Positions 1 through 64,000 of a stretch of DNA of 64,000 bases are shown piece after piece. The stretch's first letter is position 1; each line of letters starts with the position of its first letter. The stretch comes from Prevotella communis. GTDB taxonomy: Bacteria; Bacteroidota; Bacteroidia; Bacteroidales; Bacteroidaceae. The translations under genes were made by a program, and so were the position numbers. Below the pieces are notes generated by a model that saw only the letters and a list, made by a program, of their open reading frames with translations, was not told the origin of the DNA and did not search any database. The stretch is from positions 124,001 through 188,000 of the forward strand of contig NZ_CP091792.1 of assembly GCF_022024115.1 (NCBI RefSeq). The letters are read 5' to 3'.

Positions 1-692
1 CCGCCATTGGCGCCGCCAGTCCATTTCTCCAGGTCGCCATTATACCAGCTGCTGCTGATGGGCTTATAGCCGGTGGTCTTGGAGTAAGAGGTGTGCTTGT
101 CGTGCTTGGCATAGTTCTCTATATAGGCATGGATGCCGTATTTCTCGTAGCCAAAGACATCGTCGCCATAGGCAATGCACTCCAGCAGGTTGACAGGCTT
201 CTTGCAGTTGTTCCAGGGTGATTCCGAGAACTGGATACCACTCGTGGGGGCAAAGGCAGCTATCTTGTCCTGCATGTTGGCGATGCAGTGGTGAATCAGC
301 ATCGATCCCATGGAGAATCCCGACCAGTACACGCGTTCTCTGTCGATGTCAAAACGAGTAGCCATCTCATCAATGGCTTTGATAACGAAGTTCTGATCGC
401 TGGTGCCACCAATATCCCATGTGCTGCCATTGCTGCGCAGGTAGGTAATCACAAACTTGGCCGTGTCAATCATCTCGTACATCTTGTCAGAGCCGTACTG
501 GTACTCCGGATCCTGGTTCATACCATGGGTCACGATAAACAGGGGCGACTTGGCAGGCAATGAGTTGGGGGTGAACACCACCATGTTTCTTGTCTTGTTG
601 TTCACTTGGATGTCAATAGACTCTTTCTTGTAGGCCCCGGCCTGCATGGCCAGGAGAAGGAAAAGGGAAAGGAAGTAAAAGGTCCGTTTCAT
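1..692 (-). CDS. secreted alpha/beta-hydrolase esterase, partial (LpqC / feruloyl-esterase type)
   Basis: The reading frame starts at the ATG at 692 and runs off the left edge, so 230 N-terminal residues are visible. Residues 1-20 form a signal peptide (MKRTFYFLSLFLLLAMQAGA). An oxyanion-type HGM lies at residues 56-58 and the nucleophile elbow G-F-S-M-G at 125-129, making Ser127 the likely catalytic serine. The acid and histidine of the triad would lie at or beyond the edge. The pattern fits the polyhydroxybutyrate depolymerase/feruloyl esterase family of secreted or periplasmic esterases, which in Bacteroidales often deacylate plant polysaccharides. The substrate cannot be read from sequence. 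It has its own promoter (744-752) and diverges from the SusC gene at 936. The family is fairly certain, the substrate is not. Confidence 0.8.
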   Translation of the reverse strand, partial: MKRTFYFLSLFLLLAMQAGAYKKESIDIQVNNKTRNMVVFTPNSLPAKSPLFIVTHGMNQDPEYQYGSDKMYEMIDTAKFVITYLRSNGSTWDIGGTSDQNFVIKAIDEMATRFDIDRERVYWSGFSMGSMLIHHCIANMQDKIAAFAPTSGIQFSESPWNNCKKPVNLLECIAYGDDVFGYEKYGIHAYIENYAKHDKHTSYSKTTGYKPISSSWYNGDLEKWTGGANG

Positions 693-743
693 AAGAATAT
701 TTATAATGATATTGGTTTACTAGTTATCTTTTTCAATTCGACG

Positions 744-777
744 GCAAAGTTACGAAAATTTCCAATTCAGAGGTCAA
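744..777 (-). promoter_or_regulatory. promoter of the partial esterase gene
   Basis: On the minus strand a -7 box TAACTTTGC (744-752) is preceded by TTG (775-777) 22 bp upstream, the Bacteroidetes sigma-ABfr layout. It lies about 50 bp before the ATG at 692. Confidence 0.65.
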
Positions 778-809
778 TATTGCCGAGATATTAAGAGATT
801 TTAGCAGAT

Positions 810-880
810 ATACCTTTTATGTGGTATGCGAATGCCGCGATTGTGGGATTGTAGGGGGAGCGGAATCGCCGTACCTTTGC
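810..880 (+). promoter_or_regulatory. operator ATACC-N8-GGTAT plus promoter of the SusC/SusD pair
   Basis: An inverted repeat ATACC (810-814), 8-nt spacer, GGTAT (823-827) is followed by the word ATTGTGGGATTG (840-851) and the -7 box TACCTTTGC (872-880). The distance from the end of GGTAT to the start of the -7 box is 45 bp, identical to the two sister sites at 5763 and 9972. The repeat centre would lie about 60-65 bp upstream of transcription start, a typical place for a class I activator. The identity of the regulator is unknown. Confidence 0.75.
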
Positions 881-935
881 AACCGACTATTAAAGGTAAA
901 AAGGTAAAAAAGTAAAAAATAAAAAAGGTAAGGAT

Positions 936-3900
936 ATGGTAAGGAGATTTTTTATCACATTGCTCGTTGCAGGCAGTCCGCTGCTGATTGCTGCACAGGG
1001 ACTGATAACGGGCAGCATCAAGGATGCACGTAGTGGTGAGGCGCTGATTGGTGCCTCGGTGATTGTGAAGAATGCAAAGGCACAGGGTGTCCAGACGGAT
1101 GTTGACGGAAAATTCCGTCTGCAGACCAAGAAGGAGGCGCCGCTGACTTTAAGGGTAGAGTATGTGGGCTACCGTCCGCTGGATGTGGATGTGTACGACT
1201 TCGAGGAGCCCGTGGAGATAACGCTCATTGATAATTCTAATAAGTTGGACGAGGTCGTCGTGGTGGGTTACGGTACGCAGAAGCGCAACCAGCTGACGGG
1301 TAGCGTGACCACCATCAAGGCCGACATCTTCGAGAAGGCCACAGCCCCCACGCTCGATGTGGCGTTGGGCGGACAGGTGGCTGGTCTGGCGGTGACGGCC
1401 AGCAGTGGCCAGCCAGGTGCTGACAGTCATATCCGTATTCGTGGCGGCAACTCGGTGAATGCGTCCAACGAACCGCTCTATGTGGTCGATGGCTTTATCT
1501 ATTTCAAGGATGCGGCCAACAACTCCACGGGTATCGGTGCTATCGAGGGCAGTCTGAACCCCCTGGCCACCATCAACCCCAACGACATCGAGAGTATCGA
1601 AGTCTTGAAGGATGTGTCGGCTACTGCCATCTACGGCTCGCGCGGTGCTAACGGCGTGATTCTCATCACCACCAAGAAAGGTAAGTTGGGCGAGGGTAAG
1701 GCGCACGTGAACTACAACTATACTTTGGGCGTGAGCAGCGTGGCCAAGAAGCTCGACCTGCTCACCGCCTCGGAGTGGGCACAGTACCAGAAGGATTATT
1801 TTAGTAATAAGGGAGGTTATACGGATGCTGAGATTGCAGCCCTCGGTAAGGGTACCGACTGGCAGGATGCGGTGCTGCGTACGGCTATCCAGCAGAGTCA
1901 TGAACTGAGTATCAATGGCGGTACGGAGAAGAATCGCTATGCTTTCTCGGCCAACTATACCGACCAGGAAGGCATTATCCTGAACTCTGGTTTTGAGCGT
2001 TACAACTTCCACACCAACGTGGAATGGGAACTGCAGGAGGGCGTGCATTTCGGTGTCAACGCCACCTACGGCCGTTCGAAGCAGAACGGACTGACCACCA
2101 CAGAGGAGAAGGTATTCAATTCTTCGCCCTTCTCGGCCGGCATCACCAACAGTTTTGTGTATGCCCTGCTGATGCCCCCTGTAGTGAGCGTCTATAATGC
2201 CGACGGGTCGTACAACTTCAAGAACCCTTATGAATATGCCTACTTTGCTATTGGCGACCACGCTGCCAACCCCGTGTACGACCTCAACGAGAGCGTGGCC
2301 GAGAACATCAACAACTACCTTTTGAGTAACATCTGGGCCACTTATCAGATTGGTGACCTGACGCTGAAAGCCTCTGTGGGCCTGAACAGTGAGAAACTCA
2401 CGCAGAACTATTTCTCGGGTGCCTATACCTCACTGGGACTGGCCACGCAGGGCATTGGCGGTACGGGCAACCGGCAGACGGATGTATGGCAGCAGGAATA
2501 CACGGCTACCTACACGCGCAACTTCGGTCAGCACCACGTGGAACTCCTGGGTGGCTATACCCGTCAGACACAGAAGTCAACCTACAGTGCCATCCGCACC
2601 AACCACTTCACAAACGAGACGCTGAAGCAGTACAACCTGGGTGATGGCGCAGAGATATACACCCCGCAGACGGGTATCTCGGAATCAACGCTCAACAGCA
2701 TCATTGCCCGTGTGAACTACACGCTGCTGGACCGCTATAATGCCACGGCTACCTTCCGTGCCGACAATAGCAGTCGCTTTGCGGCCAACCACCGCTGGGG
2801 TTACTTCCCCTCGCTGGGTCTGTCGTGGAATGTTGACAAGGAGCGCTTCCTGCGCCGCATCCGCAGCATCGACTATCTGAAGGTGCGCCTCTCTGGCGGA
2901 CTGGTGGGTAATCAGGAGATTAGCGACTATGCCTTCAGCACCAGCTACGCCACGGGTTCCTATGGTGGCAGCAGCAGCTACTCGAAGCAGAATACGGCCA
3001 ATGATAAGTTGAAGTGGGAGACAACGGCCAGCTATAACCTGGGTGTCGACCTCGGTCTGTGGAAGGATCGCGTCAGTGTGGTGTTCGACGCTTACTACAA
3101 GAAGACCAGCGACCTGCTGCTGGTGGTTCCCATGGGCTTTTCTTCTGGCGTCACCACCCAGTTGCAGAACGTGGGTAATGTGGTCAACAAGGGTGTGGAA
3201 CTGGCGGTCAATGGTACGCTTCTTCAGAGAAAAGGTCTCTCTTGGACGGCTTCGGCCAACATCGCCTACAACAAGAATGAGATTACCGACATGGGTACCA
3301 CGAACAATGTGATTCAGGGCAGCGATAACCAGCAGATCCTGCGCAAGGGTGAGGCGCTTGGTTCCTTCTACGGACTGCAGTTCATTGGTATCGTACAGCA
3401 GGATGAGGATGTGAGCCAGTTGCCTACTGTCAACGGACTGACACCGAAGCCTGGTGACCTGAAATACGCTGATACCGACGGCAACAACCGCATCGATGGC
3501 AATGACCGTGTGATACTCGGCAGCATCCAGCCCGACATCGTCTATGGTTTCTCTACCCAACTGAGTTGGCGCAACCTCGATTTCTCTGCATCGTTTGCCG
3601 GCAGCTATGGTAATGAGGTGTACAACGCCCTGGGTCGTCGCCTGGAACTGACCAACGACTCGTACAACGTGCTCAGCACCGTCAAGGACTCATGGACGGC
3701 CGAGCGTGGCGGCAATAGTCTGCCTCTGGCATCAAACGCCCGTCCCATCGGCTATATCGACAGTCGCTACGTGCAGAGCGCCAGCTACCTGAAACTCAGG
3801 AACCTGACTGTAGGTTATCGTTTCAAGTTCCAGGATCCGAGCGTCAAGATTCAAAGTGTGCGCATCTATGCCACCGCCTCTAACCTCCTGACTATCAGTC

Positions 3901-3998
3901 CCTACAAGGGCTACGATCCGGAGGTGGCCAGTGGTACCGACTCAGGTGCATACCCCTCATCACGCAGTTTTGTGTTCGGAATAAACATATCATTATAA
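936..3998 (+). CDS. SusC/RagA-family TonB-linked outer-membrane receptor
   Basis: A 1020-residue TonB-dependent transporter. Residues 1-20 are a signal peptide. Residues 22-100 form a carboxypeptidase-D-like regulatory domain ending in the SusC signature VVVGYGTQKR (108-117). A plug domain follows, with its RIRGGNS, YVVDGF and GANGVILITTKKGK segments, and the rest is a 22-strand-type barrel. Family members pull large ligands through the outer membrane with the SusD partner encoded next (4039). No glycoside hydrolase or sigma/anti-sigma gene is adjacent, and the promoter shares its operator with cysK, so a non-glycan ligand such as a peptide or a sulphur-containing compound is possible. That is inference only. 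The start at 936 follows AAGGATATG and the promoter at 872-880. Confidence 0.93.
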   Translation: MVRRFFITLLVAGSPLLIAAQGLITGSIKDARSGEALIGASVIVKNAKAQGVQTDVDGKFRLQTKKEAPLTLRVEYVGYRPLDVDVYDFEEPVEITLIDNSNKLDEVVVVGYGTQKRNQLTGSVTTIKADIFEKATAPTLDVALGGQVAGLAVTASSGQPGADSHIRIRGGNSVNASNEPLYVVDGFIYFKDAANNSTGIGAIEGSLNPLATINPNDIESIEVLKDVSATAIYGSRGANGVILITTKKGKLGEGKAHVNYNYTLGVSSVAKKLDLLTASEWAQYQKDYFSNKGGYTDAEIAALGKGTDWQDAVLRTAIQQSHELSINGGTEKNRYAFSANYTDQEGIILNSGFERYNFHTNVEWELQEGVHFGVNATYGRSKQNGLTTTEEKVFNSSPFSAGITNSFVYALLMPPVVSVYNADGSYNFKNPYEYAYFAIGDHAANPVYDLNESVAENINNYLLSNIWATYQIGDLTLKASVGLNSEKLTQNYFSGAYTSLGLATQGIGGTGNRQTDVWQQEYTATYTRNFGQHHVELLGGYTRQTQKSTYSAIRTNHFTNETLKQYNLGDGAEIYTPQTGISESTLNSIIARVNYTLLDRYNATATFRADNSSRFAANHRWGYFPSLGLSWNVDKERFLRRIRSIDYLKVRLSGGLVGNQEISDYAFSTSYATGSYGGSSSYSKQNTANDKLKWETTASYNLGVDLGLWKDRVSVVFDAYYKKTSDLLLVVPMGFSSGVTTQLQNVGNVVNKGVELAVNGTLLQRKGLSWTASANIAYNKNEITDMGTTNNVIQGSDNQQILRKGEALGSFYGLQFIGIVQQDEDVSQLPTVNGLTPKPGDLKYADTDGNNRIDGNDRVILGSIQPDIVYGFSTQLSWRNLDFSASFAGSYGNEVYNALGRRLELTNDSYNVLSTVKDSWTAERGGNSLPLASNARPIGYIDSRYVQSASYLKLRNLTVGYRFKFQDPSVKIQSVRIYATASNLLTISPYKGYDPEVASGTDSGAYPSSRSFVFGINISL

Positions 3999-4038
3999 TT
4001 CATAGAGTATTAATTAAAGGTAAAAAGGAGATTTCAGT

Positions 4039-5697
4039 ATGAAGAAAGCTAGAATTTTACTCGGTGCCGCTTTGGCAACAACCCTTTCATTTGGTTTTGT
4101 ATCATGCTCAAGTAGCGATGATGACAACAGTGGTAATAATAATCAGGTGACCGACGAGAATGTCGTGGCCGACGATGCCAGCGCCCTGTCGCTTGTCAAT
4201 GGTGTATACAGTCACTGGCAACCCCTCAGCTCGTCTTTCTCATTTATCATCGAGCTGAACAGTAACAAACTGATCTCTTTCGAGGGTGAGGAGAGTGAGG
4301 CTGGTCCTGTGAACAGTCGTTTCGAACAGGATCCCACAACCTGGTATCAGGTGAAGATCTTCAACCACCTGTTCCTTGGTATCGCTCAGGACAACGAGGC
4401 CATCACCACCATCGAGAACTCGCTCAAGGCGGGGAAGGTCAGTCAGGCAGGCTACAATGCTGCTGTGGGTAAGGCTAAGTTCCTGCGCGCCCTGGCTTAT
4501 CTGAAACTGACCCAGTTGTGGGGTGAGGTGCCTGTGTTCACAGAGAAGGGTGGCAGCACCACTGACCGTAAGAGTATCGACGAGGTGTTTGCACAGATCG
4601 TCAGCGACCTGACTGATGCTGAGTCATTGCTCAAGAACTATGATGGTGACCCCCGCGTGCCTTCAAAACAGGCTGCTGAGGCTCTGCTGGCCCGCGCTTA
4701 CCTCGTATGGGGCGACAATCCTCTGTCGGCTGCTGAGGTAGAGGCTATCGCCAATGGTCAGGCCGACCCGCAGTTCACGAAGACCGACAGTCGTCTGGAG
4801 AAGGCTGTGGAGTATGCCAACAAGGTCATCGCCAGCGGTCTGCTGAAGCTCGATCCCGACTACACAAAGCTCTACGGTCGTGACTACGAGAGCAACAAGC
4901 GCGGCACCAACGAGCACCTGTTTACGATCGCTCATGATGGTGACAAGGTAGATGCTCAGGGTAACCACCAGACGCACTGCTCTTGGACCTTCCCATTCCA
5001 GAATGGTGAATACGGCAATGGCTATACGCAGAACCACACCGAGGTGGCCGATGATAATCTCTACGACGACTGGAAGGCTGAGCAGCCCAACGACAAGCGT
5101 CTGGCCGAAACCTACTTCGTCGAGATCAAGAACCCTGAAGATGGCAAGACCTATCACTACTACTCGCCTGTCTACACGCCTATCAATGGTAAGGGTGTCG
5201 ATCAGAGCTATGAGAACTCTGAGAACCTCGAGATCACCAAGAACTCGGTTGACCGCATCGAGATCCGTTATGCTGAGGTATTGCTCATCAAGGCTGAGGC
5301 ACTCGTTCAGCTGGGTCGCAACTCTGAGGCTGCTGAGCCCTTCAACCAACTCCGTCGTCGTGCCGGCATCGCTGAGGTCAGCGCTCCTACCTTCGCTGAG
5401 ATTAAGCGCGAGTGGGACTATGAGTTCACCTACGAACAGTTCTCTGTGCTCAACAGCTACCGCTGGAAGGATCTTATCGCAAGTGTGAAGCTGGTGAAGA
5501 ACTACAAGCACTTCGCTGACGACTGGAAGACTTCGCTCGGCAATACCTACACTGCCGACCAGGAGGCTTACTTCACCAAGGTGCACAACCACTTGCGTGC
5601 TAAGTACAACAATATCCGTGGTAAGCACTACCGTCAGCCTATCCCCACAGGCCTGAGCGGTGAGGACCTCGGTATCGCCCAGAACCCTGGCTATTAA
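4039..5697 (+). CDS. SusD/RagB-family surface lipoprotein
   Basis: A 552-residue partner of the SusC protein just upstream (40-bp gap). The signal peptide ends at lipobox FVSC with Cys23, followed by an S/D/N-rich surface-export stretch (SSSDDDNSGNNN). The TPR-like helices of the SusD fold are recognisable (KAKFLRALAYLKLTQLWGEVPVF; RYAEVLLIKAEALVQLGR), and the protein ends in NPGY, a common SusD C-terminus. It should act as the lid over the SusC barrel and bind ligand at the cell surface. A clear ribosome-binding sequence AAGGAG at 4025-4030 supports the start. A strong terminator follows at 5723-5756, so SusC and SusD form a two-gene unit. Confidence 0.93.
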   Translation: MKKARILLGAALATTLSFGFVSCSSSDDDNSGNNNQVTDENVVADDASALSLVNGVYSHWQPLSSSFSFIIELNSNKLISFEGEESEAGPVNSRFEQDPTTWYQVKIFNHLFLGIAQDNEAITTIENSLKAGKVSQAGYNAAVGKAKFLRALAYLKLTQLWGEVPVFTEKGGSTTDRKSIDEVFAQIVSDLTDAESLLKNYDGDPRVPSKQAAEALLARAYLVWGDNPLSAAEVEAIANGQADPQFTKTDSRLEKAVEYANKVIASGLLKLDPDYTKLYGRDYESNKRGTNEHLFTIAHDGDKVDAQGNHQTHCSWTFPFQNGEYGNGYTQNHTEVADDNLYDDWKAEQPNDKRLAETYFVEIKNPEDGKTYHYYSPVYTPINGKGVDQSYENSENLEITKNSVDRIEIRYAEVLLIKAEALVQLGRNSEAAEPFNQLRRRAGIAEVSAPTFAEIKREWDYEFTYEQFSVLNSYRWKDLIASVKLVKNYKHFADDWKTSLGNTYTADQEAYFTKVHNHLRAKYNNIRGKHYRQPIPTGLSGEDLGIAQNPGY

Positions 5698-5722
5698 TTA
5701 GTCATCTCTTCCTTTAAAAAAG

Positions 5723-5756
5723 ATAGGACTGGCATATGTCAGTCCTATTCTTTTTG
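5723..5756 (+). terminator. Rho-independent terminator after the susD-like gene
   Basis: A 9-bp stem ATAGGACTG / CAGTCCTAT (5723-5731, 5740-5748) with an 8-nt loop, followed by a TCTTTTT tract. Confidence 0.85.
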
Positions 5757-5762
5757 TGTCAA

Positions 5763-5833
5763 ATACCTCTTTCGTGGTATGCAAATGCCTTAATCGTGGG
5801 ATTGTGTGTATAAGGATTTCGCCGTAACTTTGC
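5763..5833 (+). promoter_or_regulatory. operator ATACC-N8-GGTAT plus promoter of the lipoprotein/TonB-receptor unit
   Basis: ATACC (5763-5767) and GGTAT (5776-5780) flank an 8-nt spacer. ATCGTGGGATTGT follows, with the -7 box TAACTTTGC at 5825-5833. The 45-bp gap between GGTAT and the -7 box equals that at 810-880 and 9972-10042. The position of the -7 box also shows that translation must begin downstream, at 5884. Confidence 0.75.
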
Positions 5834-5883
5834 AGTGTCAATTAGACATAATATGTAGTATTAATCATTTAAGGGTAAGGATT

Positions 5884-6822
5884 ATGAAAAAAGTAAAAGG
5901 ATTGTTTCTGGTTCTGGCCGTTGCAGCGCTGACAGCCTGCAATAGCAATGATGATGGTGTACAGGCAGGTATTGAGATTCCTGGTATCACGATAACGGAT
6001 GATATCGACTGCTGCTCGGCCGAGGAGGCGCTGCAGGTGTATAAGTTCCTGCAGACAGTGAAGATTGTGCCGGAGTTGTCAACGGAGATCGATGGTAAGT
6101 ACAACGTGTTTGCCTACACCACGACAGGCAGCTTCCACAATGGTTACAACGAGATTTTCTTCGTGGCTACCAAGAAGGCTACGGGCAACTACATCAAGAA
6201 CTTTGATATAACCAACATCACCCCGCTGATGCACATGGTGAAGATGGATATGTACCACAGCACGCCTGTAGGTCCTGATGCCGCCAGCTTTAACGACGGT
6301 TACCTGGCTGTGAAGCGCACATGGGTGTCGTTTGTGATGAATACCAGCGAGGCTGGTTCGTGGACGTTGTCGTACGACGCACTGGTGCTGGGCAGCAAGG
6401 GTGGCATCGAGAAGAAGGATGTGGTAGTCAACGCCCTGCCCGACGGACAGACCTGGCTGAAGTCATTCAAGGTGGACGACGCCACATATTACCTCTCGCT
6501 GGTGAACCCCCTCGACTTCAAGACCGGCACCAACACCATCACGGCCTACGTGTCTAAGAAGAGCGCCAAGGCTACCGTGCCTTATCAGATAGCTGAGGAA
6601 ACCTTCACCATCGACATCGACCCACGTATGCCTGACATGGGCAACCACACCTCGCCCAACAATACGTCGCTCACGAAGCAGGCCGACGGCAGTTATTCAG
6701 GTACTATCAACCTGACCATGACGGGCCTCTGGCGCATTCACCTCACAGTGAAGGATGCCGATGGAAATATCGTGGCAGGCGGTGAAGAGCTAAGTACACT
6801 TTATTGGGACGTTACGCTATGA
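5884..6822 (+). CDS. lipoprotein with C-terminal FixH/YtkA-like domain
   Basis: A 312-residue lipoprotein with lipobox LTAC (Cys19) followed by NSNDDG. The middle region is not recognised. The C-terminal third (about residues 225-312) reads like the immunoglobulin-like YtkA/FixH fold, with PRMPDMGNH near residue 245 and GLWRIHLTVKDADG near 285. The Met/His-rich MPDMGNH segment resembles copper-site loops, and an adjacent Cys pair occurs early (DDIDCCS). The start at ATG 5884 was chosen because the promoter's -7 box lies at 5825-5833, which rules out the in-frame start further upstream. Its stop overlaps the next ATG (ATGA at 6819-6822), so it is probably translationally coupled to the TonB receptor and works with it, perhaps capturing a metal or metal complex. 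The ligand is a hypothesis. Confidence 0.75.
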   Translation: MKKVKGLFLVLAVAALTACNSNDDGVQAGIEIPGITITDDIDCCSAEEALQVYKFLQTVKIVPELSTEIDGKYNVFAYTTTGSFHNGYNEIFFVATKKATGNYIKNFDITNITPLMHMVKMDMYHSTPVGPDAASFNDGYLAVKRTWVSFVMNTSEAGSWTLSYDALVLGSKGGIEKKDVVVNALPDGQTWLKSFKVDDATYYLSLVNPLDFKTGTNTITAYVSKKSAKATVPYQIAEETFTIDIDPRMPDMGNHTSPNNTSLTKQADGSYSGTINLTMTGLWRIHLTVKDADGNIVAGGEELSTLYWDVTL

Positions 6823-8777
6823 TAGGATTGATTTTATTGATTATAGGACTTCAAAATGATACTATTACCACCTCGTCGCATGATTTGGACGAGGTGGTGA
6901 TTGTTTCACACAAAGAGGGCGGTAAACGTTCTATAAAAGGGCAGGTGGCTACTATCGACGAGCACCTGCAGGAACTGAACCATGTGGAACTGGTGCGCCG
7001 TGGCTCGTATGCCTGGGAGCCCACCGTGAATAATATGCAGACGGAGCGTCTCAGCACAACCATCGACGGCATGAAGATTTTCTATGCCTGCACAGACAAG
7101 ATGGACCCTGTGACCAGTTATGTGGAGAGTGGCAACCTGCAGAGCATCAGTCTGAATTCGGGACTTAATGGTAACCCTCAGGCAACGGGAAATATCGGTG
7201 GCGCGCTTGACCTGAAACTGCGAAAGGTGGGGTTTGGGGCCGATGCCTTCCGACTGAGTACGCAAGTAGGCTATGAGACAAACGGTCATGTGCAGGTATA
7301 TGGCACTGACGCGTCGCACTCCTCTCAGAGATTGTATGTCAACGGAGGGGCTTTCTTTCGTCGGGCCGACAACTACAAGGCGGGTGGCAACAGGAAGGTG
7401 GACTTCTCTAAGTTCCAGAAGGTGAATGCCTTTGTGAATGGTGGCTACCGGGTAGCAGCGAATGATGCCATTGAGACCACTTTCATCTACGACCGTGCTT
7501 CAGACGTGGGTTATCCTGCGCTCAACATGGACGTGTCGAAGGCCGAGGCTTTTATCACATCCCTGGCTTACAAGCATCTGTTTGGGGATTCGGGTCTGGA
7601 GTCGTGGGAGACGAAGGGCTACTACAATCATATCACCCACGTGATGGACGATACGACGCGTCCCAATGTGGAAATCCACATGGATATGCCAGGCGAGAGT
7701 TGGACGGCAGGTGTCTATTCTTTACTCACAGGAACATACGGACGTCATCAGGCACAACTGAACCTTGACGGCTATTATAACCGTCTGTTTGCTGATATGA
7801 CGATGTACCCCGGTGGTGCTGCACCGATGTATATGGTCACCTGGCCAGACGTGGGGACGATGAATGTGGGGGCAGCCCTGTCAGATGATATCAGTTTGAG
7901 CGATGTGTCTTCACTCCACCTCTCAGGTAAACTCTCGTGGCAGCACCAAAGGCTGAACAATGAGGAGGGCTACAAAGCATTGGGTGTGTTCTTCCCTGGC
8001 ATGAAGCAGCAGTATCACCAGACAACGGGACGCATCGCCGCCAATTATCAATTATCCATTGTCAATTCTAAATTGAGTATTGGTGCCGGTTGGGGCAGTC
8101 GTGCCCCCACGGTGACGGAGGCCTACGGCTACTATCTGAACAACACGTTCGATCAGTACGACTACATCGGCAACCCGCGCCTGAAGAATGAGAGTGCGAT
8201 AGAGGTGAACGGCAGCTATCAACTCTCAACTCTCCGCTCTCAACTCTCAGTTGGACTTGATGCCAACGCCTTCTTCTTCTCGAACTATATCATCGGACAG
8301 TTTGAGAACCGCCTGAGTGCGATGACTGTCGGTGCCGAGGGTGTGAAGGTCTATGGGAATATTGACCATGCCACGATAGCCAATGTTTCACTCACAGCCG
8401 AATGGCGTCCCGTCAAGGGATTCCGCTGGAGCGCAAAGGGTACCTACAGCATGGGCCGCGATGATGAGGGCGATAACCTCCCACTCATCGCACCGTTCAC
8501 CTATCAGTCGCGCCTGAGCTATACCACAGGCTCCCTGAGTCTTCAGACCGAGGTAAAAGGTCACACCCGACAGGCAAAGTACGGCAAAAAGTATGGAGAG
8601 ACAGAAACGGCTGCCTGGACCATCGTGAATCTCTCAGCTAATTATCAATTATATCAATTCACACTCCGTGCCGGCGTCGAGAACCTCTTCGATAAGTACT
8701 ATGCTACCTATGCCGACTGGTGCCATATTCCTCAGAAGGGACGCAATATATACGTAAATCTTTCGTTTGAAATATAA
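6819..8777 (+). CDS. TonB-dependent outer-membrane receptor (non-SusC type)
   Basis: A 652-residue TonB-dependent receptor without a carboxypeptidase-like extension. A short hydrophobic leader (MIGLILLIIGLQ) precedes a TonB-box-like DEVVIVSHKE near residue 25. The plug carries GNIGGALDLKLRK and the barrel ends in ENLFDKYYATYADWCHIPQKGRNIYVNLSFEI, as in siderophore, haem or metal receptors. The start is ATG 6819 (overlapping the previous stop as ATGA). A TTG at 6804 would add five residues but has no support. Three short-period repeat patches lie in the barrel (8042-8076, 8219-8250, 8639-8660), encoding YQLSIVNSKLS-like words that suit beta-hairpins. It is followed 2 bp later by the symporter gene. 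Confidence 0.88.
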   Translation: MIGLILLIIGLQNDTITTSSHDLDEVVIVSHKEGGKRSIKGQVATIDEHLQELNHVELVRRGSYAWEPTVNNMQTERLSTTIDGMKIFYACTDKMDPVTSYVESGNLQSISLNSGLNGNPQATGNIGGALDLKLRKVGFGADAFRLSTQVGYETNGHVQVYGTDASHSSQRLYVNGGAFFRRADNYKAGGNRKVDFSKFQKVNAFVNGGYRVAANDAIETTFIYDRASDVGYPALNMDVSKAEAFITSLAYKHLFGDSGLESWETKGYYNHITHVMDDTTRPNVEIHMDMPGESWTAGVYSLLTGTYGRHQAQLNLDGYYNRLFADMTMYPGGAAPMYMVTWPDVGTMNVGAALSDDISLSDVSSLHLSGKLSWQHQRLNNEEGYKALGVFFPGMKQQYHQTTGRIAANYQLSIVNSKLSIGAGWGSRAPTVTEAYGYYLNNTFDQYDYIGNPRLKNESAIEVNGSYQLSTLRSQLSVGLDANAFFFSNYIIGQFENRLSAMTVGAEGVKVYGNIDHATIANVSLTAEWRPVKGFRWSAKGTYSMGRDDEGDNLPLIAPFTYQSRLSYTTGSLSLQTEVKGHTRQAKYGKKYGETETAAWTIVNLSANYQLYQFTLRAGVENLFDKYYATYADWCHIPQKGRNIYVNLSFEI

Positions 8778-8779
8778 GT

Positions 8780-9970
8780 ATGAAAAGAACTATTATTTGG
8801 ATTGCAGCACTCGTTGTGGGTGCTATATTAGGACTGTTGGGCATCGCATGGCTCGATGAGGTGATGAACTTTGTGGCTACTGTCTATACCCGTCTGTTCC
8901 AGCTGCTGGCGGTACCTACCATCGTGCTGGCTGTTATCACTACTTTTGCCACCTTCGGCTCGAATGGTTCTGGTAAGATATTTGGCCATACGCTGACTTA
9001 CACGTTATTGACCACCTTCGCTGCTGCTGCCGTTGGTGCTGCGCTCTACGTTATCGTAGCCCCTGGCTTACTGCCCTTAGAGGCTCTTAGTGGTGCCACC
9101 GTTCCCGAGGCTTCTGCGTCGGGTACTGCTTCTTATGCCGACCACCTTCTCTCGGTCATTCCCAACAACATCGTCCGTCCTTTCCTCGAAGGTAATGTCC
9201 TGTCGCTGCTATTGTTGGCCTTCGCCGTTGGTATTGGCCTGTCAAAACTACCCGACTCTGAAAACAAAGCGGTAGTCGTCAAGGGCTTGCTTGGCTTGCA
9301 GGATCTGCTCTTCCTGCTCATCCGCTGGCTCATCTGGACGCTCCCGTTGGGTATTGTGGCATTCTCGGCACAGTTGTCGGCACAGGTCAGTGCGGGTGTC
9401 GTGGCCGATTCCATCGGCAAATACGTGCTGGTGGTGTTGGGCGGCAACGTCATCCAGTTCTTTGTGGTACTGCCATTATTCCTGTTGGCAAAAGGACTGA
9501 ATCCTGTTCACGTCTTAGGAAAAATGATGCCTGCCGTGCTGATGGCGCTCTTCACGAAGAGTAGTGCGGCCACGCTGCCAGTGACGATGGAAACGGCGGA
9601 AAAGCGTCTTGGCATCAAAAAGAATGTAGCCCGTTTTGTGTTGCCTATCTGTACCACTATCAATATGAATGGTTGTGCGGCCTTTATCCTGGTTACCTCG
9701 TTGTTCGTGATGCAGCAGGATGGCACCGAACTCTCGTTGGGCACCATACTCCTCTGGCTGCTGATCAGCGTTGTCTCAGCAGTGGGAAATGCCGGTGTAC
9801 CGATGGGCTGTTTCTTCCTGACCCTTTCGCTGATGTCGGGCATCGGTGCGCCTGTCGCCGTATTAGGCATCATCCTGCCCATCTATACCATCATCGATAT
9901 GGTTGAAACGGCCGAAAATGTATGGTCTGATTCGTGCGTTTCAGCGATGGTAGACCGTGATTTTCAGTAA
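8780..9970 (+). CDS. dicarboxylate/amino acid:cation symporter (DAACS family)
   Basis: A 396-residue polytopic inner-membrane protein with about eight hydrophobic segments. The hallmark re-entrant motif FTKSSAATLPVT lies near residue 255 and the NMNG-type substrate/sodium site (TTINMNGCAAF) near 295. Family members couple Na+ or H+ to uptake of glutamate, aspartate, C4-dicarboxylates, serine or cystine. The NMNG instead of NMDGT motif does not settle the substrate. It is the third gene of the unit starting at 5884, two bases after the receptor gene, and lies directly before cysK, which carries the same operator. A cystine or other amino-acid substrate would therefore make sense but is not proven. 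Confidence 0.88.
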   Translation: MKRTIIWIAALVVGAILGLLGIAWLDEVMNFVATVYTRLFQLLAVPTIVLAVITTFATFGSNGSGKIFGHTLTYTLLTTFAAAAVGAALYVIVAPGLLPLEALSGATVPEASASGTASYADHLLSVIPNNIVRPFLEGNVLSLLLLAFAVGIGLSKLPDSENKAVVVKGLLGLQDLLFLLIRWLIWTLPLGIVAFSAQLSAQVSAGVVADSIGKYVLVVLGGNVIQFFVVLPLFLLAKGLNPVHVLGKMMPAVLMALFTKSSAATLPVTMETAEKRLGIKKNVARFVLPICTTINMNGCAAFILVTSLFVMQQDGTELSLGTILLWLLISVVSAVGNAGVPMGCFFLTLSLMSGIGAPVAVLGIILPIYTIIDMVETAENVWSDSCVSAMVDRDFQ

Positions 9971-9971
9971 A

Positions 9972-10042
9972 ATACCATAAATGTGGTATGTAAATAACAT
10001 GCTAGAGGTATTGTGGGGTTGGAAAAAACGCCGTAACTTTGC
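9972..10042 (+). promoter_or_regulatory. operator ATACC-N8-GGTAT plus promoter of cysK
   Basis: ATACC (9972-9976) and GGTAT (9985-9989) flank an 8-nt spacer, directly after the symporter stop codon. ATTGTGGGGTTG follows, with the -7 box TAACTTTGC at 10034-10042. The spacing is again 45 bp. This copy ties the operator to a gene of known function, cysteine synthase. Confidence 0.78.
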
Positions 10043-10124
10043 ACCGTCGGACAATAAGTTGTGATAACGATATATCGACATAACGTAATAACGAGAATAT
10101 TTTTTATTTTAAAAGGATAAGGTT

Positions 10125-11072
10125 ATGAGTAAAATTGCAAAACAGCTGACTGAGCTCGTCGGCAACACCCCACTTCTGGAGCTCAACAAGTATTCACAGG
10201 CAAAGGGTCTGGAGACTCCTGTTATTGCCAAAGTAGAGTTCTTTAATCCTGGCGGTAGCGTGAAGGATCGTATCGCACTGGCGATGATTGAGGATGCAGA
10301 GGCTAAGGGCATCTTGAAGCCCGGTGCCACCATCATCGAACCCACCAGCGGAAATACGGGCGTAGGACTGGCACTGGTATCAGCCGTCAAGGGCTACCAC
10401 CTTATCCTTACCATGCCCGAGACCATGAGTGTGGAGCGTCGTAACCTCGTGAAGGCCTATGGTGCTGAGGTTCGTCTCACCTCTGGAAAGGACGGCATGC
10501 CTGGTGCCATCCGCGCTGCCGAGGAATTGCGCGACTCTATCCCTGGTGCAGTAATCCTGCAGCAGTTTGAAAACGCTGCCAACCCCGCTAAGCACTATGC
10601 TACAACGGGTCCTGAGATCTGGCGCGATACTGACGGACAGGTGGATATCTTCATCGGTGGTGTGGGTACTGGCGGTACTATCAGCGGTACAGGTAAGTTC
10701 CTGAAGGAGCAGAACCCCAACATCCAGGTCATCGCCGTAGAGCCAAAGTCAAGTCCTGTGCTGAACGGTGGCCAGAGTGGTCCTCATAAGATTCAGGGTA
10801 TTGGTGCCGGCTTTATCCCCAAGACCTACGACTCTGACGTCATCGACGAGGTGTTCGATGTAGAGAACGATGATGCTATCCGTACTGGTCGTGAGATTGC
10901 TCAGCAGGAAGGCTTGCTGGTTGGTATCTCTGCAGGTGCTGCCCTCTATGCCGCTATCCAGGTGGCTAAGCGTCCTGAAAACAAGGGCAAGAAGATCGTA
11001 GTACTGCTGCCTGATACCGGTGAGCGCTATTTGAGTACGGTACTTTATGCTTTCGAGGACTATCCCTTGTAA
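10125..11072 (+). CDS. cysK: cysteine synthase A (O-acetylserine sulfhydrylase)
   Basis: A 315-residue PLP enzyme that makes cysteine from O-acetylserine and sulphide in the cytoplasm. The PLP lysine is Lys47 in NPGGSVKDR, the substrate loop is TSGNTG (74-79), and the phosphate-binding loop is [10 protein letters not shown] (181-190). The late SAGAA segment of the family is present. Length is normal. It is a single-gene unit: its own promoter at 10034-10042 carries the operator shared with two TonB-receptor units, and a terminator follows at 11091-11120. The leader between promoter and ATG is about 80 nt. Confidence 0.97.
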
Positions 11073-11090
11073 ATGAAACTATTAACAATA

Positions 11091-11120
11091 AAAAAGGCAT
11101 CCCGTGAGGATGCCTTTTTT
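11091..11120. terminator. bidirectional terminator between cysK and the CoA-transferase gene
   Basis: AAAAAGGCATCC, loop CGTGA, GGATGCCTTTTTT. The A-run before and T-run after the stem let it end transcription from both converging genes. Confidence 0.88.
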
Positions 11121-11135
11121 ATTGCTATATATTGC

Positions 11136-12641
11136 TTATTTCACATATTCTGCGAAGTCCGTCAGGTGCATGTCGCCCTTACGAGCCAGGGTGTCGTGCA
11201 TGGCGAAGGCGGCGGTCAGGTTGTGACGTGTCTGTCCCATCTTGGAAATCTTCAGGTAGTCCCACAACAGCTGCTTGTAGTCGGGGTGGGCACAGTTCTC
11301 AATAATGCACTCAGCGCGCTGGGCAGGGCTCTTTCCACGCAGGTCGGCAACACCCTGTTCGGTAACGATGATGTTCACATCGTGCTCTGAAGAGTCCTGG
11401 TGACTCACGAAGGGTACGATACTTGAGATGACGCCACCCTTGGCGGTAGAAGGACAGGTGAAGATACTGAGGTAGGCATTGCGGATGAAGTCGCCCGAGC
11501 CACCGATACCGTTCATCATCTTCACACCACTGATATGCGTAGAGTTCACGTTACCGTAGAGGTCGGCCTCGATGGCGGTGTTAATAGCGATAACGCCCAG
11601 TCGGCGGATCACCTCGGGTGAGTTGGAAATCTCGCTCTGACGCAGCGTCAGGTGATTCTTCATGTAGTCCATATTGTCGTAAACCTGCATCAGACAGTCG
11701 TTAGACACGGTGAGCGAGCAGGCAGATGCATCCTTTACACGGCCATTGAGCATCATCTCAATGACTGAGTTCTGAATCACCTCGGTATAGATATTGAAAT
11801 CGGGCACGTGCTTGTCTTCGCCCAGTGCACCCAGGATCGCGTTGGCAGTAGAACCTACACCGCTCTGCAGGGGCAGGAACTCCTTGGGGATACGTCCCTT
11901 GTGCATCTCCTCTACGAGGAACTCAGCGGTGAGGAAACCGATCTTCTCTGTCACGGGGTCGCTGTCCTTGAAAGCACGGGCCTCGTCGGGGATGTTACAT
12001 TCTACGACACCTACTACCTTGTCCTTGGGGATAGACACGTAGGGCACACCAATACGGTCGCTCACCTTCTCAATCATGATGGGCTTGCGGTAAGGGGGAT
12101 CAAGGGGTTCATACACGTCGTGGATGAACTTGGCATTGGGGTTGTGGAAACTATTTAATTCCAGAATGACGTGCTTGGCCAGGCGGGCTGCAGTGGGACT
12201 GATACCACCAGCGGCAGTCAGATAGACATGATAGTCGTTGCCCACCTCTTCGATGTCACACACTTCAAGGATAGCCCAGTCCAGATCACCATAGAAACCA
12301 TAGCGCAACTCCTGTGCCATGTGGCTCAGATGCAGGTCGTTATACGGAATCTCACCCAGGTTGACGTGCTTACGGAAATCTGGGTTGGTAGTGTAGGGGG
12401 CACGATACTTGATAGCCTGTGCATTGGCCATGTCACCATCGGTGCTCTGACCTGTTGAGGCACCAGTAAAGATACCAACCTTGAACTCGCGACCTGCTTC
12501 GTGCTCTTTGACGGCAAGCTTGGCCAACTCCTTTGTCGTTGCCTTGGCCACACCAGCGGGTGTGAAACCACTCATGGCAATGTTCTCTCCGTTTTTAATC
12601 AATGCTGCAGCCTCGGCTGCTGTGATACGTGTATAAGCCAT
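11136..12641 (-). CDS. acetyl-CoA hydrolase/transferase family, probable succinyl-CoA:acetate or propionate CoA-transferase
   Basis: A 501-residue cytoplasmic enzyme of the ACH1/Cat1 type. The predicted catalytic glutamate is Glu287 (IYTEVIQNS), next to the family loop LQSGVGSTANAI (258-269). The late region GIGGSGDFIRNAYLS and the segment EQGVADLRGKSPAQRA are typical of the family. In Bacteroidales such enzymes move CoA between succinyl-CoA and acetate or propionate at the end of fermentation, conserving the thioester bond. The exact acceptor is not readable. The start is ATG 12641. Upstream codons up to 12695 are open but overlap the promoter (12676-12684). It ends at the shared terminator with cysK. 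Confidence 0.9.
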   Translation of the reverse strand: MAYTRITAAEAAALIKNGENIAMSGFTPAGVAKATTKELAKLAVKEHEAGREFKVGIFTGASTGQSTDGDMANAQAIKYRAPYTTNPDFRKHVNLGEIPYNDLHLSHMAQELRYGFYGDLDWAILEVCDIEEVGNDYHVYLTAAGGISPTAARLAKHVILELNSFHNPNAKFIHDVYEPLDPPYRKPIMIEKVSDRIGVPYVSIPKDKVVGVVECNIPDEARAFKDSDPVTEKIGFLTAEFLVEEMHKGRIPKEFLPLQSGVGSTANAILGALGEDKHVPDFNIYTEVIQNSVIEMMLNGRVKDASACSLTVSNDCLMQVYDNMDYMKNHLTLRQSEISNSPEVIRRLGVIAINTAIEADLYGNVNSTHISGVKMMNGIGGSGDFIRNAYLSIFTCPSTAKGGVISSIVPFVSHQDSSEHDVNIIVTEQGVADLRGKSPAQRAECIIENCAHPDYKQLLWDYLKISKMGQTRHNLTAAFAMHDTLARKGDMHLTDFAEYVK

Positions 12642-12675
12642 CTCTGATTTTGTGTATTTTAGGAATAATCTGGCC

Positions 12676-12684
12676 GCAAAGATA
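12676..12684 (-). promoter_or_regulatory. -7 box of the CoA-transferase gene
   Basis: The minus-strand TATCTTTGC lies 35 bp before the ATG at 12641, with T-rich DNA upstream. It is divergent from the plus-strand promoter at 12749. Confidence 0.6.
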
Positions 12685-12748
12685 CGAAAAAACAAACGAA
12701 ATGCAAAAGAAATACCTATAATAGTGCAGTTTTTACATTCTTTTTTTG

Positions 12749-12757
12749 TAATTTTGC
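12749..12757 (+). promoter_or_regulatory. -7 box of the small membrane protein / OMP / helicase unit
   Basis: TAATTTTGC lies 22 bp before the ATG at 12780, preceded by a T-rich run. The short leader suggests transcription starts only a few bases before the gene. Confidence 0.6.
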
Positions 12758-12779
12758 ACGCAAAATTGAATATAAATTA

Positions 12780-13073
12780 ATGTATCAGAACCTGTTAAGA
12801 CTTTACACCATTATTTGTCTCTGGGCTATTCGACTGCAATTATGGGCCCAGGAAGAGGGTAGGGATGACCTGCCCTTAGGTCGCAGAGGCGACGATGGTG
12901 AGATGCTCTATTCGGAGGAGATGCTGGACTATCAGCCTTTCCATATCAGGTTCTCAGATATCATGATGGTAGTTTTCCTGATTGTCTGCTGCTATGTATT
13001 TGGTAAGATTTGGAAGGGATGCACGTATCTGATACTTGCTTTTGCTGCTTTCATGTATTTCTATATGCGATAA
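12780..13073 (+). CDS. small membrane protein of unknown function
   Basis: A 97-residue protein. An N-terminal hydrophobic leader ends near the AQ at residues 23-24. An acidic/basic stretch follows (EEGRDDLPLGRRGDDGEMLYSEEMLDYQ), then two hydrophobic segments (about 61-75 and 79-95) with MYFYMR at the end. No family is recognised. It begins its transcription unit and is 12 bp upstream of the outer-membrane beta-barrel gene, so a role near that protein is plausible. Good coding spacing and a promoter support it as real. Confidence 0.7.
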   Translation: MYQNLLRLYTIICLWAIRLQLWAQEEGRDDLPLGRRGDDGEMLYSEEMLDYQPFHIRFSDIMMVVFLIVCCYVFGKIWKGCTYLILAFAAFMYFYMR

Positions 13074-13085
13074 CTAAACTGGTTT

Positions 13086-15620
13086 ATGAATAGATTGTTT
13101 TTGGTATCTGCGCTGTTAGTGTGCTCATTAGGTATGTGGGCACAGGGCGTTGTTCGTGGTAAGGTTCTGGATAAGCAGAACGATGAAGTACTGCAGTTTG
13201 TAACTGTGCGTGTAACGGGTGCTGACGGGAAATTGGCAGGTGGCGGTATGACCGATGTGAAAGGCCAGTTCAATATACAGGGTCTTAAAGATGGTGCCTA
13301 TACACTTGAGATCACCTTGATGGGCTATAAGTCGGCTGTGCGTCGTTTTCAGGTGACTCCCGAGAAACGCAATATTCATTATAACGCTATCTACCTGGCG
13401 GAAGATCAGAAAATGCTGAAGGAGGTGCAGGTCACTGGTCAGCGTTCACAGATGAAGCTCGAGGTAGATCGTAAAACCTTCACCGTTGACGAGGTGCTGG
13501 CAGCTGCTGGTGGTAGTGTCAGTGACCTGTTGGAGAATATACCTTCGGTAGAGGTGACCACCGATGGTGAGATTTCTCTGCGTGGCAACTCCAGTGTGGA
13601 GGTGTGGATCAATGGTAAGAGCAGCGGACTGACCAGCGACAACCGTGCCGAGATCCTGCAGCAGATACCAGCCGAGAGCATTGAGCGTATCGAAGTTATC
13701 GACAACCCCAGTGCTAAATATTCACCTGAGGGAACTGCCGGTATTATCAATATCATTCTGAAGCGCGACCGTCGTGCCGGCTATTATGGCTCTGTCCAGA
13801 CGGGTGTGAACAACCAGAAAGGCTGGAACGTGGGTGGTAACATCAACTATTCCTCCAAGTGGGTGGATGCCTATGCCAATATTGGCTATCGTAAACGTAA
13901 GGGTGATGGCGGCAATATGAGCGATCAGCGCTATCGTACCAGCGCGAGTTCTCCTTTCAGCAGCTATCAGTTCAGTGAGGGCGAGAACAATAATAATGGC
14001 GGCGGACTCTTTGCACGTGCCGGACTGACTTTCCATCTGAGTGATAACGATGATTTGTCGCTGGGTGGTATGACGATGCAGGGCAACCACTCTAACGACA
14101 ACCTGACCACTTACGAATATGGTACATTTGGTGCCGACGGTTCTAAGGTGGCCGATCGCAAGCTGCGCCGTCAGACTTGGGGCGATGGTGATCACCATAT
14201 GTATAATGTGGAACTGTCATACACACACAAGTTCAACGAGAGTGGCACGCACAAGTTGGATGCTATGGTGGAGTTTAATAAATGGAATGGTGACGGCTCC
14301 AATGAATACCTCAACGATACCACGTCGTTATTAACTTCGCTGAGCTCCTATAGCTATCAGTATCGCCCAATGGATATGAACAACCGCCACTGGGAGGCTC
14401 GTCTTGACTATGAGAACCAGATTAATGAGAACTTTAAGATTGAGGCAGGCTACGAAGGACGTTTCTCGCATGAGAATACGCCGCAGAGCAGTTTTGAGTA
14501 TGCCAGTGTAGGACAGGCCGAGCGACTCTCACCTGCAGATGGGCGTTTGCAGGAGGATCCTTTCTTCTACAACCGCTTCATCTACGACAGTGATATCCAT
14601 GCCCTCTATGCCACAACCAACATGAAGTTCGGTAAGTTGGGTGTGATGGCTGGCCTGCGTGGTGAATATTGGAAGGTGGATACGAGGAGTATCGACAATT
14701 ATCAGACGGAGACACCTTTTAAGAAGGACTATTTCCAGCTGTTCCCCTCGCTCTTCCTGAACTACGAACTGACACCTACATCACAGATCCAGTTGAACGT
14801 AACCCGTCGTCTGCGTCGTCCCTGGGGCGGACAGCTCAACTCGTTCAAGAATACGCGTGATGCCTCGATGATTGAGTTCGGTAACCCCGAGCTGACACCT
14901 GAGTTCACCAATGCCTTCTCGCTGAACTACCTGAAGACATGGGCTGCCCATACGTTGTCTGTAGGTACCTACTATCGTCCTACTACCGACGTGATGCAGC
15001 GCATCCGCTATCAGGGCCTCTATGAGGGACAGAACGTGATGTACATGACCAACCTCAACGTGGCTAAGAGTCAAAGCGCCGGTGCCGAGGTGATCCTGAA
15101 GGACAAGTTCTTCCGCATTCTCGACCTCACCACCACGCTGAATGCCTACTATTACAAGTTGGACGGTTTCTCTACTGTTGTGGAGGGTCAGACCGTGACA
15201 GGCGAGGGCAACGAGAACTTTGCATGGGATGCCCGTGTGTTGGCTTCTGTTATCCTGCCTTATAGCATTTCTGTGCAGGCTACGGGCAACTACCGTTCCC
15301 GCTCAGTGATTACGCAGGGACACCGCAAGGCTAATGGTTCGCTCGATCTGGGTCTGCGTAAGACATTCCTGAACAAGACCTTTGCTTTGGCGCTCAACTG
15401 GCGCGACGTGTTCAATACGCGTCAGTTTGAGAACTATACCGAGGGTCCAACATTCTGGCGCCATCAGAAAAACTGGCGCGACCCACGTATCAACCTGCAG
15501 TTGACGTGGAACTTTGGAAATATGACAAGAAAGAAGACCGACCGCGATCGTGAAGACGGCCAGGGTGGCAACGATGAGGAGAATACCTTTGGCGGCGGAG
15601 GCGGCGGCTTCGATGAGTAA
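13086..15620 (+). CDS. outer-membrane beta-barrel family protein with carboxypeptidase-like N-domain
   Basis: An 844-residue protein. The signal peptide ends near residue 20 (GMWAQG). A carboxypeptidase-regulatory-like domain follows (about 22-110), then a plug-like region with VSDLLENIPSVEVTTDGEISLRG, WINGK and the GTAGIINIILKR signature of the 'outer membrane beta-barrel' TonB-receptor relatives, then a long barrel. The tail is unusual: a basic RKKTDRDRED stretch followed by an acidic/Gly-rich end with seven consecutive glycines. Unlike SusC it has no SusD partner. It lies between the small membrane protein (12-bp gap) and a DEAD-box helicase (15-bp gap). The substrate is unknown. Confidence 0.88.
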   Translation: MNRLFLVSALLVCSLGMWAQGVVRGKVLDKQNDEVLQFVTVRVTGADGKLAGGGMTDVKGQFNIQGLKDGAYTLEITLMGYKSAVRRFQVTPEKRNIHYNAIYLAEDQKMLKEVQVTGQRSQMKLEVDRKTFTVDEVLAAAGGSVSDLLENIPSVEVTTDGEISLRGNSSVEVWINGKSSGLTSDNRAEILQQIPAESIERIEVIDNPSAKYSPEGTAGIINIILKRDRRAGYYGSVQTGVNNQKGWNVGGNINYSSKWVDAYANIGYRKRKGDGGNMSDQRYRTSASSPFSSYQFSEGENNNNGGGLFARAGLTFHLSDNDDLSLGGMTMQGNHSNDNLTTYEYGTFGADGSKVADRKLRRQTWGDGDHHMYNVELSYTHKFNESGTHKLDAMVEFNKWNGDGSNEYLNDTTSLLTSLSSYSYQYRPMDMNNRHWEARLDYENQINENFKIEAGYEGRFSHENTPQSSFEYASVGQAERLSPADGRLQEDPFFYNRFIYDSDIHALYATTNMKFGKLGVMAGLRGEYWKVDTRSIDNYQTETPFKKDYFQLFPSLFLNYELTPTSQIQLNVTRRLRRPWGGQLNSFKNTRDASMIEFGNPELTPEFTNAFSLNYLKTWAAHTLSVGTYYRPTTDVMQRIRYQGLYEGQNVMYMTNLNVAKSQSAGAEVILKDKFFRILDLTTTLNAYYYKLDGFSTVVEGQTVTGEGNENFAWDARVLASVILPYSISVQATGNYRSRSVITQGHRKANGSLDLGLRKTFLNKTFALALNWRDVFNTRQFENYTEGPTFWRHQKNWRDPRINLQLTWNFGNMTRKKTDRDREDGQGGNDEENTFGGGGGGFDE

Positions 15621-15635
15621 CAATTAAAATTCACT

Positions 15636-17435
15636 ATGAAGACATTTGAAGAATTAGGCGTGAGCGTAGAGATACGCCGAGCCATTGAAGAGATGGGATT
15701 CGTACAGCCAATGCCTGTACAGGAAGAAGTAATCCCAAGACTACTAACCAGTAAGCGCGATATGATTGCGCTGGCACAGACAGGTACAGGTAAGACGGCA
15801 TCATTTGGCATTCCTTTGCTGATGCGCCTTGAGGAAACCTTAAACCTCAAAACTCAAGACTCAAACCTTCCACAGGCTTTGGTGTTGAGTCCTACGCGTG
15901 AGCTCTGCTTACAGATTGCCGATGATTTGCGCGATTTCTCGAAATATATGGAGGGCGTTCATGTGGAGGCCGTCTATGGCGGTGCTGCTATCGAACAGCA
16001 GATACGCGCCTTGAAGATGGGTGCTCAGGTTATCGTGGCTACCCCGGGCCGACTCATTGACCTGAAAAATCGTGGCTATGCCAAACTGGAGAATGTGCGT
16101 AATATCGTACTCGATGAGGCCGATGAAATGCTGAATATGGGCTTCTCGGAAGCCATCAACGAGATTTTTGAGTCGCTCCCTGAGGAGCATAGCACGCTGA
16201 TGTTCTCAGCTACAATGAGCCGCGAGGTAGAGCGTGTGGCCAAGAAATACCTGACTGACTACGAAGAGGTGGTGGTAGGTTCGCGTAACGAGGGTGCCGA
16301 GAGCGTGAATCATATCTATTATATGGTGCAGGCCAAGGATAAGTATCTGGCCTTGAAGCGCATTGTTGACTATTATCCCAAGATTTTCGCTATTATCTTC
16401 TGCCGTACCAAACTGGAGACGCAGGAGATAGCAGATAAACTGATTCGTGACGGCTATAATGCAGAGTCGTTGCATGGCGACCTCTCGCAGCAGCAGCGCG
16501 ACCTTACGATGCAGAAATTCCGTCAGCACCTCACACAACTTCTTGTGGCTACCGATGTGGCAGCCCGAGGATTGGATGTGGACGACCTGACGCATGTCAT
16601 CAACTTTGGTTTGCCCGATGATATCGAGAGCTATACCCACCGTTCCGGTCGTACGGGTCGTGCTGGTAAGAAGGGCACCAGTATCTCTATCGTTCACTCA
16701 AAGGAGAAACACAAGATTCGTGATATCGAGAAGATTATCGGTAAGAAATTCATAGAAACGCCCATTCCATCGGCTGAGGAGATCTGTAAGAAGCAGCTCT
16801 ATAAGGTGATGGATCAGATAGTAAAGACCGACGTCAACGACGATGAAATCGCACCTTTCCTGCAGGATATCAGTCGTTACTTTGAATTTATCGACAAGGA
16901 CGAACTCATTAAGAAGATTGTGTCGCTGGAGTTTGGTAAGTTCCTGGCTTACTATGCTGATGCCCCCGAGATTGAGGCACCTGTCAGGGAAAAGGAGAAG
17001 AAACCCCAGACCGACCGTGAGAAGCGCATGAACAAGGCTCAGAAGGGCTTTAGGCGCCTCTTCATTAACCTTGGTAAGAAGGATGGCTTCTTCCCTGGCG
17101 TGCTGATGCAGACGCTCAACCGTTACGTAGGAGGCCGCCAGGAGGTAGGACATATCGACCTGCTCGACACCATCTCATATTTTGAGGTACCCGAGAAGGA
17201 TGCCCGTAAGGTGATGACGCAACTCACCGGTATCCGTTACAAGGGTCGTACCGTGCGTTGTAATTCGGAGGACGACAAGCAGACGAATAATCCTGCACCA
17301 GCCAAGAGAAAGATGAAGAAGGACGACTGGCGTGCGTTGATGAACAATCAATCTCCCCGTGTGGACTTCAAGGGCGAAATACCCGATTTCAGCGAAGAGG
17401 GCTGGGCTCGCAGGAAACCGAAGAAAAAGAAATAA
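15636..17435 (+). CDS. deaD: DEAD-box ATP-dependent RNA helicase with DbpA-type RNA-binding domain
   Basis: A 599-residue cytoplasmic helicase for RNA unwinding, ribosome assembly or mRNA turnover. Visible motifs: Walker A AQTGTGKT (47-54), PTREL (86-90), DEAD (160-163), SAT (191-193) and HRSGRTGR (335-342). A basic linker precedes a DbpA-like RNA-binding domain (about 470-545), and the tail is lysine-rich. A small in-frame repeat patch (15843-15870, residues about 70-80) lies between Walker A and motif Ia, where most homologues have a short loop. It is the last gene of the unit, ended by the terminator at 17443-17480. The symbol follows the CsdA/DeaD group and could equally be cshA. Confidence 0.93.
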   Translation: MKTFEELGVSVEIRRAIEEMGFVQPMPVQEEVIPRLLTSKRDMIALAQTGTGKTASFGIPLLMRLEETLNLKTQDSNLPQALVLSPTRELCLQIADDLRDFSKYMEGVHVEAVYGGAAIEQQIRALKMGAQVIVATPGRLIDLKNRGYAKLENVRNIVLDEADEMLNMGFSEAINEIFESLPEEHSTLMFSATMSREVERVAKKYLTDYEEVVVGSRNEGAESVNHIYYMVQAKDKYLALKRIVDYYPKIFAIIFCRTKLETQEIADKLIRDGYNAESLHGDLSQQQRDLTMQKFRQHLTQLLVATDVAARGLDVDDLTHVINFGLPDDIESYTHRSGRTGRAGKKGTSISIVHSKEKHKIRDIEKIIGKKFIETPIPSAEEICKKQLYKVMDQIVKTDVNDDEIAPFLQDISRYFEFIDKDELIKKIVSLEFGKFLAYYADAPEIEAPVREKEKKPQTDREKRMNKAQKGFRRLFINLGKKDGFFPGVLMQTLNRYVGGRQEVGHIDLLDTISYFEVPEKDARKVMTQLTGIRYKGRTVRCNSEDDKQTNNPAPAKRKMKKDDWRALMNNQSPRVDFKGEIPDFSEEGWARRKPKKKK

Positions 17436-17442
17436 TAGAAAT

Positions 17443-17480
17443 AAAAGAAAAAGAGAGGGCTGACCTCTCTTTTCTTTTAT
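17443..17480. terminator. bidirectional terminator between the helicase and the topA operon end
   Basis: A stem of AAAAGAGAGG and CCTCTCTTTT around GCTGA, with A- and T-rich flanks on both sides. It serves both converging units. Confidence 0.82.
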
Positions 17481-17500
17481 ATATAAGTACTACGCTTTCT

Positions 17501-18643
17501 TTAGAACTTATACTCTACGAAGGCCTCCATGGCTTCATAGCAAGCTAGTCCGAGGTCGTCGTAGAGTTTGGCAGTAGCACGGTTGCGATCCTCTGCGCGT
17601 TGCCAGAACAGGCGCTCGTCATTGCCTAGGAATGGGGCACTCTCCATCTGACTCTGATGGCGCAGGATGGCGTTGCGTTTCTCACGCAGTTCTTCGGGAC
17701 TCATGGGTACACACATCTCTATATTCTCTATCTCCCATTCCGACCATGCACCGCGATACATCCACACCCTGCAGTCGTGGAGCCATTCTGCACCCGCCTG
17801 CTTCTCTTCGTCGATGGCAGCCAGCACGGCATCCGTACATACCCGATGCGTCCCGTGTGGGTCGGCCAGGTCGGCGGCTACGTATATCTGGTGCGGTTTT
17901 ATCTGCTGCAGCAGTTCCTGAATGATATGCACGTCACGCTCTGTCATCGGCAGTTTCTCTATCTTTCCGCTCTCGTAGAAAGGCAGGTCGAGGAAGTGGA
18001 TATGGTCTTTTTTGATACCGTTGTATCCGCAGGCATTGCGTGCCTCGCCTCTTCGTATCAGTCCTTTCACGGTCAGCACATCCCGATTATCGAGGTCGCC
18101 CTCTTGCTTCCGTTTGATGAATCCCAGCACTTCGTCGGAATAGTGTTTGATGATGTCATCGCTGCCATTGGCAAATTTCTCATTAAAGGCACGCAGGAAA
18201 TGCATATAGAGCCTCACCTCCTCGTCTGCCACCGCAATATTACCGGAAGTCTCGTAAGCTACATGTACGTCGTGTCCTTGCTGTTTCAGGCGACGGATAG
18301 TGCCTCCCATTGAGATGACATCATCATCCGGATGCGGCGAGAACACGATAACCCGCTTGGGGTAGGGCAATGCACGCTCCGGTCGTGTAGAGTCGTCTGC
18401 GTTTGGTTTACCTCCTGGCCATCCCGTAATCGTATGCTGCAGGATATTGAATACGGCAATATTCACTAGCCCTGCCGACCCGTATTCCTTCACATAGTGT
18501 TCCAGACCATTATCCACATAATCCTTCGTAGATAGTTTCAGTACAGGTTTGCCTGTCTTGAGGCAGAGTGCTATCACATCACTTCGCAACTTGCGGTCAG
18601 CGATATGGTCGAAATTAATCGTAGTTGTCAGATTTAGGTTCAT
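17501..18643 (-). CDS. PIG-L/LmbE-type deacetylase, stand-alone form of the NagB-fused domain
   Basis: A 380-residue protein. The zinc motif HPDDD lies at 104-108 and the second ligand region DPHGTH at 261-266, as in PIG-L N-acetylglucosamine deacetylases. From memory of the family, the start (KLRSDVIALCLKTGKPVLKL, 18-37) and HTITGWPGGKPNADDSTRPERALPYPKR (70-97) match the linker and C-terminal half of the long Bacteroidales proteins annotated as glucosamine-6-phosphate deaminase. The N-terminal NagB half is absent here. The role is probably deacetylation of an amino sugar or related conjugate. It is the last gene of the minus-strand topA operon, 43 bp after argB. Confidence 0.85.
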   Translation of the reverse strand: MNLNLTTTINFDHIADRKLRSDVIALCLKTGKPVLKLSTKDYVDNGLEHYVKEYGSAGLVNIAVFNILQHTITGWPGGKPNADDSTRPERALPYPKRVIVFSPHPDDDVISMGGTIRRLKQQGHDVHVAYETSGNIAVADEEVRLYMHFLRAFNEKFANGSDDIIKHYSDEVLGFIKRKQEGDLDNRDVLTVKGLIRRGEARNACGYNGIKKDHIHFLDLPFYESGKIEKLPMTERDVHIIQELLQQIKPHQIYVAADLADPHGTHRVCTDAVLAAIDEEKQAGAEWLHDCRVWMYRGAWSEWEIENIEMCVPMSPEELREKRNAILRHQSQMESAPFLGNDERLFWQRAEDRNRATAKLYDDLGLACYEAMEAFVEYKF

Positions 18644-18686
18644 TGCTATTGTAAAATCAGATTGTTTGGCGAAGGTACGTGTTACG

Positions 18687-19478
18687 CTATTCTGTAATCA
18701 CCGTGCCATGCTGACCGTCGATGGCAGTGGCCTTAGTGATGATGACGCGCTGTACGCCTGCGTCGATGGCGGCAAGGGCGTTCTCTATCTTGGGTAGCAT
18801 GCCACCGCTGATGGTGCCGTCGGCTTTGTAGGTCTCGAAGTCGGCATGGTTGATGGTGGCGATGACGGAACTGTCATCATCAGCATTGCGCAACACGCCT
18901 GGTTTCTCGAACGCGTAAATCAGGGTGACGTCGTAACCTGCTACTGCCATGGCCTTAGCAGTCTCAGAAGCCATTGTGTCGGCATTGGTATTGAGCATAT
19001 GTCCCTGTCCGTCGTGGGTAAGCGGTGCCACCACGGGAATCAGGTTGGCGTCGATAAAATGGGCTAATTTTGATCCGGAAGCCTGCTTTACGTCGCCTAC
19101 GAAGCCATAGTCAACAGGCTCGCCGTTGACCATCTTCACAGGGCGCTTCTGAGAGAGCAGGATATTCGCATCGGCACCCGTCAGACCGATAGCATCGCAG
19201 CCAAGGGCCTGCAAACGGGCTACCACATTCTTATTAACCAGTCCGCCATAAACCATGGTGACCACTTCCAGCATCTCGGCATCGGTGATACGGCGCCCGT
19301 CCACCATTTTGGTCTCGATGCCCAGTCGCTCGGCTATCTTTGTGGCTCTGCGGCCACCGCCGTGAACCAGTATCTTCGGTCCCTGAATAGCGGTGAAATC
19401 GTGTAAAAGTTGTGTGAGCTGTGCCTCGTCCTCAACGACGGCACCTCCTACTTTGATAACGGTCAATGATGGTTTCAT
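18687..19478 (-). CDS. argB: acetylglutamate kinase (possibly N-succinylglutamate kinase)
   Basis: A 263-residue amino-acid kinase that phosphorylates N-acylated glutamate in arginine synthesis. It shows the N-terminal nucleotide loop KVGGAVV (9-15), the HGGG substrate loop (39-42), NADTMASETAK and the C-terminal ISGGMLPKIENALAAI with GVQRVIITK. Bacteroidetes are known to use N-succinyl rather than N-acetyl intermediates, so the natural substrate may be N-succinylglutamate. That is family knowledge, not seen in the sequence. It lies 16 bp after the SLC13 permease and near speA, so the operon joins arginine synthesis and arginine use. Confidence 0.95.
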   Translation of the reverse strand: MKPSLTVIKVGGAVVEDEAQLTQLLHDFTAIQGPKILVHGGGRRATKIAERLGIETKMVDGRRITDAEMLEVVTMVYGGLVNKNVVARLQALGCDAIGLTGADANILLSQKRPVKMVNGEPVDYGFVGDVKQASGSKLAHFIDANLIPVVAPLTHDGQGHMLNTNADTMASETAKAMAVAGYDVTLIYAFEKPGVLRNADDDSSVIATINHADFETYKADGTISGGMLPKIENALAAIDAGVQRVIITKATAIDGQHGTVITE

Positions 19479-19494
19479 GTCGGATTCAATGTGA

Positions 19495-21291
19495 TTAATA
19501 TAATGGATAAATTATAGTGACCAAGCCTAGTGCCACGGTGAGTAGCACAATATGCATCACAATACCCAGACGGGCAAAGTCGGTGAACTTAAACGAACCG
19601 GGACCGTAGATGAGCATGTGGGTGTTGCTGCCTATGGGCGAGGCAAAACTGATGGTGACACTGAGCATCAGTGATATGATAAACGGCATGGGATTGCAGC
19701 CAAGCATCTCAGCCTGCTGGTACATGATGGGGAAGAACACGGCACTGGAACCTACGTCGCTCACAAACTCACTGACGACAGAGGCCAGGATACACATCAC
19801 CGCCATGACGACATACGGATTATTGCCGCAAAGCTGTAGCACCTGGTGGGCTATGGTGTCGGCCACGCCCGTCTTGGTGATGGCCACCGAGAATACCACC
19901 GTGGCGCCCAGGATGAGCAACAGCTCCCATTCTATATATTTGGTCACGCCCGTGATGCGACAGCAACCGAAAATCATCATCAGTCCTGCGGCAAACATGG
20001 TAGAAGCCATCAGAGGCAGCAGGTGGAACGATGAAATCAGGAACATCAAGACCAGGATAATGGCTGAGGTGATGGTCTTCTTGCCCAACTGCGGCACGAA
20101 ATGACTATCAAAGAAAGTCACCTTTCCACGGTTGTTCTGTTCCAACGCACGGTCATCATTGGGTGGACATTCCAGTAGCAGCGAGTCGCCAGCCTCCAGA
20201 CGAATCTCACGCGGCTGTCCGTTAACACGGTTTCCCTGACGGGCTACAGCCACGAGGGCCACGTTGTTTTTCTGTTCAAAATGACACTCCGACATAGAGC
20301 GACCTATCAGAGAACTGCCGAAGTTGACGTAGGCAGTGCGCATCTTTCGCTTGGTATCGATATCATTGATACTCCACACATGATGATCGGCAGCAGCCAA
20401 TCCGTGTGTGCGTTTCAGTTCAAGAATCTCGTTAATCTGTCCGGCATAAATCAGACGGTCGCCTCCCAGCACCCATTCATCCTTGGGCACGGGCATGATA
20501 ATTTCCCGATCAAATCGGACAATTTCGAGGAGTGTACCACCCTTGACGTTCATCAGTCCGGCCTCTTCTACGGTATTTCCCACCGCAGGATTATCTGTTG
20601 GTACCAGCAGTTCCACGGTATAGTCGCTGGTGGTCTCAAACGACTCCTCAGCCGTTTTGCGTGATGGGATATAATGCTGCATGATAATCACCAGCAAGAT
20701 ACCCACGACAGTCACGATGAGACCAGGAAGTAGTGGTTCGAAGATGTGCATGGAGTGGCCCGTCTTATTCAAGTAAAGACCGGCTACCACCAGATTGGAT
20801 GAGTTGCCCAGCAACGTGCACATACCACCCAGCGTGGCGGCATAGCTCAGGGGTAATAATAGTTTGGAGGGCGAGACATTCAGTTTGCGTGACCATATCT
20901 TCACCGCATCGATGAAGAGCGCCACCACATTGACCGAGTTTAGCAATGCCGACAAGATACTGGTGGGCACCATCAGTCGTAGCAGCGCATTGTTGTAGTT
21001 CTTTGGGTCGCCCAGCACATGCTTGGTGAGCCAATAGAGCACACCCGTCTGCATCAGTCCTGCAATAATCACAAAGAAGGCAGCATGCACCACAACAGGT
21101 TCGCTACCGAATCCTGCCATACCTTCTTCCTCGGTCACTACTCCTGTAACCAGCAATACCGTCAGGGCACCCAGAAAGGCTACCTCGGCAGGTATATGGG
21201 ATCGGGCCATCACCACAAAGATGCTGACCACTGTCATGATAGTGATCCAGGCGTTGACACTCAATCCGAGTATATACCAGTCGCTAAACAT
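19495..21291 (-). CDS. SLC13-family anion permease with two RCK_C (TrkA-C) domains
   Basis: A 598-residue inner-membrane protein. Hydrophobic blocks at about 1-210 and 395-598 surround two cytoplasmic TrkA-C-like domains (about 220-300 and 305-390). Each transport half carries a family signature (LLGNSSNLVV near 165; SPIGSNTHMLIYGPG near 555). This layout fits divalent-anion:Na+ symporters of the sulphate or dicarboxylate-type group, and the substrate is open. The start is taken at ATG 21291. A GTG one codon upstream is also possible. It follows speA by 49 bp, a gap filled by an ACTCCTTTA-type repeat. Confidence 0.88.
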   Translation of the reverse strand: MFSDWYILGLSVNAWITIMTVVSIFVVMARSHIPAEVAFLGALTVLLVTGVVTEEEGMAGFGSEPVVVHAAFFVIIAGLMQTGVLYWLTKHVLGDPKNYNNALLRLMVPTSILSALLNSVNVVALFIDAVKIWSRKLNVSPSKLLLPLSYAATLGGMCTLLGNSSNLVVAGLYLNKTGHSMHIFEPLLPGLIVTVVGILLVIIMQHYIPSRKTAEESFETTSDYTVELLVPTDNPAVGNTVEEAGLMNVKGGTLLEIVRFDREIIMPVPKDEWVLGGDRLIYAGQINEILELKRTHGLAAADHHVWSINDIDTKRKMRTAYVNFGSSLIGRSMSECHFEQKNNVALVAVARQGNRVNGQPREIRLEAGDSLLLECPPNDDRALEQNNRGKVTFFDSHFVPQLGKKTITSAIILVLMFLISSFHLLPLMASTMFAAGLMMIFGCCRITGVTKYIEWELLLILGATVVFSVAITKTGVADTIAHQVLQLCGNNPYVVMAVMCILASVVSEFVSDVGSSAVFFPIMYQQAEMLGCNPMPFIISLMLSVTISFASPIGSNTHMLIYGPGSFKFTDFARLGIVMHIVLLTVALGLVTIIYPLY

Positions 21292-21307
21292 CACTAAAGC
21301 TATTGTC

Positions 21308-21343
21308 TTAACTCCTCTAACTCCTTAACTCCTTTAACTCCTA
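21308..21343. repeat. short tandem repeat in the speA/permease gap
   Basis: Four near-copies of a word like TAACTCCTT with period 8-10 nt fill the gap and abut the stop codon of speA on the minus strand. Confidence 0.75.
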
Positions 21344-23236
21344 CTGTTCCAGATAGGTATATCCGTAGAGTCCGCTGCGATAGTTGCTCAGGAACTCCTT
21401 GCCTTCTTCGAGCGAAATCTTACCTTCCTTCACACTCTTAGACACCCATATCTCCAACTGGCGTACCAGTTTCTTGGGGTTGTACTGCACGTATTCCAGC
21501 ACCTCAGCCACGGTCTCACCGTCGAAAATCTGGTCGATGTGGTAGTGACCGTCCTTCACCGATACGTGGACAGCGGTCGTGTCGCCAAAGAGGTTGTGCA
21601 TATCACCCAGAATCTCCTGATAGGCACCCACGAGGAACACGCCCAGATAGTAGGTCTCGTTCTTCTTCAGCGCATGGACGGGCAGCGAGTGCGAGTTATG
21701 GCGGTTGGTCACGAAGTTCACCACCTTACCGTCGCTGTCGCAGGTGATATCCTGCAGCGTGGCATTACGAGTAGGACGCTCGTCCAGTCGCTGGATAGGC
21801 ATGATGGGGAACATCTGGTCGATAGCCCATGAGTCGGGCAGACTCTGGAACAGCGAGAAGTTGCAGAAATACTTATCAGCCAGCAACTTGTCTATATTCA
21901 TCAGTTCCTCAGGGATATGCTTCAGGTTCTTTGCCAGAGCATTGATCTCATGACAAACGCTCCAGTACATCGCCTCAATCTCGGCACGTGTCTTCAGGTC
22001 CACGATACCATGCGAGAAGAGGTCAAGCACCTCCTCACGAATCTGTTCGGCATCGTGCCAGTCCTCCAGCACATTACGGGGGGAGAGGTTATCCCAGATC
22101 TCATAGAGGTCCTTCACCAGCTGGTGACTGTTCTCGTCGGGTTCAAACTCCTCGGGCATCTCGGGCAGTGAGGCCGTCTCCAGCACATCGATGACCAGCA
22201 CAGAGTGGTGGGCAGCCAGTGAGCGTCCGCTCTCCGTGATGATATTAGGGTGGGGGATATTGTTCTTGTTGGCAGCATCCACAAAGGTGTAGATACAGTC
22301 GTTCACATACTCCTGAATCGAGTAGTTCACCGAACTCTCACTGGATGGGGAGCGTGTGCCGTCGTAATCGACACCCAGACCACCGCCACAATCCACGAAG
22401 TCCACGTTATAGCCCATCTTATGCAGTTGGATATAGAACTGTGAAGCCTCGCGCAGGGCCGTCTGGATACGACGTATCTTGGTAATCTGCGAACCGATAT
22501 GGAAATGAATCAGGCGCAGACAGTCGCGCATACCTTTCTTGTCGAGCATCTCCAGCGCTTCAAGCAGTTCGGCACTGGTCAGTCCGAACTTAGAGGCATC
22601 GCCGCCGCTCTCTTCCCACTTGCCACTGCCACTGGAAGCCAGTTTGATGCGGATGCCGATATTAGGGCGCACGTTCAACTGCTTAGCCACACGGGCAATG
22701 ATATCCAGTTCGTTCAGTTTCTCCACCACGATGAAAATCTGCTTGCCCATCTTCTGTGCCAGCAGGGCCAGTTCGATATAGCTCTCATCCTTGTAGCCGT
22801 TACATACGATGATAGAGTCGCTCTGGCACTGTACGGCGATGACGGCGTGCAGCTCAGGCTTGGAACCGGCCTCTACGCCCAGGTTGAACTTACGTCCGTG
22901 AGAGATAATCTCCTCGACCACGGGCTGCATCTGGTTCACCTTAATAGGATAGACCACGTAGTTCTCACCCTTGTAGTCGTATTCCTTGGCAGCCTTCTTA
23001 AAACAGCTCCATGTCTTCTCGATACGATTGTCCAGGATATCGGGGAAACGCAGTAGTACGGGGGCTGTCACGTCGCGCAGCGACAGTTCGTCCATCACCT
23101 CGCGCAGGTCAATCTGCACCTCGTCCTTGCTGGGCGTCACATAGACATCACCCTTGTCGTTGATACCAAAGTAACTCGTGCCCCATCCGTTGATGTTGTA
23201 CAACTCGCGGGCATCATCTAAGGTCCATTTCTTCAT
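21341..23236 (-). CDS. speA: biosynthetic arginine decarboxylase
   Basis: A 631-residue PLP enzyme of fold III that converts arginine to agmatine, the first step of agmatine-route polyamine synthesis. The PLP lysine is Lys99 in YPIKVNQ. The HFHIGSQI segment and DCGGGLGVDYDG follow, then ITESGRSLAAHHSVLV and the SpeA C-terminal part. Length equals the usual ~630-660. The start ATG (23236-23234) overlaps the aroK stop as ATGA, so translation is coupled. Nearby argB makes the arginine precursor. Confidence 0.96.
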   Translation of the reverse strand: MKKWTLDDARELYNINGWGTSYFGINDKGDVYVTPSKDEVQIDLREVMDELSLRDVTAPVLLRFPDILDNRIEKTWSCFKKAAKEYDYKGENYVVYPIKVNQMQPVVEEIISHGRKFNLGVEAGSKPELHAVIAVQCQSDSIIVCNGYKDESYIELALLAQKMGKQIFIVVEKLNELDIIARVAKQLNVRPNIGIRIKLASSGSGKWEESGGDASKFGLTSAELLEALEMLDKKGMRDCLRLIHFHIGSQITKIRRIQTALREASQFYIQLHKMGYNVDFVDCGGGLGVDYDGTRSPSSESSVNYSIQEYVNDCIYTFVDAANKNNIPHPNIITESGRSLAAHHSVLVIDVLETASLPEMPEEFEPDENSHQLVKDLYEIWDNLSPRNVLEDWHDAEQIREEVLDLFSHGIVDLKTRAEIEAMYWSVCHEINALAKNLKHIPEELMNIDKLLADKYFCNFSLFQSLPDSWAIDQMFPIMPIQRLDERPTRNATLQDITCDSDGKVVNFVTNRHNSHSLPVHALKKNETYYLGVFLVGAYQEILGDMHNLFGDTTAVHVSVKDGHYHIDQIFDGETVAEVLEYVQYNPKKLVRQLEIWVSKSVKEGKISLEEGKEFLSNYRSGLYGYTYLEQ

Positions 23237-23760
23237 AGTTCCAGTAATTCGCGGAGTTTCTCTATTGTGATTTTTATTTTGTCGTAATTATCCATGAGGC
23301 TCACGTCAACCGTGTAGCGTGCCTTGTTGTAGTAGGGCTCGCGCTTCTCCAGCTGTTCGCGGATGAAGGTAATCAGTTCCTCCTTGCTCTTGCCCTTGAG
23401 CAGCGGACGCTCGCCCTTGCCCATCAGCAGGTGCTTGTAGAGCACTTCCGGCGAGGCCTTCAGGTAAACCACCTGTCCCTGCTCGTTCATATAGTCGATA
23501 TTATCGAAGAAGCAGGGCGTGCCACCGCCACAGCTGATGATGACATCCTCAAATTCTGCTACCTCGTGCAGCATGTTATGCTCTATCTGGCGGAAGCCCT
23601 CCTCGCCCACTTCGGCAAAGATCTCCGACACCGTCTTGCGCCTGCGGTTCTCGATATACCAGTCCAGGTCATAGAACGGGATGCCCAGTTCCTTGGCGAG
23701 TGCCTTGCCTACGGTCGTCTTGCCGGCTCCCATGTAGCCTATGAGGATAATCCTTTTCAT
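23233..23760 (-). CDS. aroK: shikimate kinase
   Basis: A 175-residue kinase for the fifth step of aromatic amino-acid synthesis. It shows the Walker A GYMGAGKT (8-15), the shikimate-binding DLDWYIE segment, ISCGGGTPCF and the lid region RPLLKG. The start was set at ATG 23760. A TTG three codons earlier lies in the repeat-filled gap. The stop overlaps the speA start. Confidence 0.95.
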   Translation of the reverse strand: MKRIILIGYMGAGKTTVGKALAKELGIPFYDLDWYIENRRRKTVSEIFAEVGEEGFRQIEHNMLHEVAEFEDVIISCGGGTPCFFDNIDYMNEQGQVVYLKASPEVLYKHLLMGKGERPLLKGKSKEELITFIREQLEKREPYYNKARYTVDVSLMDNYDKIKITIEKLRELLEL

Positions 23761-23803
23761 AAACCTCAATTCTTAAATCTCAAACCTCAAATCTCAATCC
23801 TCA
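23761..23803. repeat. short tandem repeat between topA and aroK
   Basis: Repeats of AACCTCAA / AAATCTCAA / AATCCTCAA with period 7-10 nt fill the whole gap. They also supply the last codons and the stop of topA. Confidence 0.75.
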
Positions 23804-26101
23804 ATTCTTGTTGATGATCTTCATGCACTCATCGTAGGTCAGTTCCCTGGCCTTCTCGTGCAGGTTCTTGGGCAGACGGTAGTTGGTACCGTCGTAAGCC
23901 AGGTAGGGACCGTATCGACCGTTGAGCACCGTCAGCTTACTGTCTTCCTTGAACGTCTTCAGCAGCTTCTGGGCCTCCTGCTTGCGCTTGTCCTCAATCA
24001 GTTTCACGGCATCGGCAATACCGATGGTCAGCGGGTCGGCATCCTTGGGCAGCGAGGTGTATACTTTCTTGTGGAGCACGTAGGCGCCAAAGCGACCTGT
24101 ACCGATGGTGACAGGCTCACCCTCAAACTGGCCCAGCATGCGGGGCAGCTTAAAGAGTTCCAGTGCCTGCTCCAGTGTGACGGTCTCCAGACTCAGTTCC
24201 TTGGGCAGGTGGGCAAACTGTGGCTTCTCCTCGTCCTCGGCCGAACCAATCTGTACCAGCGGACCGAAACGGCCAATCTTCACGAAGACAGGTTTGCCGC
24301 TCTTGGGGTCGATACCCAGCTGGCGCTCACCGGCCTTGTGCTCTGAACGGGCGTTCATCGTGGTCTCCACTACGGGCTCGAAGTCCTTGTAGAAACGCTT
24401 CATCATCTTGTCCCACAGTACCTTGCCTTCTGCAATCTTATCGAAGTCCTGCTCCACCTTAGCCGTGAAGTTATAGTCCATGATCGTGGGGAAATGCTCC
24501 ATCAGGAAGTCGTTCACCACCGTACCGATATCCGTAGGCATCAGCTTTCCCTTGTCGGCACCGGTCATCTCGGTGCGCTGCTTCTGTGATATCTGCTTAC
24601 CCCTCAGGGTGATGATGGCATAGTTGTGCTCCTCGCCCTTCTTGTCACCCTTCACCACGTATTCACGCTGCTGGATGGTGCTGATGGTAGGTGCATAGGT
24701 AGAAGGACGGCCGATTCCCAGTTCCTCCAGCTTATGTACCAATGAGGCTTCCGTATAGCGCTGAGGTCCCTGACTGTTGCGCTCTGTAGCGACGATGTCG
24801 CGACGTGTCAGTTCCATGCCCTTCTTCAAAGGAGGCAGGATGTGTCCCTGCTCGTCCTTGTTGTCGTCATCGTCGTCAACAGACTCGCGGTAAACCTTCA
24901 GGAAACCGTCGAACTTCACCACTTCGCCGCTGGCCACGAACTGCTCGTCGCTGGTGCTGATGCTGATGGTGACGGTGGTCTTCTCTATCTCGGCATCTGC
25001 CATCTGGCAGGCCAGGGTGCGCTTCCAGATGAGGTCATACAGGCGCTTCTCCTGTACGGTACCCTCTATCGTGGTCTGGTCCATGTAGGTAGGACGGATG
25101 GCTTCGTGCGCCTCCTGGGCACCCTTTGAACTGGTGTGATACTGGCGCACCTTGCTGTACTGCTCGCCATACAGCTGTCCGATCTCCTCCTTCGTGGCGT
25201 TGATGCACAGGCTGCTCAGGTTCACAGAGTCCGTACGCATGTACGTGATGCGTCCGTTTTCATAGAGGTGTTGTGCCACCATCATCGTCTGACTCACGGT
25301 GTAGCCCAACTTACGTGCGGCTTCCTGCTGCAGGGTAGAGGTGGTGAATGGGGGCGCAGGCGTGCGCTTCATGGGCTTCTTCTGGATAGCCTCTACGGTG
25401 AAGGTGGCATCCTTGCATTTGTTCAGGAACGCCATCACTTCCTCCTCGGTCTTGAAACGCTGGCCCAGCGTGGCCTTCACCTCCGTCATTGAACCGTCGG
25501 GGTTGGCAATGGCGAAGACACCGCTCACGTTGTAGTATGTCTCGCTCTTGAAGGCCTGTATCTCGCGCTCACGCTCTACGATAAGACGTACGGCAACACT
25601 CTGCACACGACCGGCAGAGAGGGCGGGCTTCACCTTGCGCCACAGCACGGGCGACAACTTGAAACCTACCAGACGGTCGAGCACACGACGGGCCTGCTGG
25701 GCATTCACCAGGTTCATGTCCAGCGTGCGCGGATGCTCGATGGCATCAAGGATAGCGGGTTTGGTAATCTCGTGGAACACGATACGCTTGGTCTTCTCCT
25801 CATCCAGTCCCAGCACCTCACACAGGTGCCATGAAATAGCTTCTCCCTCGCGGTCTTCATCGGATGCGAGCCATACCTGACCGGCTTTCTTGGCCTGGTT
25901 CTTCAGTTCACTGACCAGTTTCTTCTTCTCATCGGGAATCTCGTATTCGGGTTCCAGGGTGGTGTCGTTGATACTTAACTCTTTCTTCTTCAGGTCGCGG
26001 ATATGTCCGTAACTAGACATGACTTTATAGTCCTCGCCAAGAAATTTCTCAATCGTCTTGGCCTTGGCGGGTGACTCCACAATCACAAGATTTTTCTGCA
26101 T
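23801..26101 (-). CDS. topA: DNA topoisomerase I (type IA)
   Basis: A 766-residue enzyme that relaxes negative supercoils. The Toprim domain starts at VIVESPAKAKTIEKFLG and contains DEDREGEAISWHL. The active-site tyrosine is in RITYMRTDSVNLS (about residue 286). The C-terminus holds topoisomerase C-terminal repeats (GRFGPLVQIG, GRFGAYVLHK, GRYGPYLAYDG) instead of Cys4 zinc ribbons, as is usual in Bacteroidetes. The start is ATG 26101. An open stretch to 26158 overlaps the promoter at 26130-26138 and is not counted. It is the first gene of the operon reaching 17501. Confidence 0.96.
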   Translation of the reverse strand: MQKNLVIVESPAKAKTIEKFLGEDYKVMSSYGHIRDLKKKELSINDTTLEPEYEIPDEKKKLVSELKNQAKKAGQVWLASDEDREGEAISWHLCEVLGLDEEKTKRIVFHEITKPAILDAIEHPRTLDMNLVNAQQARRVLDRLVGFKLSPVLWRKVKPALSAGRVQSVAVRLIVEREREIQAFKSETYYNVSGVFAIANPDGSMTEVKATLGQRFKTEEEVMAFLNKCKDATFTVEAIQKKPMKRTPAPPFTTSTLQQEAARKLGYTVSQTMMVAQHLYENGRITYMRTDSVNLSSLCINATKEEIGQLYGEQYSKVRQYHTSSKGAQEAHEAIRPTYMDQTTIEGTVQEKRLYDLIWKRTLACQMADAEIEKTTVTISISTSDEQFVASGEVVKFDGFLKVYRESVDDDDDNKDEQGHILPPLKKGMELTRRDIVATERNSQGPQRYTEASLVHKLEELGIGRPSTYAPTISTIQQREYVVKGDKKGEEHNYAIITLRGKQISQKQRTEMTGADKGKLMPTDIGTVVNDFLMEHFPTIMDYNFTAKVEQDFDKIAEGKVLWDKMMKRFYKDFEPVVETTMNARSEHKAGERQLGIDPKSGKPVFVKIGRFGPLVQIGSAEDEEKPQFAHLPKELSLETVTLEQALELFKLPRMLGQFEGEPVTIGTGRFGAYVLHKKVYTSLPKDADPLTIGIADAVKLIEDKRKQEAQKLLKTFKEDSKLTVLNGRYGPYLAYDGTNYRLPKNLHEKARELTYDECMKIINKN

Positions 26102-26129
26102 AATTTTGCTTGTTATGATAATTTGGGGT

Positions 26130-26138
26130 GCAAAAGTA
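26130..26138 (-). promoter_or_regulatory. -7 box of the topA operon
   Basis: The minus-strand TACTTTTGC lies 28 bp before ATG 26101. No convincing -33 TTG is seen. Confidence 0.55.
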
Positions 26139-26210
26139 AACAAAAAGTTTGCTACCACCTTATATATATAGGAGATTTTTTGTTTTCTTAACGATTGGGC
26201 GCAAGAAAAT

Positions 26211-27140
26211 TCACTTTAAATGTGGCACACATCCTTGGATGTGGACGGGCAGGGCTTGTGTTTTCACATGATTCCTGGTTACTTCCACCTTCACCACGCA
26301 GGCTTGGCTGTTCAGCGGCTTCTGCTGGTCAAAGATGAAGTTGCCGATGCTGTAGTAGATATCCCGTCCTTTGTAGTGCTCTATGGTTTGCAGCGTATGC
26401 GTGTGGTGACAGATCAGCGCATCCGCCCCGGCGTTAATCAGCCGGTGGGCATCCAACCGCTGGCTGGGTACGGGCTTCAGGGTGTGCTCGCCGCCCCAGT
26501 GGAGCGACACGATGACCACGGCCTGCGGGTCCTTCCGCTTGATGTCACGGATACGTTCGATGATCTCCTGCGTCCGTTCGGTGTTCACGCAGGGACGGTC
26601 GGGCAGGTAGGCAAAATTCTCCAGCGCCATGCCCAGCGAGGCGATGAGCCACACCTTGCGGGGCTGTGACGTGAGGAGTACGGGCTGGGCCGCTTCCTGC
26701 AGGTTTTTGCCCATTCCAACGGGTTTCAGCTTCGCCTTGAGGATGTTTTCCCTGGTATCTTCAAGTCCCTTCCTGCCCTGGTCTGTGCTGTGGTTGTTGG
26801 CCAGGTTCAGATGAGTAAATCCGTGCTTCTTCAGCGCCCCCAGCCATGCCGGTTCGCCCCGGAAGATGAACCGTTTCTGCACGGGCGCCTGGATGCTGGT
26901 GACCGGACACTCCAGATTACCCACCACCACCTGCGAGGCCCGGAACAGCGAGTCCATCTCACGGGTGAAGAGGTGGTCGATGCCGTGGTGCCCGATGACT
27001 TTCCGCACACCGCGGTCCAAAAGGATGTCACCGGTAAAGAGGAGGCAGGTTTTACTAGTTTCACCAGTTGAACTAGTCTGACTAGTTGCACTAGTGAAAC
27101 TAGCTAAACTAGCAACCAGTGCTATAAAATACGCTCTCAT
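26211..27140 (-). CDS. CapA-family (PGA_cap) metallophosphatase-like protein
   Basis: A 309-residue exported protein. After a signal peptide the CapA fold is visible: FTGDILLDRGV (35-45), GNLECPVTS, NLANNHSTDQG, LHWGGEH, HHTHTLQ and YSIGNFIFDQ, the metal-site motifs of the calcineurin-like CapA family. Members are linked to poly-gamma-glutamate or other capsule synthesis and to undefined hydrolase roles. Residues about 9-30 are encoded by a 9-nt tandem repeat with core CTAGT, giving LAS/FTS/ATS/QTS/STG/ETS triplets. The start at 27140 overlaps the end of the DUF3160 gene by 32 bp. It is the last gene of its operon. Confidence 0.88.
   Translation of the reverse strand: MRAYFIALVASLASFTSATSQTSSTGETSKTCLLFTGDILLDRGVRKVIGHHGIDHLFTREMDSLFRASQVVVGNLECPVTSIQAPVQKRFIFRGEPAWLGALKKHGFTHLNLANNHSTDQGRKGLEDTRENILKAKLKPVGMGKNLQEAAQPVLLTSQPRKVWLIASLGMALENFAYLPDRPCVNTERTQEIIERIRDIKRKDPQAVVIVSLHWGGEHTLKPVPSQRLDAHRLINAGADALICHHTHTLQTIEHYKGRDIYYSIGNFIFDQQKPLNSQACVVKVEVTRNHVKTQALPVHIQGCVPHLK
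27052..27121. repeat. 9-nt tandem repeat with core CTAGT inside the capA-like gene
   Basis: About seven units of nine bases, each with CTAGT or CTGGT at the same phase, lie at the signal peptide/mature boundary. The period is a multiple of three, so the frame is kept whatever the copy number. Confidence 0.8.
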
Positions 27141-29547
27141 TATCTACAGGCGTCTTTTCCAAGGGCACGGTAACCGGGGTCATCCATTCTGGCACGCCCG
27201 ATCGGGGGTGACGCTCCAGGTACTCCTGCCATTCCTCGTCGTTGAGACGCTGGTCGTCGATGGAACGCTGGAACTCGCGATACGAGAACACGGCACCACG
27301 GGTGAGCCACAGGTATCCGCCAATCTCCACCACGACATAGATTTCATCGGCATCACCGACAGCCTCGTAGAGGATACTCTTGTTGGGGTTGTTGTCGGCA
27401 TTGGCGGTATAGACATCAGCCACCAGCGCCACCTTGCGGTCGGGCCCCTGAATGGCTTCCCAGTCCCAGAGCTCGTGCTCGCTGTCGCGCAACAGTTCCA
27501 GCGACATGTTCTCAAACTTCGCACCGATATACTCCAGTTCATCGTACTCCACGTCTTTCAGTACCTCGCCCCTCAGTTCCTTCTTGCTAATAGCCAACAG
27601 GAACTCGGCCTCTTCGGTAAGACGCTCGTTGGCAGTGGCTATCTTCTCCGTGAGCAGGTTGTGCGTGCGCAGTATCTTCTGGTTTTCCTTCAGCAGGTCG
27701 ATGGCCTTCTGCCAGAACTTCACATTCGGTTCCACGTAGCCCTTGACGATAGGGTCGGGAGGACCGGCACCGCCGCACTCGGCACCCATGGGCTGCTTGG
27801 CATACAGGATGGCATCATGCTTCAGTTCGGTCCATGAGCCCAGCATCGCATTCAGCGATTTCTTGTCCCATTCGGGCGAGAGCATGAAATAAGGCGCATG
27901 CTGGGGCTTGTCGATGACGGTCTTCAGCGCACTCATCCACTGGGTTGCTGCATTCTCCTCCCACTTAATCTCGTTCATGCGCTTCTTCATCCGCTTCAGG
28001 TTGCTGGTGTACTTGCTCCAGCGGTCGGGCTCGTTAAGCTCATCCATGAGAATTTTCTCTGCAGCGCTGACACCCATGGCGGCAAACACATCCAGGCCCT
28101 TGGGCACCTCGCGCTTCGTGGTGTTGGAATCATAGTCCACCATCTCCTGCAGCACCTCTGCATCGGGCTGATAGCGCTGGGGCATCAGGCGCACCTTATT
28201 CCTGCCTGTACGCAGGAACTTCGGACGGATACGTGTCTGTTTTTCTGCGATTTCATCGACCTTTACGCCTAATTCATTCGGATCAATCTCGCATGTGCCG
28301 ATATCCGAGATAATCTTGTTGACCTGTTCGATGCTCACGTCATCGGGCATACCCATCAGGTAGTTCATGGGCTCCGTCAGCTTCTTGTACAGCGAACAGA
28401 GTCTGGGGTTGTCGTGGTCGTCGCAGATCTCCACGGCCAGGATGTTCGCCTTGAGCATGTCGAAAGGATTGTCTGACCTGAGTGGCACGGTCTGCAACCA
28501 CATCATCGTACGGAAGTAGCGCTTCAGGTTGTCATTGCGGGTGTAGTGGCCACGGGGACGGAACAGACTGTATTCAAAGGGTACGTCCGTATATTCCAGG
28601 AACTCAGACGTGGCGTTCACGCTCTTCATCACCCGTTCATATTCGCCCAAGGCATCGGCATCGCCCTTGGGCGCCTGCTCCTCCAGGAGAGCATTGGCCA
28701 CCTTGAAATACGTGACAATCCATTCTGCAGCTTCCTCCGTGTTGAACACGGCATCTTCATTCTCCTTCTCGCGTTGCCATCTTCTGGCAAACACCTTCTG
28801 TCCTTCCTCGCAGAACTCCTTCAGCAGCGGCATCAGCTTCTCCTGTTCCACCTCGCGCAACATGCAGTCGAAATAGAGGTGGTAGAGCTGCAGGTAGAGG
28901 TCGGTGGTGACGAAGGCCGGGAACTCATGGTAGTCGTTCTGCTCATAGACATGGAACAACTGCTGGTGCTGGGCGGGCACGATGGCAAAGCCGTGATGGC
29001 CCAGGTAGTCCCACAGCCTCTGGTCGGGCTCCTTCAGCAGGGCAGGGTTCACGATATTGGCGACATTCACCTTGTCGTCCTCGTTGCCCGACTTGAAATT
29101 CCGTTTGCGCAACTCGTCCTCGCGCTGTCTGACGCGGTTCACAAAGGCGCGCTGCTCGTCGGAATAAGCGATGATTTCCGGCTTGATGCTGTTATAGTAT
29201 TCCTCGCGGTACGACAGTTCCTCGTTGCGCTCGCCGCCCCAGTAGCCACTGTTCTGGTCGTAGTAGTCCTCGTTCTCGCTGAAGGCCCACATCAGGGAGT
29301 CGTACCACGTGGTCGACTGATAGATACTGCGGATATAGGAGTCCTCAAAAGGATAACCCTTCTGTGCCAGGAACACATTCTCCAGGATGCGCAAGTCGCT
29401 GAGCGACAGGCCCGTGATATCCATGTTGAGGTCCACGCTGTCGCGCAGGCTCTCCACGTCGAGCGTGCTCACCGGTGTCGTCTGCTCCTTGGTGGCACAA
29501 CCTGCCAGCAGCAGCCCGGAAAGGATAAAGGAAGCTATTCTCTTCAT
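27109..29547 (-). CDS. DUF3160 lipoprotein with N-terminal YARHG domain
   Basis: An 812-residue lipoprotein with lipobox LAGC (Cys17). Residues about 48-90 (LRILENVFLAQKGYPFEDSYIRSIYQ, then TTWY) match the YARHG domain, a short extracellular module. Most of the rest corresponds to DUF3160, recognisable by GSWTELKHDAILYAKQ near residue 570. It ends with a Cys (FYSTGC). The function of DUF3160 is unknown. The start overlaps the stop of the upstream small gene as ATGA, and the end overlaps capA by 32 bp, so the four genes from 31090 to 26211 are tightly coupled. Confidence 0.87.
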   Translation of the reverse strand: MKRIASFILSGLLLAGCATKEQTTPVSTLDVESLRDSVDLNMDITGLSLSDLRILENVFLAQKGYPFEDSYIRSIYQSTTWYDSLMWAFSENEDYYDQNSGYWGGERNEELSYREEYYNSIKPEIIAYSDEQRAFVNRVRQREDELRKRNFKSGNEDDKVNVANIVNPALLKEPDQRLWDYLGHHGFAIVPAQHQQLFHVYEQNDYHEFPAFVTTDLYLQLYHLYFDCMLREVEQEKLMPLLKEFCEEGQKVFARRWQREKENEDAVFNTEEAAEWIVTYFKVANALLEEQAPKGDADALGEYERVMKSVNATSEFLEYTDVPFEYSLFRPRGHYTRNDNLKRYFRTMMWLQTVPLRSDNPFDMLKANILAVEICDDHDNPRLCSLYKKLTEPMNYLMGMPDDVSIEQVNKIISDIGTCEIDPNELGVKVDEIAEKQTRIRPKFLRTGRNKVRLMPQRYQPDAEVLQEMVDYDSNTTKREVPKGLDVFAAMGVSAAEKILMDELNEPDRWSKYTSNLKRMKKRMNEIKWEENAATQWMSALKTVIDKPQHAPYFMLSPEWDKKSLNAMLGSWTELKHDAILYAKQPMGAECGGAGPPDPIVKGYVEPNVKFWQKAIDLLKENQKILRTHNLLTEKIATANERLTEEAEFLLAISKKELRGEVLKDVEYDELEYIGAKFENMSLELLRDSEHELWDWEAIQGPDRKVALVADVYTANADNNPNKSILYEAVGDADEIYVVVEIGGYLWLTRGAVFSYREFQRSIDDQRLNDEEWQEYLERHPRSGVPEWMTPVTVPLEKTPVDNESVFYSTGC

Positions 29548-29882
29548 AGATTAAATTGTTTTATGGCGTTCTTTTGATGGGTATTCTTGACGATAAACCG
29601 TTTGAAGGCCGGTCCGAAGTCCTTCCACTCATAGTCTATCACGGCATATTTCCCCTTTCCATCGGTCTCCAATGCCCTGATGCAGCCGTCCACAAAACGG
29701 AAGTCCACCAGTTCAGCACCCAGTCGCGAACCCAGCCACAGCGGACGCACCTTCCCATCTACCTGTTTGAAGATGAAGATACGCTTACCTTTCTCCCGGT
29801 GGAACCGCGTCTTCTTGATCACGCCCACCAGCGCATCCATGCTCCCGTCGCCATCCACATCACCTGTGCAGAAGCGGTACAC
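29544..29882 (-). CDS. small FG-GAP/VCBS-like protein, N-terminus uncertain
   Basis: The reading frame from GTG 29882 gives 112 residues with a calcium-type GDVDGDGSMDALVG repeat at 7-20, then KRIFIFKQVDGKVRPLWLGSRLGAELVDFRF, a conserved-looking block. The frame stays open upstream and would add QVSDSLYWLNDWRLPYPVYRF, which also reads like genuine homologous sequence, but no ATG, GTG or TTG exists there. That stretch overlaps the end of the TlpA-like gene. So either GTG is the start of a shortened protein, or a rare start or frameshift is used, or the 5' part was lost. The stop overlaps the next ATG (ATGA). No signal peptide remains. Confidence 0.6.
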   Translation of the reverse strand: MYRFCTGDVDGDGSMDALVGVIKKTRFHREKGKRIFIFKQVDGKVRPLWLGSRLGAELVDFRFVDGCIRALETDGKGKYAVIDYEWKDFGPAFKRFIVKNTHQKNAIKQFNL

Positions 29883-29926
29883 TGGGTAGGGCAGCCTCCA
29901 ATCGTTCAGCCAGTAGAGACTATCGC

Positions 29927-31090
29927 TTACTTGGCTGAGCTGGTAGGGTTTGCGAGCAGCGCGCGAATCTCCGCCTCCACATCCTTCATCTGCGTAGAAC
30001 GCTTGTAGAGCTGACTGTTGCGGTCGATGAGGAAATACTCGGGTACGTTCTGTACGTTGTAGTGCAGGGCCGACTGTGCCGATGGGTCGTAGACGCAGAT
30101 CCAGGGCAGCGATTCCGTCTGCTGCTTCCAGAAATGCTCGTTTTCATCGAGTCCTACCTGGTAAATCTCCAGTCCCTGGGCATGGTATTTGGCATACAGG
30201 TCGCGCAGGCTGAGGATGCGGGCAGCCGACTCCTTCATGCCAAACATGTGGAAGTCGAGCAGCACCACCTTGCCGTTCAGTTCTGTCAGCGTACGGGTAT
30301 GGCCACTCACGTCGGGCAGCTCCAGTTCAATCAGACCGGTAGCCTCCACCTTTGTGGCGGCCTCTGCGGCCATCATCTCACGGGCAGCCTGCTGACGGGT
30401 ATCGTTCATACCCTTGATGGTGGTGTTGTGCAGGTGCTTGGTACGCTCTGATTCCGGGTGGAATGTGTCCCAACTGGTGGCTACGGCAGCAAAGGCACGC
30501 ACATCCTGCTGGTTGGAACGGTCGAACAGGTTATAGCCGCCCAGCGTCTGGAACAGGGCGAAATAGGCATAGATAGATGCCGGGTTCTCGTAGATGTAGT
30601 CGTTGGCAATCTCCACCTTGTAGGCATCCACCAGCTGCTGCAGTGCCACGGTGATCTGCTCCCTGTTCAAATCCAGGTTGTTCTGGATGGCAATCACCCT
30701 GGCCCTAAGGTCCTGCTGCTTCAGCGACAGTTCCTTGATTTTCTGGGTGTTCACCGAACCCTCCACCTCGTAGTCACGGGCGATGTTGGGCGCCTTCGCA
30801 TGAATGGTCACCGTCTCCGTGGAGTCGATGCCCACGTAGATAATCTGGTTGCCCAGGTTGATGCAGTAGAGTTCGGGATCCTTGGGCGCCTCCCCTTTCA
30901 GCGTGAAGGTGCCGTCCTCGCCTATTTTGGCAGAGTCCACTTTCACAGCACCGCTCAGGGCGTTGTTATACAGATAGATGGTCGTGTCCTTGACGCCATC
31001 GATGGTTCCTTCTACGGTAAAGGTAGGTTTCTGGTCGCTACAGGCAGCGAAAACGAGTGCTGCCAAGGCTGTTATTGCTATTTTTTTCAT
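29927..31090 (-). CDS. TlpA-like thioredoxin-fold lipoprotein lacking the CxxC motif
   Basis: A 387-residue lipoprotein with lipobox FAAC (Cys17). Residues about 23-110 form a DUF4369 domain (FTVEGTIDGVKDTTIYLY), the middle is helical, and residues 255-380 form an AhpC/TSA-thioredoxin fold (LPDVSGHTRTLTELNGKVVLLDF). At the place where WCGPC is expected the protein has DFHMFGMKES (279-288), so both catalytic cysteines are missing. Disulphide exchange is therefore unlikely, and a binding or structural role is inferred. The start ATG 31090 lies 22 bp after the -7 box. It is the first gene of the operon. Confidence 0.88.
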   Translation of the reverse strand: MKKIAITALAALVFAACSDQKPTFTVEGTIDGVKDTTIYLYNNALSGAVKVDSAKIGEDGTFTLKGEAPKDPELYCINLGNQIIYVGIDSTETVTIHAKAPNIARDYEVEGSVNTQKIKELSLKQQDLRARVIAIQNNLDLNREQITVALQQLVDAYKVEIANDYIYENPASIYAYFALFQTLGGYNLFDRSNQQDVRAFAAVATSWDTFHPESERTKHLHNTTIKGMNDTRQQAAREMMAAEAATKVEATGLIELELPDVSGHTRTLTELNGKVVLLDFHMFGMKESAARILSLRDLYAKYHAQGLEIYQVGLDENEHFWKQQTESLPWICVYDPSAQSALHYNVQNVPEYFLIDRNSQLYKRSTQMKDVEAEIRALLANPTSSAK

Positions 31091-31112
31091 TGTCGTTATT
31101 GTTTTGTCGAGT

Positions 31113-31121
31113 GCAAAGTTA
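31113..31121 (-). promoter_or_regulatory. -7 box of the TlpA-like/DUF3160/capA operon
   Basis: The minus-strand TAACTTTGC lies upstream of ATG 31090. It is divergent from the pnp promoter 65 bp away. Confidence 0.65.
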
Positions 31122-31185
31122 CGAATTAATTCATAAAAAAGAGTAAAATATGCAGATTTTGTGCACGTATTATTAAAATAATGTG

Positions 31186-31194
31186 TACTTTTGC
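31186..31194 (+). promoter_or_regulatory. -7 box of pnp
   Basis: TACTTTTGC lies 32 bp before the pnp ATG at 31227. TTTG at 31158-31161 is a weak, slightly distant -33 candidate. No pnp autoregulatory hairpin is evident. Confidence 0.55.
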
Positions 31195-31226
31195 ACGAAT
31201 TTATTTTTTTAGATGTTTTAAACAAG

Positions 31227-33644
31227 ATGAACGTAATTACAAAAACCCTTCAATTGGCTGATGGCAGAACCATCACCATTGAAACCGGGAAAGTGGCAAA
31301 GCAGACCGACGGTGCTGTCATGCTGAAGATGAACAACACTGTACTTCTGGCCACTGTTTGTGCCGCAAAAGATGCAGTTCCCGGAACCGATTTCATGCCT
31401 TTGCAGGTTGACTACCGTGAGCAGTACAGTGCTGCTGGACGTTTCCCTGGTGGATTCACCAAGCGTGAAGGCAAAGCCTCTGATAACGAAATCCTGACTA
31501 GCCGTCTCGTGGACCGTGTGCTTCGTCCACTTTTCCCTGGCAATTATCACGCAGAAGTTTTCGTTAACGTCATGCTGCTCTCAGCAGACGGCGTTGACCA
31601 GCCCGATGCATTGGCAGGTTTTGCTGCATCTGCAGCCCTGGCTTGCTCGGATATTCCCTTCGAGTGCCCCATCTCTGAGGTGCGCGTGGCTCGTATCAAT
31701 GGCCAGTATGTAATCGATCCTACCTTCGAGCAGATGAAGCAGGCCGACATGGATATCATGGTTGGTGCTTCTGCTGAGAACATCATGATGGTGGAAGGTG
31801 AGATGAAAGAGGTGTCTGAGCAGGATCTGCTGGGTGCCCTCAAGGCCGCTATGGATGCCATCAAGCCCATGTGCGAACTCCAGAAGGAGCTGAGCAAGGA
31901 GCTCGGTAAGGATGTGAAGCGCGAGTACAACCACGAGGTTAACGACGAGGACCTCCGCGCACGCATGAATAAAGAATTGTACCAGCCCGCATACGATATC
32001 ACCAAGCAGGCTCTGCCCAAGCAGGATCGCGCTGATGCCTTCGAGAAGATTCTCGAGGACTTCAAGGAGAAGTTCTTCGCTGAGCGTGCCGAGCTGGCTG
32101 AGGATGCCAAGGGCGAAATCAGCGACGATGAGTACAGCGCTATGATGGACCGCTACTACCACGATGTGGAGCGCGACGCCATGCGCCGTTGTATCCTCGA
32201 CGAGGGTATCCGCCTGGATGGCCGTAAGACCGATGAGATCCGCCCCATCTGGTGCGAGGTATCTCCCCTGCCCATGCCTCACGGAAGTGCTATCTTCACC
32301 CGTGGTGAGACACAGTCACTCTCTACCTGTACGCTGGGTACCAAGCTCGATGAGAAGATGGTTGACGATGTGCTCGACAAGAGCTACCAGCGCTTCCTCC
32401 TCCACTATAACTTCCCCCCATTCTGTACTGGTGAGGCTAAGGCCCAGCGCGGCGTAGGCCGTCGTGAGATTGGTCACGGCCACCTGGCATGGCGCGGTCT
32501 GAAGGGTCAGATTCCTGAGGACTTCCCTTACACAGTGCGTCTGGTTTCTCAGATTCTCGAGTCAAACGGTTCTTCTTCAATGGCAACCGTTTGTGCCGGT
32601 ACCCTCGCCCTGATGGACGCTGGTGTGCCCATGAAGAAGCCCGTTTCCGGTATCGCCATGGGTCTGATCAAGAATCCTGGAGAAGACAAGTACGCTGTAT
32701 TGAGCGATATCCTCGGTGACGAGGACCACCTGGGTGATATGGACTTCAAGACCACCGGTACAAAGGACGGTCTGACAGCTACCCAGATGGATATCAAGTG
32801 CGACGGTCTGAGCTTCGACATCCTCGAGAAGGCTCTGATGCAGGCAAAGGCTGGTCGTGAGCACATCCTGAAGTGCCTCACCGATACCATCGCTGAGCCA
32901 CGTGCCGAGTTCAAGCCTCAGGTTCCCCGTATCGTACAGATCGAGATTCCTAAGGAGTTCATCGGTGCTGTCATCGGCCCTGGCGGTAAGATTATCCAGC
33001 AGATGCAGGAAGATACCAAGACCACTATCACCATCGACGAAGCCGACGGTGTTGGTAAGGTACAGGTATCAGGTCCCGACAAGGAGAGCATCGACGCAGC
33101 TCTGGCTAAGATCAAGGCTATCGTGGCTATCCCCGAGGTAGGCGAGGTTTACGATGGTGTGGTTCGCAGCATCATGCCTTATGGCTGCTTCGTAGAGATC
33201 ATGCCTGGAAAGGATGGTCTGCTCCATATCTCTGAGATCGACTGGAAGCGCCTCGAGACTGTCGAGGAGGCTGGTATCAAGGAGGGCGACCACATCCAGG
33301 TGAAGCTCCTCGAGATCGATCCTAAGACTGGTAAGTACAAGCTCTCACACCGCGTGCTGATTGAGAAGCCCGCTGACTACGTAGAGCGTCCAGCTCGTGG
33401 CGAGCGCCGTGAGCGCCCTGAGCGTGGCGAGCGTCGTGACCGTGGTGAGCGTGGTGAGCGTCGTGACCGTCGCGAAAGGCAACGGGTAGGCGATTCGTCA
33501 GAATCGGGAATGCGTCCTGAGCGTCCTGAGCGTGGAGAGCGTCGTCCCCGTCCTGAGCAGAAGGAGGGTGAGGCTTATCGCGACCCCGCTGAGAACAAGG
33601 AGCCAAAGGATTTCAGCGACACACTGGATCACATGGATTTCTAA
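31227..33644 (+). CDS. pnp: polyribonucleotide nucleotidyltransferase (PNPase)
   Basis: An 805-residue phosphorolytic 3'-to-5' exoribonuclease. Two RNase PH domains (about 10-230 and 325-545) flank a helical linker, followed by a KH domain ([16 protein letters not shown] near 575) and an S1 domain (about 638-704, ending [11 protein letters not shown]). The tail from about 718 is extended and arginine-rich with [22 protein letters not shown] repeats, as in several Bacteroidetes RNA-binding enzymes. The repeat is broken by [12 protein letters not shown] (about 751-762), whose DNA contains the inverted repeat CGATTC-GTCA-GAATCG (33491-33506). The start is ATG 31227. An upstream in-frame ATG-like codon at 31191 overlaps the -7 box. 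Confidence 0.97.
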
Positions 33645-33668
33645 TCGGAAATTCGATATAAAATCAAG

Positions 33669-33702
33669 GACCTCGTCAACCAGTTTGACGGGGTCTTTTT
33701 TT
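33669..33702 (+). terminator. terminator of pnp
   Basis: The stem GACCTCGTCAA / TTGACGGGGTC (11 bp with one G-T pair) is followed by seven or more T. Confidence 0.88.
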
Positions 33703-33707
33703 ACTCC

Positions 33708-33839
33708 CTAGTTAGAGAAATAATTTTCTCTAGTTAGGAAAATATTTTGCTCTGGTTAAGAGACGACCTTTCTCTTGCAGAGAAACGACGTCTCTCTTGT
33801 CGAGAAACGACGTCTCTCTTGTCGAGAAACGACGTCTCT
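33708..33839. repeat. 22-bp tandem repeat array, six units, upstream of the surface-protein gene
   Basis: Six consecutive units of exactly 22 nt begin at 33708, 33730, 33752, 33774, 33796 and 33818. The last two are identical and the fourth differs by two bases. The first three diverge progressively but keep CTnGTTA and a T-rich end. In the last three units GAGAAACGACGTCTCTC forms an imperfect dyad. A partial seventh unit follows. The period equals about two helical turns. The array lies between the pnp terminator and the promoter at 33986. Confidence 0.9.
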
Positions 33840-33985
33840 CTTAAAGAGCTTATGTTTTTTGTCTCATGTTTCTTTTTATTTTTCTATTTGATTCATTTGT
33901 TTCAACAGAAGTGTTAAAACACACCTTTTTCTGATTTTAATCAAAAAAAACACGAATTTTTGATACGAGTTATTAATTTTTTGCT

Positions 33986-33994
33986 TATATTTGC
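33986..33994 (+). promoter_or_regulatory. promoter of the 1202-residue surface-protein gene
   Basis: A -7 box TATATTTGC with a possible -33 TTTTTG at 33957-33962. The leader to ATG 34134 is about 130 nt, AT-rich, with no recognised riboswitch. Between the 22-bp array and this promoter (33856-33956) only AT-rich DNA is seen. Confidence 0.6.
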
Positions 33995-34133
33995 AGCGAT
34001 TTTCGCCTAGGCAGTTACTGCTCTCTATGCTTATATTATATATAATGTACGCGTGAAAGGTGATATTAATGAGTTGGAAACCTACATTTTTACTGACTAA
34101 AAAAATATTTTTATTTAATTTAAACTAAAACTT

Positions 34134-37100
34134 ATGATGAATCTGAAAAAACTATTCGTAGTGGGTTCTGTGCTAGTGATGGCATGGACTACTGCTAATG
34201 CGGAACTGGTGAACGGTGTTCGCCAGAAGCCGGAGCCAGCTACTACTCAGTCATGGGTACTCAGTTCTGACACGACACAGAACTTTTATCTCTACAATCC
34301 TGGTGCAAAGGCTTTCTTTACGGAAGGTAATGCATGGGGAACTCAGGCAAGTGTTGGTATTACAGGCCTGAAAGTGGCATTTACTGTTCCAACAGCTGCA
34401 GATGTTCCTGGTACTGTTGCTTTGGAGGATCTACCTCAGGGTGTTTACCTTCTGAATGACTTTTCTGTGAAGAAGGGCTCATGGAAATTAGTTTTCTTCG
34501 ATAGTGAAACGGCCATGTATGTGGACCGCGGTAGTCAGGCTGACTTTGGATGGGGCGTTACTCCAATTGAAGGAACGAACAATTTCCGTATTCATGTTTC
34601 TGCAACTTCAGAAATTAGCCCTACTTACAACTTGGATTCTTATTCTGGAAAGTTCGTAGGTCTGGATGTTACATCGAATGCAAGTAACACGGCTTTGAAT
34701 CCTTTCCTTGAGGAGGGCGAAGGTCATTATATTGATTGGACTTTCGTTACTTCCGATGTTTACGAGGCATATTTGCAGGCCATCGAGATCTACAATAAGG
34801 CACAGATCCTGAAGGCTATTCTTGACGATGCTAAGGCTCGTGGCGTAAATGTTTCTGCTCAGGAGGCTGTTTATCAGAATGAGGCAGCTACAATGGAGGA
34901 ACTTGATGCTGCTATTGATGCAGCAAAGGCTGTTATTGTATTAAATGCGACAGTCGATTCACCTGTTGATATGACTACTTCTCTGACGAATCCTAATTTT
35001 GCAGACGGCAAGAAAACTGGTTGGACAGGAACGGATCCTGCCTTTGGTGAGGGTGCTGCAGAGTACTATGAAAAGAATTATGAAATCTACCAGACTTTGA
35101 AAGATATGCCTAATGGCGTCTATGGCGTTAGCGTACAGGCTTTCTACCGTACAAGTTGGGCTGCTGTTTCATATAATGATTATAAGGCAAACTCTGTTAT
35201 TCCTGCTAAGATTTATGCAAAGAGTGGCGTCGACAGCTTGAATACTTCATTATTCAATGCTTGGGCATTTGCTCAGCAAGGCAATGCGGATGCTCTTACA
35301 GCTCTTAAGTCTAATGGAACGTGGCTGAATTCTGTCGGTAAGGATGAAGTTGATGAAAATGGTTATATTCCTAACAACATGAAGGCAGCTTCTTATGTCT
35401 TCAGTTTGGATCCCAACAACTACAAGAACACCGCTTATGTAGCTATTGATAATGGTGAACTTACTGTAGGTCTGAAGAAGAATGACAGCAACCCTGGTGG
35501 TAACTGGACACTCTTTGATAACTTCACATTGTCTTATTTCGGTAATACTCCTGCGGCTTTCCAGATGGCTCTGGAGAAGGGTATGCCTGCAAAGACAGAG
35601 TATTCTACTGCTAATGTTTCTAAGCAGTATATTGATGCTTATGATGCTGCTTACACTGCAACCGCTACAGACAAGGCTACTTTCTCTGCAGCTGTAAAGG
35701 CTGTTGCAGCTGCAAACGACTCAATTGCTAAGAACACTCAGTTGTGGGCTGACTTGCAGACTAAGTATGATGAGAGTCATGCAGTAAGTGTAGAGTATGA
35801 TCTTTACGATGCAGCTTACAACCTTGGTGACTATCTGGATTATGGTTATGACGCTGATGGTAATCCCATTATCCCAATGAGTGTCTATGATTATCTTGAT
35901 GCTAAGACTAAGACTGGTGATTGCGACCTGACCAACAAGCAGCTGGAGGATATCATCGCTACTATCAATAAGCTGGTTGAAGCTGTATATACTGAGGTGA
36001 AGGAAGGTCTGAAGCCTGGTACCGACGTAACTAAGTTCCTGGTTAATCCTGGTTTCGAGGACGGCTCAAAGGGTTGGACCGTTGTTTCAAAAGGAAATGG
36101 TAACGTACAGCTGGGTGGTAATGATGCAAACCACTGCTACGAGGCATGGCACAGCACTAACTTCGATGTTTACCAGGAGGTAAGCAACCTGCCTGTTGGC
36201 CTGTATAAGCTGGAGGTTAACGGTTATGTTCGCTACTTGGATGGTGGCGAAGACAAAAAGAACAATCCTGCTATCCAAAACAGAGAAAAGTCTTATGAAT
36301 TGTTTGAGGCTGGCGTGCCCATCTATCTTTATATGAACGATTCTAAGACCGGTCTTGTCAACTGGTTTAGCTATCCAAAACCAAAGGCATTCTATGATGC
36401 AATTGAAGGTGCTACCTATCTGTATGAGAATGATGAGAATGCTTATCCTGACAATATGATTGCTGCATCAGCTGCTTTCGCTGATGGTGGTTACTCTCAG
36501 GAGACCATCTGTATGGTATCTGAACCCAATACAGTAACACGTATTGGTGTGAAGGGTACTCCTGAGGCTAATTTCTGGCCTATCTTCGACAACTTCAAGC
36601 TGACCTACCTTGGTAATGGCGTTGATATCGTGAAGCCACAGCTTGAGGACATGCTGACTGAGGCTAAGAAGTACGAGAATGTGGTAACTACTAAGACTGC
36701 TAAGGCCAACCTTGCAGCTGAGGTTTCTGCTGCTGAGACTCTGTTGGCTGGCACCGATGGCGATGCTATGCTCGCGGCTATCGACAAGCTGCAGAAGGCT
36801 ATCGATGATGTGAATGAGGGTAAGACCACTTGCAAGCAATTCAATGACTTCATTGAGGACTTCATGCAGTTTGCTCAGAATCTTGAGAATAATGGCGTTG
36901 ATGCTACTGAGGCTCTGCAGCTGGGCGCAACCATCTTGGAGAACCTGAACGTATGCGCTTATGATGCTGAGGATATTGAGGCCAAGAAGCTGGAGCTCCG
37001 CGAGATGAGACTGAAGATTCAGCTGCCTGCTGACTATGCTCAGGGTTCTGCTGAGGGTAAGGATCTCACCGCATTCATCCAGACACCAGGATTCTCTATG

Positions 37101-37742
37101 CTGAAGGATGGTGTTCCGACCAACTCTAACGAGGGCTGGCAGGGTACAGCCGGTAGCTTCGGTCCTAATGAATATTTGTCTAGCCTCTGTCTGGAGTTCT
37201 ATAATAAGGTGTTTGATATGTATCAGGATTTGGCTGGCGTTGGTTCAGTTGTACTGCCTCATGGCTACTACGCTTTGCAGGTGAGCGCCTTTAACCGTCC
37301 TGCAGAGAGCAATCCCGCTTACCTCTATGCTGTAGCCGGTAAGGATACACTGGATGTAACTACAATTATGCTGCAGGCTGATGGTATCGATGCCGAGGCA
37401 GGTGAGTCTGCTCCAAACACCGTGAGCTCCGCTAAGGAATACTTCAATGAGGGCCGCTATGTGAACACCCTGAAGTTCAAGTTCGAGGGTGATACACTGC
37501 GCATCGGTGTGAAGCACCCTGTAAATGTCGATAGAGACTGGGTGATCATGGACGACTTCAAACTGTTCTTCTATGGCAACGACAATACTGGTGTAGAGAC
37601 AGTTATCAATATTGGTAAGCCTGCAAAGGTACAGTACTTCACACTCGACGGACGTCAGGTCAGCGTAGCTCGCAAGGGCCTCTTCATCCGTAAGACAACT
37701 ATGGACAACGGCACAGTCGTTGTAAGAAAGATTCAGAAGTAA
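34134..37742 (+). CDS. large secreted multi-module protein with three jelly-roll-like modules
   Basis: A 1202-residue secreted protein of no recognised family. The signal peptide ends near residue 23 (TANA). Three related modules begin with an N-P-x-F/G-F phrase and end in a D-x-F-x-L-x-Y/F-G-N phrase: about 283-470 (TNPNFADGKKTGWTG to FDNFTLSYFGN), 635-825 (VNPGFEDGSKGWTV to FDNFKLTYLGN) and 980-1150 (QTPGFSMLKDG to MDDFKLFFYGN). They resemble carbohydrate-binding-like beta-sandwiches. Helical FIVAR-like spacers lie between (e.g. EELDAAIDAAKAVIVL). The end, FTLDGRQVSVARKGLFIRK, is like Bacteroidetes C-terminal sorting tails. T-ending codons dominate, suggesting high expression. It has its own promoter and terminator. 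Start 34134 or 34137. Confidence 0.75.
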   Translation: MMNLKKLFVVGSVLVMAWTTANAELVNGVRQKPEPATTQSWVLSSDTTQNFYLYNPGAKAFFTEGNAWGTQASVGITGLKVAFTVPTAADVPGTVALEDLPQGVYLLNDFSVKKGSWKLVFFDSETAMYVDRGSQADFGWGVTPIEGTNNFRIHVSATSEISPTYNLDSYSGKFVGLDVTSNASNTALNPFLEEGEGHYIDWTFVTSDVYEAYLQAIEIYNKAQILKAILDDAKARGVNVSAQEAVYQNEAATMEELDAAIDAAKAVIVLNATVDSPVDMTTSLTNPNFADGKKTGWTGTDPAFGEGAAEYYEKNYEIYQTLKDMPNGVYGVSVQAFYRTSWAAVSYNDYKANSVIPAKIYAKSGVDSLNTSLFNAWAFAQQGNADALTALKSNGTWLNSVGKDEVDENGYIPNNMKAASYVFSLDPNNYKNTAYVAIDNGELTVGLKKNDSNPGGNWTLFDNFTLSYFGNTPAAFQMALEKGMPAKTEYSTANVSKQYIDAYDAAYTATATDKATFSAAVKAVAAANDSIAKNTQLWADLQTKYDESHAVSVEYDLYDAAYNLGDYLDYGYDADGNPIIPMSVYDYLDAKTKTGDCDLTNKQLEDIIATINKLVEAVYTEVKEGLKPGTDVTKFLVNPGFEDGSKGWTVVSKGNGNVQLGGNDANHCYEAWHSTNFDVYQEVSNLPVGLYKLEVNGYVRYLDGGEDKKNNPAIQNREKSYELFEAGVPIYLYMNDSKTGLVNWFSYPKPKAFYDAIEGATYLYENDENAYPDNMIAASAAFADGGYSQETICMVSEPNTVTRIGVKGTPEANFWPIFDNFKLTYLGNGVDIVKPQLEDMLTEAKKYENVVTTKTAKANLAAEVSAAETLLAGTDGDAMLAAIDKLQKAIDDVNEGKTTCKQFNDFIEDFMQFAQNLENNGVDATEALQLGATILENLNVCAYDAEDIEAKKLELREMRLKIQLPADYAQGSAEGKDLTAFIQTPGFSMLKDGVPTNSNEGWQGTAGSFGPNEYLSSLCLEFYNKVFDMYQDLAGVGSVVLPHGYYALQVSAFNRPAESNPAYLYAVAGKDTLDVTTIMLQADGIDAEAGESAPNTVSSAKEYFNEGRYVNTLKFKFEGDTLRIGVKHPVNVDRDWVIMDDFKLFFYGNDNTGVETVINIGKPAKVQYFTLDGRQVSVARKGLFIRKTTMDNGTVVVRKIQK

Positions 37743-37780
37743 GAATGATTCGATTAACGAAAATTCCGATACCCTAAATA

Positions 37781-37826
37781 AGGAATCGGGGGGGGCTGAA
37801 AGCCCTCTCCGACTCCTTCGTTTTTA
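37781..37826 (+). terminator. terminator after the 1202-residue protein gene
   Basis: A long G/C-rich stem, AAGGAATCGG... pairing with ...CCGACTCCTT, encloses GCT-GAA-AGC and is followed by TTTTT. Confidence 0.85.
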
Positions 37827-37854
37827 TTAATAACCCCAAAAAACCAAAACCAAA

Positions 37855-37953
37855 ATGACCCGAAACAATCGAACAACGCGTGACAAGCGAAACAAAAGCA
37901 AACCGACGGCCCTCAGGCGGCTGTTACCCAAAATAAGAAACCACACGCCGTAA
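37855..37953 (+). CDS. possible small basic protein, 32 residues
   Basis: ATG 37855 to TAA 37953 encodes MTRNNRTTRDKRNKSKPTAL followed by RRLLPKIRNHTP, with 13 Arg/Lys in 32 residues. There is no clear ribosome-binding site, and the stop lies in a CGCC-GTAA-GGCG hairpin (37946-37957). It lies in the 204-bp gap between a terminator and the FAS1 gene and could be a leader peptide or a chance frame. Nothing else is seen in this gap except AT-rich DNA. A TATAATTG at about 37984 is only a weak promoter candidate. Confidence 0.25.
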   Translation: MTRNNRTTRDKRNKSKPTALRRLLPKIRNHTP

Positions 37954-38029
37954 GGCGACAACATATAAAAAGCAAATAATATAATTGTAGTAAACAATAA
38001 TAACTTAAAATAACAATTTATAAAAAACT

Positions 38030-40897
38030 ATGAAGTGTAACACTATCTTAGAGCATGGACGAAGCGTAGCTTTCACCGCCTGTGCACTGCTGATAGGAGC
38101 ATCGGTGATGCAGTCGTGTAAAGACGACGACCTGATTCTCACCGGCCAGCCTTCTTGGTTGGGCAACTCTATCTATGAGCGGTTGCAAGACGAGGGTAAT
38201 TACAAGTACACGCTGCGTCTTATTGATGACCTGGGCGAGAAGGATGTGCTCAGCCACACAGGTTCAAGAACGTTGTTTGTTGCAGCCGACAGTGCTTATG
38301 AAGCCTGGTTCAAGGACAACAAATGGGGTGTTAGTCAGTATGAGGACCTCACGTTGCCTCAGAAAAAGTTGTTGTTGAGAAACTCCATGATCGACAACGC
38401 CTATCTGCTGGAGCTGATGTCCAACGAGACTGCTGAGGGCGATGCTGCTACTCCTGAATGGGGACGCACCATGCGCCGCACAACTTCGGCATCTGCCTAC
38501 GACTCGGTGTATGTGATGCAGCCCGACGAGATGCCAGACAATGCTTATTGGGCCAGCAAGCGTGGCGGAAATGCCATCCGTATCCTGAAGGATGTCACGG
38601 AAGCTCCAATGATCCACTTTTTGCCAGCCTACCTGCAGAACCACAAGATTACTGCGGAAGACCTGAACCTGCTCACCAACCATCGTGCCACCAGTATCAA
38701 CGAGGCATGGGTCAACGGTGTGAAGGTGGTCAACTCTGGCGATCCCGACAAGAAGAAGATCGACTACGACGTAACCTGTAAGAACGGTTACATCCAGAAG
38801 GTGGAGCGTGTCATCGAGTCAAGCCCCAACATGGCTCAGCTCGTCTATCAGGACGACGACATGAGCACATGGGCTCATCTGCTCGACCGCTATGCAGTGC
38901 CTTATTTCGATAAGACATTGTGGCAGGATTATAATAGAAACTACAAGAACAGCGACTCACTGTTTGTGCTCCGCTATGCCGCTAAGTCATACTATAACGG
39001 AAGCAGAAAGGTGACCATCGACCGTTCTAGCTACGACACGTCAAGTGATAATGGTAAGTATGTCTATAACGACGAGCGTACCAACCAGAAGACCGTGATT
39101 CCTTACGATGAGCTGTTGCGTTTCGATCCGGGATGGAACCAGTATATCGACGACAACCAGCAGAACACGCTGCACAATGATGCCGGTATGATGATTGTTC
39201 CTACCAACCAGGCCGTTCAGGACTGGTGGAATGGTCCTGGTAAGTCTCTGCAGGACGAGTACGGTACTCTGGATAATGTGCCTACACCTATTATTACTGA
39301 GCTGATCAACGTGAACATGATTCCTACGTTCTCAACCTACGTGCCTTCTAAGTTCGCCAGCGTGCTCAACGATGCCAAGGAGCCCCTCGGTATCACCAAG
39401 AACGATATCGTTTCTTGCTACATGGGTTGCAACGGTGTGGTTTATAAGGTTGGTAAGGTGTTCACTCCGGCCCTGTTCGCCTCTGTGGCTTATCCCGCTC
39501 TGGCTCATGCCTCTACAATGAACATTATCTATAGCATCATCGACGGACGTACCTTCAAGCCATACCTGCTGTCAATGGACTCTAAGTATGCCTTGATTCT
39601 TCCTTCAAACAATGCCATGCAGTTGGTGCTCGACCCCGCCTCTTTCGGCCGCAGCGCTACAACGGATGATGTGAAGACCGAGACACCATATATCCTCGAG
39701 TTCACCTTCAACAAGGAGAAGCAGCAGATTGAGTGCGTTCGCTACAAATCTACTGTTGATGAGAATGGCGAGATCGTAAAGGGCGACAAACTGGGTGAGG
39801 TTGGTAACACCGGTTCTCTGCTGACCTTCAGAAATCGTCTGTACGACAGCATGATGAACTACCTGATTATCGTGCTGCCCGACAAGAATATGACTGTTGA
39901 GAAGTATGTGGCCCAAGGCTATAAGTACTTCAAGACAAAGGGTGGTGGCCTGATCAAGGTGACCAATGTTGGCGGCAAACTGCAGTTCCAGGGTGGATGG
40001 CAGGTTGAGCACAACCGCAACATCCCCGCTGTTGACCGCTACGATATGGAAAACGGTTCTTCTTACATGGTGGACGACATGATGCCTATCGCTTCTCAGA
40101 AGTCTGTCTATCTCACGCTGCAGGAGCATCCTGAGTTCTCTAAGTTCCTCACCATGATGGAGAACGACTACAACAACGTGCTGACAAACATGCTGAACAA
40201 CAAGTACTATGCTGGTCAGTCATGGGTGAACAGTAAGAACCTCCGTCTGCTCGACAACTATAACTACACCGTGTATGTGCCTACCAATGAGGCTATCGAG
40301 CAGTTGCAGAATGAGAAAATCCTGCCTACCGACGAGGAGCTGGACCGTGGCGACTTTGATGTGAAGACCAAGAACGATCCTAAGGTGGACAGCATCTGTA
40401 TCGCTGAGGGCTGGTATCCCGATGGAGCTACTGAGGCTAAGAAGGCTGATATCCGTGCCAAGGTGGTTGAGACTCTGACCACTATCATGTCTGACTTCAT
40501 CCGTTATCACGTACAGGACCACTCTGTGGCTATCGGTATGGTACCTGATGTGGAGGTCGACGATAATGGTAATGTATCTCATTATAAGAGCCACACGTCT
40601 TTCGAGAGTATGAAGCGCGACCTGGAGACCGGTCGATTCATTCCTCTGGAAATCGACTACTCAAATACAAGCATGACCGTGAAGGACAAGATGGGCGTTA
40701 CCCATCATGTTGTAACAAACAATAATCTCTACAACCTGCAGTGCCGTGAGTACTGGTTCGAGGGTAAGAACTCTGAGGTGAACGCTTCTCTGTTCATGGC
40801 CAGCGACGTTGTGGTACATCAGATCGACGGTGTCCTCATGTCGGGTGCTAAGAAGCCTTGGCGTGACATCGTGAAAGAAGCACTTGGTGTTGAATAA
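38030..40897 (+). CDS. fasciclin (FAS1) domain surface lipoprotein, 955 residues
   Basis: The lipobox ends in MQSC (Cys30), followed by KDDD, a likely surface-export signal. FAS1-type domains are visible, beginning with SIYERLQDEGNYKYTLRLID, then GSRTLFVAADSAYEAWF (about 65-95), and later YTVYVPTNEAIEQLQ near 745, with phrases like ILPSNNAMQLVL and MIVPTNQAVQDWW between. FAS1 modules mediate adhesion or binding. It heads the gene train FAS1-SusC-SusD-FAS1-FAS1-SusC-SusD and probably sits on the cell surface with the first SusC/SusD pair. The ligand is unknown. Confidence 0.85.
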   Translation: MKCNTILEHGRSVAFTACALLIGASVMQSCKDDDLILTGQPSWLGNSIYERLQDEGNYKYTLRLIDDLGEKDVLSHTGSRTLFVAADSAYEAWFKDNKWGVSQYEDLTLPQKKLLLRNSMIDNAYLLELMSNETAEGDAATPEWGRTMRRTTSASAYDSVYVMQPDEMPDNAYWASKRGGNAIRILKDVTEAPMIHFLPAYLQNHKITAEDLNLLTNHRATSINEAWVNGVKVVNSGDPDKKKIDYDVTCKNGYIQKVERVIESSPNMAQLVYQDDDMSTWAHLLDRYAVPYFDKTLWQDYNRNYKNSDSLFVLRYAAKSYYNGSRKVTIDRSSYDTSSDNGKYVYNDERTNQKTVIPYDELLRFDPGWNQYIDDNQQNTLHNDAGMMIVPTNQAVQDWWNGPGKSLQDEYGTLDNVPTPIITELINVNMIPTFSTYVPSKFASVLNDAKEPLGITKNDIVSCYMGCNGVVYKVGKVFTPALFASVAYPALAHASTMNIIYSIIDGRTFKPYLLSMDSKYALILPSNNAMQLVLDPASFGRSATTDDVKTETPYILEFTFNKEKQQIECVRYKSTVDENGEIVKGDKLGEVGNTGSLLTFRNRLYDSMMNYLIIVLPDKNMTVEKYVAQGYKYFKTKGGGLIKVTNVGGKLQFQGGWQVEHNRNIPAVDRYDMENGSSYMVDDMMPIASQKSVYLTLQEHPEFSKFLTMMENDYNNVLTNMLNNKYYAGQSWVNSKNLRLLDNYNYTVYVPTNEAIEQLQNEKILPTDEELDRGDFDVKTKNDPKVDSICIAEGWYPDGATEAKKADIRAKVVETLTTIMSDFIRYHVQDHSVAIGMVPDVEVDDNGNVSHYKSHTSFESMKRDLETGRFIPLEIDYSNTSMTVKDKMGVTHHVVTNNNLYNLQCREYWFEGKNSEVNASLFMASDVVVHQIDGVLMSGAKKPWRDIVKEALGVE

Positions 40898-40903
40898 TAA
40901 GAT

Positions 40904-40909
40904 AGGAGG
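40904..40909 (+). promoter_or_regulatory. strong ribosome-binding site AGGAGG before the second SusC gene
   Basis: A full AGGAGG lies 9 bp before ATG 40919. Most genes in the window lack such a strong site, so this receptor may be made at a higher rate per mRNA. It also fixes the start. Confidence 0.6.
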
Positions 40910-40918
40910 AACAAACGT

Positions 40919-43900
40919 ATGAAAATACTGAAATCTGTTATAATGACAATCGCGCTCCTGCTGTCTACAACACTGAGCGCACAGAATATCACGTCGGTAC
41001 ACGGTACACTGAGCGACGATATGGGTCCGCTGATGGGTGCCACCGTCTGTGAAATTGATGCTACCGGACGTATCATCGAGTCGGCTCTCACCGACTTGAA
41101 CGGTAACTTTACGATGAAGGTCCGCAATACTAAGGATAAAATTCGTTTCAGTTACGTGGGTCTGGAGACTGTGACAATGCCTATCAACAAGACAACCTAT
41201 GTCTTGAAGATGAAGTCTAAGACCAAGCTGAAGGAGGTGACCGTTACCTCTAAGCGCCGTATGCAGGGTAACACACTGCCTATCCCTCAGCGAGAAATCT
41301 CTTACGCCACACAGACCATCTCCATGAAGGAGTTCGAGGGTCTGGGTATCACTTCTGTCGATGAGGCCCTGCAGGGACGTATCGCCGGTCTGGATATCGT
41401 GGGTAACTCTGGTAACCTGGGTTCTGGTTCTACCATGCGTCTGCGTGGTGCTTCGTCTATCTCTACGCTGACCGATGCCAACCCGCTGATTGTGGTGGAT
41501 GGTAACATCCGTGAGGTGAACCTCGACAACTTCGATATGGCTGGTGCCAATGATGAGAAGTTCGCTGAACTGCTGAACATCAACCCTGAGGATATCGCTT
41601 CTATCACCGTGCTGAAGGATGCTGCCGCTACTGCAGTATACGGTTCACAGGGTGGTAACGGTGTTATCGAGCTGACCACCAAGCGTGGTGTGCGTGGTGC
41701 TCCAAAGGTGACCTACTCACTGAAGCTCACTGGTACTTATCAGCCTCAGGGCTATGCTCTGCTGAATGGTGACGACTACACCATGATGCTGAAGGAGGCT
41801 TACTTCAACCCCCGTCAGAATGATAACGCATCTAATAAGTATGCTATCCCTGAGATCAACTATGTGGACGATCCTTCTATCCTGGCCGACTGGCGCCAGT
41901 ATCGTGCCAATACCGACTGGCGCGACGCTGTCACTCAGTGGGGTCTGCGTCAGAACCACTACGCTACCATCACCGGTGGTGGTGAGAAGGCTAGCTTCCG
42001 TATCGGTGCCGGTTACGACCACGAGACGGGTACTATCATCCAGCAGAAGATGAACCGTTTCTCTACACGTGTGAACCTGGACTATAATGTCAGCCAGCGT
42101 ATCCGTGTAAGCACCAACTTCTCTCTGACTTACTCTAAGTACGACGACAACTCTGACGACCTGCTGGCCATCGCCCTGAAGAAGATGCCTAACATGAGCA
42201 TCTATCAGATCGATCCTGACACGGGTCTGGAGACCGACAAGTACTATAACATGCCTCAGAGTGGAACCTATATCGGTTCTGAGGTGTTCAAGAACGACCA
42301 GCGTAACTACGTGAACCCCGTGGCTTCTGCTTATCTGGCTAAGAAGCAGCGCCGTGTCTACGACATGAACCCTGAGCTCATCCTGAACTACCAGCTGCTG
42401 GGCCTCGATGATGAGCACTGGCAGTTGAACTGGCGCAGCTCTGTGTACATGAATATCTCTAACCACTACAACGATTCGTTCTATCCCCAGGAACTGGTGA
42501 CCAAGCGCTGGGAGGACAAGGTGAACACCTCTGCCTCAAGCTCTTCAAAGAGCGTTTCGTTCAACACCAAGCAGACGCTGACCCTGATTCCTGCGTTTGC
42601 TAACAAGGACCACTCTATGATGATGATGGGACGCTTCGAACTGACTTCTGGTTCTAGCAGCTCTCAGTCAACCGACGGTTACGGCCTGCCTTCTACCAAT
42701 GGTGTCATCGTGAGCCCCTCTGCAGGTGGTATCATCAACGGCATGAGCTCTGGCTACAGCCAGTGGCGCTCTATGTACTACACCTTCTCTGCTCACTATG
42801 CTTATAAGGGACGCTACGTGGCCGACTTCACCGTACGTGCCGACGGTACTACTAAGTTCGGTCCCGGCAACCGCTGGGGTTACTTCCCCTCTGTATCTCT
42901 GAAGTGGATCGTCAGTGACGAGCCTTGGATGCAGAAACTGAAGCCCACACTCTCTATGTTGGCTATCCGTCCCAGCTGGGGTCGTGTAGGTAACCAGCCT
43001 GGTCAGAACTACCTGTTTACTTCTAAGTATGGTTCTGCCGACAGGTATATCGACATGGCTGCCATGAAACCGCTGAACATCCGTCTGACCGACCTGAAGT
43101 GGCAGTTGGTATCCAGCTACAACTTCGGTATCGACCTGGGCTTCATGGATGGTCGTCTGAACCTGACTATCGAGGGGTACCAGTCTACTACCTCAGACAT
43201 GCTGATGGGTAGCTTCCGTATTCCTTCAAACACTGGTTTCGCTACCGTACCTTATCATAACAACGGTAAGATGCGCAACACCGGTTGGGAGTTCCATATC
43301 AATACAAACCGCATGATCAAGGCTGGTAAGTTCTCTATGGATATGAACGCCAACTTCGGTAACAACCGCAACGAAATCCTGGAGATGGACGAGTACATCC
43401 TGGAAAACAAGAACTCTAAGTACGGCTATAACAACGGTGAGACCTTGCGTCGTGTGCAGTTGCACAACCCGTTCGGTGCTATCTACGGCTTCAAGTACAA
43501 GGGTGTGTACCAGTACAACTACCTCACCATCAAGAACCATGTTCAGGAAATGGTTGAGGCCGGTGCTACCAAGGACGACATCCAGACTTGGTGGAGAGAG
43601 TGGTCAGGTTCTGGTAAGACGGCTCCTGTGGCTGTCGGTGCCGATGGCAACCTGATTCTCGAGGGTAACAACGTGCCTAAGCGTATGATGTACGACTATC
43701 GTTCTGATAATACTGGTCACGATGGTGCATTCCCCGGCTTCAACGGTGGTGACGCTATCTACGACGACCTGAACCACGATGGTCAGATCAATGCACTGGA
43801 TATCACCTACCTGGGCTCTTCTCTGCCTAAGTTGACTGGTGGTTTCGGTTTCTCTTTCAACTACGGTCAGTGGCGTCTGTCAACACAGTTCACCTACCGT

Positions 43901-44320
43901 GTGGGCAACAAGATTATCAACAAGGCTCGTCTGCAGGCTGAGGCCATGACTGGTAACGACAACCAGAGTCAGGCTGTGAACTACCGCTGGCGTCAGGAGG
44001 GTGACGTAACACCTATCCCACGTGCTATGTATGGTGGCAACAGCAACTACAACACGCTGATCAGCGACCGCTTCGTAGAGGATGGAAGCTACCTGCGTAT
44101 GAGCTATGCCCAGCTCAACTATTCTATCAATAAGAAGAACCTGACATGGATTGGCCTGAACCGCCTTTCATTCTATGCCAGTGTGAACAACCCCTTCGTA
44201 CTCACGAAGTACTCTGGTGTGGACCCCGATATCGCATTCGGTGGCGAGGATCCTGCTATCGACAACATGCAGACACCACGTTCACGTTCTTATACACTGG
44301 GTATCACTGTTGATTTCTAA
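40919..44320 (+). CDS. SusC/RagA-family TonB-linked outer-membrane receptor
   Basis: A 1133-residue transporter. The signal peptide ends near STTLSAQ (residue 21). A carboxypeptidase-like domain (about 25-100) ends in LKEVTVTSKRR instead of the usual VVVGYG. The plug contains LQGRIAGLDIVG, TMRLRGASS, NPLIVVDGNIRE and GNGVIELTTKRG. The barrel ends in SRSYTLGITVDF. It pairs with the SusD protein at 44347. The preceding FAS1 protein may add a further ligand-binding part. Codon use is strongly biased (CTG, GGT, TCT, AAG), as expected for abundant proteins. Confidence 0.93.
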   Translation: MKILKSVIMTIALLLSTTLSAQNITSVHGTLSDDMGPLMGATVCEIDATGRIIESALTDLNGNFTMKVRNTKDKIRFSYVGLETVTMPINKTTYVLKMKSKTKLKEVTVTSKRRMQGNTLPIPQREISYATQTISMKEFEGLGITSVDEALQGRIAGLDIVGNSGNLGSGSTMRLRGASSISTLTDANPLIVVDGNIREVNLDNFDMAGANDEKFAELLNINPEDIASITVLKDAAATAVYGSQGGNGVIELTTKRGVRGAPKVTYSLKLTGTYQPQGYALLNGDDYTMMLKEAYFNPRQNDNASNKYAIPEINYVDDPSILADWRQYRANTDWRDAVTQWGLRQNHYATITGGGEKASFRIGAGYDHETGTIIQQKMNRFSTRVNLDYNVSQRIRVSTNFSLTYSKYDDNSDDLLAIALKKMPNMSIYQIDPDTGLETDKYYNMPQSGTYIGSEVFKNDQRNYVNPVASAYLAKKQRRVYDMNPELILNYQLLGLDDEHWQLNWRSSVYMNISNHYNDSFYPQELVTKRWEDKVNTSASSSSKSVSFNTKQTLTLIPAFANKDHSMMMMGRFELTSGSSSSQSTDGYGLPSTNGVIVSPSAGGIINGMSSGYSQWRSMYYTFSAHYAYKGRYVADFTVRADGTTKFGPGNRWGYFPSVSLKWIVSDEPWMQKLKPTLSMLAIRPSWGRVGNQPGQNYLFTSKYGSADRYIDMAAMKPLNIRLTDLKWQLVSSYNFGIDLGFMDGRLNLTIEGYQSTTSDMLMGSFRIPSNTGFATVPYHNNGKMRNTGWEFHINTNRMIKAGKFSMDMNANFGNNRNEILEMDEYILENKNSKYGYNNGETLRRVQLHNPFGAIYGFKYKGVYQYNYLTIKNHVQEMVEAGATKDDIQTWWREWSGSGKTAPVAVGADGNLILEGNNVPKRMMYDYRSDNTGHDGAFPGFNGGDAIYDDLNHDGQINALDITYLGSSLPKLTGGFGFSFNYGQWRLSTQFTYRVGNKIINKARLQAEAMTGNDNQSQAVNYRWRQEGDVTPIPRAMYGGNSNYNTLISDRFVEDGSYLRMSYAQLNYSINKKNLTWIGLNRLSFYASVNNPFVLTKYSGVDPDIAFGGEDPAIDNMQTPRSRSYTLGITVDF

Positions 44321-44346
44321 AACGTAGATTGATATTTAAAAGAAAC

Positions 44347-46137
44347 ATGAAGATTATGAAAAAGAATTATAATAAGATAATCTGCGCAATCTGCGTCGTC
44401 TGCGGTCTCACTTCTTGCTCGGACTTCCTGGATATCAAACCTCAGAACGAGATTATATTCGAGGACTTCTGGAATGAAAAGACCGACGTGGACATGGTCG
44501 TGGCTGGTTGCTACTCTGCACTCCAGAACGACGGTGTCAGAAAGCGTATGATGATTTGGGGTGAGGCCAGAACGGAGAATGTGATGGCCGGTCAGGGTAT
44601 CAATAATGATCTTAACCTCTCTAATATTTTGAAGGAGAATATCACGGCAATGAATACCTATACCACTTGGGAGGGCTTCTACGACGTGATCAACCGTTGT
44701 AACACGGTACTGAAGTATGCGCCTGTCGTGGCCGAGAAGGATCCTTCCTATACACAGGGCGACCTCAACGCTACTATCGCTGAGGTGACAGCACTGCGCT
44801 CTCTCTCTTATTTCTACCTGATTCGTACGTTCCGCGATGTGCCTTTCTCTCGTGAGGCCTTCACCGACGACGACCAGACAATGGATCTGCCCGCAACGCC
44901 GTTCTACGAGGTGCTCGACAACCTGATTGGTGACCTGCGCAGCGTTGAGGATAAGGCTGTAAAGCGCTATCCTGAGACCTACCCTTTCTATCAGACTGGC
45001 CGCATCACGCAGGATGCTATCCGTGCCATGTTGTGCGAGATGTATCTGTGGAAGGGTGCCGTTGATCCTATTGGCTACGACTCTTGTGTTTACTATGCAG
45101 AAGAGGTCATCAAATCTAAGAAGGAACTCAACGATGAGTACGAGAAGAAGCATCGTCTGTCGGCCGATACGAAGGCTGCCCTGGAGGTTCGCCTCAATGG
45201 CTATCCTCTGGTTAACGACAATCTGACGGGTACTTACTTTGGCAATTATTATGAAGAGTTATTCGTAGAAGGTGCTAGCAAGGAGACCGTCTTTGAACTA
45301 GTCTATGATGACGAGAAAGCTGGTAATGGTATGCTGGCCAATGGTGCTGTGTCTTCTCTTTACGGTCACTCTAACGGTACTGGCCTGCTGGTTGGTTCTA
45401 AGTACCTGAAAGAGGATATCGAGGCCGACTACTCTAAGCGTGTCATTTTTGAGCCTGAGCAGAAGAACAAGTTGGATGCTCGCCTCTATGTGAACTGTGA
45501 CGCTACTAAGGACAACTCTCCTATCATGAAGTTGGCTGCTAGTAGCATCGACATCGACGCGAAGTCTTCTTCGACGCCTAAGTCTGACTATTCTTTGTAT
45601 CCTCAGAACAACAACAGCAGTATGTGGATCATCTACCGCTTGCCTGATATCATGCTGATGGAGGCTGAGGCACTCTGCGAGAAGATGCTGAATCCCATTG
45701 ATGGCGAGGACTCGTTGGTTAGCGCCACGAACAAACCGCTGATGGAGAAGGCTTTCACACTGGTGAACGTTATCAACAAGCGTGCTATCTGTAAGAAGGA
45801 TCTGACAGCTTCTGATACACTGAAGAGCAGCAACTACGCCACCAAGACGGCCATGACCGACCTGGTGAAGCGTGAGCGTCAGCGCGAACTGATGTTCGAG
45901 GGTAAGCGCTGGTACGACCTTGTACGCTACGCCATGCGTGCCGGCAACACAGAACCTGTGATCAATGCCGTGATGCACCGCGAGGATGTGAACAAGGAGT
46001 ACTCTCAGAACTTCTTCAAGAAGATGGATGCTATCTTCTGGCCTTACAACATTGAGGAAATGAAGGTGAACCGTAACCTGGTGGCCAATCCTGCCTTTGG
46101 CAGCGGCGAGAACTCCAGCTACGAGAAAGCTAAATAA
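44347..46137 (+). CDS. SusD/RagB-family surface lipoprotein
   Basis: A 596-residue protein with lipobox GLTSC (Cys24) followed by SDFLDIKPQNE, a very typical SusD start. SusD helices are seen in EVTALRSLSYFYLIRTFRDVPF and RLPDIMLMEAEALCEKM, and the C-terminal RERQRELMFEGKRWYDLVRYAMR motif is diagnostic. The start is ATG 44347. ATG 44356 is equally usable, and a TTG at 44329 has no support. It follows its SusC partner by 26 bp. Confidence 0.93.
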   Translation: MKIMKKNYNKIICAICVVCGLTSCSDFLDIKPQNEIIFEDFWNEKTDVDMVVAGCYSALQNDGVRKRMMIWGEARTENVMAGQGINNDLNLSNILKENITAMNTYTTWEGFYDVINRCNTVLKYAPVVAEKDPSYTQGDLNATIAEVTALRSLSYFYLIRTFRDVPFSREAFTDDDQTMDLPATPFYEVLDNLIGDLRSVEDKAVKRYPETYPFYQTGRITQDAIRAMLCEMYLWKGAVDPIGYDSCVYYAEEVIKSKKELNDEYEKKHRLSADTKAALEVRLNGYPLVNDNLTGTYFGNYYEELFVEGASKETVFELVYDDEKAGNGMLANGAVSSLYGHSNGTGLLVGSKYLKEDIEADYSKRVIFEPEQKNKLDARLYVNCDATKDNSPIMKLAASSIDIDAKSSSTPKSDYSLYPQNNNSSMWIIYRLPDIMLMEAEALCEKMLNPIDGEDSLVSATNKPLMEKAFTLVNVINKRAICKKDLTASDTLKSSNYATKTAMTDLVKRERQRELMFEGKRWYDLVRYAMRAGNTEPVINAVMHREDVNKEYSQNFFKKMDAIFWPYNIEEMKVNRNLVANPAFGSGENSSYEKAK

Positions 46138-46162
46138 TGCATAACACTTAAACGATAAGATT

Positions 46163-48310
46163 ATGAATATCAATAAGAATATAAAAGTAGCGTTGATGGC
46201 ACTGGCTGCCTTCATGGCAACGGGCTCTATGACCAGTTGCTCTGACGAGCCTGATAGTCAGTACTTCTATACTTTCACGGGCGAGATGCTGAGCGACTAT
46301 ATCAGCAACCGCGAACAGTATAGCGAGTTCAAGTATATCGTTGAGAAAGCCGACCTCATGGATCTGCTCTCTACCTATGGCAGATATACTTGCTTCCTGC
46401 CCGACAATAAGGCTGTGGACGAGTATCTGCAGTCAAAGGGTATCCCTTGTGTTGACTCGCTGAGCGTGGCCGACTGCGATACAATCGCTCGCACACACTT
46501 GGTACAGAATATGTATTCTACGTTCGAGATGGTGCTCGACTTCCTGCCTACCTACAACCTGCAGGGACGTTACCTGGCTACCAAGCCTATCGTTGACGAG
46601 AATGGTAATGCGGTTATCCAGATCGAGGGTAACGCGCATATCATCTTCAGCGACACACTGCCCGACGGACAGATCATTCACCAGAACGACTCTGTGGAGA
46701 ATGGTATCGTGCAGCCTGTGAACAAGGTGATTGAGAAGTCAAACTGCTATATCGCTGATATCTTGCGCGATAACAAGAATATTAAGTTGTTCTACGAGGC
46801 GCTCGTGGCTACTGGCGTGCGTAATGAGATTGAACTCATCGAGGATGTGACCTACTCAAAGAACCAGCCTAAGTATAAGTACAGGTCTCACGTCCACTCT
46901 GAGGTGGGTTGGGTGCCCGAGAAGAAGAAGTACGGCTTCACGGCTTTCGTAGAGCCCGACTCTATCTATCGTGCTAAGTTCGAGGAGTATGGCATCGATA
47001 CGTCTAAAGGCGACCTCCATGCGCTCTACGACCTGGCTGTCAAGCTCTATGACCCAGTGTTCGGTTCTGGCGATCCTCTGCATCGTGACGACCTGAAGGA
47101 GGGATGGAAGTTCGAGAACCTCACGGATAGTATCAACCCCTTGAAGCGTTTCATCCGCTATCATATCATGAACCGCTACGTGCCTGGTACCAATAAGCTC
47201 ACGGCTATGGAGATTCCTGAGCATGGTAAGTATCCCTTCGGTTTCGATGCCACACTGGTGAACCCCACTGAGTGGTATACCACCTTGCTGCCTCATACCA
47301 TGCTGAAGGTGTCTATGCTGACCATGAACAAGGATGAGCAGGGACGCGACTGCCGTGGTAACGACCGCGACAAGGTGAAGGGCTTCTTCATCAACCGTCG
47401 TTATGGTGAGACGTCCGACTACCAGTTCCGTGGTTCTTATGTCATCAAGGATGTGGAGGATGAATACGAGAACGACGCACTCAATGGTCACTATTTCTAT
47501 GTGGACGACTTGATTGCTTTCACTACCGATGTGCGTGACAAGGTGCAGAACATGCGTATCCGTATGGACTTCTCTACCATCTTCCCCGAGGTGATGACCA
47601 ACGATATGCGCGACGAGGGTAACTATCTGGGTGATGACCCTAATGAAACGCCTGATGAGAGTAATGAGCCTAAGAACGGTAAGAACCGTTACTTCCCCGA
47701 CGGCTACCTGGATGGTGTGACGGTGAATAATGATGGTAAATTGGTGCTCCGTCGTCCTCACCTGTACTACTGGTCTTGGCAGGGTGACGAGTGGAACCTC
47801 TTCGGCGACTATGACATGACCTTCCGTATTCCTCCTGTACCATTCAGCGGTGAGTGGCAGTTCCGTCTCGGATTCTGCGCTATTCCTACGCGTGGTGTCA
47901 TGCAGGTGTACTTCGACGGCAAGCCTCAGGGTATTCCTCTTGATATGACCAAGAACCTGGATACTGATATGTACCTGGGCGACCGTTATAAGAGTTATGA
48001 TGCCTATATGAAGATGACCGACGAGGAGAAGGCTGAGTACCAGAAGGTACTGAAGAACCTCGGTGCCTACGACGATGGCCGTAGCCAGCTCATTGGTCAG
48101 AAGGACCACCCATTGGGAAATGCTAATGGTATGTACCGTCGTATTCTCTGCCAGACTGACATCGACGCCACCAAGGATCACTACATCCGTTTCCGTGTGG
48201 CCAGCGATGGTAAGGGTAATAACAATGAGTTTATGTTCGACTTCTTCGAAATGGTGCCTAAGTCGGTATATGCTGTCGATGGTGAGGGCGCTATGGAGGA
48301 CGATCTTTAA
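46163..48310 (+). CDS. fasciclin (FAS1) domain surface lipoprotein, 715 residues
   Basis: The lipobox SMTSC (Cys26) is followed by SDEPDSQ. One clear FAS1 domain lies at about 40-190 (EFKYIVEKADLMDLLSTYGRYTCFLPDNKAVDEYL to NVDGTV-like IHQNDSVENGIVQPVNKVI). A second degenerate FAS1-like region begins near 195 (IADILRDNKNIKLFYEAL). The C-terminal part (about 460-710) is a beta-sandwich-like region of no recognised family (RFRVASDGKGNNNEFMFDFFEMVPKS). It lies 25 bp after the SusD gene. The stop codon opens straight into an AATTGATAATTG repeat. Confidence 0.83.
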   Translation: MNINKNIKVALMALAAFMATGSMTSCSDEPDSQYFYTFTGEMLSDYISNREQYSEFKYIVEKADLMDLLSTYGRYTCFLPDNKAVDEYLQSKGIPCVDSLSVADCDTIARTHLVQNMYSTFEMVLDFLPTYNLQGRYLATKPIVDENGNAVIQIEGNAHIIFSDTLPDGQIIHQNDSVENGIVQPVNKVIEKSNCYIADILRDNKNIKLFYEALVATGVRNEIELIEDVTYSKNQPKYKYRSHVHSEVGWVPEKKKYGFTAFVEPDSIYRAKFEEYGIDTSKGDLHALYDLAVKLYDPVFGSGDPLHRDDLKEGWKFENLTDSINPLKRFIRYHIMNRYVPGTNKLTAMEIPEHGKYPFGFDATLVNPTEWYTTLLPHTMLKVSMLTMNKDEQGRDCRGNDRDKVKGFFINRRYGETSDYQFRGSYVIKDVEDEYENDALNGHYFYVDDLIAFTTDVRDKVQNMRIRMDFSTIFPEVMTNDMRDEGNYLGDDPNETPDESNEPKNGKNRYFPDGYLDGVTVNNDGKLVLRRPHLYYWSWQGDEWNLFGDYDMTFRIPPVPFSGEWQFRLGFCAIPTRGVMQVYFDGKPQGIPLDMTKNLDTDMYLGDRYKSYDAYMKMTDEEKAEYQKVLKNLGAYDDGRSQLIGQKDHPLGNANGMYRRILCQTDIDATKDHYIRFRVASDGKGNNNEFMFDFFEMVPKSVYAVDGEGAMEDDL

Positions 48311-48374
48311 TTGATAATTGACAATTGATAATTGATAATTGACAATTGATAATTGATAATTGAAAACTGAAAAT
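48309..48374. repeat. ATTGATAATTGACA short tandem repeat between two FAS1 genes
   Basis: Alternating TTGATAA and TTGACAA heptad words (about eight) fill the 65-bp gap from the stop of one gene to the start of the next. The same words recur at 53627-53670 and, on the other strand, inside coding DNA at 56661-56716 and 8042-8076. Confidence 0.85.
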
Positions 48375-48375
48375 T

Positions 48376-50274
48376 ATGATTACCAAGATAAATAAAATAT
48401 TATGTGGAAGCCTGATGTGCTGCGGTATCGCCGCAGCACTGGCTGGCTGCACCGATACTTGGGACGACCACTACGACAGTCTGGGTGGCGGTGAGAATGG
48501 TGTGCACGAAGGTACCATCTGGTCTGCTATCAAGAGTAATCCTAACATGAGCAACTTCGCTAAGCTCATCGAGGGATGTGATTATGTGGACCGTCTGAAT
48601 GGTAGCCAGGTGTTCACGGTGTTTGTACCTACCAACGACGACTTCTCTGCTGCCGAGGCCGACGCGCTGATTGCAGAGTACAAGGCTCAGGCCGAAAAGG
48701 TGCTGCCCGAGAACAATACGGTTGTCAAGGAGTTCATTCAGAACCACATGGCGCTCTATAACCACTCGTTCACCAATATGCGCACCGATACCATGGTGCT
48801 GATGAACGGTAAGTATGCTATCGTTAATCCTGATACGACTATCAATGGCGTGAAGATGACCAACATCAACCAGCTCTACAGCAATGGTGTGCTCTTCACC
48901 ATGGATAAGAAACTGGAGTTCGAGCCCAACGTGTTCGAGGCTTTCCGCAAGGACGCTGACTTCGACAGCATCCGCAGCTTCATGTATAATAGTCATTTCT
49001 ATTATAAGGTGTTTCTGCCCAGCCAGAGTGTTACCGGTAGTTTCGTCAACGGTAAGATGCAGTTTCTGGACTCTGTGTTCGCACAGCGCAACGAGCTCTA
49101 CAGCTATGTGGGCCTGATCAACTCTGAGGATAGTAACTATGTGATGGTGGCTCCTACCAATGCGGTGTGGAAACAGCTCATCGAGGAGTATCAGCCTTAT
49201 TTCGACTATCCTGAGAAACTGCAGGATCGCGACTCAATGGCTTATACCAATGCTCGCCTGGCTATCGTCGAGGGTACTACCTTCAGTCGTACGTTCAACA
49301 CGGATCAGTCGCTCAACGACTCTGCCATGTCAACATCTTGTACCCGCAGCTACACTTCTCGTAAGGCTATCTGGGGTGGCGTGCCCTTCGAGTACTATCA
49401 GTACTATATGCCTAAGGCTGCCAAGGGCGCTCTGAACCAGACGGAGATTATGCACTGCAGTAATGGTGAGGTGCGCAAGGCTACGGAGTGGAACATCGAC
49501 AAGCGTATGACTTTCCATTCTTTCCGTTTGGTTGATAATTATGATCTGAAAGAGGTGAAGAAGGACTATGACAACAGCACCAAGGACTCTATCGATGCTG
49601 TGAGCCATGTAATCGACTATGTGACTGCCGACAATAAGCAGTTCTACAACAAGGTGTGGAACAACTCGTTCACGACCTTCGAGTCGCAGGTGGCTACTTC
49701 TAACCACTGGATGACTTATACCATCCCTGGTGTTCTTTCTAATATTAGTTATGACATCTACTTGGTTTACGTGCCTGCTTTGGCTGCCGATACTACAGCT
49801 ACCCCTGAGCAGCGTCTGCCAACGAAGTTCAAGGCTAAGCTCATCTCTCCGGGATTGCCTTCAGATGGTTTGGACCTCCAGAACACGGCCGATCCCTACT
49901 TCCAGTCAAAGGGTTCTGCCTATCAGCCTAATCCAGATAGCATCTGCTACGTGAAACTGGCTGACGACTTCACGTTCCCCAAGGCTACCTGGGGCGTGGG
50001 CGACGAGACCATGAAGACGTATCTGAGAATTGATTCAAGTGTATCAAACAACGAGCTGAGAAAGAAGACGCATACACGTACCATGCGTATCAACTGTATC
50101 CTGGTAGTGCCTCACGGCAGCATCGAACTGGTTGACGCTCTGCCTGCAACAGTGGGTACTGGCAAGAAGATGACTAAGATTTCTGCATCGGCTCAGGGTC
50201 AGCCTGGCGTCCTGTTGTATCCTCACGGACAATACGACGACAGAGACTATAAGGCTTGGTACATGCAACGCTAA
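48376..50274 (+). CDS. fasciclin (FAS1) domain surface lipoprotein, 632 residues
   Basis: The lipobox ALAGC (Cys25) is followed by TDTWDDHYD. The first FAS1 domain (about 45-180) shows GTIWSAIKSNPNMSNFAKLIEGCDYVDRLNG then QVFTVFVPTNDDFSAAE and HMALYNHSF. A second (about 190-410) contains FYYKVFLPSQSVTG and VMVAPTNAVWKQLIEEY. The C-terminal beta-rich region (about 420-630) resembles that of the 715-residue neighbour in position but not obviously in sequence. The two adjacent FAS1 genes probably form a set with the SusC/SusD pair that follows at 50308. Confidence 0.83.
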   Translation: MITKINKILCGSLMCCGIAAALAGCTDTWDDHYDSLGGGENGVHEGTIWSAIKSNPNMSNFAKLIEGCDYVDRLNGSQVFTVFVPTNDDFSAAEADALIAEYKAQAEKVLPENNTVVKEFIQNHMALYNHSFTNMRTDTMVLMNGKYAIVNPDTTINGVKMTNINQLYSNGVLFTMDKKLEFEPNVFEAFRKDADFDSIRSFMYNSHFYYKVFLPSQSVTGSFVNGKMQFLDSVFAQRNELYSYVGLINSEDSNYVMVAPTNAVWKQLIEEYQPYFDYPEKLQDRDSMAYTNARLAIVEGTTFSRTFNTDQSLNDSAMSTSCTRSYTSRKAIWGGVPFEYYQYYMPKAAKGALNQTEIMHCSNGEVRKATEWNIDKRMTFHSFRLVDNYDLKEVKKDYDNSTKDSIDAVSHVIDYVTADNKQFYNKVWNNSFTTFESQVATSNHWMTYTIPGVLSNISYDIYLVYVPALAADTTATPEQRLPTKFKAKLISPGLPSDGLDLQNTADPYFQSKGSAYQPNPDSICYVKLADDFTFPKATWGVGDETMKTYLRIDSSVSNNELRKKTHTRTMRINCILVVPHGSIELVDALPATVGTGKKMTKISASAQGQPGVLLYPHGQYDDRDYKAWYMQR

Positions 50275-50307
50275 TGTTCACATGACTAAAATAAAAGAAA
50301 GAACGAT

Positions 50308-53300
50308 ATGAAACGATATATCTTATTTGGAATGACGCTGCTGATGGCTTTCCCTCTCTGTGCTGTTGCGCAGGACGAAGATACTGAAGAGGAAGAGGAG
50401 GTTGTTCAGGTAAAGCGTGTAGTAAGGGTTCAGAAGCACTACGAGACGCGTACCGTCAAGGGTTATGTGTTCGACGCTGCTTCGCAAAAGCCTGTGTCGG
50501 GTGCCATCGTCCGCGCAGCCGATATCGATGGTTATAGTGTGCTGACCGACGATGATGGTAGCTACTCTCTGAAGTTGCCTCTCTTCTCTACGTCACTCTA
50601 TATTTCTTCTCCCGACCACAACCCCGTGAAGATCGGTTTGTCCAAGGACGAGGCTCAGAAGAGCGTGAATCTGTATCCTTCTGCTTTCACTGCCGAGTAT
50701 GGTCTGCAGACCAACGTACGTGGTGACTACGGGGCTACTGATTTCAAATATTCTCCTGCCATCAATATCAAGGACGAGGTGCAGAAGCAGCTCGGTGGTC
50801 AGGTCTACACCATCAACCGCAGCGGTACGCCCGGTATCGGTAGCGTGATGTTCATGCAGGGTCTCAACTCACTGAACGTGAACGCCCAGCCGCTGATCGT
50901 TATCGACGACGTGATCATCGACCAGCAGTATGGCCGCACCTTGCTGCACGATGGTTTCTATAATGATGTGCTGAACAACATCAACCCTGCTGATATCGAG
51001 AAGGTGACGGTCATCCGCAACGGTACCGCGCTCTACGGTTCGAAGGGTGCCAATGGTGTCATCCTGATCCAGACACGCCGCAACAAGTCCATGGCTACCC
51101 GTATCACGGCCAACATCTCTGCCGGCGTCACCATGGAGCCCAACTATATCTCGGTGATGAATGCTGACCAGTATCGCAGCTATGCTTCTGAGATGCTGAA
51201 ATCTACCAATACCACACTGCGCGACTTCAAGTTCCTGAAGTCTGAGTACGATGCTAGGGGTAATAAGTACTATTACTATGATCAGTACCACCAGAACACA
51301 GACTGGAAGGACTATGTATATCGTACGGCCATGACGCAGAACTATGGTATCAATATCGAGGGTGGTGACGATGTGGCTAACTACAACTTGTCTGTGGGCT
51401 ATACCAACGCACAGAGCACCATGAAGTATAATGATATGGACCGTCTGAACGTACGTTTCAATACGGACATCTCGCTGAGCAACAAACTGTCTGTTCGCTT
51501 TGACGCTTCATTCGCCAACCAGACGCGCGACATCCGTAACGACGGTGCGCCCGAGGGTTATGACGAGGGTACGCCTACCGCTCCTTCTTTCCTGGCTTAT
51601 GTGAAGAGCCCCTTCATGAGTGCTTACAGCTATGGTCACGACGAGACGGGTGCAGGCCGTTTCTCTAAGGAGCACTACGACGTCGCCCCGGAGTCTTACC
51701 TGAGTGAGGCTTTGGCCAACTACAACAAATACAACTGGCAGTTGGGCAACCCCGCTGCTATCAACCAGTATGCTGAGGCTAATACCAAGAACCGTTTCGA
51801 GACATCTATGCTGAACCTCACGGTGACACCGAAACTGGAGATTGCACGCGACCTCTACGTGAGCGAGCACTTCAGCTATAACCTGGTGAACACCAACGAG
51901 ATGTTCTATATCCCCATCAACGGTACGCCTAAATATTATGTCTTTAGCTTGGGTGACAATGATTTTGACAACGAGACTCGTTCTTTGGCTTCTAAGCAGA
52001 ACTCAGTAATGAGTGACACCCGTATCGACTGGAAGAAGCGTTTCGACGCTCACTTCCTCCACCTCTTCGGTGGTGCCCGCATCAACTGGGAGAGCTTCAC
52101 TTCTACTTCTCAGGTGGGTTACAACACTGGTAGTGATAAGACACCGTTCTTGAGCGGTTCTCTGCAGGACAAGGATGTTGTGGGTATCAGTGAGAACTGG
52201 AACTCGCTCTCTTGGTATGCACAGGCTGAGTACAATTACAAAGGTCGTTACTATGCACAGGCCAACCTGACCATCGACGGTTCTTCTCGCTTCGGTCAGG
52301 AGGGTGGCGACTTCCGCCTCTTCAAGGCTGCTTGGGGTGTGTTCCCCAGCTTCCAGGCCGGATGGGTGGTTACCAACGAGCCTTGGATGGCCGACGTGAA
52401 GGGTATCGACTACCTGAAGCTCTCTGCCGGTTACGACATCAGCGGTAACGACGATATCGACTACTATGCTGCTCGCAGTTATTTCCGTGCTGCTCAGTTC
52501 CTCCACACCATCTCTAGTATCGCTTTCGAGGGTATCGGTAACACGAAGATTCAGTGGGAGACCACCCGTCGCCTGAACCTGGGTCTGGAGGGTAGCTTCT
52601 TCGACAACCGCCTGAGCTTGGGCTTCAACTACTTCCGTTCTAAGACCGACAACCTGCTCACACTCCAGCAGCTGGGCTACCTCAGTGGTCTGAAGGAGAA
52701 CTGGTCTAACGGTGGTAAACTGAAGAACGAGGGCTTCGACGTGAGCTTCACGGCTAAGGTGCTCAACCTGAAGAACTGGCAGTGGCAGATTGGTGCCAGC
52801 GCTGGTCACTATAAGAACCAGATCACCGAACTGCCTGATGGTAAGCAGTTCATTGACAACGAAATCTATGGTGCTACCGTTCGCACGCAGGTGGGTGGCG
52901 TAGCCAACGCTTTCTATGGCTACAAGACTCTGGGCGTCTTCAGCACCACGGCCGAGGCTCAGGCTGCTTCTGCAGCTGCCGCTGGTGCCGCTACCTATGA
53001 TCCCAATGGTCTCTATTTCGTTGGCGAGAATGGTGTTGACCATGTGTACTTCGAGGCTGGCGATATGCATTTTGCCGACCTGAACAACGATGGCATGATT
53101 ACAGATGCTGACCGCACCTTCATCGGTGATCCTAATCCTGATATCTATGGTAATATCTTCACCTCTCTGTCTTTCAAGCGCTTTAAGTTGGATGTCAACT
53201 TCAACTACTCTCTGGGTAATGATATCTACAACTATATGCGCTCTCAGCTCGAGGGTGGCTCTCGCTTCATGAACCAGACCACTGCTATGCTTCGTCGCTG

Positions 53301-53625
53301 GCAGGTGGAGGGTCAGCAGACGGATATTCCTCGTATCACATTCCAGGATCCTCTGGGCAACGGACGTTTCAGCGACCGCTGGATCGAGGATGGTTCTTAC
53401 TTGCGTCTGAAGAGTGTCACACTCTCTTACGACCTGCCTGTGAAGTCTGAGTATCTGCAGGGCTTCCAGTTCTGGATCCAGGGCAACAACTTGCTCACCT
53501 TCACGAAATATCTGGGCAGCGATCCTGAGATGACTGCTACTTCAAGTGTCATCGGTCAGGGCTTCGACCTGGGCCGTCTGGGTCAGAGCCGTAGCATCGT
53601 GGCTGGTGTGAAGATCAACCTGTAA
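50308..53625 (+). CDS. SusC/RagA-family receptor, divergent N-terminus
   Basis: A 1105-residue transporter. The signal peptide ends near CAVAQ (residue 22), followed by an acidic run DEDTEEEEE (23-31) and VVQVKRVVRVQKHYETRTVKGYV before the carboxypeptidase-like domain (about 48-125). The VVVGYGTQ signature is absent. The plug is still recognisable by MFMQGLNSLNVNAQPLIVIDD and GSKGANGVILIQTRR, and the barrel end by LGQSRSIVAGVKINL. The partner SusD lies at 53682. The acidic run where TonB contact is expected is odd and may alter energisation. Confidence 0.92.
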   Translation: MKRYILFGMTLLMAFPLCAVAQDEDTEEEEEVVQVKRVVRVQKHYETRTVKGYVFDAASQKPVSGAIVRAADIDGYSVLTDDDGSYSLKLPLFSTSLYISSPDHNPVKIGLSKDEAQKSVNLYPSAFTAEYGLQTNVRGDYGATDFKYSPAINIKDEVQKQLGGQVYTINRSGTPGIGSVMFMQGLNSLNVNAQPLIVIDDVIIDQQYGRTLLHDGFYNDVLNNINPADIEKVTVIRNGTALYGSKGANGVILIQTRRNKSMATRITANISAGVTMEPNYISVMNADQYRSYASEMLKSTNTTLRDFKFLKSEYDARGNKYYYYDQYHQNTDWKDYVYRTAMTQNYGINIEGGDDVANYNLSVGYTNAQSTMKYNDMDRLNVRFNTDISLSNKLSVRFDASFANQTRDIRNDGAPEGYDEGTPTAPSFLAYVKSPFMSAYSYGHDETGAGRFSKEHYDVAPESYLSEALANYNKYNWQLGNPAAINQYAEANTKNRFETSMLNLTVTPKLEIARDLYVSEHFSYNLVNTNEMFYIPINGTPKYYVFSLGDNDFDNETRSLASKQNSVMSDTRIDWKKRFDAHFLHLFGGARINWESFTSTSQVGYNTGSDKTPFLSGSLQDKDVVGISENWNSLSWYAQAEYNYKGRYYAQANLTIDGSSRFGQEGGDFRLFKAAWGVFPSFQAGWVVTNEPWMADVKGIDYLKLSAGYDISGNDDIDYYAARSYFRAAQFLHTISSIAFEGIGNTKIQWETTRRLNLGLEGSFFDNRLSLGFNYFRSKTDNLLTLQQLGYLSGLKENWSNGGKLKNEGFDVSFTAKVLNLKNWQWQIGASAGHYKNQITELPDGKQFIDNEIYGATVRTQVGGVANAFYGYKTLGVFSTTAEAQAASAAAAGAATYDPNGLYFVGENGVDHVYFEAGDMHFADLNNDGMITDADRTFIGDPNPDIYGNIFTSLSFKRFKLDVNFNYSLGNDIYNYMRSQLEGGSRFMNQTTAMLRRWQVEGQQTDIPRITFQDPLGNGRFSDRWIEDGSYLRLKSVTLSYDLPVKSEYLQGFQFWIQGNNLLTFTKYLGSDPEMTATSSVIGQGFDLGRLGQSRSIVAGVKINL

Positions 53626-53626
53626 A

Positions 53627-53670
53627 GAATTGAGAATTGATAATTGACAATTGATAATTGACAATTGAAA
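53627..53670. repeat. ATTGATAATTGACA repeat between SusC and SusD genes
   Basis: Five to six TTGATAA / TTGACAA words fill the gap from just after the susC-like stop to just before ATG 53682, the same family as at 48309. Confidence 0.85.
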
Positions 53671-53681
53671 ACTAAAAGATT

Positions 53682-55565
53682 ATGAATATTAAAAATATAT
53701 ATCGTAAAGGGGCTGGATCAATGGTCTGCGGCATCGCCGCAGCCATGATGGCTCTTCCCGTGCTTACTTCGTGTGAGGATTTCTTCACGCAGGAGAGCGA
53801 TGATGTTCTCTATGCTGACCAGGAGCACCTGAATATTGCTGAGGACTCTATCTATTCTGTCACGGGTATCCTCACAAAGTTGCAGGCGCTGGCCGACCGC
53901 ACCGTCCTGCTGGGTGAACTGCGTGGCGACTTGGTGGACTTGACTACTGTGGCTAACAATGACCTGCGCGAAATCTATGAGTTCAATGTCAGCGATGATA
54001 ATAAGTATAATCAGCCTAGCGACTACTATGCTGTCATCAACAACTGTAACTACTTCATCGAACATGTGGATACGGCGCTGCACGACAACCGTGGCGAGAT
54101 TATCTTCATGAAGGAGTATTGCGCTGTGAAGGCTATCCGTGCCTGGACTTACCTGCAGCTGGTGCTCAACTATGGTGAGGTGCCTTTCTTCGACAAGGCT
54201 TTGCTCAGTAAGGAGCAGGCCGAGCAGGCTGAGAGTGCCGGTAAGAAGAACATCGAGGAGATCTGTACGTATTTCATCAACGACCTGGCTACACTGCCCG
54301 AGCGCTACAACACCGAACTGCCTGGCTATCGTCAGATTCGTGGTTTGGAGTCTAAACTGCTCTACTTCCCCTTGAGCATCGTTCGTGGCGACCTCTACTT
54401 GTGGCGTGCTACCATGACCGGTAATGTGGAGGACTATAAGAATGCTGCCCGTCACTACTATAAGTATATCAGCGAGCGCAATGGTGCTTTCTCTGCTTAT
54501 CCTACAACGGAGAGTCGTGTCTGCTGGACACCTGGTCAGACCAACTGGAGCAGCCGTACTGCTTACTCAGATGTGGCTTCTTTCTCTGAATTGGTGAATG
54601 CCAATGCTGAGTTGATCTCGCTAATCGCGGGCGACTCTATCCGTGCTGAGGGTCACTACAGCGAACTGCGTAACATCTTCACGTCTACTAAACTGAATGA
54701 CTATAAGGTGAGCGTAACGCCTTCTCAGCGTCTGTTCGATATCTCTGAGGCTCAGAACAACTGTGTGCTGGCTGCCAATGGTCTGAGTGTTTACTACGCT
54801 CCTAAGGGTCTGAATGAACACAGGTCTGGCGACCTGCGTCTGTCATGGTATTACGATCAGTCTTATACCATCGATGCTGTTTCCAACAAGCGTATCGATA
54901 CGCAGGACATCTCTAAGTACAACTCTCGTAACGTGCATATCTACCGTCGTACCATGGTGTATATGCGCTTGGCTGAGGCCCTCAATGGTGCCGGCTATCC
55001 CCGCATGGCGTTCCAGATTCTGGCCCAGGGTCTGAGCAACGAGGCTATCGAGGAGAATGTGATGTCTCGCTACTACAACTACGATGCTGAGAACGACACC
55101 ATCGTGATGTCTCAGAAGGACTCACTCTTCCTGGCTGAGTTCAACTTCGACAACAACCTGTATGGTGTCTGCGACAACCTGGATCTGGCTAAGACGACTG
55201 CTGCTGGTCACAACCAGATTGGTATCCACATGCGTGGTTCAGGTTACACACCTATGGACACTACTTATGTGCTGCCTCACGACACCATCGAGACCGACCC
55301 CGTGAAGCGTGCTAAGCTCATCAAGGAGCAGCAGGCTGCTGTCGATACACTCCTGCTCACAGAGTCTGCGCTGGAGTTTGCGTTCGAGGGTACCCGCTAC
55401 TATGACATCATGCGCTTCGCCAAGCGTCAGGCCAACCCTGCCGCTGCCATGAAGCAGATCATCGAGGCTCGTCGCGGAACAAAGGGCACCACGTCTGTGC
55501 CTCTCACCGACGAGAGCTCTTGGTTCCTGAAGTGGAACGGCAAGCTCGGTGTCTTCAAGAATTAA
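53682..55565 (+). CDS. SusD/RagB-family surface lipoprotein
   Basis: A 627-residue protein with lipobox VLTSC (Cys31) followed by EDFFTQESDD. SusD features: AVKAIRAWTYLQLVLNYGEVPFF (about 148-170), RTMVYMRLAEALNGAGYP and the late ESALEFAFEGTRYYDIMRFAKRQ. The C-terminus ends in LGVFKN rather than NPGY. It is the last gene of the train, with a strong terminator at 55590-55632. Confidence 0.93.
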   Translation: MNIKNIYRKGAGSMVCGIAAAMMALPVLTSCEDFFTQESDDVLYADQEHLNIAEDSIYSVTGILTKLQALADRTVLLGELRGDLVDLTTVANNDLREIYEFNVSDDNKYNQPSDYYAVINNCNYFIEHVDTALHDNRGEIIFMKEYCAVKAIRAWTYLQLVLNYGEVPFFDKALLSKEQAEQAESAGKKNIEEICTYFINDLATLPERYNTELPGYRQIRGLESKLLYFPLSIVRGDLYLWRATMTGNVEDYKNAARHYYKYISERNGAFSAYPTTESRVCWTPGQTNWSSRTAYSDVASFSELVNANAELISLIAGDSIRAEGHYSELRNIFTSTKLNDYKVSVTPSQRLFDISEAQNNCVLAANGLSVYYAPKGLNEHRSGDLRLSWYYDQSYTIDAVSNKRIDTQDISKYNSRNVHIYRRTMVYMRLAEALNGAGYPRMAFQILAQGLSNEAIEENVMSRYYNYDAENDTIVMSQKDSLFLAEFNFDNNLYGVCDNLDLAKTTAAGHNQIGIHMRGSGYTPMDTTYVLPHDTIETDPVKRAKLIKEQQAAVDTLLLTESALEFAFEGTRYYDIMRFAKRQANPAAAMKQIIEARRGTKGTTSVPLTDESSWFLKWNGKLGVFKN

Positions 55566-55589
55566 CTCTTGAACTTATAACATATAGTG

Positions 55590-55650
55590 GCGCAAAGCGT
55601 TAAAGATTTTAAACGCTTTGCGCTACTTTGTTTTTAATTCGTATCTTTGC
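55590..55650 (+). terminator. terminator of the FAS1/Sus train overlapping the next promoter
   Basis: The perfect 12-bp stem GCGCAAAGCGTT / AACGCTTTGCGC (55590-55601, 55612-55623) is followed by TACTTTGTTTTT. A -7 box TATCTTTGC lies at 55642-55650, and TTTG at 55617-55620, inside the 3' arm of the stem, sits 21 bp upstream as the likely -33 element of the lipoprotein gene at 55675. Confidence 0.8.
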
Positions 55651-55674
55651 ACTATTAACATTCTATTGACGCGT

Positions 55675-57972
55675 ATGAAAATCTGTAACTGGCTCGTTTC
55701 ATTGCTCCTTGTTGGAGCACTGATGTCGTGCTCTTCTGAAACTCAAGTGGATTTGCTTTCCTTGTCGCTCGACAACTACAAGCCCGTCGACGAGTTTGTA
55801 GATGCCTATGAGGCTATCAGCAAGCAGGAGGGACTGCAGTCGGGTAGGGACTACGACCTGGAGAAGACGGTGCGGGTGCTCAATGCGCTCGAACTGGCAC
55901 AGGTGCGCTCCGAGAGTTTCGATGAGTTCCTCGACTATATGGCGCGTCAGGATTATACGGGCGTGGCGCCCGATGTGCTGGAGGCCAAGCGCAAACTGTT
56001 CCCCGTCCTGGAATATACGTACCGGTTGCGCGAGCAGGACGAGCAGCTGTCGGATGCGTGGATGCTGATGCGTGGTGCCGCCAGGGGCGGGGAGACGCTC
56101 GTCCGTAATACGTCTGCCAGCACGCTCCTCCGTGCCGCCCTGGGCGATATGTTCGCCGTCCTGGGCATCGTCAATGGCGAGGATGCCGAGCGTTCTACCA
56201 ACGAGGCTTTCGCCCAGTACGAAAAGGATAAGAAACTGAAGTCCCAGCTCCGTGACGACCTCCAGAAGCTCCGCGCCTCCTACCGCCAGTACCTCGAGGA
56301 CTATACCCCTATCTACAAGAAATATATGCAGGAGTACGATGCCCTCTGCATCGAGAAGGACAAGGCCTACCTCGCCCTCTATGCCGGTCGCACCGAGGAG
56401 GCCCTCTCTCACACCCAATCCATCCTCCAGAAATACCCCGACAACCCCGAGGCCATGCTCCTCCACGCCATGGCGCTGATCATCCAGTCTAAAGGGTTCA
56501 AGGTTCAAGGTTCAAGGTTCAAGGTTCAAGATTCACGGTTAATGGTTAATGATTCAGCCATCAGCCATCAGACATCAGACATCTTCCCTGACTCCGTGAA
56601 TCCTGACTCTTCCCTCTTCCCTCTTCCTTCTGACATCTTCCGTGATTCCGTGATTCCTCAGCAATTGTCAATTGTCAATTATCAATTATCAATTATCAAT
56701 TATCAATTATCAATTGCTTCGCAGACGCTCGCGCGCTACGCGACTCGCTACCCCTCCCGCACGGCTCCTGCCTTGGTCCTCGAGGGGCTCTTGCAACAGC
56801 AGCTGGGCAATGAGCAGGCGGCGATGAGCAGGTTCCACCAGGCCAGTGTGGAGTATCCGCGGCAGGCGGCACAGCTCACGGATATGCTCGACAGCTACAA
56901 TAGGCGTAACTACCTCACGCGGACGCCCGAGGGACAGTACCTGCGGCGTCTCTATGCCTCTACCATGGAGGGCTATGGCCTCTTCTCGCCTAATCTCCTG
57001 AAGGCGAAATATTATGCCGACCAGGGAAAGATGGACCAGAGCCGTGAGGAGATCTATAACCATTTCTTCCGTCGTGGCAACCAGGGTATCTACGACGAAC
57101 TGCTCTCTGATATGCAGTTCTGTGAGGAGCATCTCTACGGGGCGTTCAAGGGGTTGCTCCTGGAGTCGTCGTATATCGATGTGAGCATCGAACCGGAGTC
57201 GGAGTGGCTCTTCTGGGATAGTGATGATGTGATGCGGGTGAGGATCAACAACCGGTCCGACCTCGACCTGGAGAATGTGCGGGTCTTCCTCTGCATCCAC
57301 TATACGGATATGTATAAGGATGAGTACGATGTCATCAAGGTGCCGCATACGGCGAATATCATCGCAAAGCATACCACGGCCGACCTCGACACCGTCACCC
57401 TGCGCTATCCGGGAAAGACGTATAAGGATATCACGCGTATCCGTGCTATCGCTATGACCGACGACCGCATCTGTTGGGTGGATGATGTCAACTATAAGCA
57501 GTCGCATGCGCTGAGCTTCCTGCGGGGCGGACAGCGCGATGCCAGCGCTCTGCAGGCGCAGGCCCGTGAGGAGTACCTGCGTACCTACTCTCTGGAGCCG
57601 CAGAAGTTGCGTCGCACCATCCAGGAGGGCATCACCATCCTGCCTCCCGAGGAGGATCCCACGGCCGACCGCTCGTGGTGGGACACCTTCCTCTCCTGGT
57701 TCTCCAGCCCCGACAACGACTTGAAGCTGGAGCTCCCCCGTGTGCTCGCCATGACCGACCCCGTCTTCTCCCTCCACCCGTTGGATAGCGATGATGCCAT
57801 CACGCCCGAGGACAACTACCTCTCTGGCACCACTATCCACCTCCGCTTCCCCTATGTCCCCGCCTACGGCGACCATCTCCCCCTGTATATCTACACGGAG
57901 TCCGCCACCTTCCTCGCCGACATCCTCTACCGCGGCAAGGACTCCCAGGTCCTCTCAGTCACCATCCTCTAA
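55675..57972 (+). CDS. TPR-like lipoprotein of unknown function with in-frame repeat insertion
   Basis: A 765-residue lipoprotein with lipobox LMSC (Cys19). Helical N-terminal part; TPR-like helices are seen at about 235-270 (AYLALYAGRTEEALSHTQSILQKYPDNPEAMLLHAMALI) and again from about 348 (ALVLEGLLQQQLGNEQAAMSRFHQASVEYP). Residues about 272-347 between them come from a mosaic of short repeats and look foreign. The C-terminal half is beta-rich and unrecognised. G/C-ending codons prevail, unlike the T-rich Sus genes before it. The start ATG 55675 lies 25 bp after the -7 box. It stands alone between terminator/promoter and a repeat-rich gap. Confidence 0.8.
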   Translation: MKICNWLVSLLLVGALMSCSSETQVDLLSLSLDNYKPVDEFVDAYEAISKQEGLQSGRDYDLEKTVRVLNALELAQVRSESFDEFLDYMARQDYTGVAPDVLEAKRKLFPVLEYTYRLREQDEQLSDAWMLMRGAARGGETLVRNTSASTLLRAALGDMFAVLGIVNGEDAERSTNEAFAQYEKDKKLKSQLRDDLQKLRASYRQYLEDYTPIYKKYMQEYDALCIEKDKAYLALYAGRTEEALSHTQSILQKYPDNPEAMLLHAMALIIQSKGFKVQGSRFKVQDSRLMVNDSAISHQTSDIFPDSVNPDSSLFPLPSDIFRDSVIPQQLSIVNYQLSIINYQLSIASQTLARYATRYPSRTAPALVLEGLLQQQLGNEQAAMSRFHQASVEYPRQAAQLTDMLDSYNRRNYLTRTPEGQYLRRLYASTMEGYGLFSPNLLKAKYYADQGKMDQSREEIYNHFFRRGNQGIYDELLSDMQFCEEHLYGAFKGLLLESSYIDVSIEPESEWLFWDSDDVMRVRINNRSDLDLENVRVFLCIHYTDMYKDEYDVIKVPHTANIIAKHTTADLDTVTLRYPGKTYKDITRIRAIAMTDDRICWVDDVNYKQSHALSFLRGGQRDASALQAQAREEYLRTYSLEPQKLRRTIQEGITILPPEEDPTADRSWWDTFLSWFSSPDNDLKLELPRVLAMTDPVFSLHPLDSDDAITPEDNYLSGTTIHLRFPYVPAYGDHLPLYIYTESATFLADILYRGKDSQVLSVTIL
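56492..56716. repeat. mosaic of four short-repeat families inside the TPR-like lipoprotein gene
   Basis: In order: GGTTCAA words (56495-56530); CATCAGACAT words (56556-56585); CCCTCTTCC / GATTCCGTGATTCC words (56586-56657); CAATTGTCAATTATCAATT words (56661-56716). The frame stays open across all of them and TPR-like sequence resumes afterwards. Confidence 0.88.
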
Positions 57973-58668
57973 TCTCACACAGAAATCACGGAAGGTTTAG
58001 CTCGACGGCCCGAAGGGGAAAGTCAAATCACAGAAATGGGGAATCGTAGACGATTCCGGGGATACGGGTCGCCTAAAGGCTCAAAATTATAAGAAAATTA
58101 AAATAAAAAATTATAAGGACCTAAAGGTCCAGAAATAAAGTCACACAGAAATCACTGAAATCACGGAAAGTAGAATCGCCAGCGATTCTTTATTTGAGGT
58201 CGCTTCGCTCAAAATTATAAGAAAATTAAAATAAAAAAATTATAAGGACCTAAAGGTCCGGAAATGGAGGAGTGCCTCTAACGAGGCAGAAATCCAACAA
58301 AATCGGAACAAATCGAGCAAATTTTTATTTTGAACATTAATTATCATGTAATTTAACCATTAATTATCTTTAATTGCTTCGCAGCATATTTACGACCAAC
58401 TCAATTGCTTTGAAAAAAAATAATTAATGAAAAATTAATGTTCCAATTATATGGCAATTATATGTTGAAAAAGAAAAATCATTGATGTTAGGGGTTTGGG
58501 CACCTTGGGCAAGGTATATATGTTTTTTCTTGTTTTTTCAAAAATTATTTGTTCGATTTTGAATAGATTTGTTCGATTTCTGGCCGATAGGCCACTCCTT
58601 TATTTCTAGACCTTTAGGTCTTTATAATTTTAGAAATTAATTTTTTTATAATTTTGAGCCGATAGGCG
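57973..58668. repeat. non-coding hairpin mosaic between converging genes
   Basis: No gene is seen. The stretch holds small hairpins with mostly 4-nt loops: GAATCG-TAGA-CGATTC (58041-58056), GCC-TAAA-GGC (58071-58080), GGACC-TAAA-GGTCC (58117-58130 and 58246-58259), AGAATCG-CCAG-CGATTCT (58172-58189), GCCTC-TAAC-GAGGC (58274-58287), TGGCC-GATA-GGCCA (58581-58594), AGACC-TTTA-GGTCT (58608-58621) and GCC-GATA-GGC (58658-58667). TCACACAGAAATCAC words occur at 57975 and 58141. ACAAAATCG...AACAAATCGAGCAAAT (58297-58321) faces its inverted counterpart at 58547-58580. A 42-bp stretch (58555-58596) is identical to DNA at the GxxExxY element. The AT-rich centre contains a dispersed repeat (58421-58535). 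Confidence 0.85.
58421..58535. repeat. AT-rich dispersed repeat, copy 1
   Basis: Begins TAATTAATGAAAAATTAATG, continues with TTCCAATTATATGG, then CATTGATGTTAGGGG, and ends near TTTTTTCTTGTTTTTTC. Copy 2 is at 63795-63893 in the same orientation. Confidence 0.75.
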
Positions 58669-58673
58669 ACCAT

Positions 58674-58699
58674 GAAAAAAGCCCGGCGTTGGCCGGGCT
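58674..58699 (-). terminator. terminator of the arabinofuranosidase gene
   Basis: On the minus strand AGCCCGGC-CAAC-GCCGGGCT is followed by TTTTTTC, 30 bp after the stop codon. Confidence 0.9.
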
Positions 58700-58728
58700 G
58701 TATAGAGAGATTTTGTGGGGGAGACGGG

Positions 58729-60756
58729 TTAGAGGGTGTACTCCAGCATGATGAAGGTGTAGGGAGCCACGTCGAGGGTGCACTTCTTCTGAGCCTTGAC
58801 GGTCTCCTTCTGAGGCGCGATGGGCTGCTTGTCGTAGTTGTTCTCATCATTGGCAGCACCAGTGAGGACAGTCTTGATGGCGTTCTTCTTAATACCGAAA
58901 CGACTCAGGTTGATGTTAGCCTTCTTCACCTCGTCAGAGGCGTTACAGATCTTCACGTAGAGCTTGCGCGTCTTCACATTGAGGATGACAGACTGACCAT
59001 AGTGCACATTCTCCTGAGGCTGGATGACATCAGCGGCATCGCCCTCGAACTTCACACAGTCGCCATAGTAATACTGACCGCTTGACTGACCGAAGAGCTG
59101 CTGCACATAATAGCTGCAGGTGAGGTAAGCACGCTCGTTATCGAAATAGATCATGTCGGGGTTCCAGTTGGTATTGTCCTTACGGGCGAAGAGAGGAGCA
59201 TAAGAGGTCATAGACACGATATCACCATTACGCTCTACATGGAGCAGGTACAGACCCTCGGCCAGGGCATCGATCAGTTTCTTGTCCTTGGCAGCATACT
59301 CACCCAGATAGACCTTCGTCTTGCGGTCGCGGGGGTAGTTGTCGTACTGGCGCTTATTGAGGAAATAGCTGTTGGGCTCGTAGTAGTGCTCGTCGATGAT
59401 AGGCATGCCCAGCTCGTTGGCCAGCTTCCAGCCATTCTCGAGGTCGGCATTACCGGGGTGAGAGCCAGGACCGGCAGTACCCACGATGATAATCTCGGGG
59501 TGGGCCTTGGTGACACGCTCGTAGATATACTTGAAACGCTCTGCAAACTCAGGAGAGATCTTCTCCTCATTGCCCAGACCCAGATATTTCAGGTTGAAGG
59601 GTTTGGGATGACCGGCATCAGCACGCATCTTTGCCCATTTATTCGTGGCGGGATCGCCATTAGCCCACTCGATGAGGTCGATAGCCTCAGCCACCCACTC
59701 GTCCATCTCGCTCATAGGAACGGCATCCTGTGCCTGTGTGGGGTACATGTTCCATCCGCCATTGGCACCCTGACAGCTGACACCGCAAGGGAGGATAGGC
59801 AGGGGCTCCATGCCGAGGTCCTCACAGAACTGGAAATACTCGAAATAGCCAAGACCCATGCTCTGGTGATAGCCCCAGGTATTCTTCAGACCCTTACGCT
59901 GCTCCTTAGGACCGATGGTGGTCTTCCAGCGATAGGTATCCCAGAAACCGTCGCCACCACCATGAACGACACAGCCGCCAGGGAAGCGCATGAACTTTGG
60001 ATGCAGGTCAGCCAGTGCCTGGGCGAGGTCTTTTCTGAGGCCATGACCCTTATAGGTATCCTCGGGCATCAGTGACACCTGGTCGATATCGAGGTCGCCC
60101 AGTGTGAGCACCAGAATCTGCAGAGAAGCATTCTTACAGTCGGCCTCGGGCACGAGGACAGCCTCGCACTTCTGCCATGACTTAGCGTCGATCTCGAGGT
60201 GTGCCTCAGCCAGGAGCTTGGGGTCTTTGCCCCAGCCCTGAGGCTCGACCAATGCGATACGGATCTGGAAGGATTGAGGTTGGAGGTTTGAGGTTTGAGG
60301 TTTACGGAAGAAGGCAGAGAAGTCATATTTCTCGCCGGCCTTCACGCTGATACCGTTGAAACCGGTGTTTTCGATACCGAAGCCTTTCCAGCCCTTATAG
60401 TCATAGTACTCCTTGACACGCTCTGTGTGCAGACGCATATACGTGGGGTTGTTCGGGTGGATAGGGTTATCCATACGTACCTGGAGGGTACCCAGTGAGT
60501 GGCCCGGACGAATCTGTTTCCATGCGGTGCCTGCGCCCCAGCCGTCACGCTCTCCGGGGTTGAACTCGAAAGAGCCGTTCTGGAGGAGTTCGGCATAGAG
60601 TCCGCCATCGGCAGCGCTACTGATATCCTCGAAGAAGATACCGATCAATTCGTCACTGATTGCCTTTCCGCCAGCAGGGGCTTTCATTGTTTTCTGGGCT
60701 TGCATACCCAGTGTTGCTGCCATCATTGCAGCGCCAAGAAAAAATACTTTCTTCAT
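58729..60756 (-). CDS. alpha-L-arabinofuranosidase, GH51 family
   Basis: A 675-residue secreted enzyme that removes terminal L-arabinofuranose from arabinan, arabinoxylan or related chains. The signal peptide ends in MQAQ (residue 21). After an N-terminal beta-domain with a carbohydrate-binding-like insert (about 60-235), the GH51 barrel begins around RFPGGCVVHG. The acid/base is the first Glu of GLGNEE and the nucleophile the Glu of YLGEYAA, both in the expected order. The C-terminal beta-domain ends LDVAPYTFIMLEYTL. An in-frame repeat patch (60271-60304) encodes RKPQTSNLQPQSF (about 151-163) in the insert domain. It is a single gene with its own promoter (60790) and terminator. Confidence 0.95.
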   Translation of the reverse strand: MKKVFFLGAAMMAATLGMQAQKTMKAPAGGKAISDELIGIFFEDISSAADGGLYAELLQNGSFEFNPGERDGWGAGTAWKQIRPGHSLGTLQVRMDNPIHPNNPTYMRLHTERVKEYYDYKGWKGFGIENTGFNGISVKAGEKYDFSAFFRKPQTSNLQPQSFQIRIALVEPQGWGKDPKLLAEAHLEIDAKSWQKCEAVLVPEADCKNASLQILVLTLGDLDIDQVSLMPEDTYKGHGLRKDLAQALADLHPKFMRFPGGCVVHGGGDGFWDTYRWKTTIGPKEQRKGLKNTWGYHQSMGLGYFEYFQFCEDLGMEPLPILPCGVSCQGANGGWNMYPTQAQDAVPMSEMDEWVAEAIDLIEWANGDPATNKWAKMRADAGHPKPFNLKYLGLGNEEKISPEFAERFKYIYERVTKAHPEIIIVGTAGPGSHPGNADLENGWKLANELGMPIIDEHYYEPNSYFLNKRQYDNYPRDRKTKVYLGEYAAKDKKLIDALAEGLYLLHVERNGDIVSMTSYAPLFARKDNTNWNPDMIYFDNERAYLTCSYYVQQLFGQSSGQYYYGDCVKFEGDAADVIQPQENVHYGQSVILNVKTRKLYVKICNASDEVKKANINLSRFGIKKNAIKTVLTGAANDENNYDKQPIAPQKETVKAQKKCTLDVAPYTFIMLEYTL

Positions 60757-60789
60757 TATTTGTAATCGTTAAAGGTTTTTATGTTTGGT

Positions 60790-60798
60790 GCAAAGGTA
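60790..60798 (-). promoter_or_regulatory. -7 box of the arabinofuranosidase gene
   Basis: The minus-strand TACCTTTGC lies 33 bp upstream of ATG 60756. Confidence 0.65.
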
Positions 60799-60870
60799 AT
60801 AATTACACTTGAAAACACAAAGAAAATTATGTTTTATTCACACAGAGGGAGAGGCATGAAGATGCCAATT

Positions 60871-61905
60871 GGCTCGCGCTAAAGCGTGAGCAGAGGAATG
60901 TCACACAGAAAACACGGAAATCACAGAAAGGAGAATCGTAGACGATTCTTTATTGGGGTGGCCTAAAGGCCACTTAAATAGGAGTCGCCTTACGGCGAGA
61001 AATCTAACAAAATCGAAACAAATCGAACAAATAATATAATATCAAGATTTTGTTAGATTTTGAATAGATTTGTTCGATTTCTGGCCGATAGGCCACTTAA
61101 TAATAAGAATCGCTGGCGATTCTGGATTGTGTTATGCCATCATTACATCAACTTGATTCTGTCTATGGTTCCAAGCAATGGGTCACGATGGTACCATTCA
61201 CTATAAAGGCCATCAGGACTAAAATTCATGAGCATTCCATAAGGTAGATGGGTAAGATTCATATAATTCCATAACTGACGGCGATGAGGAGAATCTATAT
61301 GACTTATGGCCTTAAGTTCAACTATGATCTTTTCATTGATAACAAGATCTAATCGATATGACTGATCCAATCGTACATCATCCCAATAAATTGGAAGAAA
61401 TTTCTGGCGTTCTACAGTATACCCTTTCTGTTCAAGAAGGTATTTTAAGGCTGCTTCATAAGCCGACTCCAATAAACCACCATGATATTTTCGGTGAACA
61501 CGCATTGCTTCGCCTGTGATATCCTTGAAAAACTCGTATCTCTTATTATATTCTTGTATTAAATCCATAATCATTAGAACTCTTCTTCATTAATTAACGA
61601 CAATATCTTCATTTTCTTATAATCTGAATCATCTTTTTCTTGGAGTAGCCTAAAGGCCACTAAAAAAAGAGTCACCTTACGGTGAGTAATCGAGTTCTAC
61701 TCGCTTCGCTCGTCGAAGAAATCGAACAAATCGAAACATATCGAGCAAATAATATAATATCAAGATTTTGTTAGATTTTGAATAGATTTGTTCGATTTCT
61801 GGCCGATAGGCCACTCAAAATAATAAAGAATCGCTGGCGATTCTCCTTTCCGTGCTTTCCGTGCTTTCTGTGTGACCCCCTCCCGCTCACGCTTTAGCGC
61901 GAGCC
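60871..61905. mobile_element. candidate 1035-bp element: GxxExxY gene between long terminal inverted repeats
   Basis: The outer ends, 21 bp each (60871-60891 and 61885-61905; GGCTCGCG...GTGAGC and its complement), are exact inverted repeats. With no gap the match continues to 79 bp (60871-60949 against 61905-61827): a 9-nt variable spacer, TCACACAGAAA-nCACGGAAA words, and hairpin AGAATCG-n4-CGATTCT. Inside lie two direct copies of a hairpin block (60958-61123 and 61645-61844), sharing an exact 70-bp stretch (61028-61097 and 61746-61815). The only gene is the GxxExxY gene. No target-site duplication is seen next to the ends. Related ends occur at 58141-58189 and 63717-63793. Mobility is inferred from structure only. 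Confidence 0.6.
61143..61574 (-). CDS. GxxExxY-family protein (PD-(D/E)XK nuclease fold)
   Basis: A 143-residue protein with the name-giving G-x-x-E-x-x-Y at 33-39 (GLLESAY) and the nuclease-type core D...ELK in RLDLVINEKIIVELKAI (74-90). The end (LPYGMLMNF, about 109-117) is also conserved in the family. These proteins are widespread in Bacteroidetes and other phyla and have no proven function, but the fold suggests DNA cleavage or nicking. The start is ATG 61574 (61568 is possible), after AAGAAGAG. No TAnnTTTG promoter is seen. It is flanked on both sides by direct copies of palindrome-rich DNA and by outer inverted repeats. Confidence 0.9.
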   Translation of the reverse strand: MIMDLIQEYNKRYEFFKDITGEAMRVHRKYHGGLLESAYEAALKYLLEQKGYTVERQKFLPIYWDDVRLDQSYRLDLVINEKIIVELKAISHIDSPHRRQLWNYMNLTHLPYGMLMNFSPDGLYSEWYHRDPLLGTIDRIKLM

Positions 61906-62064
61906 AAAATCCGTGCCATCCGTGCCATCTGTGCGACCAAAAATTTTTTCCGTGTGCGCACCCATTTCACCGACTCATTCCCCCTTTTCATCCGTTAAAT
62001 CAGTTAAATCCGTGGTCAAACCAATAAAAACTTGCAATTTCTTTCCGGTTTCAGTTTAATTTCG
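61575..62064. other. non-coding stretch: right arm of the element, then short direct repeats
   Basis: 61645-61905 is the right part of the GxxExxY element. It includes an extra CGAG-TTCTA-CTCG hairpin near 61691 absent from the left block. 61911-62020 holds 10-bp-period words such as CCGTGCCATCCGTGCCATC and CCGTTAAATCAGTTAAATCC. No gene is seen. Confidence 0.7.
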
Positions 62065-62073
62065 TACCTTTGC
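62065..62073 (+). promoter_or_regulatory. -7 box of the NusG/UpxY-like gene
   Basis: TACCTTTGC, about 210 bp before the ATG at 62286. The region upstream is C/T-rich and a -33 TTG at the usual distance is not clear. Confidence 0.6.
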
Positions 62074-62285
62074 ACCGATATACACATCTCTGCTTACCAA
62101 AATGAACAGTTTTGTGTAGTATCAAGACAGGTGACTCTGCCGCCGTTCTGAAAGTACCCCCTGCGGGGACTGACAAGGGAAAACGCAAAGGCATGACGAA
62201 CCAACGGGAAGGGTGCCCCGAGCACCCATAAAAGTAGAAATTGTCCAAACAGCCCACTGTGCGGACCAAGCGGAACTCGTCTCTA
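62074..62285 (+). promoter_or_regulatory. long structured 5' leader of the NusG/UpxY-like gene
   Basis: About 210 nt of G/C-rich leader in an AT-rich neighbourhood. Visible pairings: CCCC-CTGC-GGGG (62157-62168), GGGTGC-CCCGA-GCACCC (62211-62227), and a possible closing helix CCGTT/AACGG (62143-62147 with 62203-62207). Two tiny frames are present: ATG 62102 to TAG 62119 (5 residues) and ATG 62193 to TAA 62231 (12 residues), the latter spanning the second hairpin. No known riboswitch class was recognised. UpxY-type proteins in Bacteroides act on long leaders of their own capsule operons, which makes this a candidate target. Confidence 0.5.
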
Positions 62286-63569
62286 ATGAATCGTAGCAAT
62301 ATAACAGGAAAAGACAATAAGGAAAAACGATGGTGCATCCTCCGTCATCCGGATGCAGACCTGATCGGAGAGATTCTCAGTGGCAGGCGAAAGGTCTTCG
62401 ATGCCTCTGGGGAAGTCTCGTATTCATATAATTTCTTCATCCCCTTCGAGGACCTGAAACTCCGACAGCGCCAGGTACAAAACTCTCCTGATGACGACTA
62501 TAAAGACTATGATGCCATGCTCGATGAGCGTGCGCTGCGCAGCGACCTGCACCATTTCATCTTTATCTGTGCGTCGAAGGATGATATCGTGAAGCATATC
62601 CTGAACAGCCCGTGGAACAAAGCGCTCACCCATCGTCTCTATGCCTATCGTGATGAGCATGGCGACCCGGTGGAGGTCAGCCATGCCGAGGTGCAGCGTT
62701 TCATGACCGTCATCAAACGTTACGATTTCCAGATTCTTAATGGCGAACCCTCCGACGAAGTCCGTGAGGGCGACCGTGTCACCGTCATCAGTGGTCCTAT
62801 GGCAGGCAGCGATGGTATCATCCAGGAGATCCGTGAGCGTGAGGGCCAGATCCTCCTCACCATCACCTTCGCGATGTTCCAGAACAAGATGCATGTTGCC
62901 GTCCCCGGCATCCGTATCTCTGATGTCCGCTTGACGTCTGCAGAGGCCCAGCGGCTCATCCAGGACCCCGTCATCGGTCATTTCGAGGACCAGCTCATCG
63001 AGCTCCTCTGCCATCTGCATGGCAAGAAAGGCTCCCACGAGCTCAACAAGGAAGACCAGCGCCAGCTCCGCTTCCTCTACCAGTACACCACCATCCAGTT
63101 CGACGACCCCGCCAACCGCACCAAGTTCGCCGCCCTGATGCTCATCTGCGCCTACCTCATGAACGACAAAGACGAGGTAGCCCGCCGCCAGCAGGAGGTG
63201 GAACAGCTCCTGATGTCTGAGGTAGAAAAGATGTCTGATGTCGGAGGTTTGAAGTCTGATGTAGATCCTGAACTCCGTGATTCCGTGACTCCGGATCCCG
63301 TAATTCTGGGCTCCGTCCTCCGTGAATCCGTAGTCCGTGATTCCGAATCCCGTGACTCCGTGAATCCGGGCTCCGCCTTCCGTGATTCCGTGACTCCGGT
63401 TCCCGTGATTCCAAACAATGACATCTCATGTTATTTAACGATGTCATTGTTCATCGTCACTCACAACCCTGAGTACCGCTGTCAGGTGAAGGCCTGGCGT
63501 CAGTCGCACCCCGACTGTCCCCTTGTCATCCGCCGCTTCCTCTCCATCGCCAAGCAAATCCGGTGTTGA
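62286..63569 (+). CDS. NusG-like / UpxY-like transcription antitermination protein with extended C-terminus
   Basis: A 427-residue protein. The NGN-type domain (about 14-150) starts RWCILRHPDADLIGEIL. A KOW-type domain follows (about 160-220: EVREGDRVTVISGPMAGSDGIIQEI to GIRISDVRL), then a helical region (about 225-310). UpxY/LoaP proteins (about 170-200 residues) act on one operon, usually capsule genes. This one is twice as long. Residues about 310-375 come from a short repeat (DSVTPDP/RDSV words) and the last 40 (NPEYRCQVKAWRQSHPDCPLVIRRF) look like true protein again. An 11-bp inverted repeat AACAATGACAT (63414-63424 and 63441-63451) lies in frame. Start ATG 62286; a TTG at 62241 is an alternative. 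Target genes would lie beyond 64000. Confidence 0.8.
   Translation: MNRSNITGKDNKEKRWCILRHPDADLIGEILSGRRKVFDASGEVSYSYNFFIPFEDLKLRQRQVQNSPDDDYKDYDAMLDERALRSDLHHFIFICASKDDIVKHILNSPWNKALTHRLYAYRDEHGDPVEVSHAEVQRFMTVIKRYDFQILNGEPSDEVREGDRVTVISGPMAGSDGIIQEIREREGQILLTITFAMFQNKMHVAVPGIRISDVRLTSAEAQRLIQDPVIGHFEDQLIELLCHLHGKKGSHELNKEDQRQLRFLYQYTTIQFDDPANRTKFAALMLICAYLMNDKDEVARRQQEVEQLLMSEVEKMSDVGGLKSDVDPELRDSVTPDPVILGSVLRESVVRDSESRDSVNPGSAFRDSVTPVPVIPNNDISCYLTMSLFIVTHNPEYRCQVKAWRQSHPDCPLVIRRFLSIAKQIRC
63213..63412. repeat. short-period repeat mosaic inside the NusG-like gene
   Basis: GATGTCTGA words (63213-63262) are followed by GATTCCGTGACTCCG-type words with a ~10-nt period (63271-63412). The same word families occur in reverse strand sense or the same sense at 56556-56659 in the unrelated TPR-like lipoprotein gene. 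Confidence 0.88.
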
Positions 63570-64000
63570 CGGCATTCTCGACTTCACCTCTGAAAAACGT
63601 CCTCGCTTCTCTGCGGAATGTTTTGTCAGAGCCAAAGTCTCCGACGGAAAAACCGGTAATAAGAAAATTTGTTTCGATTTTGCTCGATTTCTCGCCCTTG
63701 GGCGACTCCTATTTCCAGAATCGTCTACGATTCTCCTTTCTGTGATTTCAGTGCTTTCTGTGTGCCCCCTCCCTCTCACGCTTTAGCGCGAGCTAATTAA
63801 TGATAAATTAATGTTCCAATTAATGGTAATTAATGTTCATCAAAAAGCTGTCGTTGATGTTAGGTTCAGGGAAGAAACTGTTTTTCCTGTTTTTGCCTCG
63901 GATGCTTTCTGCGGTTCGTTAAGCGAACCCATTGATAGCACGGTCTTTGTGCGAGAACGCGTTCTCAGGCACAAACGAGCGAGGTAGCAATGAGGCCATA
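63570..64000. other. non-coding right edge with element remnant and palindromes
   Basis: No gene is seen. 63667-63793 is a remnant of the element family: ATTTGTTTCGATTTTG, hairpin CGCC-CTTG-GGCG (about 63692), AGAATCG-TCTA-CGATTCT (63717-63734), TTTCTGTGATTTCAGTGC words and the outer end CTCACGCTTTAGCGCGAGC (63775-63793). Then comes AT-rich repeat copy 2 (63795-63893). Palindromes GGTTCG-TTAAG-CGAACC (63913-63929) and GAGAACGCGTTCTC (63953-63966) follow. Confidence 0.7.
63795..63893. repeat. AT-rich dispersed repeat, copy 2
   Basis: TAATTAATGATAAATTAATG, TTCCAATTAATGG, GTTGATGTTAGG and CTGTTTTTCCTGTTTTTGCC match copy 1 at 58421-58535 in order and spacing with scattered changes. In both places it borders DNA of the hairpin-element family. 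Confidence 0.75.

Follow-up and report, generated by a model that had tools for sequence, protein, structure and literature searches.

A nuclease-fold gene within nested repeats

We analysed a window of 64,000 nucleotides of Prevotella communis (the whole stretch presented above), whose genome was assembled as one contig of 3.57 Mb and carries two GxxExxY genes. The gene in the window is enclosed by repeats, and gene-less relatives of these lie nearby:

61143..61574, minus strand: GxxExxY gene, 143 aa, PD-(D/E)XK nuclease fold with the motifs GxxE, D, ExK and QxxxY (from profiles, invariant residues and structure model)
60869..60954, plus strand: left outer inverted arm, with a 21-nt palindrome-like end, a CACACAG-type word array and a GAATCG-hairpin
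61822..61907, minus strand: right outer inverted arm
60976..61100: left gene-less core hairpin, made of a hairpin and AAATCTAACAAAATCGAAACAAATCGAACAAAT word array, a short loop, the inverted array and a hairpin
61716..61818: right gene-less core hairpin, which repeats the left one directly (95-97%; 70 nt identical throughout)
57970..58671: composite element lacking a gene, which shares its array types and word arrays with the window copy
63667..63798: remnant lacking a gene, which shares its end and core arm with the window copy

The protein scores 117.4 bits against the TIGR04256 GxxExxY profile (cut-off 35) and 109.7 bits against PF13366 (cut-off 22), and residues E36, Y39, D76, E86, K88, Q100 and Y104 are invariant among 33 sequences. 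Its predicted structure has a pLDDT of 94 and matches SSO0001 and restriction enzymes; four SSO0001 chains were recovered by Foldseek at E <0.001, with a query TM of 0.43-0.52 and an rmsd near 14. We take SSO0001 to be Cas4. The predicted fold and the E-D-ExK-QxxxY residues are shared with Cas4/RecB-type and Hjc-type PD-(D/E)XK nucleases. The protein is confidently modelled as a PD-(D/E)XK nuclease, and nuclease activity is predicted. A search for sequence relatives in the PDB returned four rows up to E 1, the best of which, Endonuclease I (E 0.18), is not significant. PADLOC returned no family at E 0.01, and a defence or phage origin was rejected, as neither PADLOC nor PHROG gave a match. GxxExxY-family (PF13366) genes are present in 41 of 60 genomes of the genus and 151 of 296 of the phylum; the open-access literature searched names GxxExxY in two papers, one of these making a passing mention.

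The initial annotation described inverted ends that match exactly over their outer 21 bp and, ungapped, over 79 bp at about five of every six positions, an exact 70-bp direct repeat shared by the two sides, and gene-less relatives at 58.0-58.6 and 63.67-63.79 kb; all of this holds. Bases 60871-60891 are the reverse complement of 61885-61905 at 21 of 21 positions, the ungapped 79-nt match contains 66 identities (84%) and the inverted pair extends to 86 nt (60869-60954 and 61822-61907, 85%); the flanks reach a local inverted score of 58, and none of 300 dinucleotide shuffles exceeded 14. The 70-nt repeat (61028-61097 and 61746-61815) is the longest exact direct repeat between the sides, and repeat comparison within the window showed that the gene-less relatives are real.

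The further suggestion, that the arrangement recalls a minimal transposable unit, was not supported for the 79-bp ends as its borders. The window copy is compound: a complete gene-less hairpin of word arrays stands on either side of the gene, and the two hairpins are directly oriented. Moreover, the same genome has arrays resembling the outer CACACAGAAAACACGG-type ends at four further, paralogous loci, all of them away from its two GxxExxY genes; the outer arms therefore look like a separate, nested array and not like the two ends of one transposon. The window copy is best read as a cassette in a nested arrangement, together with two gene-less copies in direct repeat and an outer array of a different type, and not as a simple transposon with 79-bp ends. 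This copy adjoins protein-coding ORFs on both sides and does not lie inside 23S rRNA. The search for known RNAs between 57900 and 64000 gave no rRNA family among the matches to E 0.1; the left core hairpin gave two sub-threshold miRNA matches, which scored 27.2 and 25.2 bits where the gathering scores are 95 and 130.

Inverted word arrays around GxxExxY genes

We compared 43 of the 101 GxxExxY places of the genus, namely those on fetched stretches (at most 20 kb each) and the window, with control ORFs from the same stretches, called by a simple script and not by a gene finder. Inverted repeats were found in the 400-bp flanks (blastn, E 1e-4) of 23 of the 43 GxxExxY loci versus 8 of 522 other ORFs; among control ORFs more than 2.5 kb from a GxxExxY gene, the count was 3 of 328. 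With a local score of at least 15 in 200-bp flanks, the counts were 30/43 and 10/522, and 13 of the genus loci had no arms at this score. Mismatched arm pairs, formed between loci, rarely reached it (1.55% of 1806), so the arms are locus-specific. The suggestion that palindromes flank GxxExxY genes more often than random genes was thus borne out for inverted repeats, but not for one and the same palindrome, as the arms are specific to the locus or subfamily.

The arms are arrays of words of about 9-10 nt, inverted on the other side, whose letters vary by locus; flanks read by eye in part of the loci gave words such as CACGGATT, ACGGACT, CACGGTT, CACAGAG and GATTTGAA. Of 29 elements tested for self-shift of the arms, 23 gave the best value at 9 or 10 nt, and words recur along each arm, the word-versus-spacer comparison being biased because the alignment itself favours in-register pairing. 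Folding of the gene with 120-nt flanks predicted at least 12 arm-arm pairs in 35 of 43 elements versus 66 of 152 controls, with similar stems on either strand; the window copy formed a single arm-arm pair, its outer arms lying beyond the flanks used. At the level of the phylum the signal is weaker: arms reached score 15 at 14 of 29 loci (29 of 30 were kept, L129 being dropped as it gave no ORF by the pattern used), against 5.2% of mismatched pairs. Among plasmid-borne GxxExxY genes, arms exceeded background in 2 of 8, both from Bacteroidota; Treponema has an 11-nt exact pair at background score and the other five have none, and two members of this set are not fair tests, since the Gemmatirosa 3' end ran into an early stop and the Persicobacter start was guessed.

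The subfamily of the window protein comprises 48 relatives, one at 38% identity and the rest at 62-84%. These relatives (48 of 53 loci were kept, and 47 for arm motif and arm pairing) occupy 39 neighbour pairs, 14 of which share one neighbour with another pair or lack one, so that the true number of sites is about 25-39. The subfamily arm motif stands on both sides of the gene in 23 of 47 relatives, but in none of the 39 other GxxExxY genes and none of the 448 control ORFs compared, for a motif written after viewing the arms of the same loci and with the window, L053, L055 and L063 left out of the comparison rows. Own arms matched with a median of 18.5 versus 11.4, and the own arm was the best partner in 7 of 47 cases.

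The initial annotation had regarded the gene-less relatives as non-autonomous copies, and this is supported: arms-only and internally deleted copies occur in relatives, for instance an internally deleted copy with both arms (L351) at the junction that L172 occupies in another genome, and the window repeat is found in gene-less form more often where the cognate gene is present. Core copies without a gene, remote from the gene itself, occurred in 6 of 9 genomes with the cognate gene versus 21 of 190 without it (200 genus genomes, own excluded), in a count where the 66% identity line for the cognate gene was drawn after the hits had been viewed, two genomes with 50-54% relatives rank as lacking the gene (neither has the repeat), remoteness was judged by contig, and at most four first-look candidates were scored per genome, so that repeats may be missed. 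Shared ancestry may be an alternative source of this link.

Empty and filled junctions between host genes

At 86 GxxExxY sites with two neighbours, both neighbours lie on one strand in 61, and the gene shares this strand in 59 of the 61, sites at shared junctions not being independent in this count. The names korA, korB, etfA, acyl-CoA dehydrogenase, ispD, pnuC-like, GDP-mannose, araA, araB, transporter and HU are given here by recognition of the protein sequences and not as database results. Three junctions were read in detail, etfA because several cargo types had been seen there, korA-korB and ispD because of their several GxxExxY genes.

The 30 korA-korB loci comprise 14 empty sites, 9 with a GxxExxY gene (L207 being counted from two partial frames), 2 with DUF559, 1 with a four-helix-bundle gene, 3 short inserts, one of which is a gene-less arm pair, and 1 unread locus (L218, whose invalid read was counted as undetermined). 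Empty sites measure 5-36 bp, 10 of the 14 only 5-9 bp and without a scar, and the GxxExxY inserts 456-709 bp, one of them frameshifted. At the etfA-acyl-CoA dehydrogenase junction, 29 of 30 loci could be read: 7 are empty (2-5 bp), 4 have spacers of 19-63 bp, 3 carry four-helix, 2 DUF559 and 1 GxxExxY genes, 2 hold gene-less or decayed arm pairs, and 10 contain other inserts readable as small ORFs, of which six were below the length needed for the script's ORF test. At ispD (again 29 of 30 read), 21 sites are empty, 11 with overlapping stop and start, 3 contain GxxExxY genes and 5 gene-less inserts, some of which are word arrays. By comparison of sequences, it is well supported that the cassette is present or absent as a unit between species, with the same neighbouring genes. 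Hence the expectation of empty and filled orthologous sites held in relatives at korA-korB, etfA and ispD, between species and not strains, but could not be extended to the window locus, where at least nine relatives keep the arabinofuranosidase gene and the right-hand neighbour has no long match. Beyond the 30 korA-korB loci read, coordinates place a four-helix gene ahead of korB in G006 and another, containing a stop, in G058; in G039 a GxxExxY gene has this position.

How cassettes came to these junctions was approached through the proteins, the host tree and the arms. Unbroken GxxExxY proteins of korA-korB form one clade (support 100/98), as do those of the pnuC-like site and of one transporter site, and those of ispD form a clade with support 79/77. 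At the GDP-mannose and araA-araB junctions they fall into separate clades, so at least two insertions occurred at each. On the korB tree, which is weakly resolved and in which L218 is labelled empty though unread, cassette presence shows the same scatter as shuffled labels; there are 8 changes, and well-supported branches force 4 of these. At korA-korB, a copy's own two arms match better than the mean of other copies' arms in 9 of 9 cases (p 0.002), the own arm being the single best partner in only 3 of 9. One lineage per site together with scattered presence is what homing would be expected to give, and an old insertion with many losses, or exchange of the region between species, could give it as well.

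The last point leads to an account that we regard as rather unlikely, in which the insertions are old and mostly vertical, with rare entry at each junction and many losses; the arms would then matter only as an RNA stem, either for RNase III or in regulation, and the nuclease would have a cellular role. It would explain the single protein clade at korA-korB, the pnuC-like site and one transporter site, the existence of remnants and decayed copies, and the predicted arm-arm stems in 35 of 43 elements, and the rRNA IVS stem is indeed cut by RNase III according to passages of PMC4990558; it sits poorly with the scarless 5-9 bp of 10 of the 14 empty korA-korB sites, the 8 changes on the korB tree, the separate clades at GDP-mannose and araA-araB, the close relatives that have the same arms at many junctions, and the recurrence of words along each arm.

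Other cargo families have arms of their own. PF05635 four-helix-bundle genes of the genus carry inverted arms of GGAGTTA-type heptads (19/28 at score 15; mismatched 7.8%), and PF04480 DUF559 genes carry C-rich arms and a short hairpin (14/25 at score 15, 13 of the 14 scoring at least 25; mismatched 16.8%), in samples of 28 of 30 and 25 of 30 loci, respectively, some DUF559 rows lying in long open frames. We think that the high mismatched rates come from arms within a cargo family resembling each other. The korA-korB and etfA junctions each host GxxExxY, DUF559 and four-helix-bundle cargo, each family with its own arm dialect. If the arms were independent repeats, driven by the host or by other elements, at tolerant operon gaps and the ORFs captured passengers, then the use of both junctions by all three families, the nested window copy and the gene-less arrays that stand alone, even inside coding sequences, would follow readily; we find this improbable, as the arm dialect is specific to the cargo family, the arms follow the protein subfamily, and ORFs more than 2.5 kb away show 3/328. 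Some DUF559 domains lie within very long open frames (300-1311 aa) and look like fusions with the genes beside them. Four four-helix-bundle matches are clustered just past the window, at 194.8-210.2 kb of the same genome (L073, 188-206 kb; and 209.9 kb). For these families, passages of PMC12907096 report a Caulobacter mutant whose SOS response depends on a DUF559 Vsr-like protein, and passages of PMC5524665 a Flavobacterium four-helix-bundle gene between the guanylate kinase and mononucleotide adenylyltransferase genes, filed under phage sequences.

A candidate selfish cassette and comparable systems

We consider it somewhat probable that the window gene, together with its inner arms, represents one copy of a cassette that is selfish and either IVS-like or of a homing type. 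Comparison of sequences shows that the arms are tight and locus-specific and the placement co-directional, with empty, filled, arms-only and deleted versions of the junctions across species; the arms also go with one protein subfamily to many junctions, and the gene-less copies with the cognate gene. Such a cassette would have one small ORF (in the window, that of a PD-(D/E)XK nuclease of Cas4/RecB type) flanked by two inverted arrays of 9-10-nt words. It would occupy the gap between co-directional host genes and presumably be part of the host transcript. The nuclease would act on the arms, or on a hairpin, cruciform or junction formed by them, and could thereby start both the gain of the cassette at cognate junctions, in a homing-like manner, and the spread of gene-less copies. 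In the transcript, pairing of the arms may loop the ORF out of the operon mRNA in the manner of the rRNA IVS stem, and the insertion would thereby become tolerable. The arms might be kept matched by hairpin-templated repair or slippage, so that each copy would drift to its own words. We infer that movement is driven by the nuclease; however, the single clade at korA-korB, the pnuC-like site and one transporter site could reflect old insertions with losses or recombination between species, and four-helix-bundle cassettes, which encode no nuclease, use these junctions too, so that movement need not depend on the nuclease.

Free-standing homing endonuclease genes are intergenic nuclease ORFs with a patchy presence at one orthologous site, alongside empty sites. 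The cassettes are likewise patchy at orthologous sites, at some junctions with one protein clade per site; unlike homing endonuclease genes, they carry inverted word arrays along, and non-nuclease cargo occurs at the same sites. In RAYT/REP and MITE systems, an enzyme gene is flanked by palindromic repeats and gene-less copies lie elsewhere. This likeness was noticed at the outset and amounts to an analogy only: the cassettes have a different enzyme fold, arms that are not common to copies, and periodic word arrays. RAYT/REP membership, which implies an HUH (Y1) transposase, was rejected, as the only ORF of at least 60 aa inside the window element is the PD-(D/E)XK protein, which matches PDDEXK_3 alone. 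A RAYT/REP-like or simple transposon, with 79-bp terminal inverted repeats recognised by the protein as transposase and MITE-like gene-less copies, would account for the inverted ends, the gene-less copies nearby and the internally deleted copy that L351 has at the L172 junction. We hold it to be very improbable: the ends differ between loci, outer-type arrays occur away from the gene, a transposase-type domain is absent from the PD-(D/E)XK protein, and no constant target-site duplication was recognised by eye at the korA-korB, etfA and ispD junctions.

According to passages of PMC4990558, the Coxiella rRNA IVS is a selfish element of 428 nt that contains an S23p ORF, has complementary sequences at its ends and is excised by RNase III; heptameric repeats precede the ORF, which the authors suggest is not translated in vivo. 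To the extent of that description, the 23S rRNA IVS resembles the cassettes in having one small ORF within terminal inverted repeats that form a stem and short tandem repeats beside the ORF, and in being called selfish; its ORF family (PF05635) is also one of the three cargo families at the same junctions here. An ORF between inverted repeats capable of forming a stem is found both in the window (the 86-nt pair) and in the genus (arms at 30/43). The differences are the location in protein-coding operons, the nuclease cargo and the locus-specific word arrays. In Xanthomonas, heptameric repeats in inverted pairs are described in part of PMC4692102. This kind of cassette, a nuclease gene between mirror-image strings of words, is little noticed so far: we recognised no account of it among the open-access papers listed by the literature searches.

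More widely, and tentatively, these elements may form a superclass of minimal selfish cassettes in bacterial operon gaps, in which one ORF (a GxxExxY nuclease, a DUF559 Vsr-like nuclease or an S23p/four-helix protein) stands within self-matched inverted word arrays, homes into the same stop-start junctions, sheds gene-less copies and is a source of many unexplained short word repeats. The rRNA IVS, long puzzling, would then join a wider class as its one long-known case. Because GxxExxY, DUF559 and four-helix-bundle genes have architecture and insertion sites in common, a role as selfish cassettes can be proposed for them and tested, and pairs of empty and filled junctions make gain, loss and nuclease action directly testable. 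The cassettes also suggest a source for short-word repeats in bacterial DNA, and may explain many odd repeats in related gut bacteria.

Word arrays were also observed within and beside other genes. In the window, a heptad word array lies in frame within the arabinofuranosidase gene (60265-60320, residues KPQTSNLQPQSF), at which 7 of 7 compared relatives are shorter by 5-6 residues. The ORFs at 55618-57972 and 62241-63569 contain in-frame word repeats, SKGFKVQGSRFKVQ...NYQLSIINYQLSI and SRDSV-type, the latter at 63274-63436 in an ORF with a sub-cut-off UpxY-antiterminator match. The paralogous HU-like or small-protein loci L071, L079, L080 and L081 have a CACACAGAAATCACGG-type array in common, and a small palindromic segment is present in three of them and missing from one. 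In L106 (5980-6717), a GxxExxY cassette lies next to the ispD gene, whose reading frame contains the words of the cassette (GQTRTDTDNKES) at the place where the matches of many other genomes break off.
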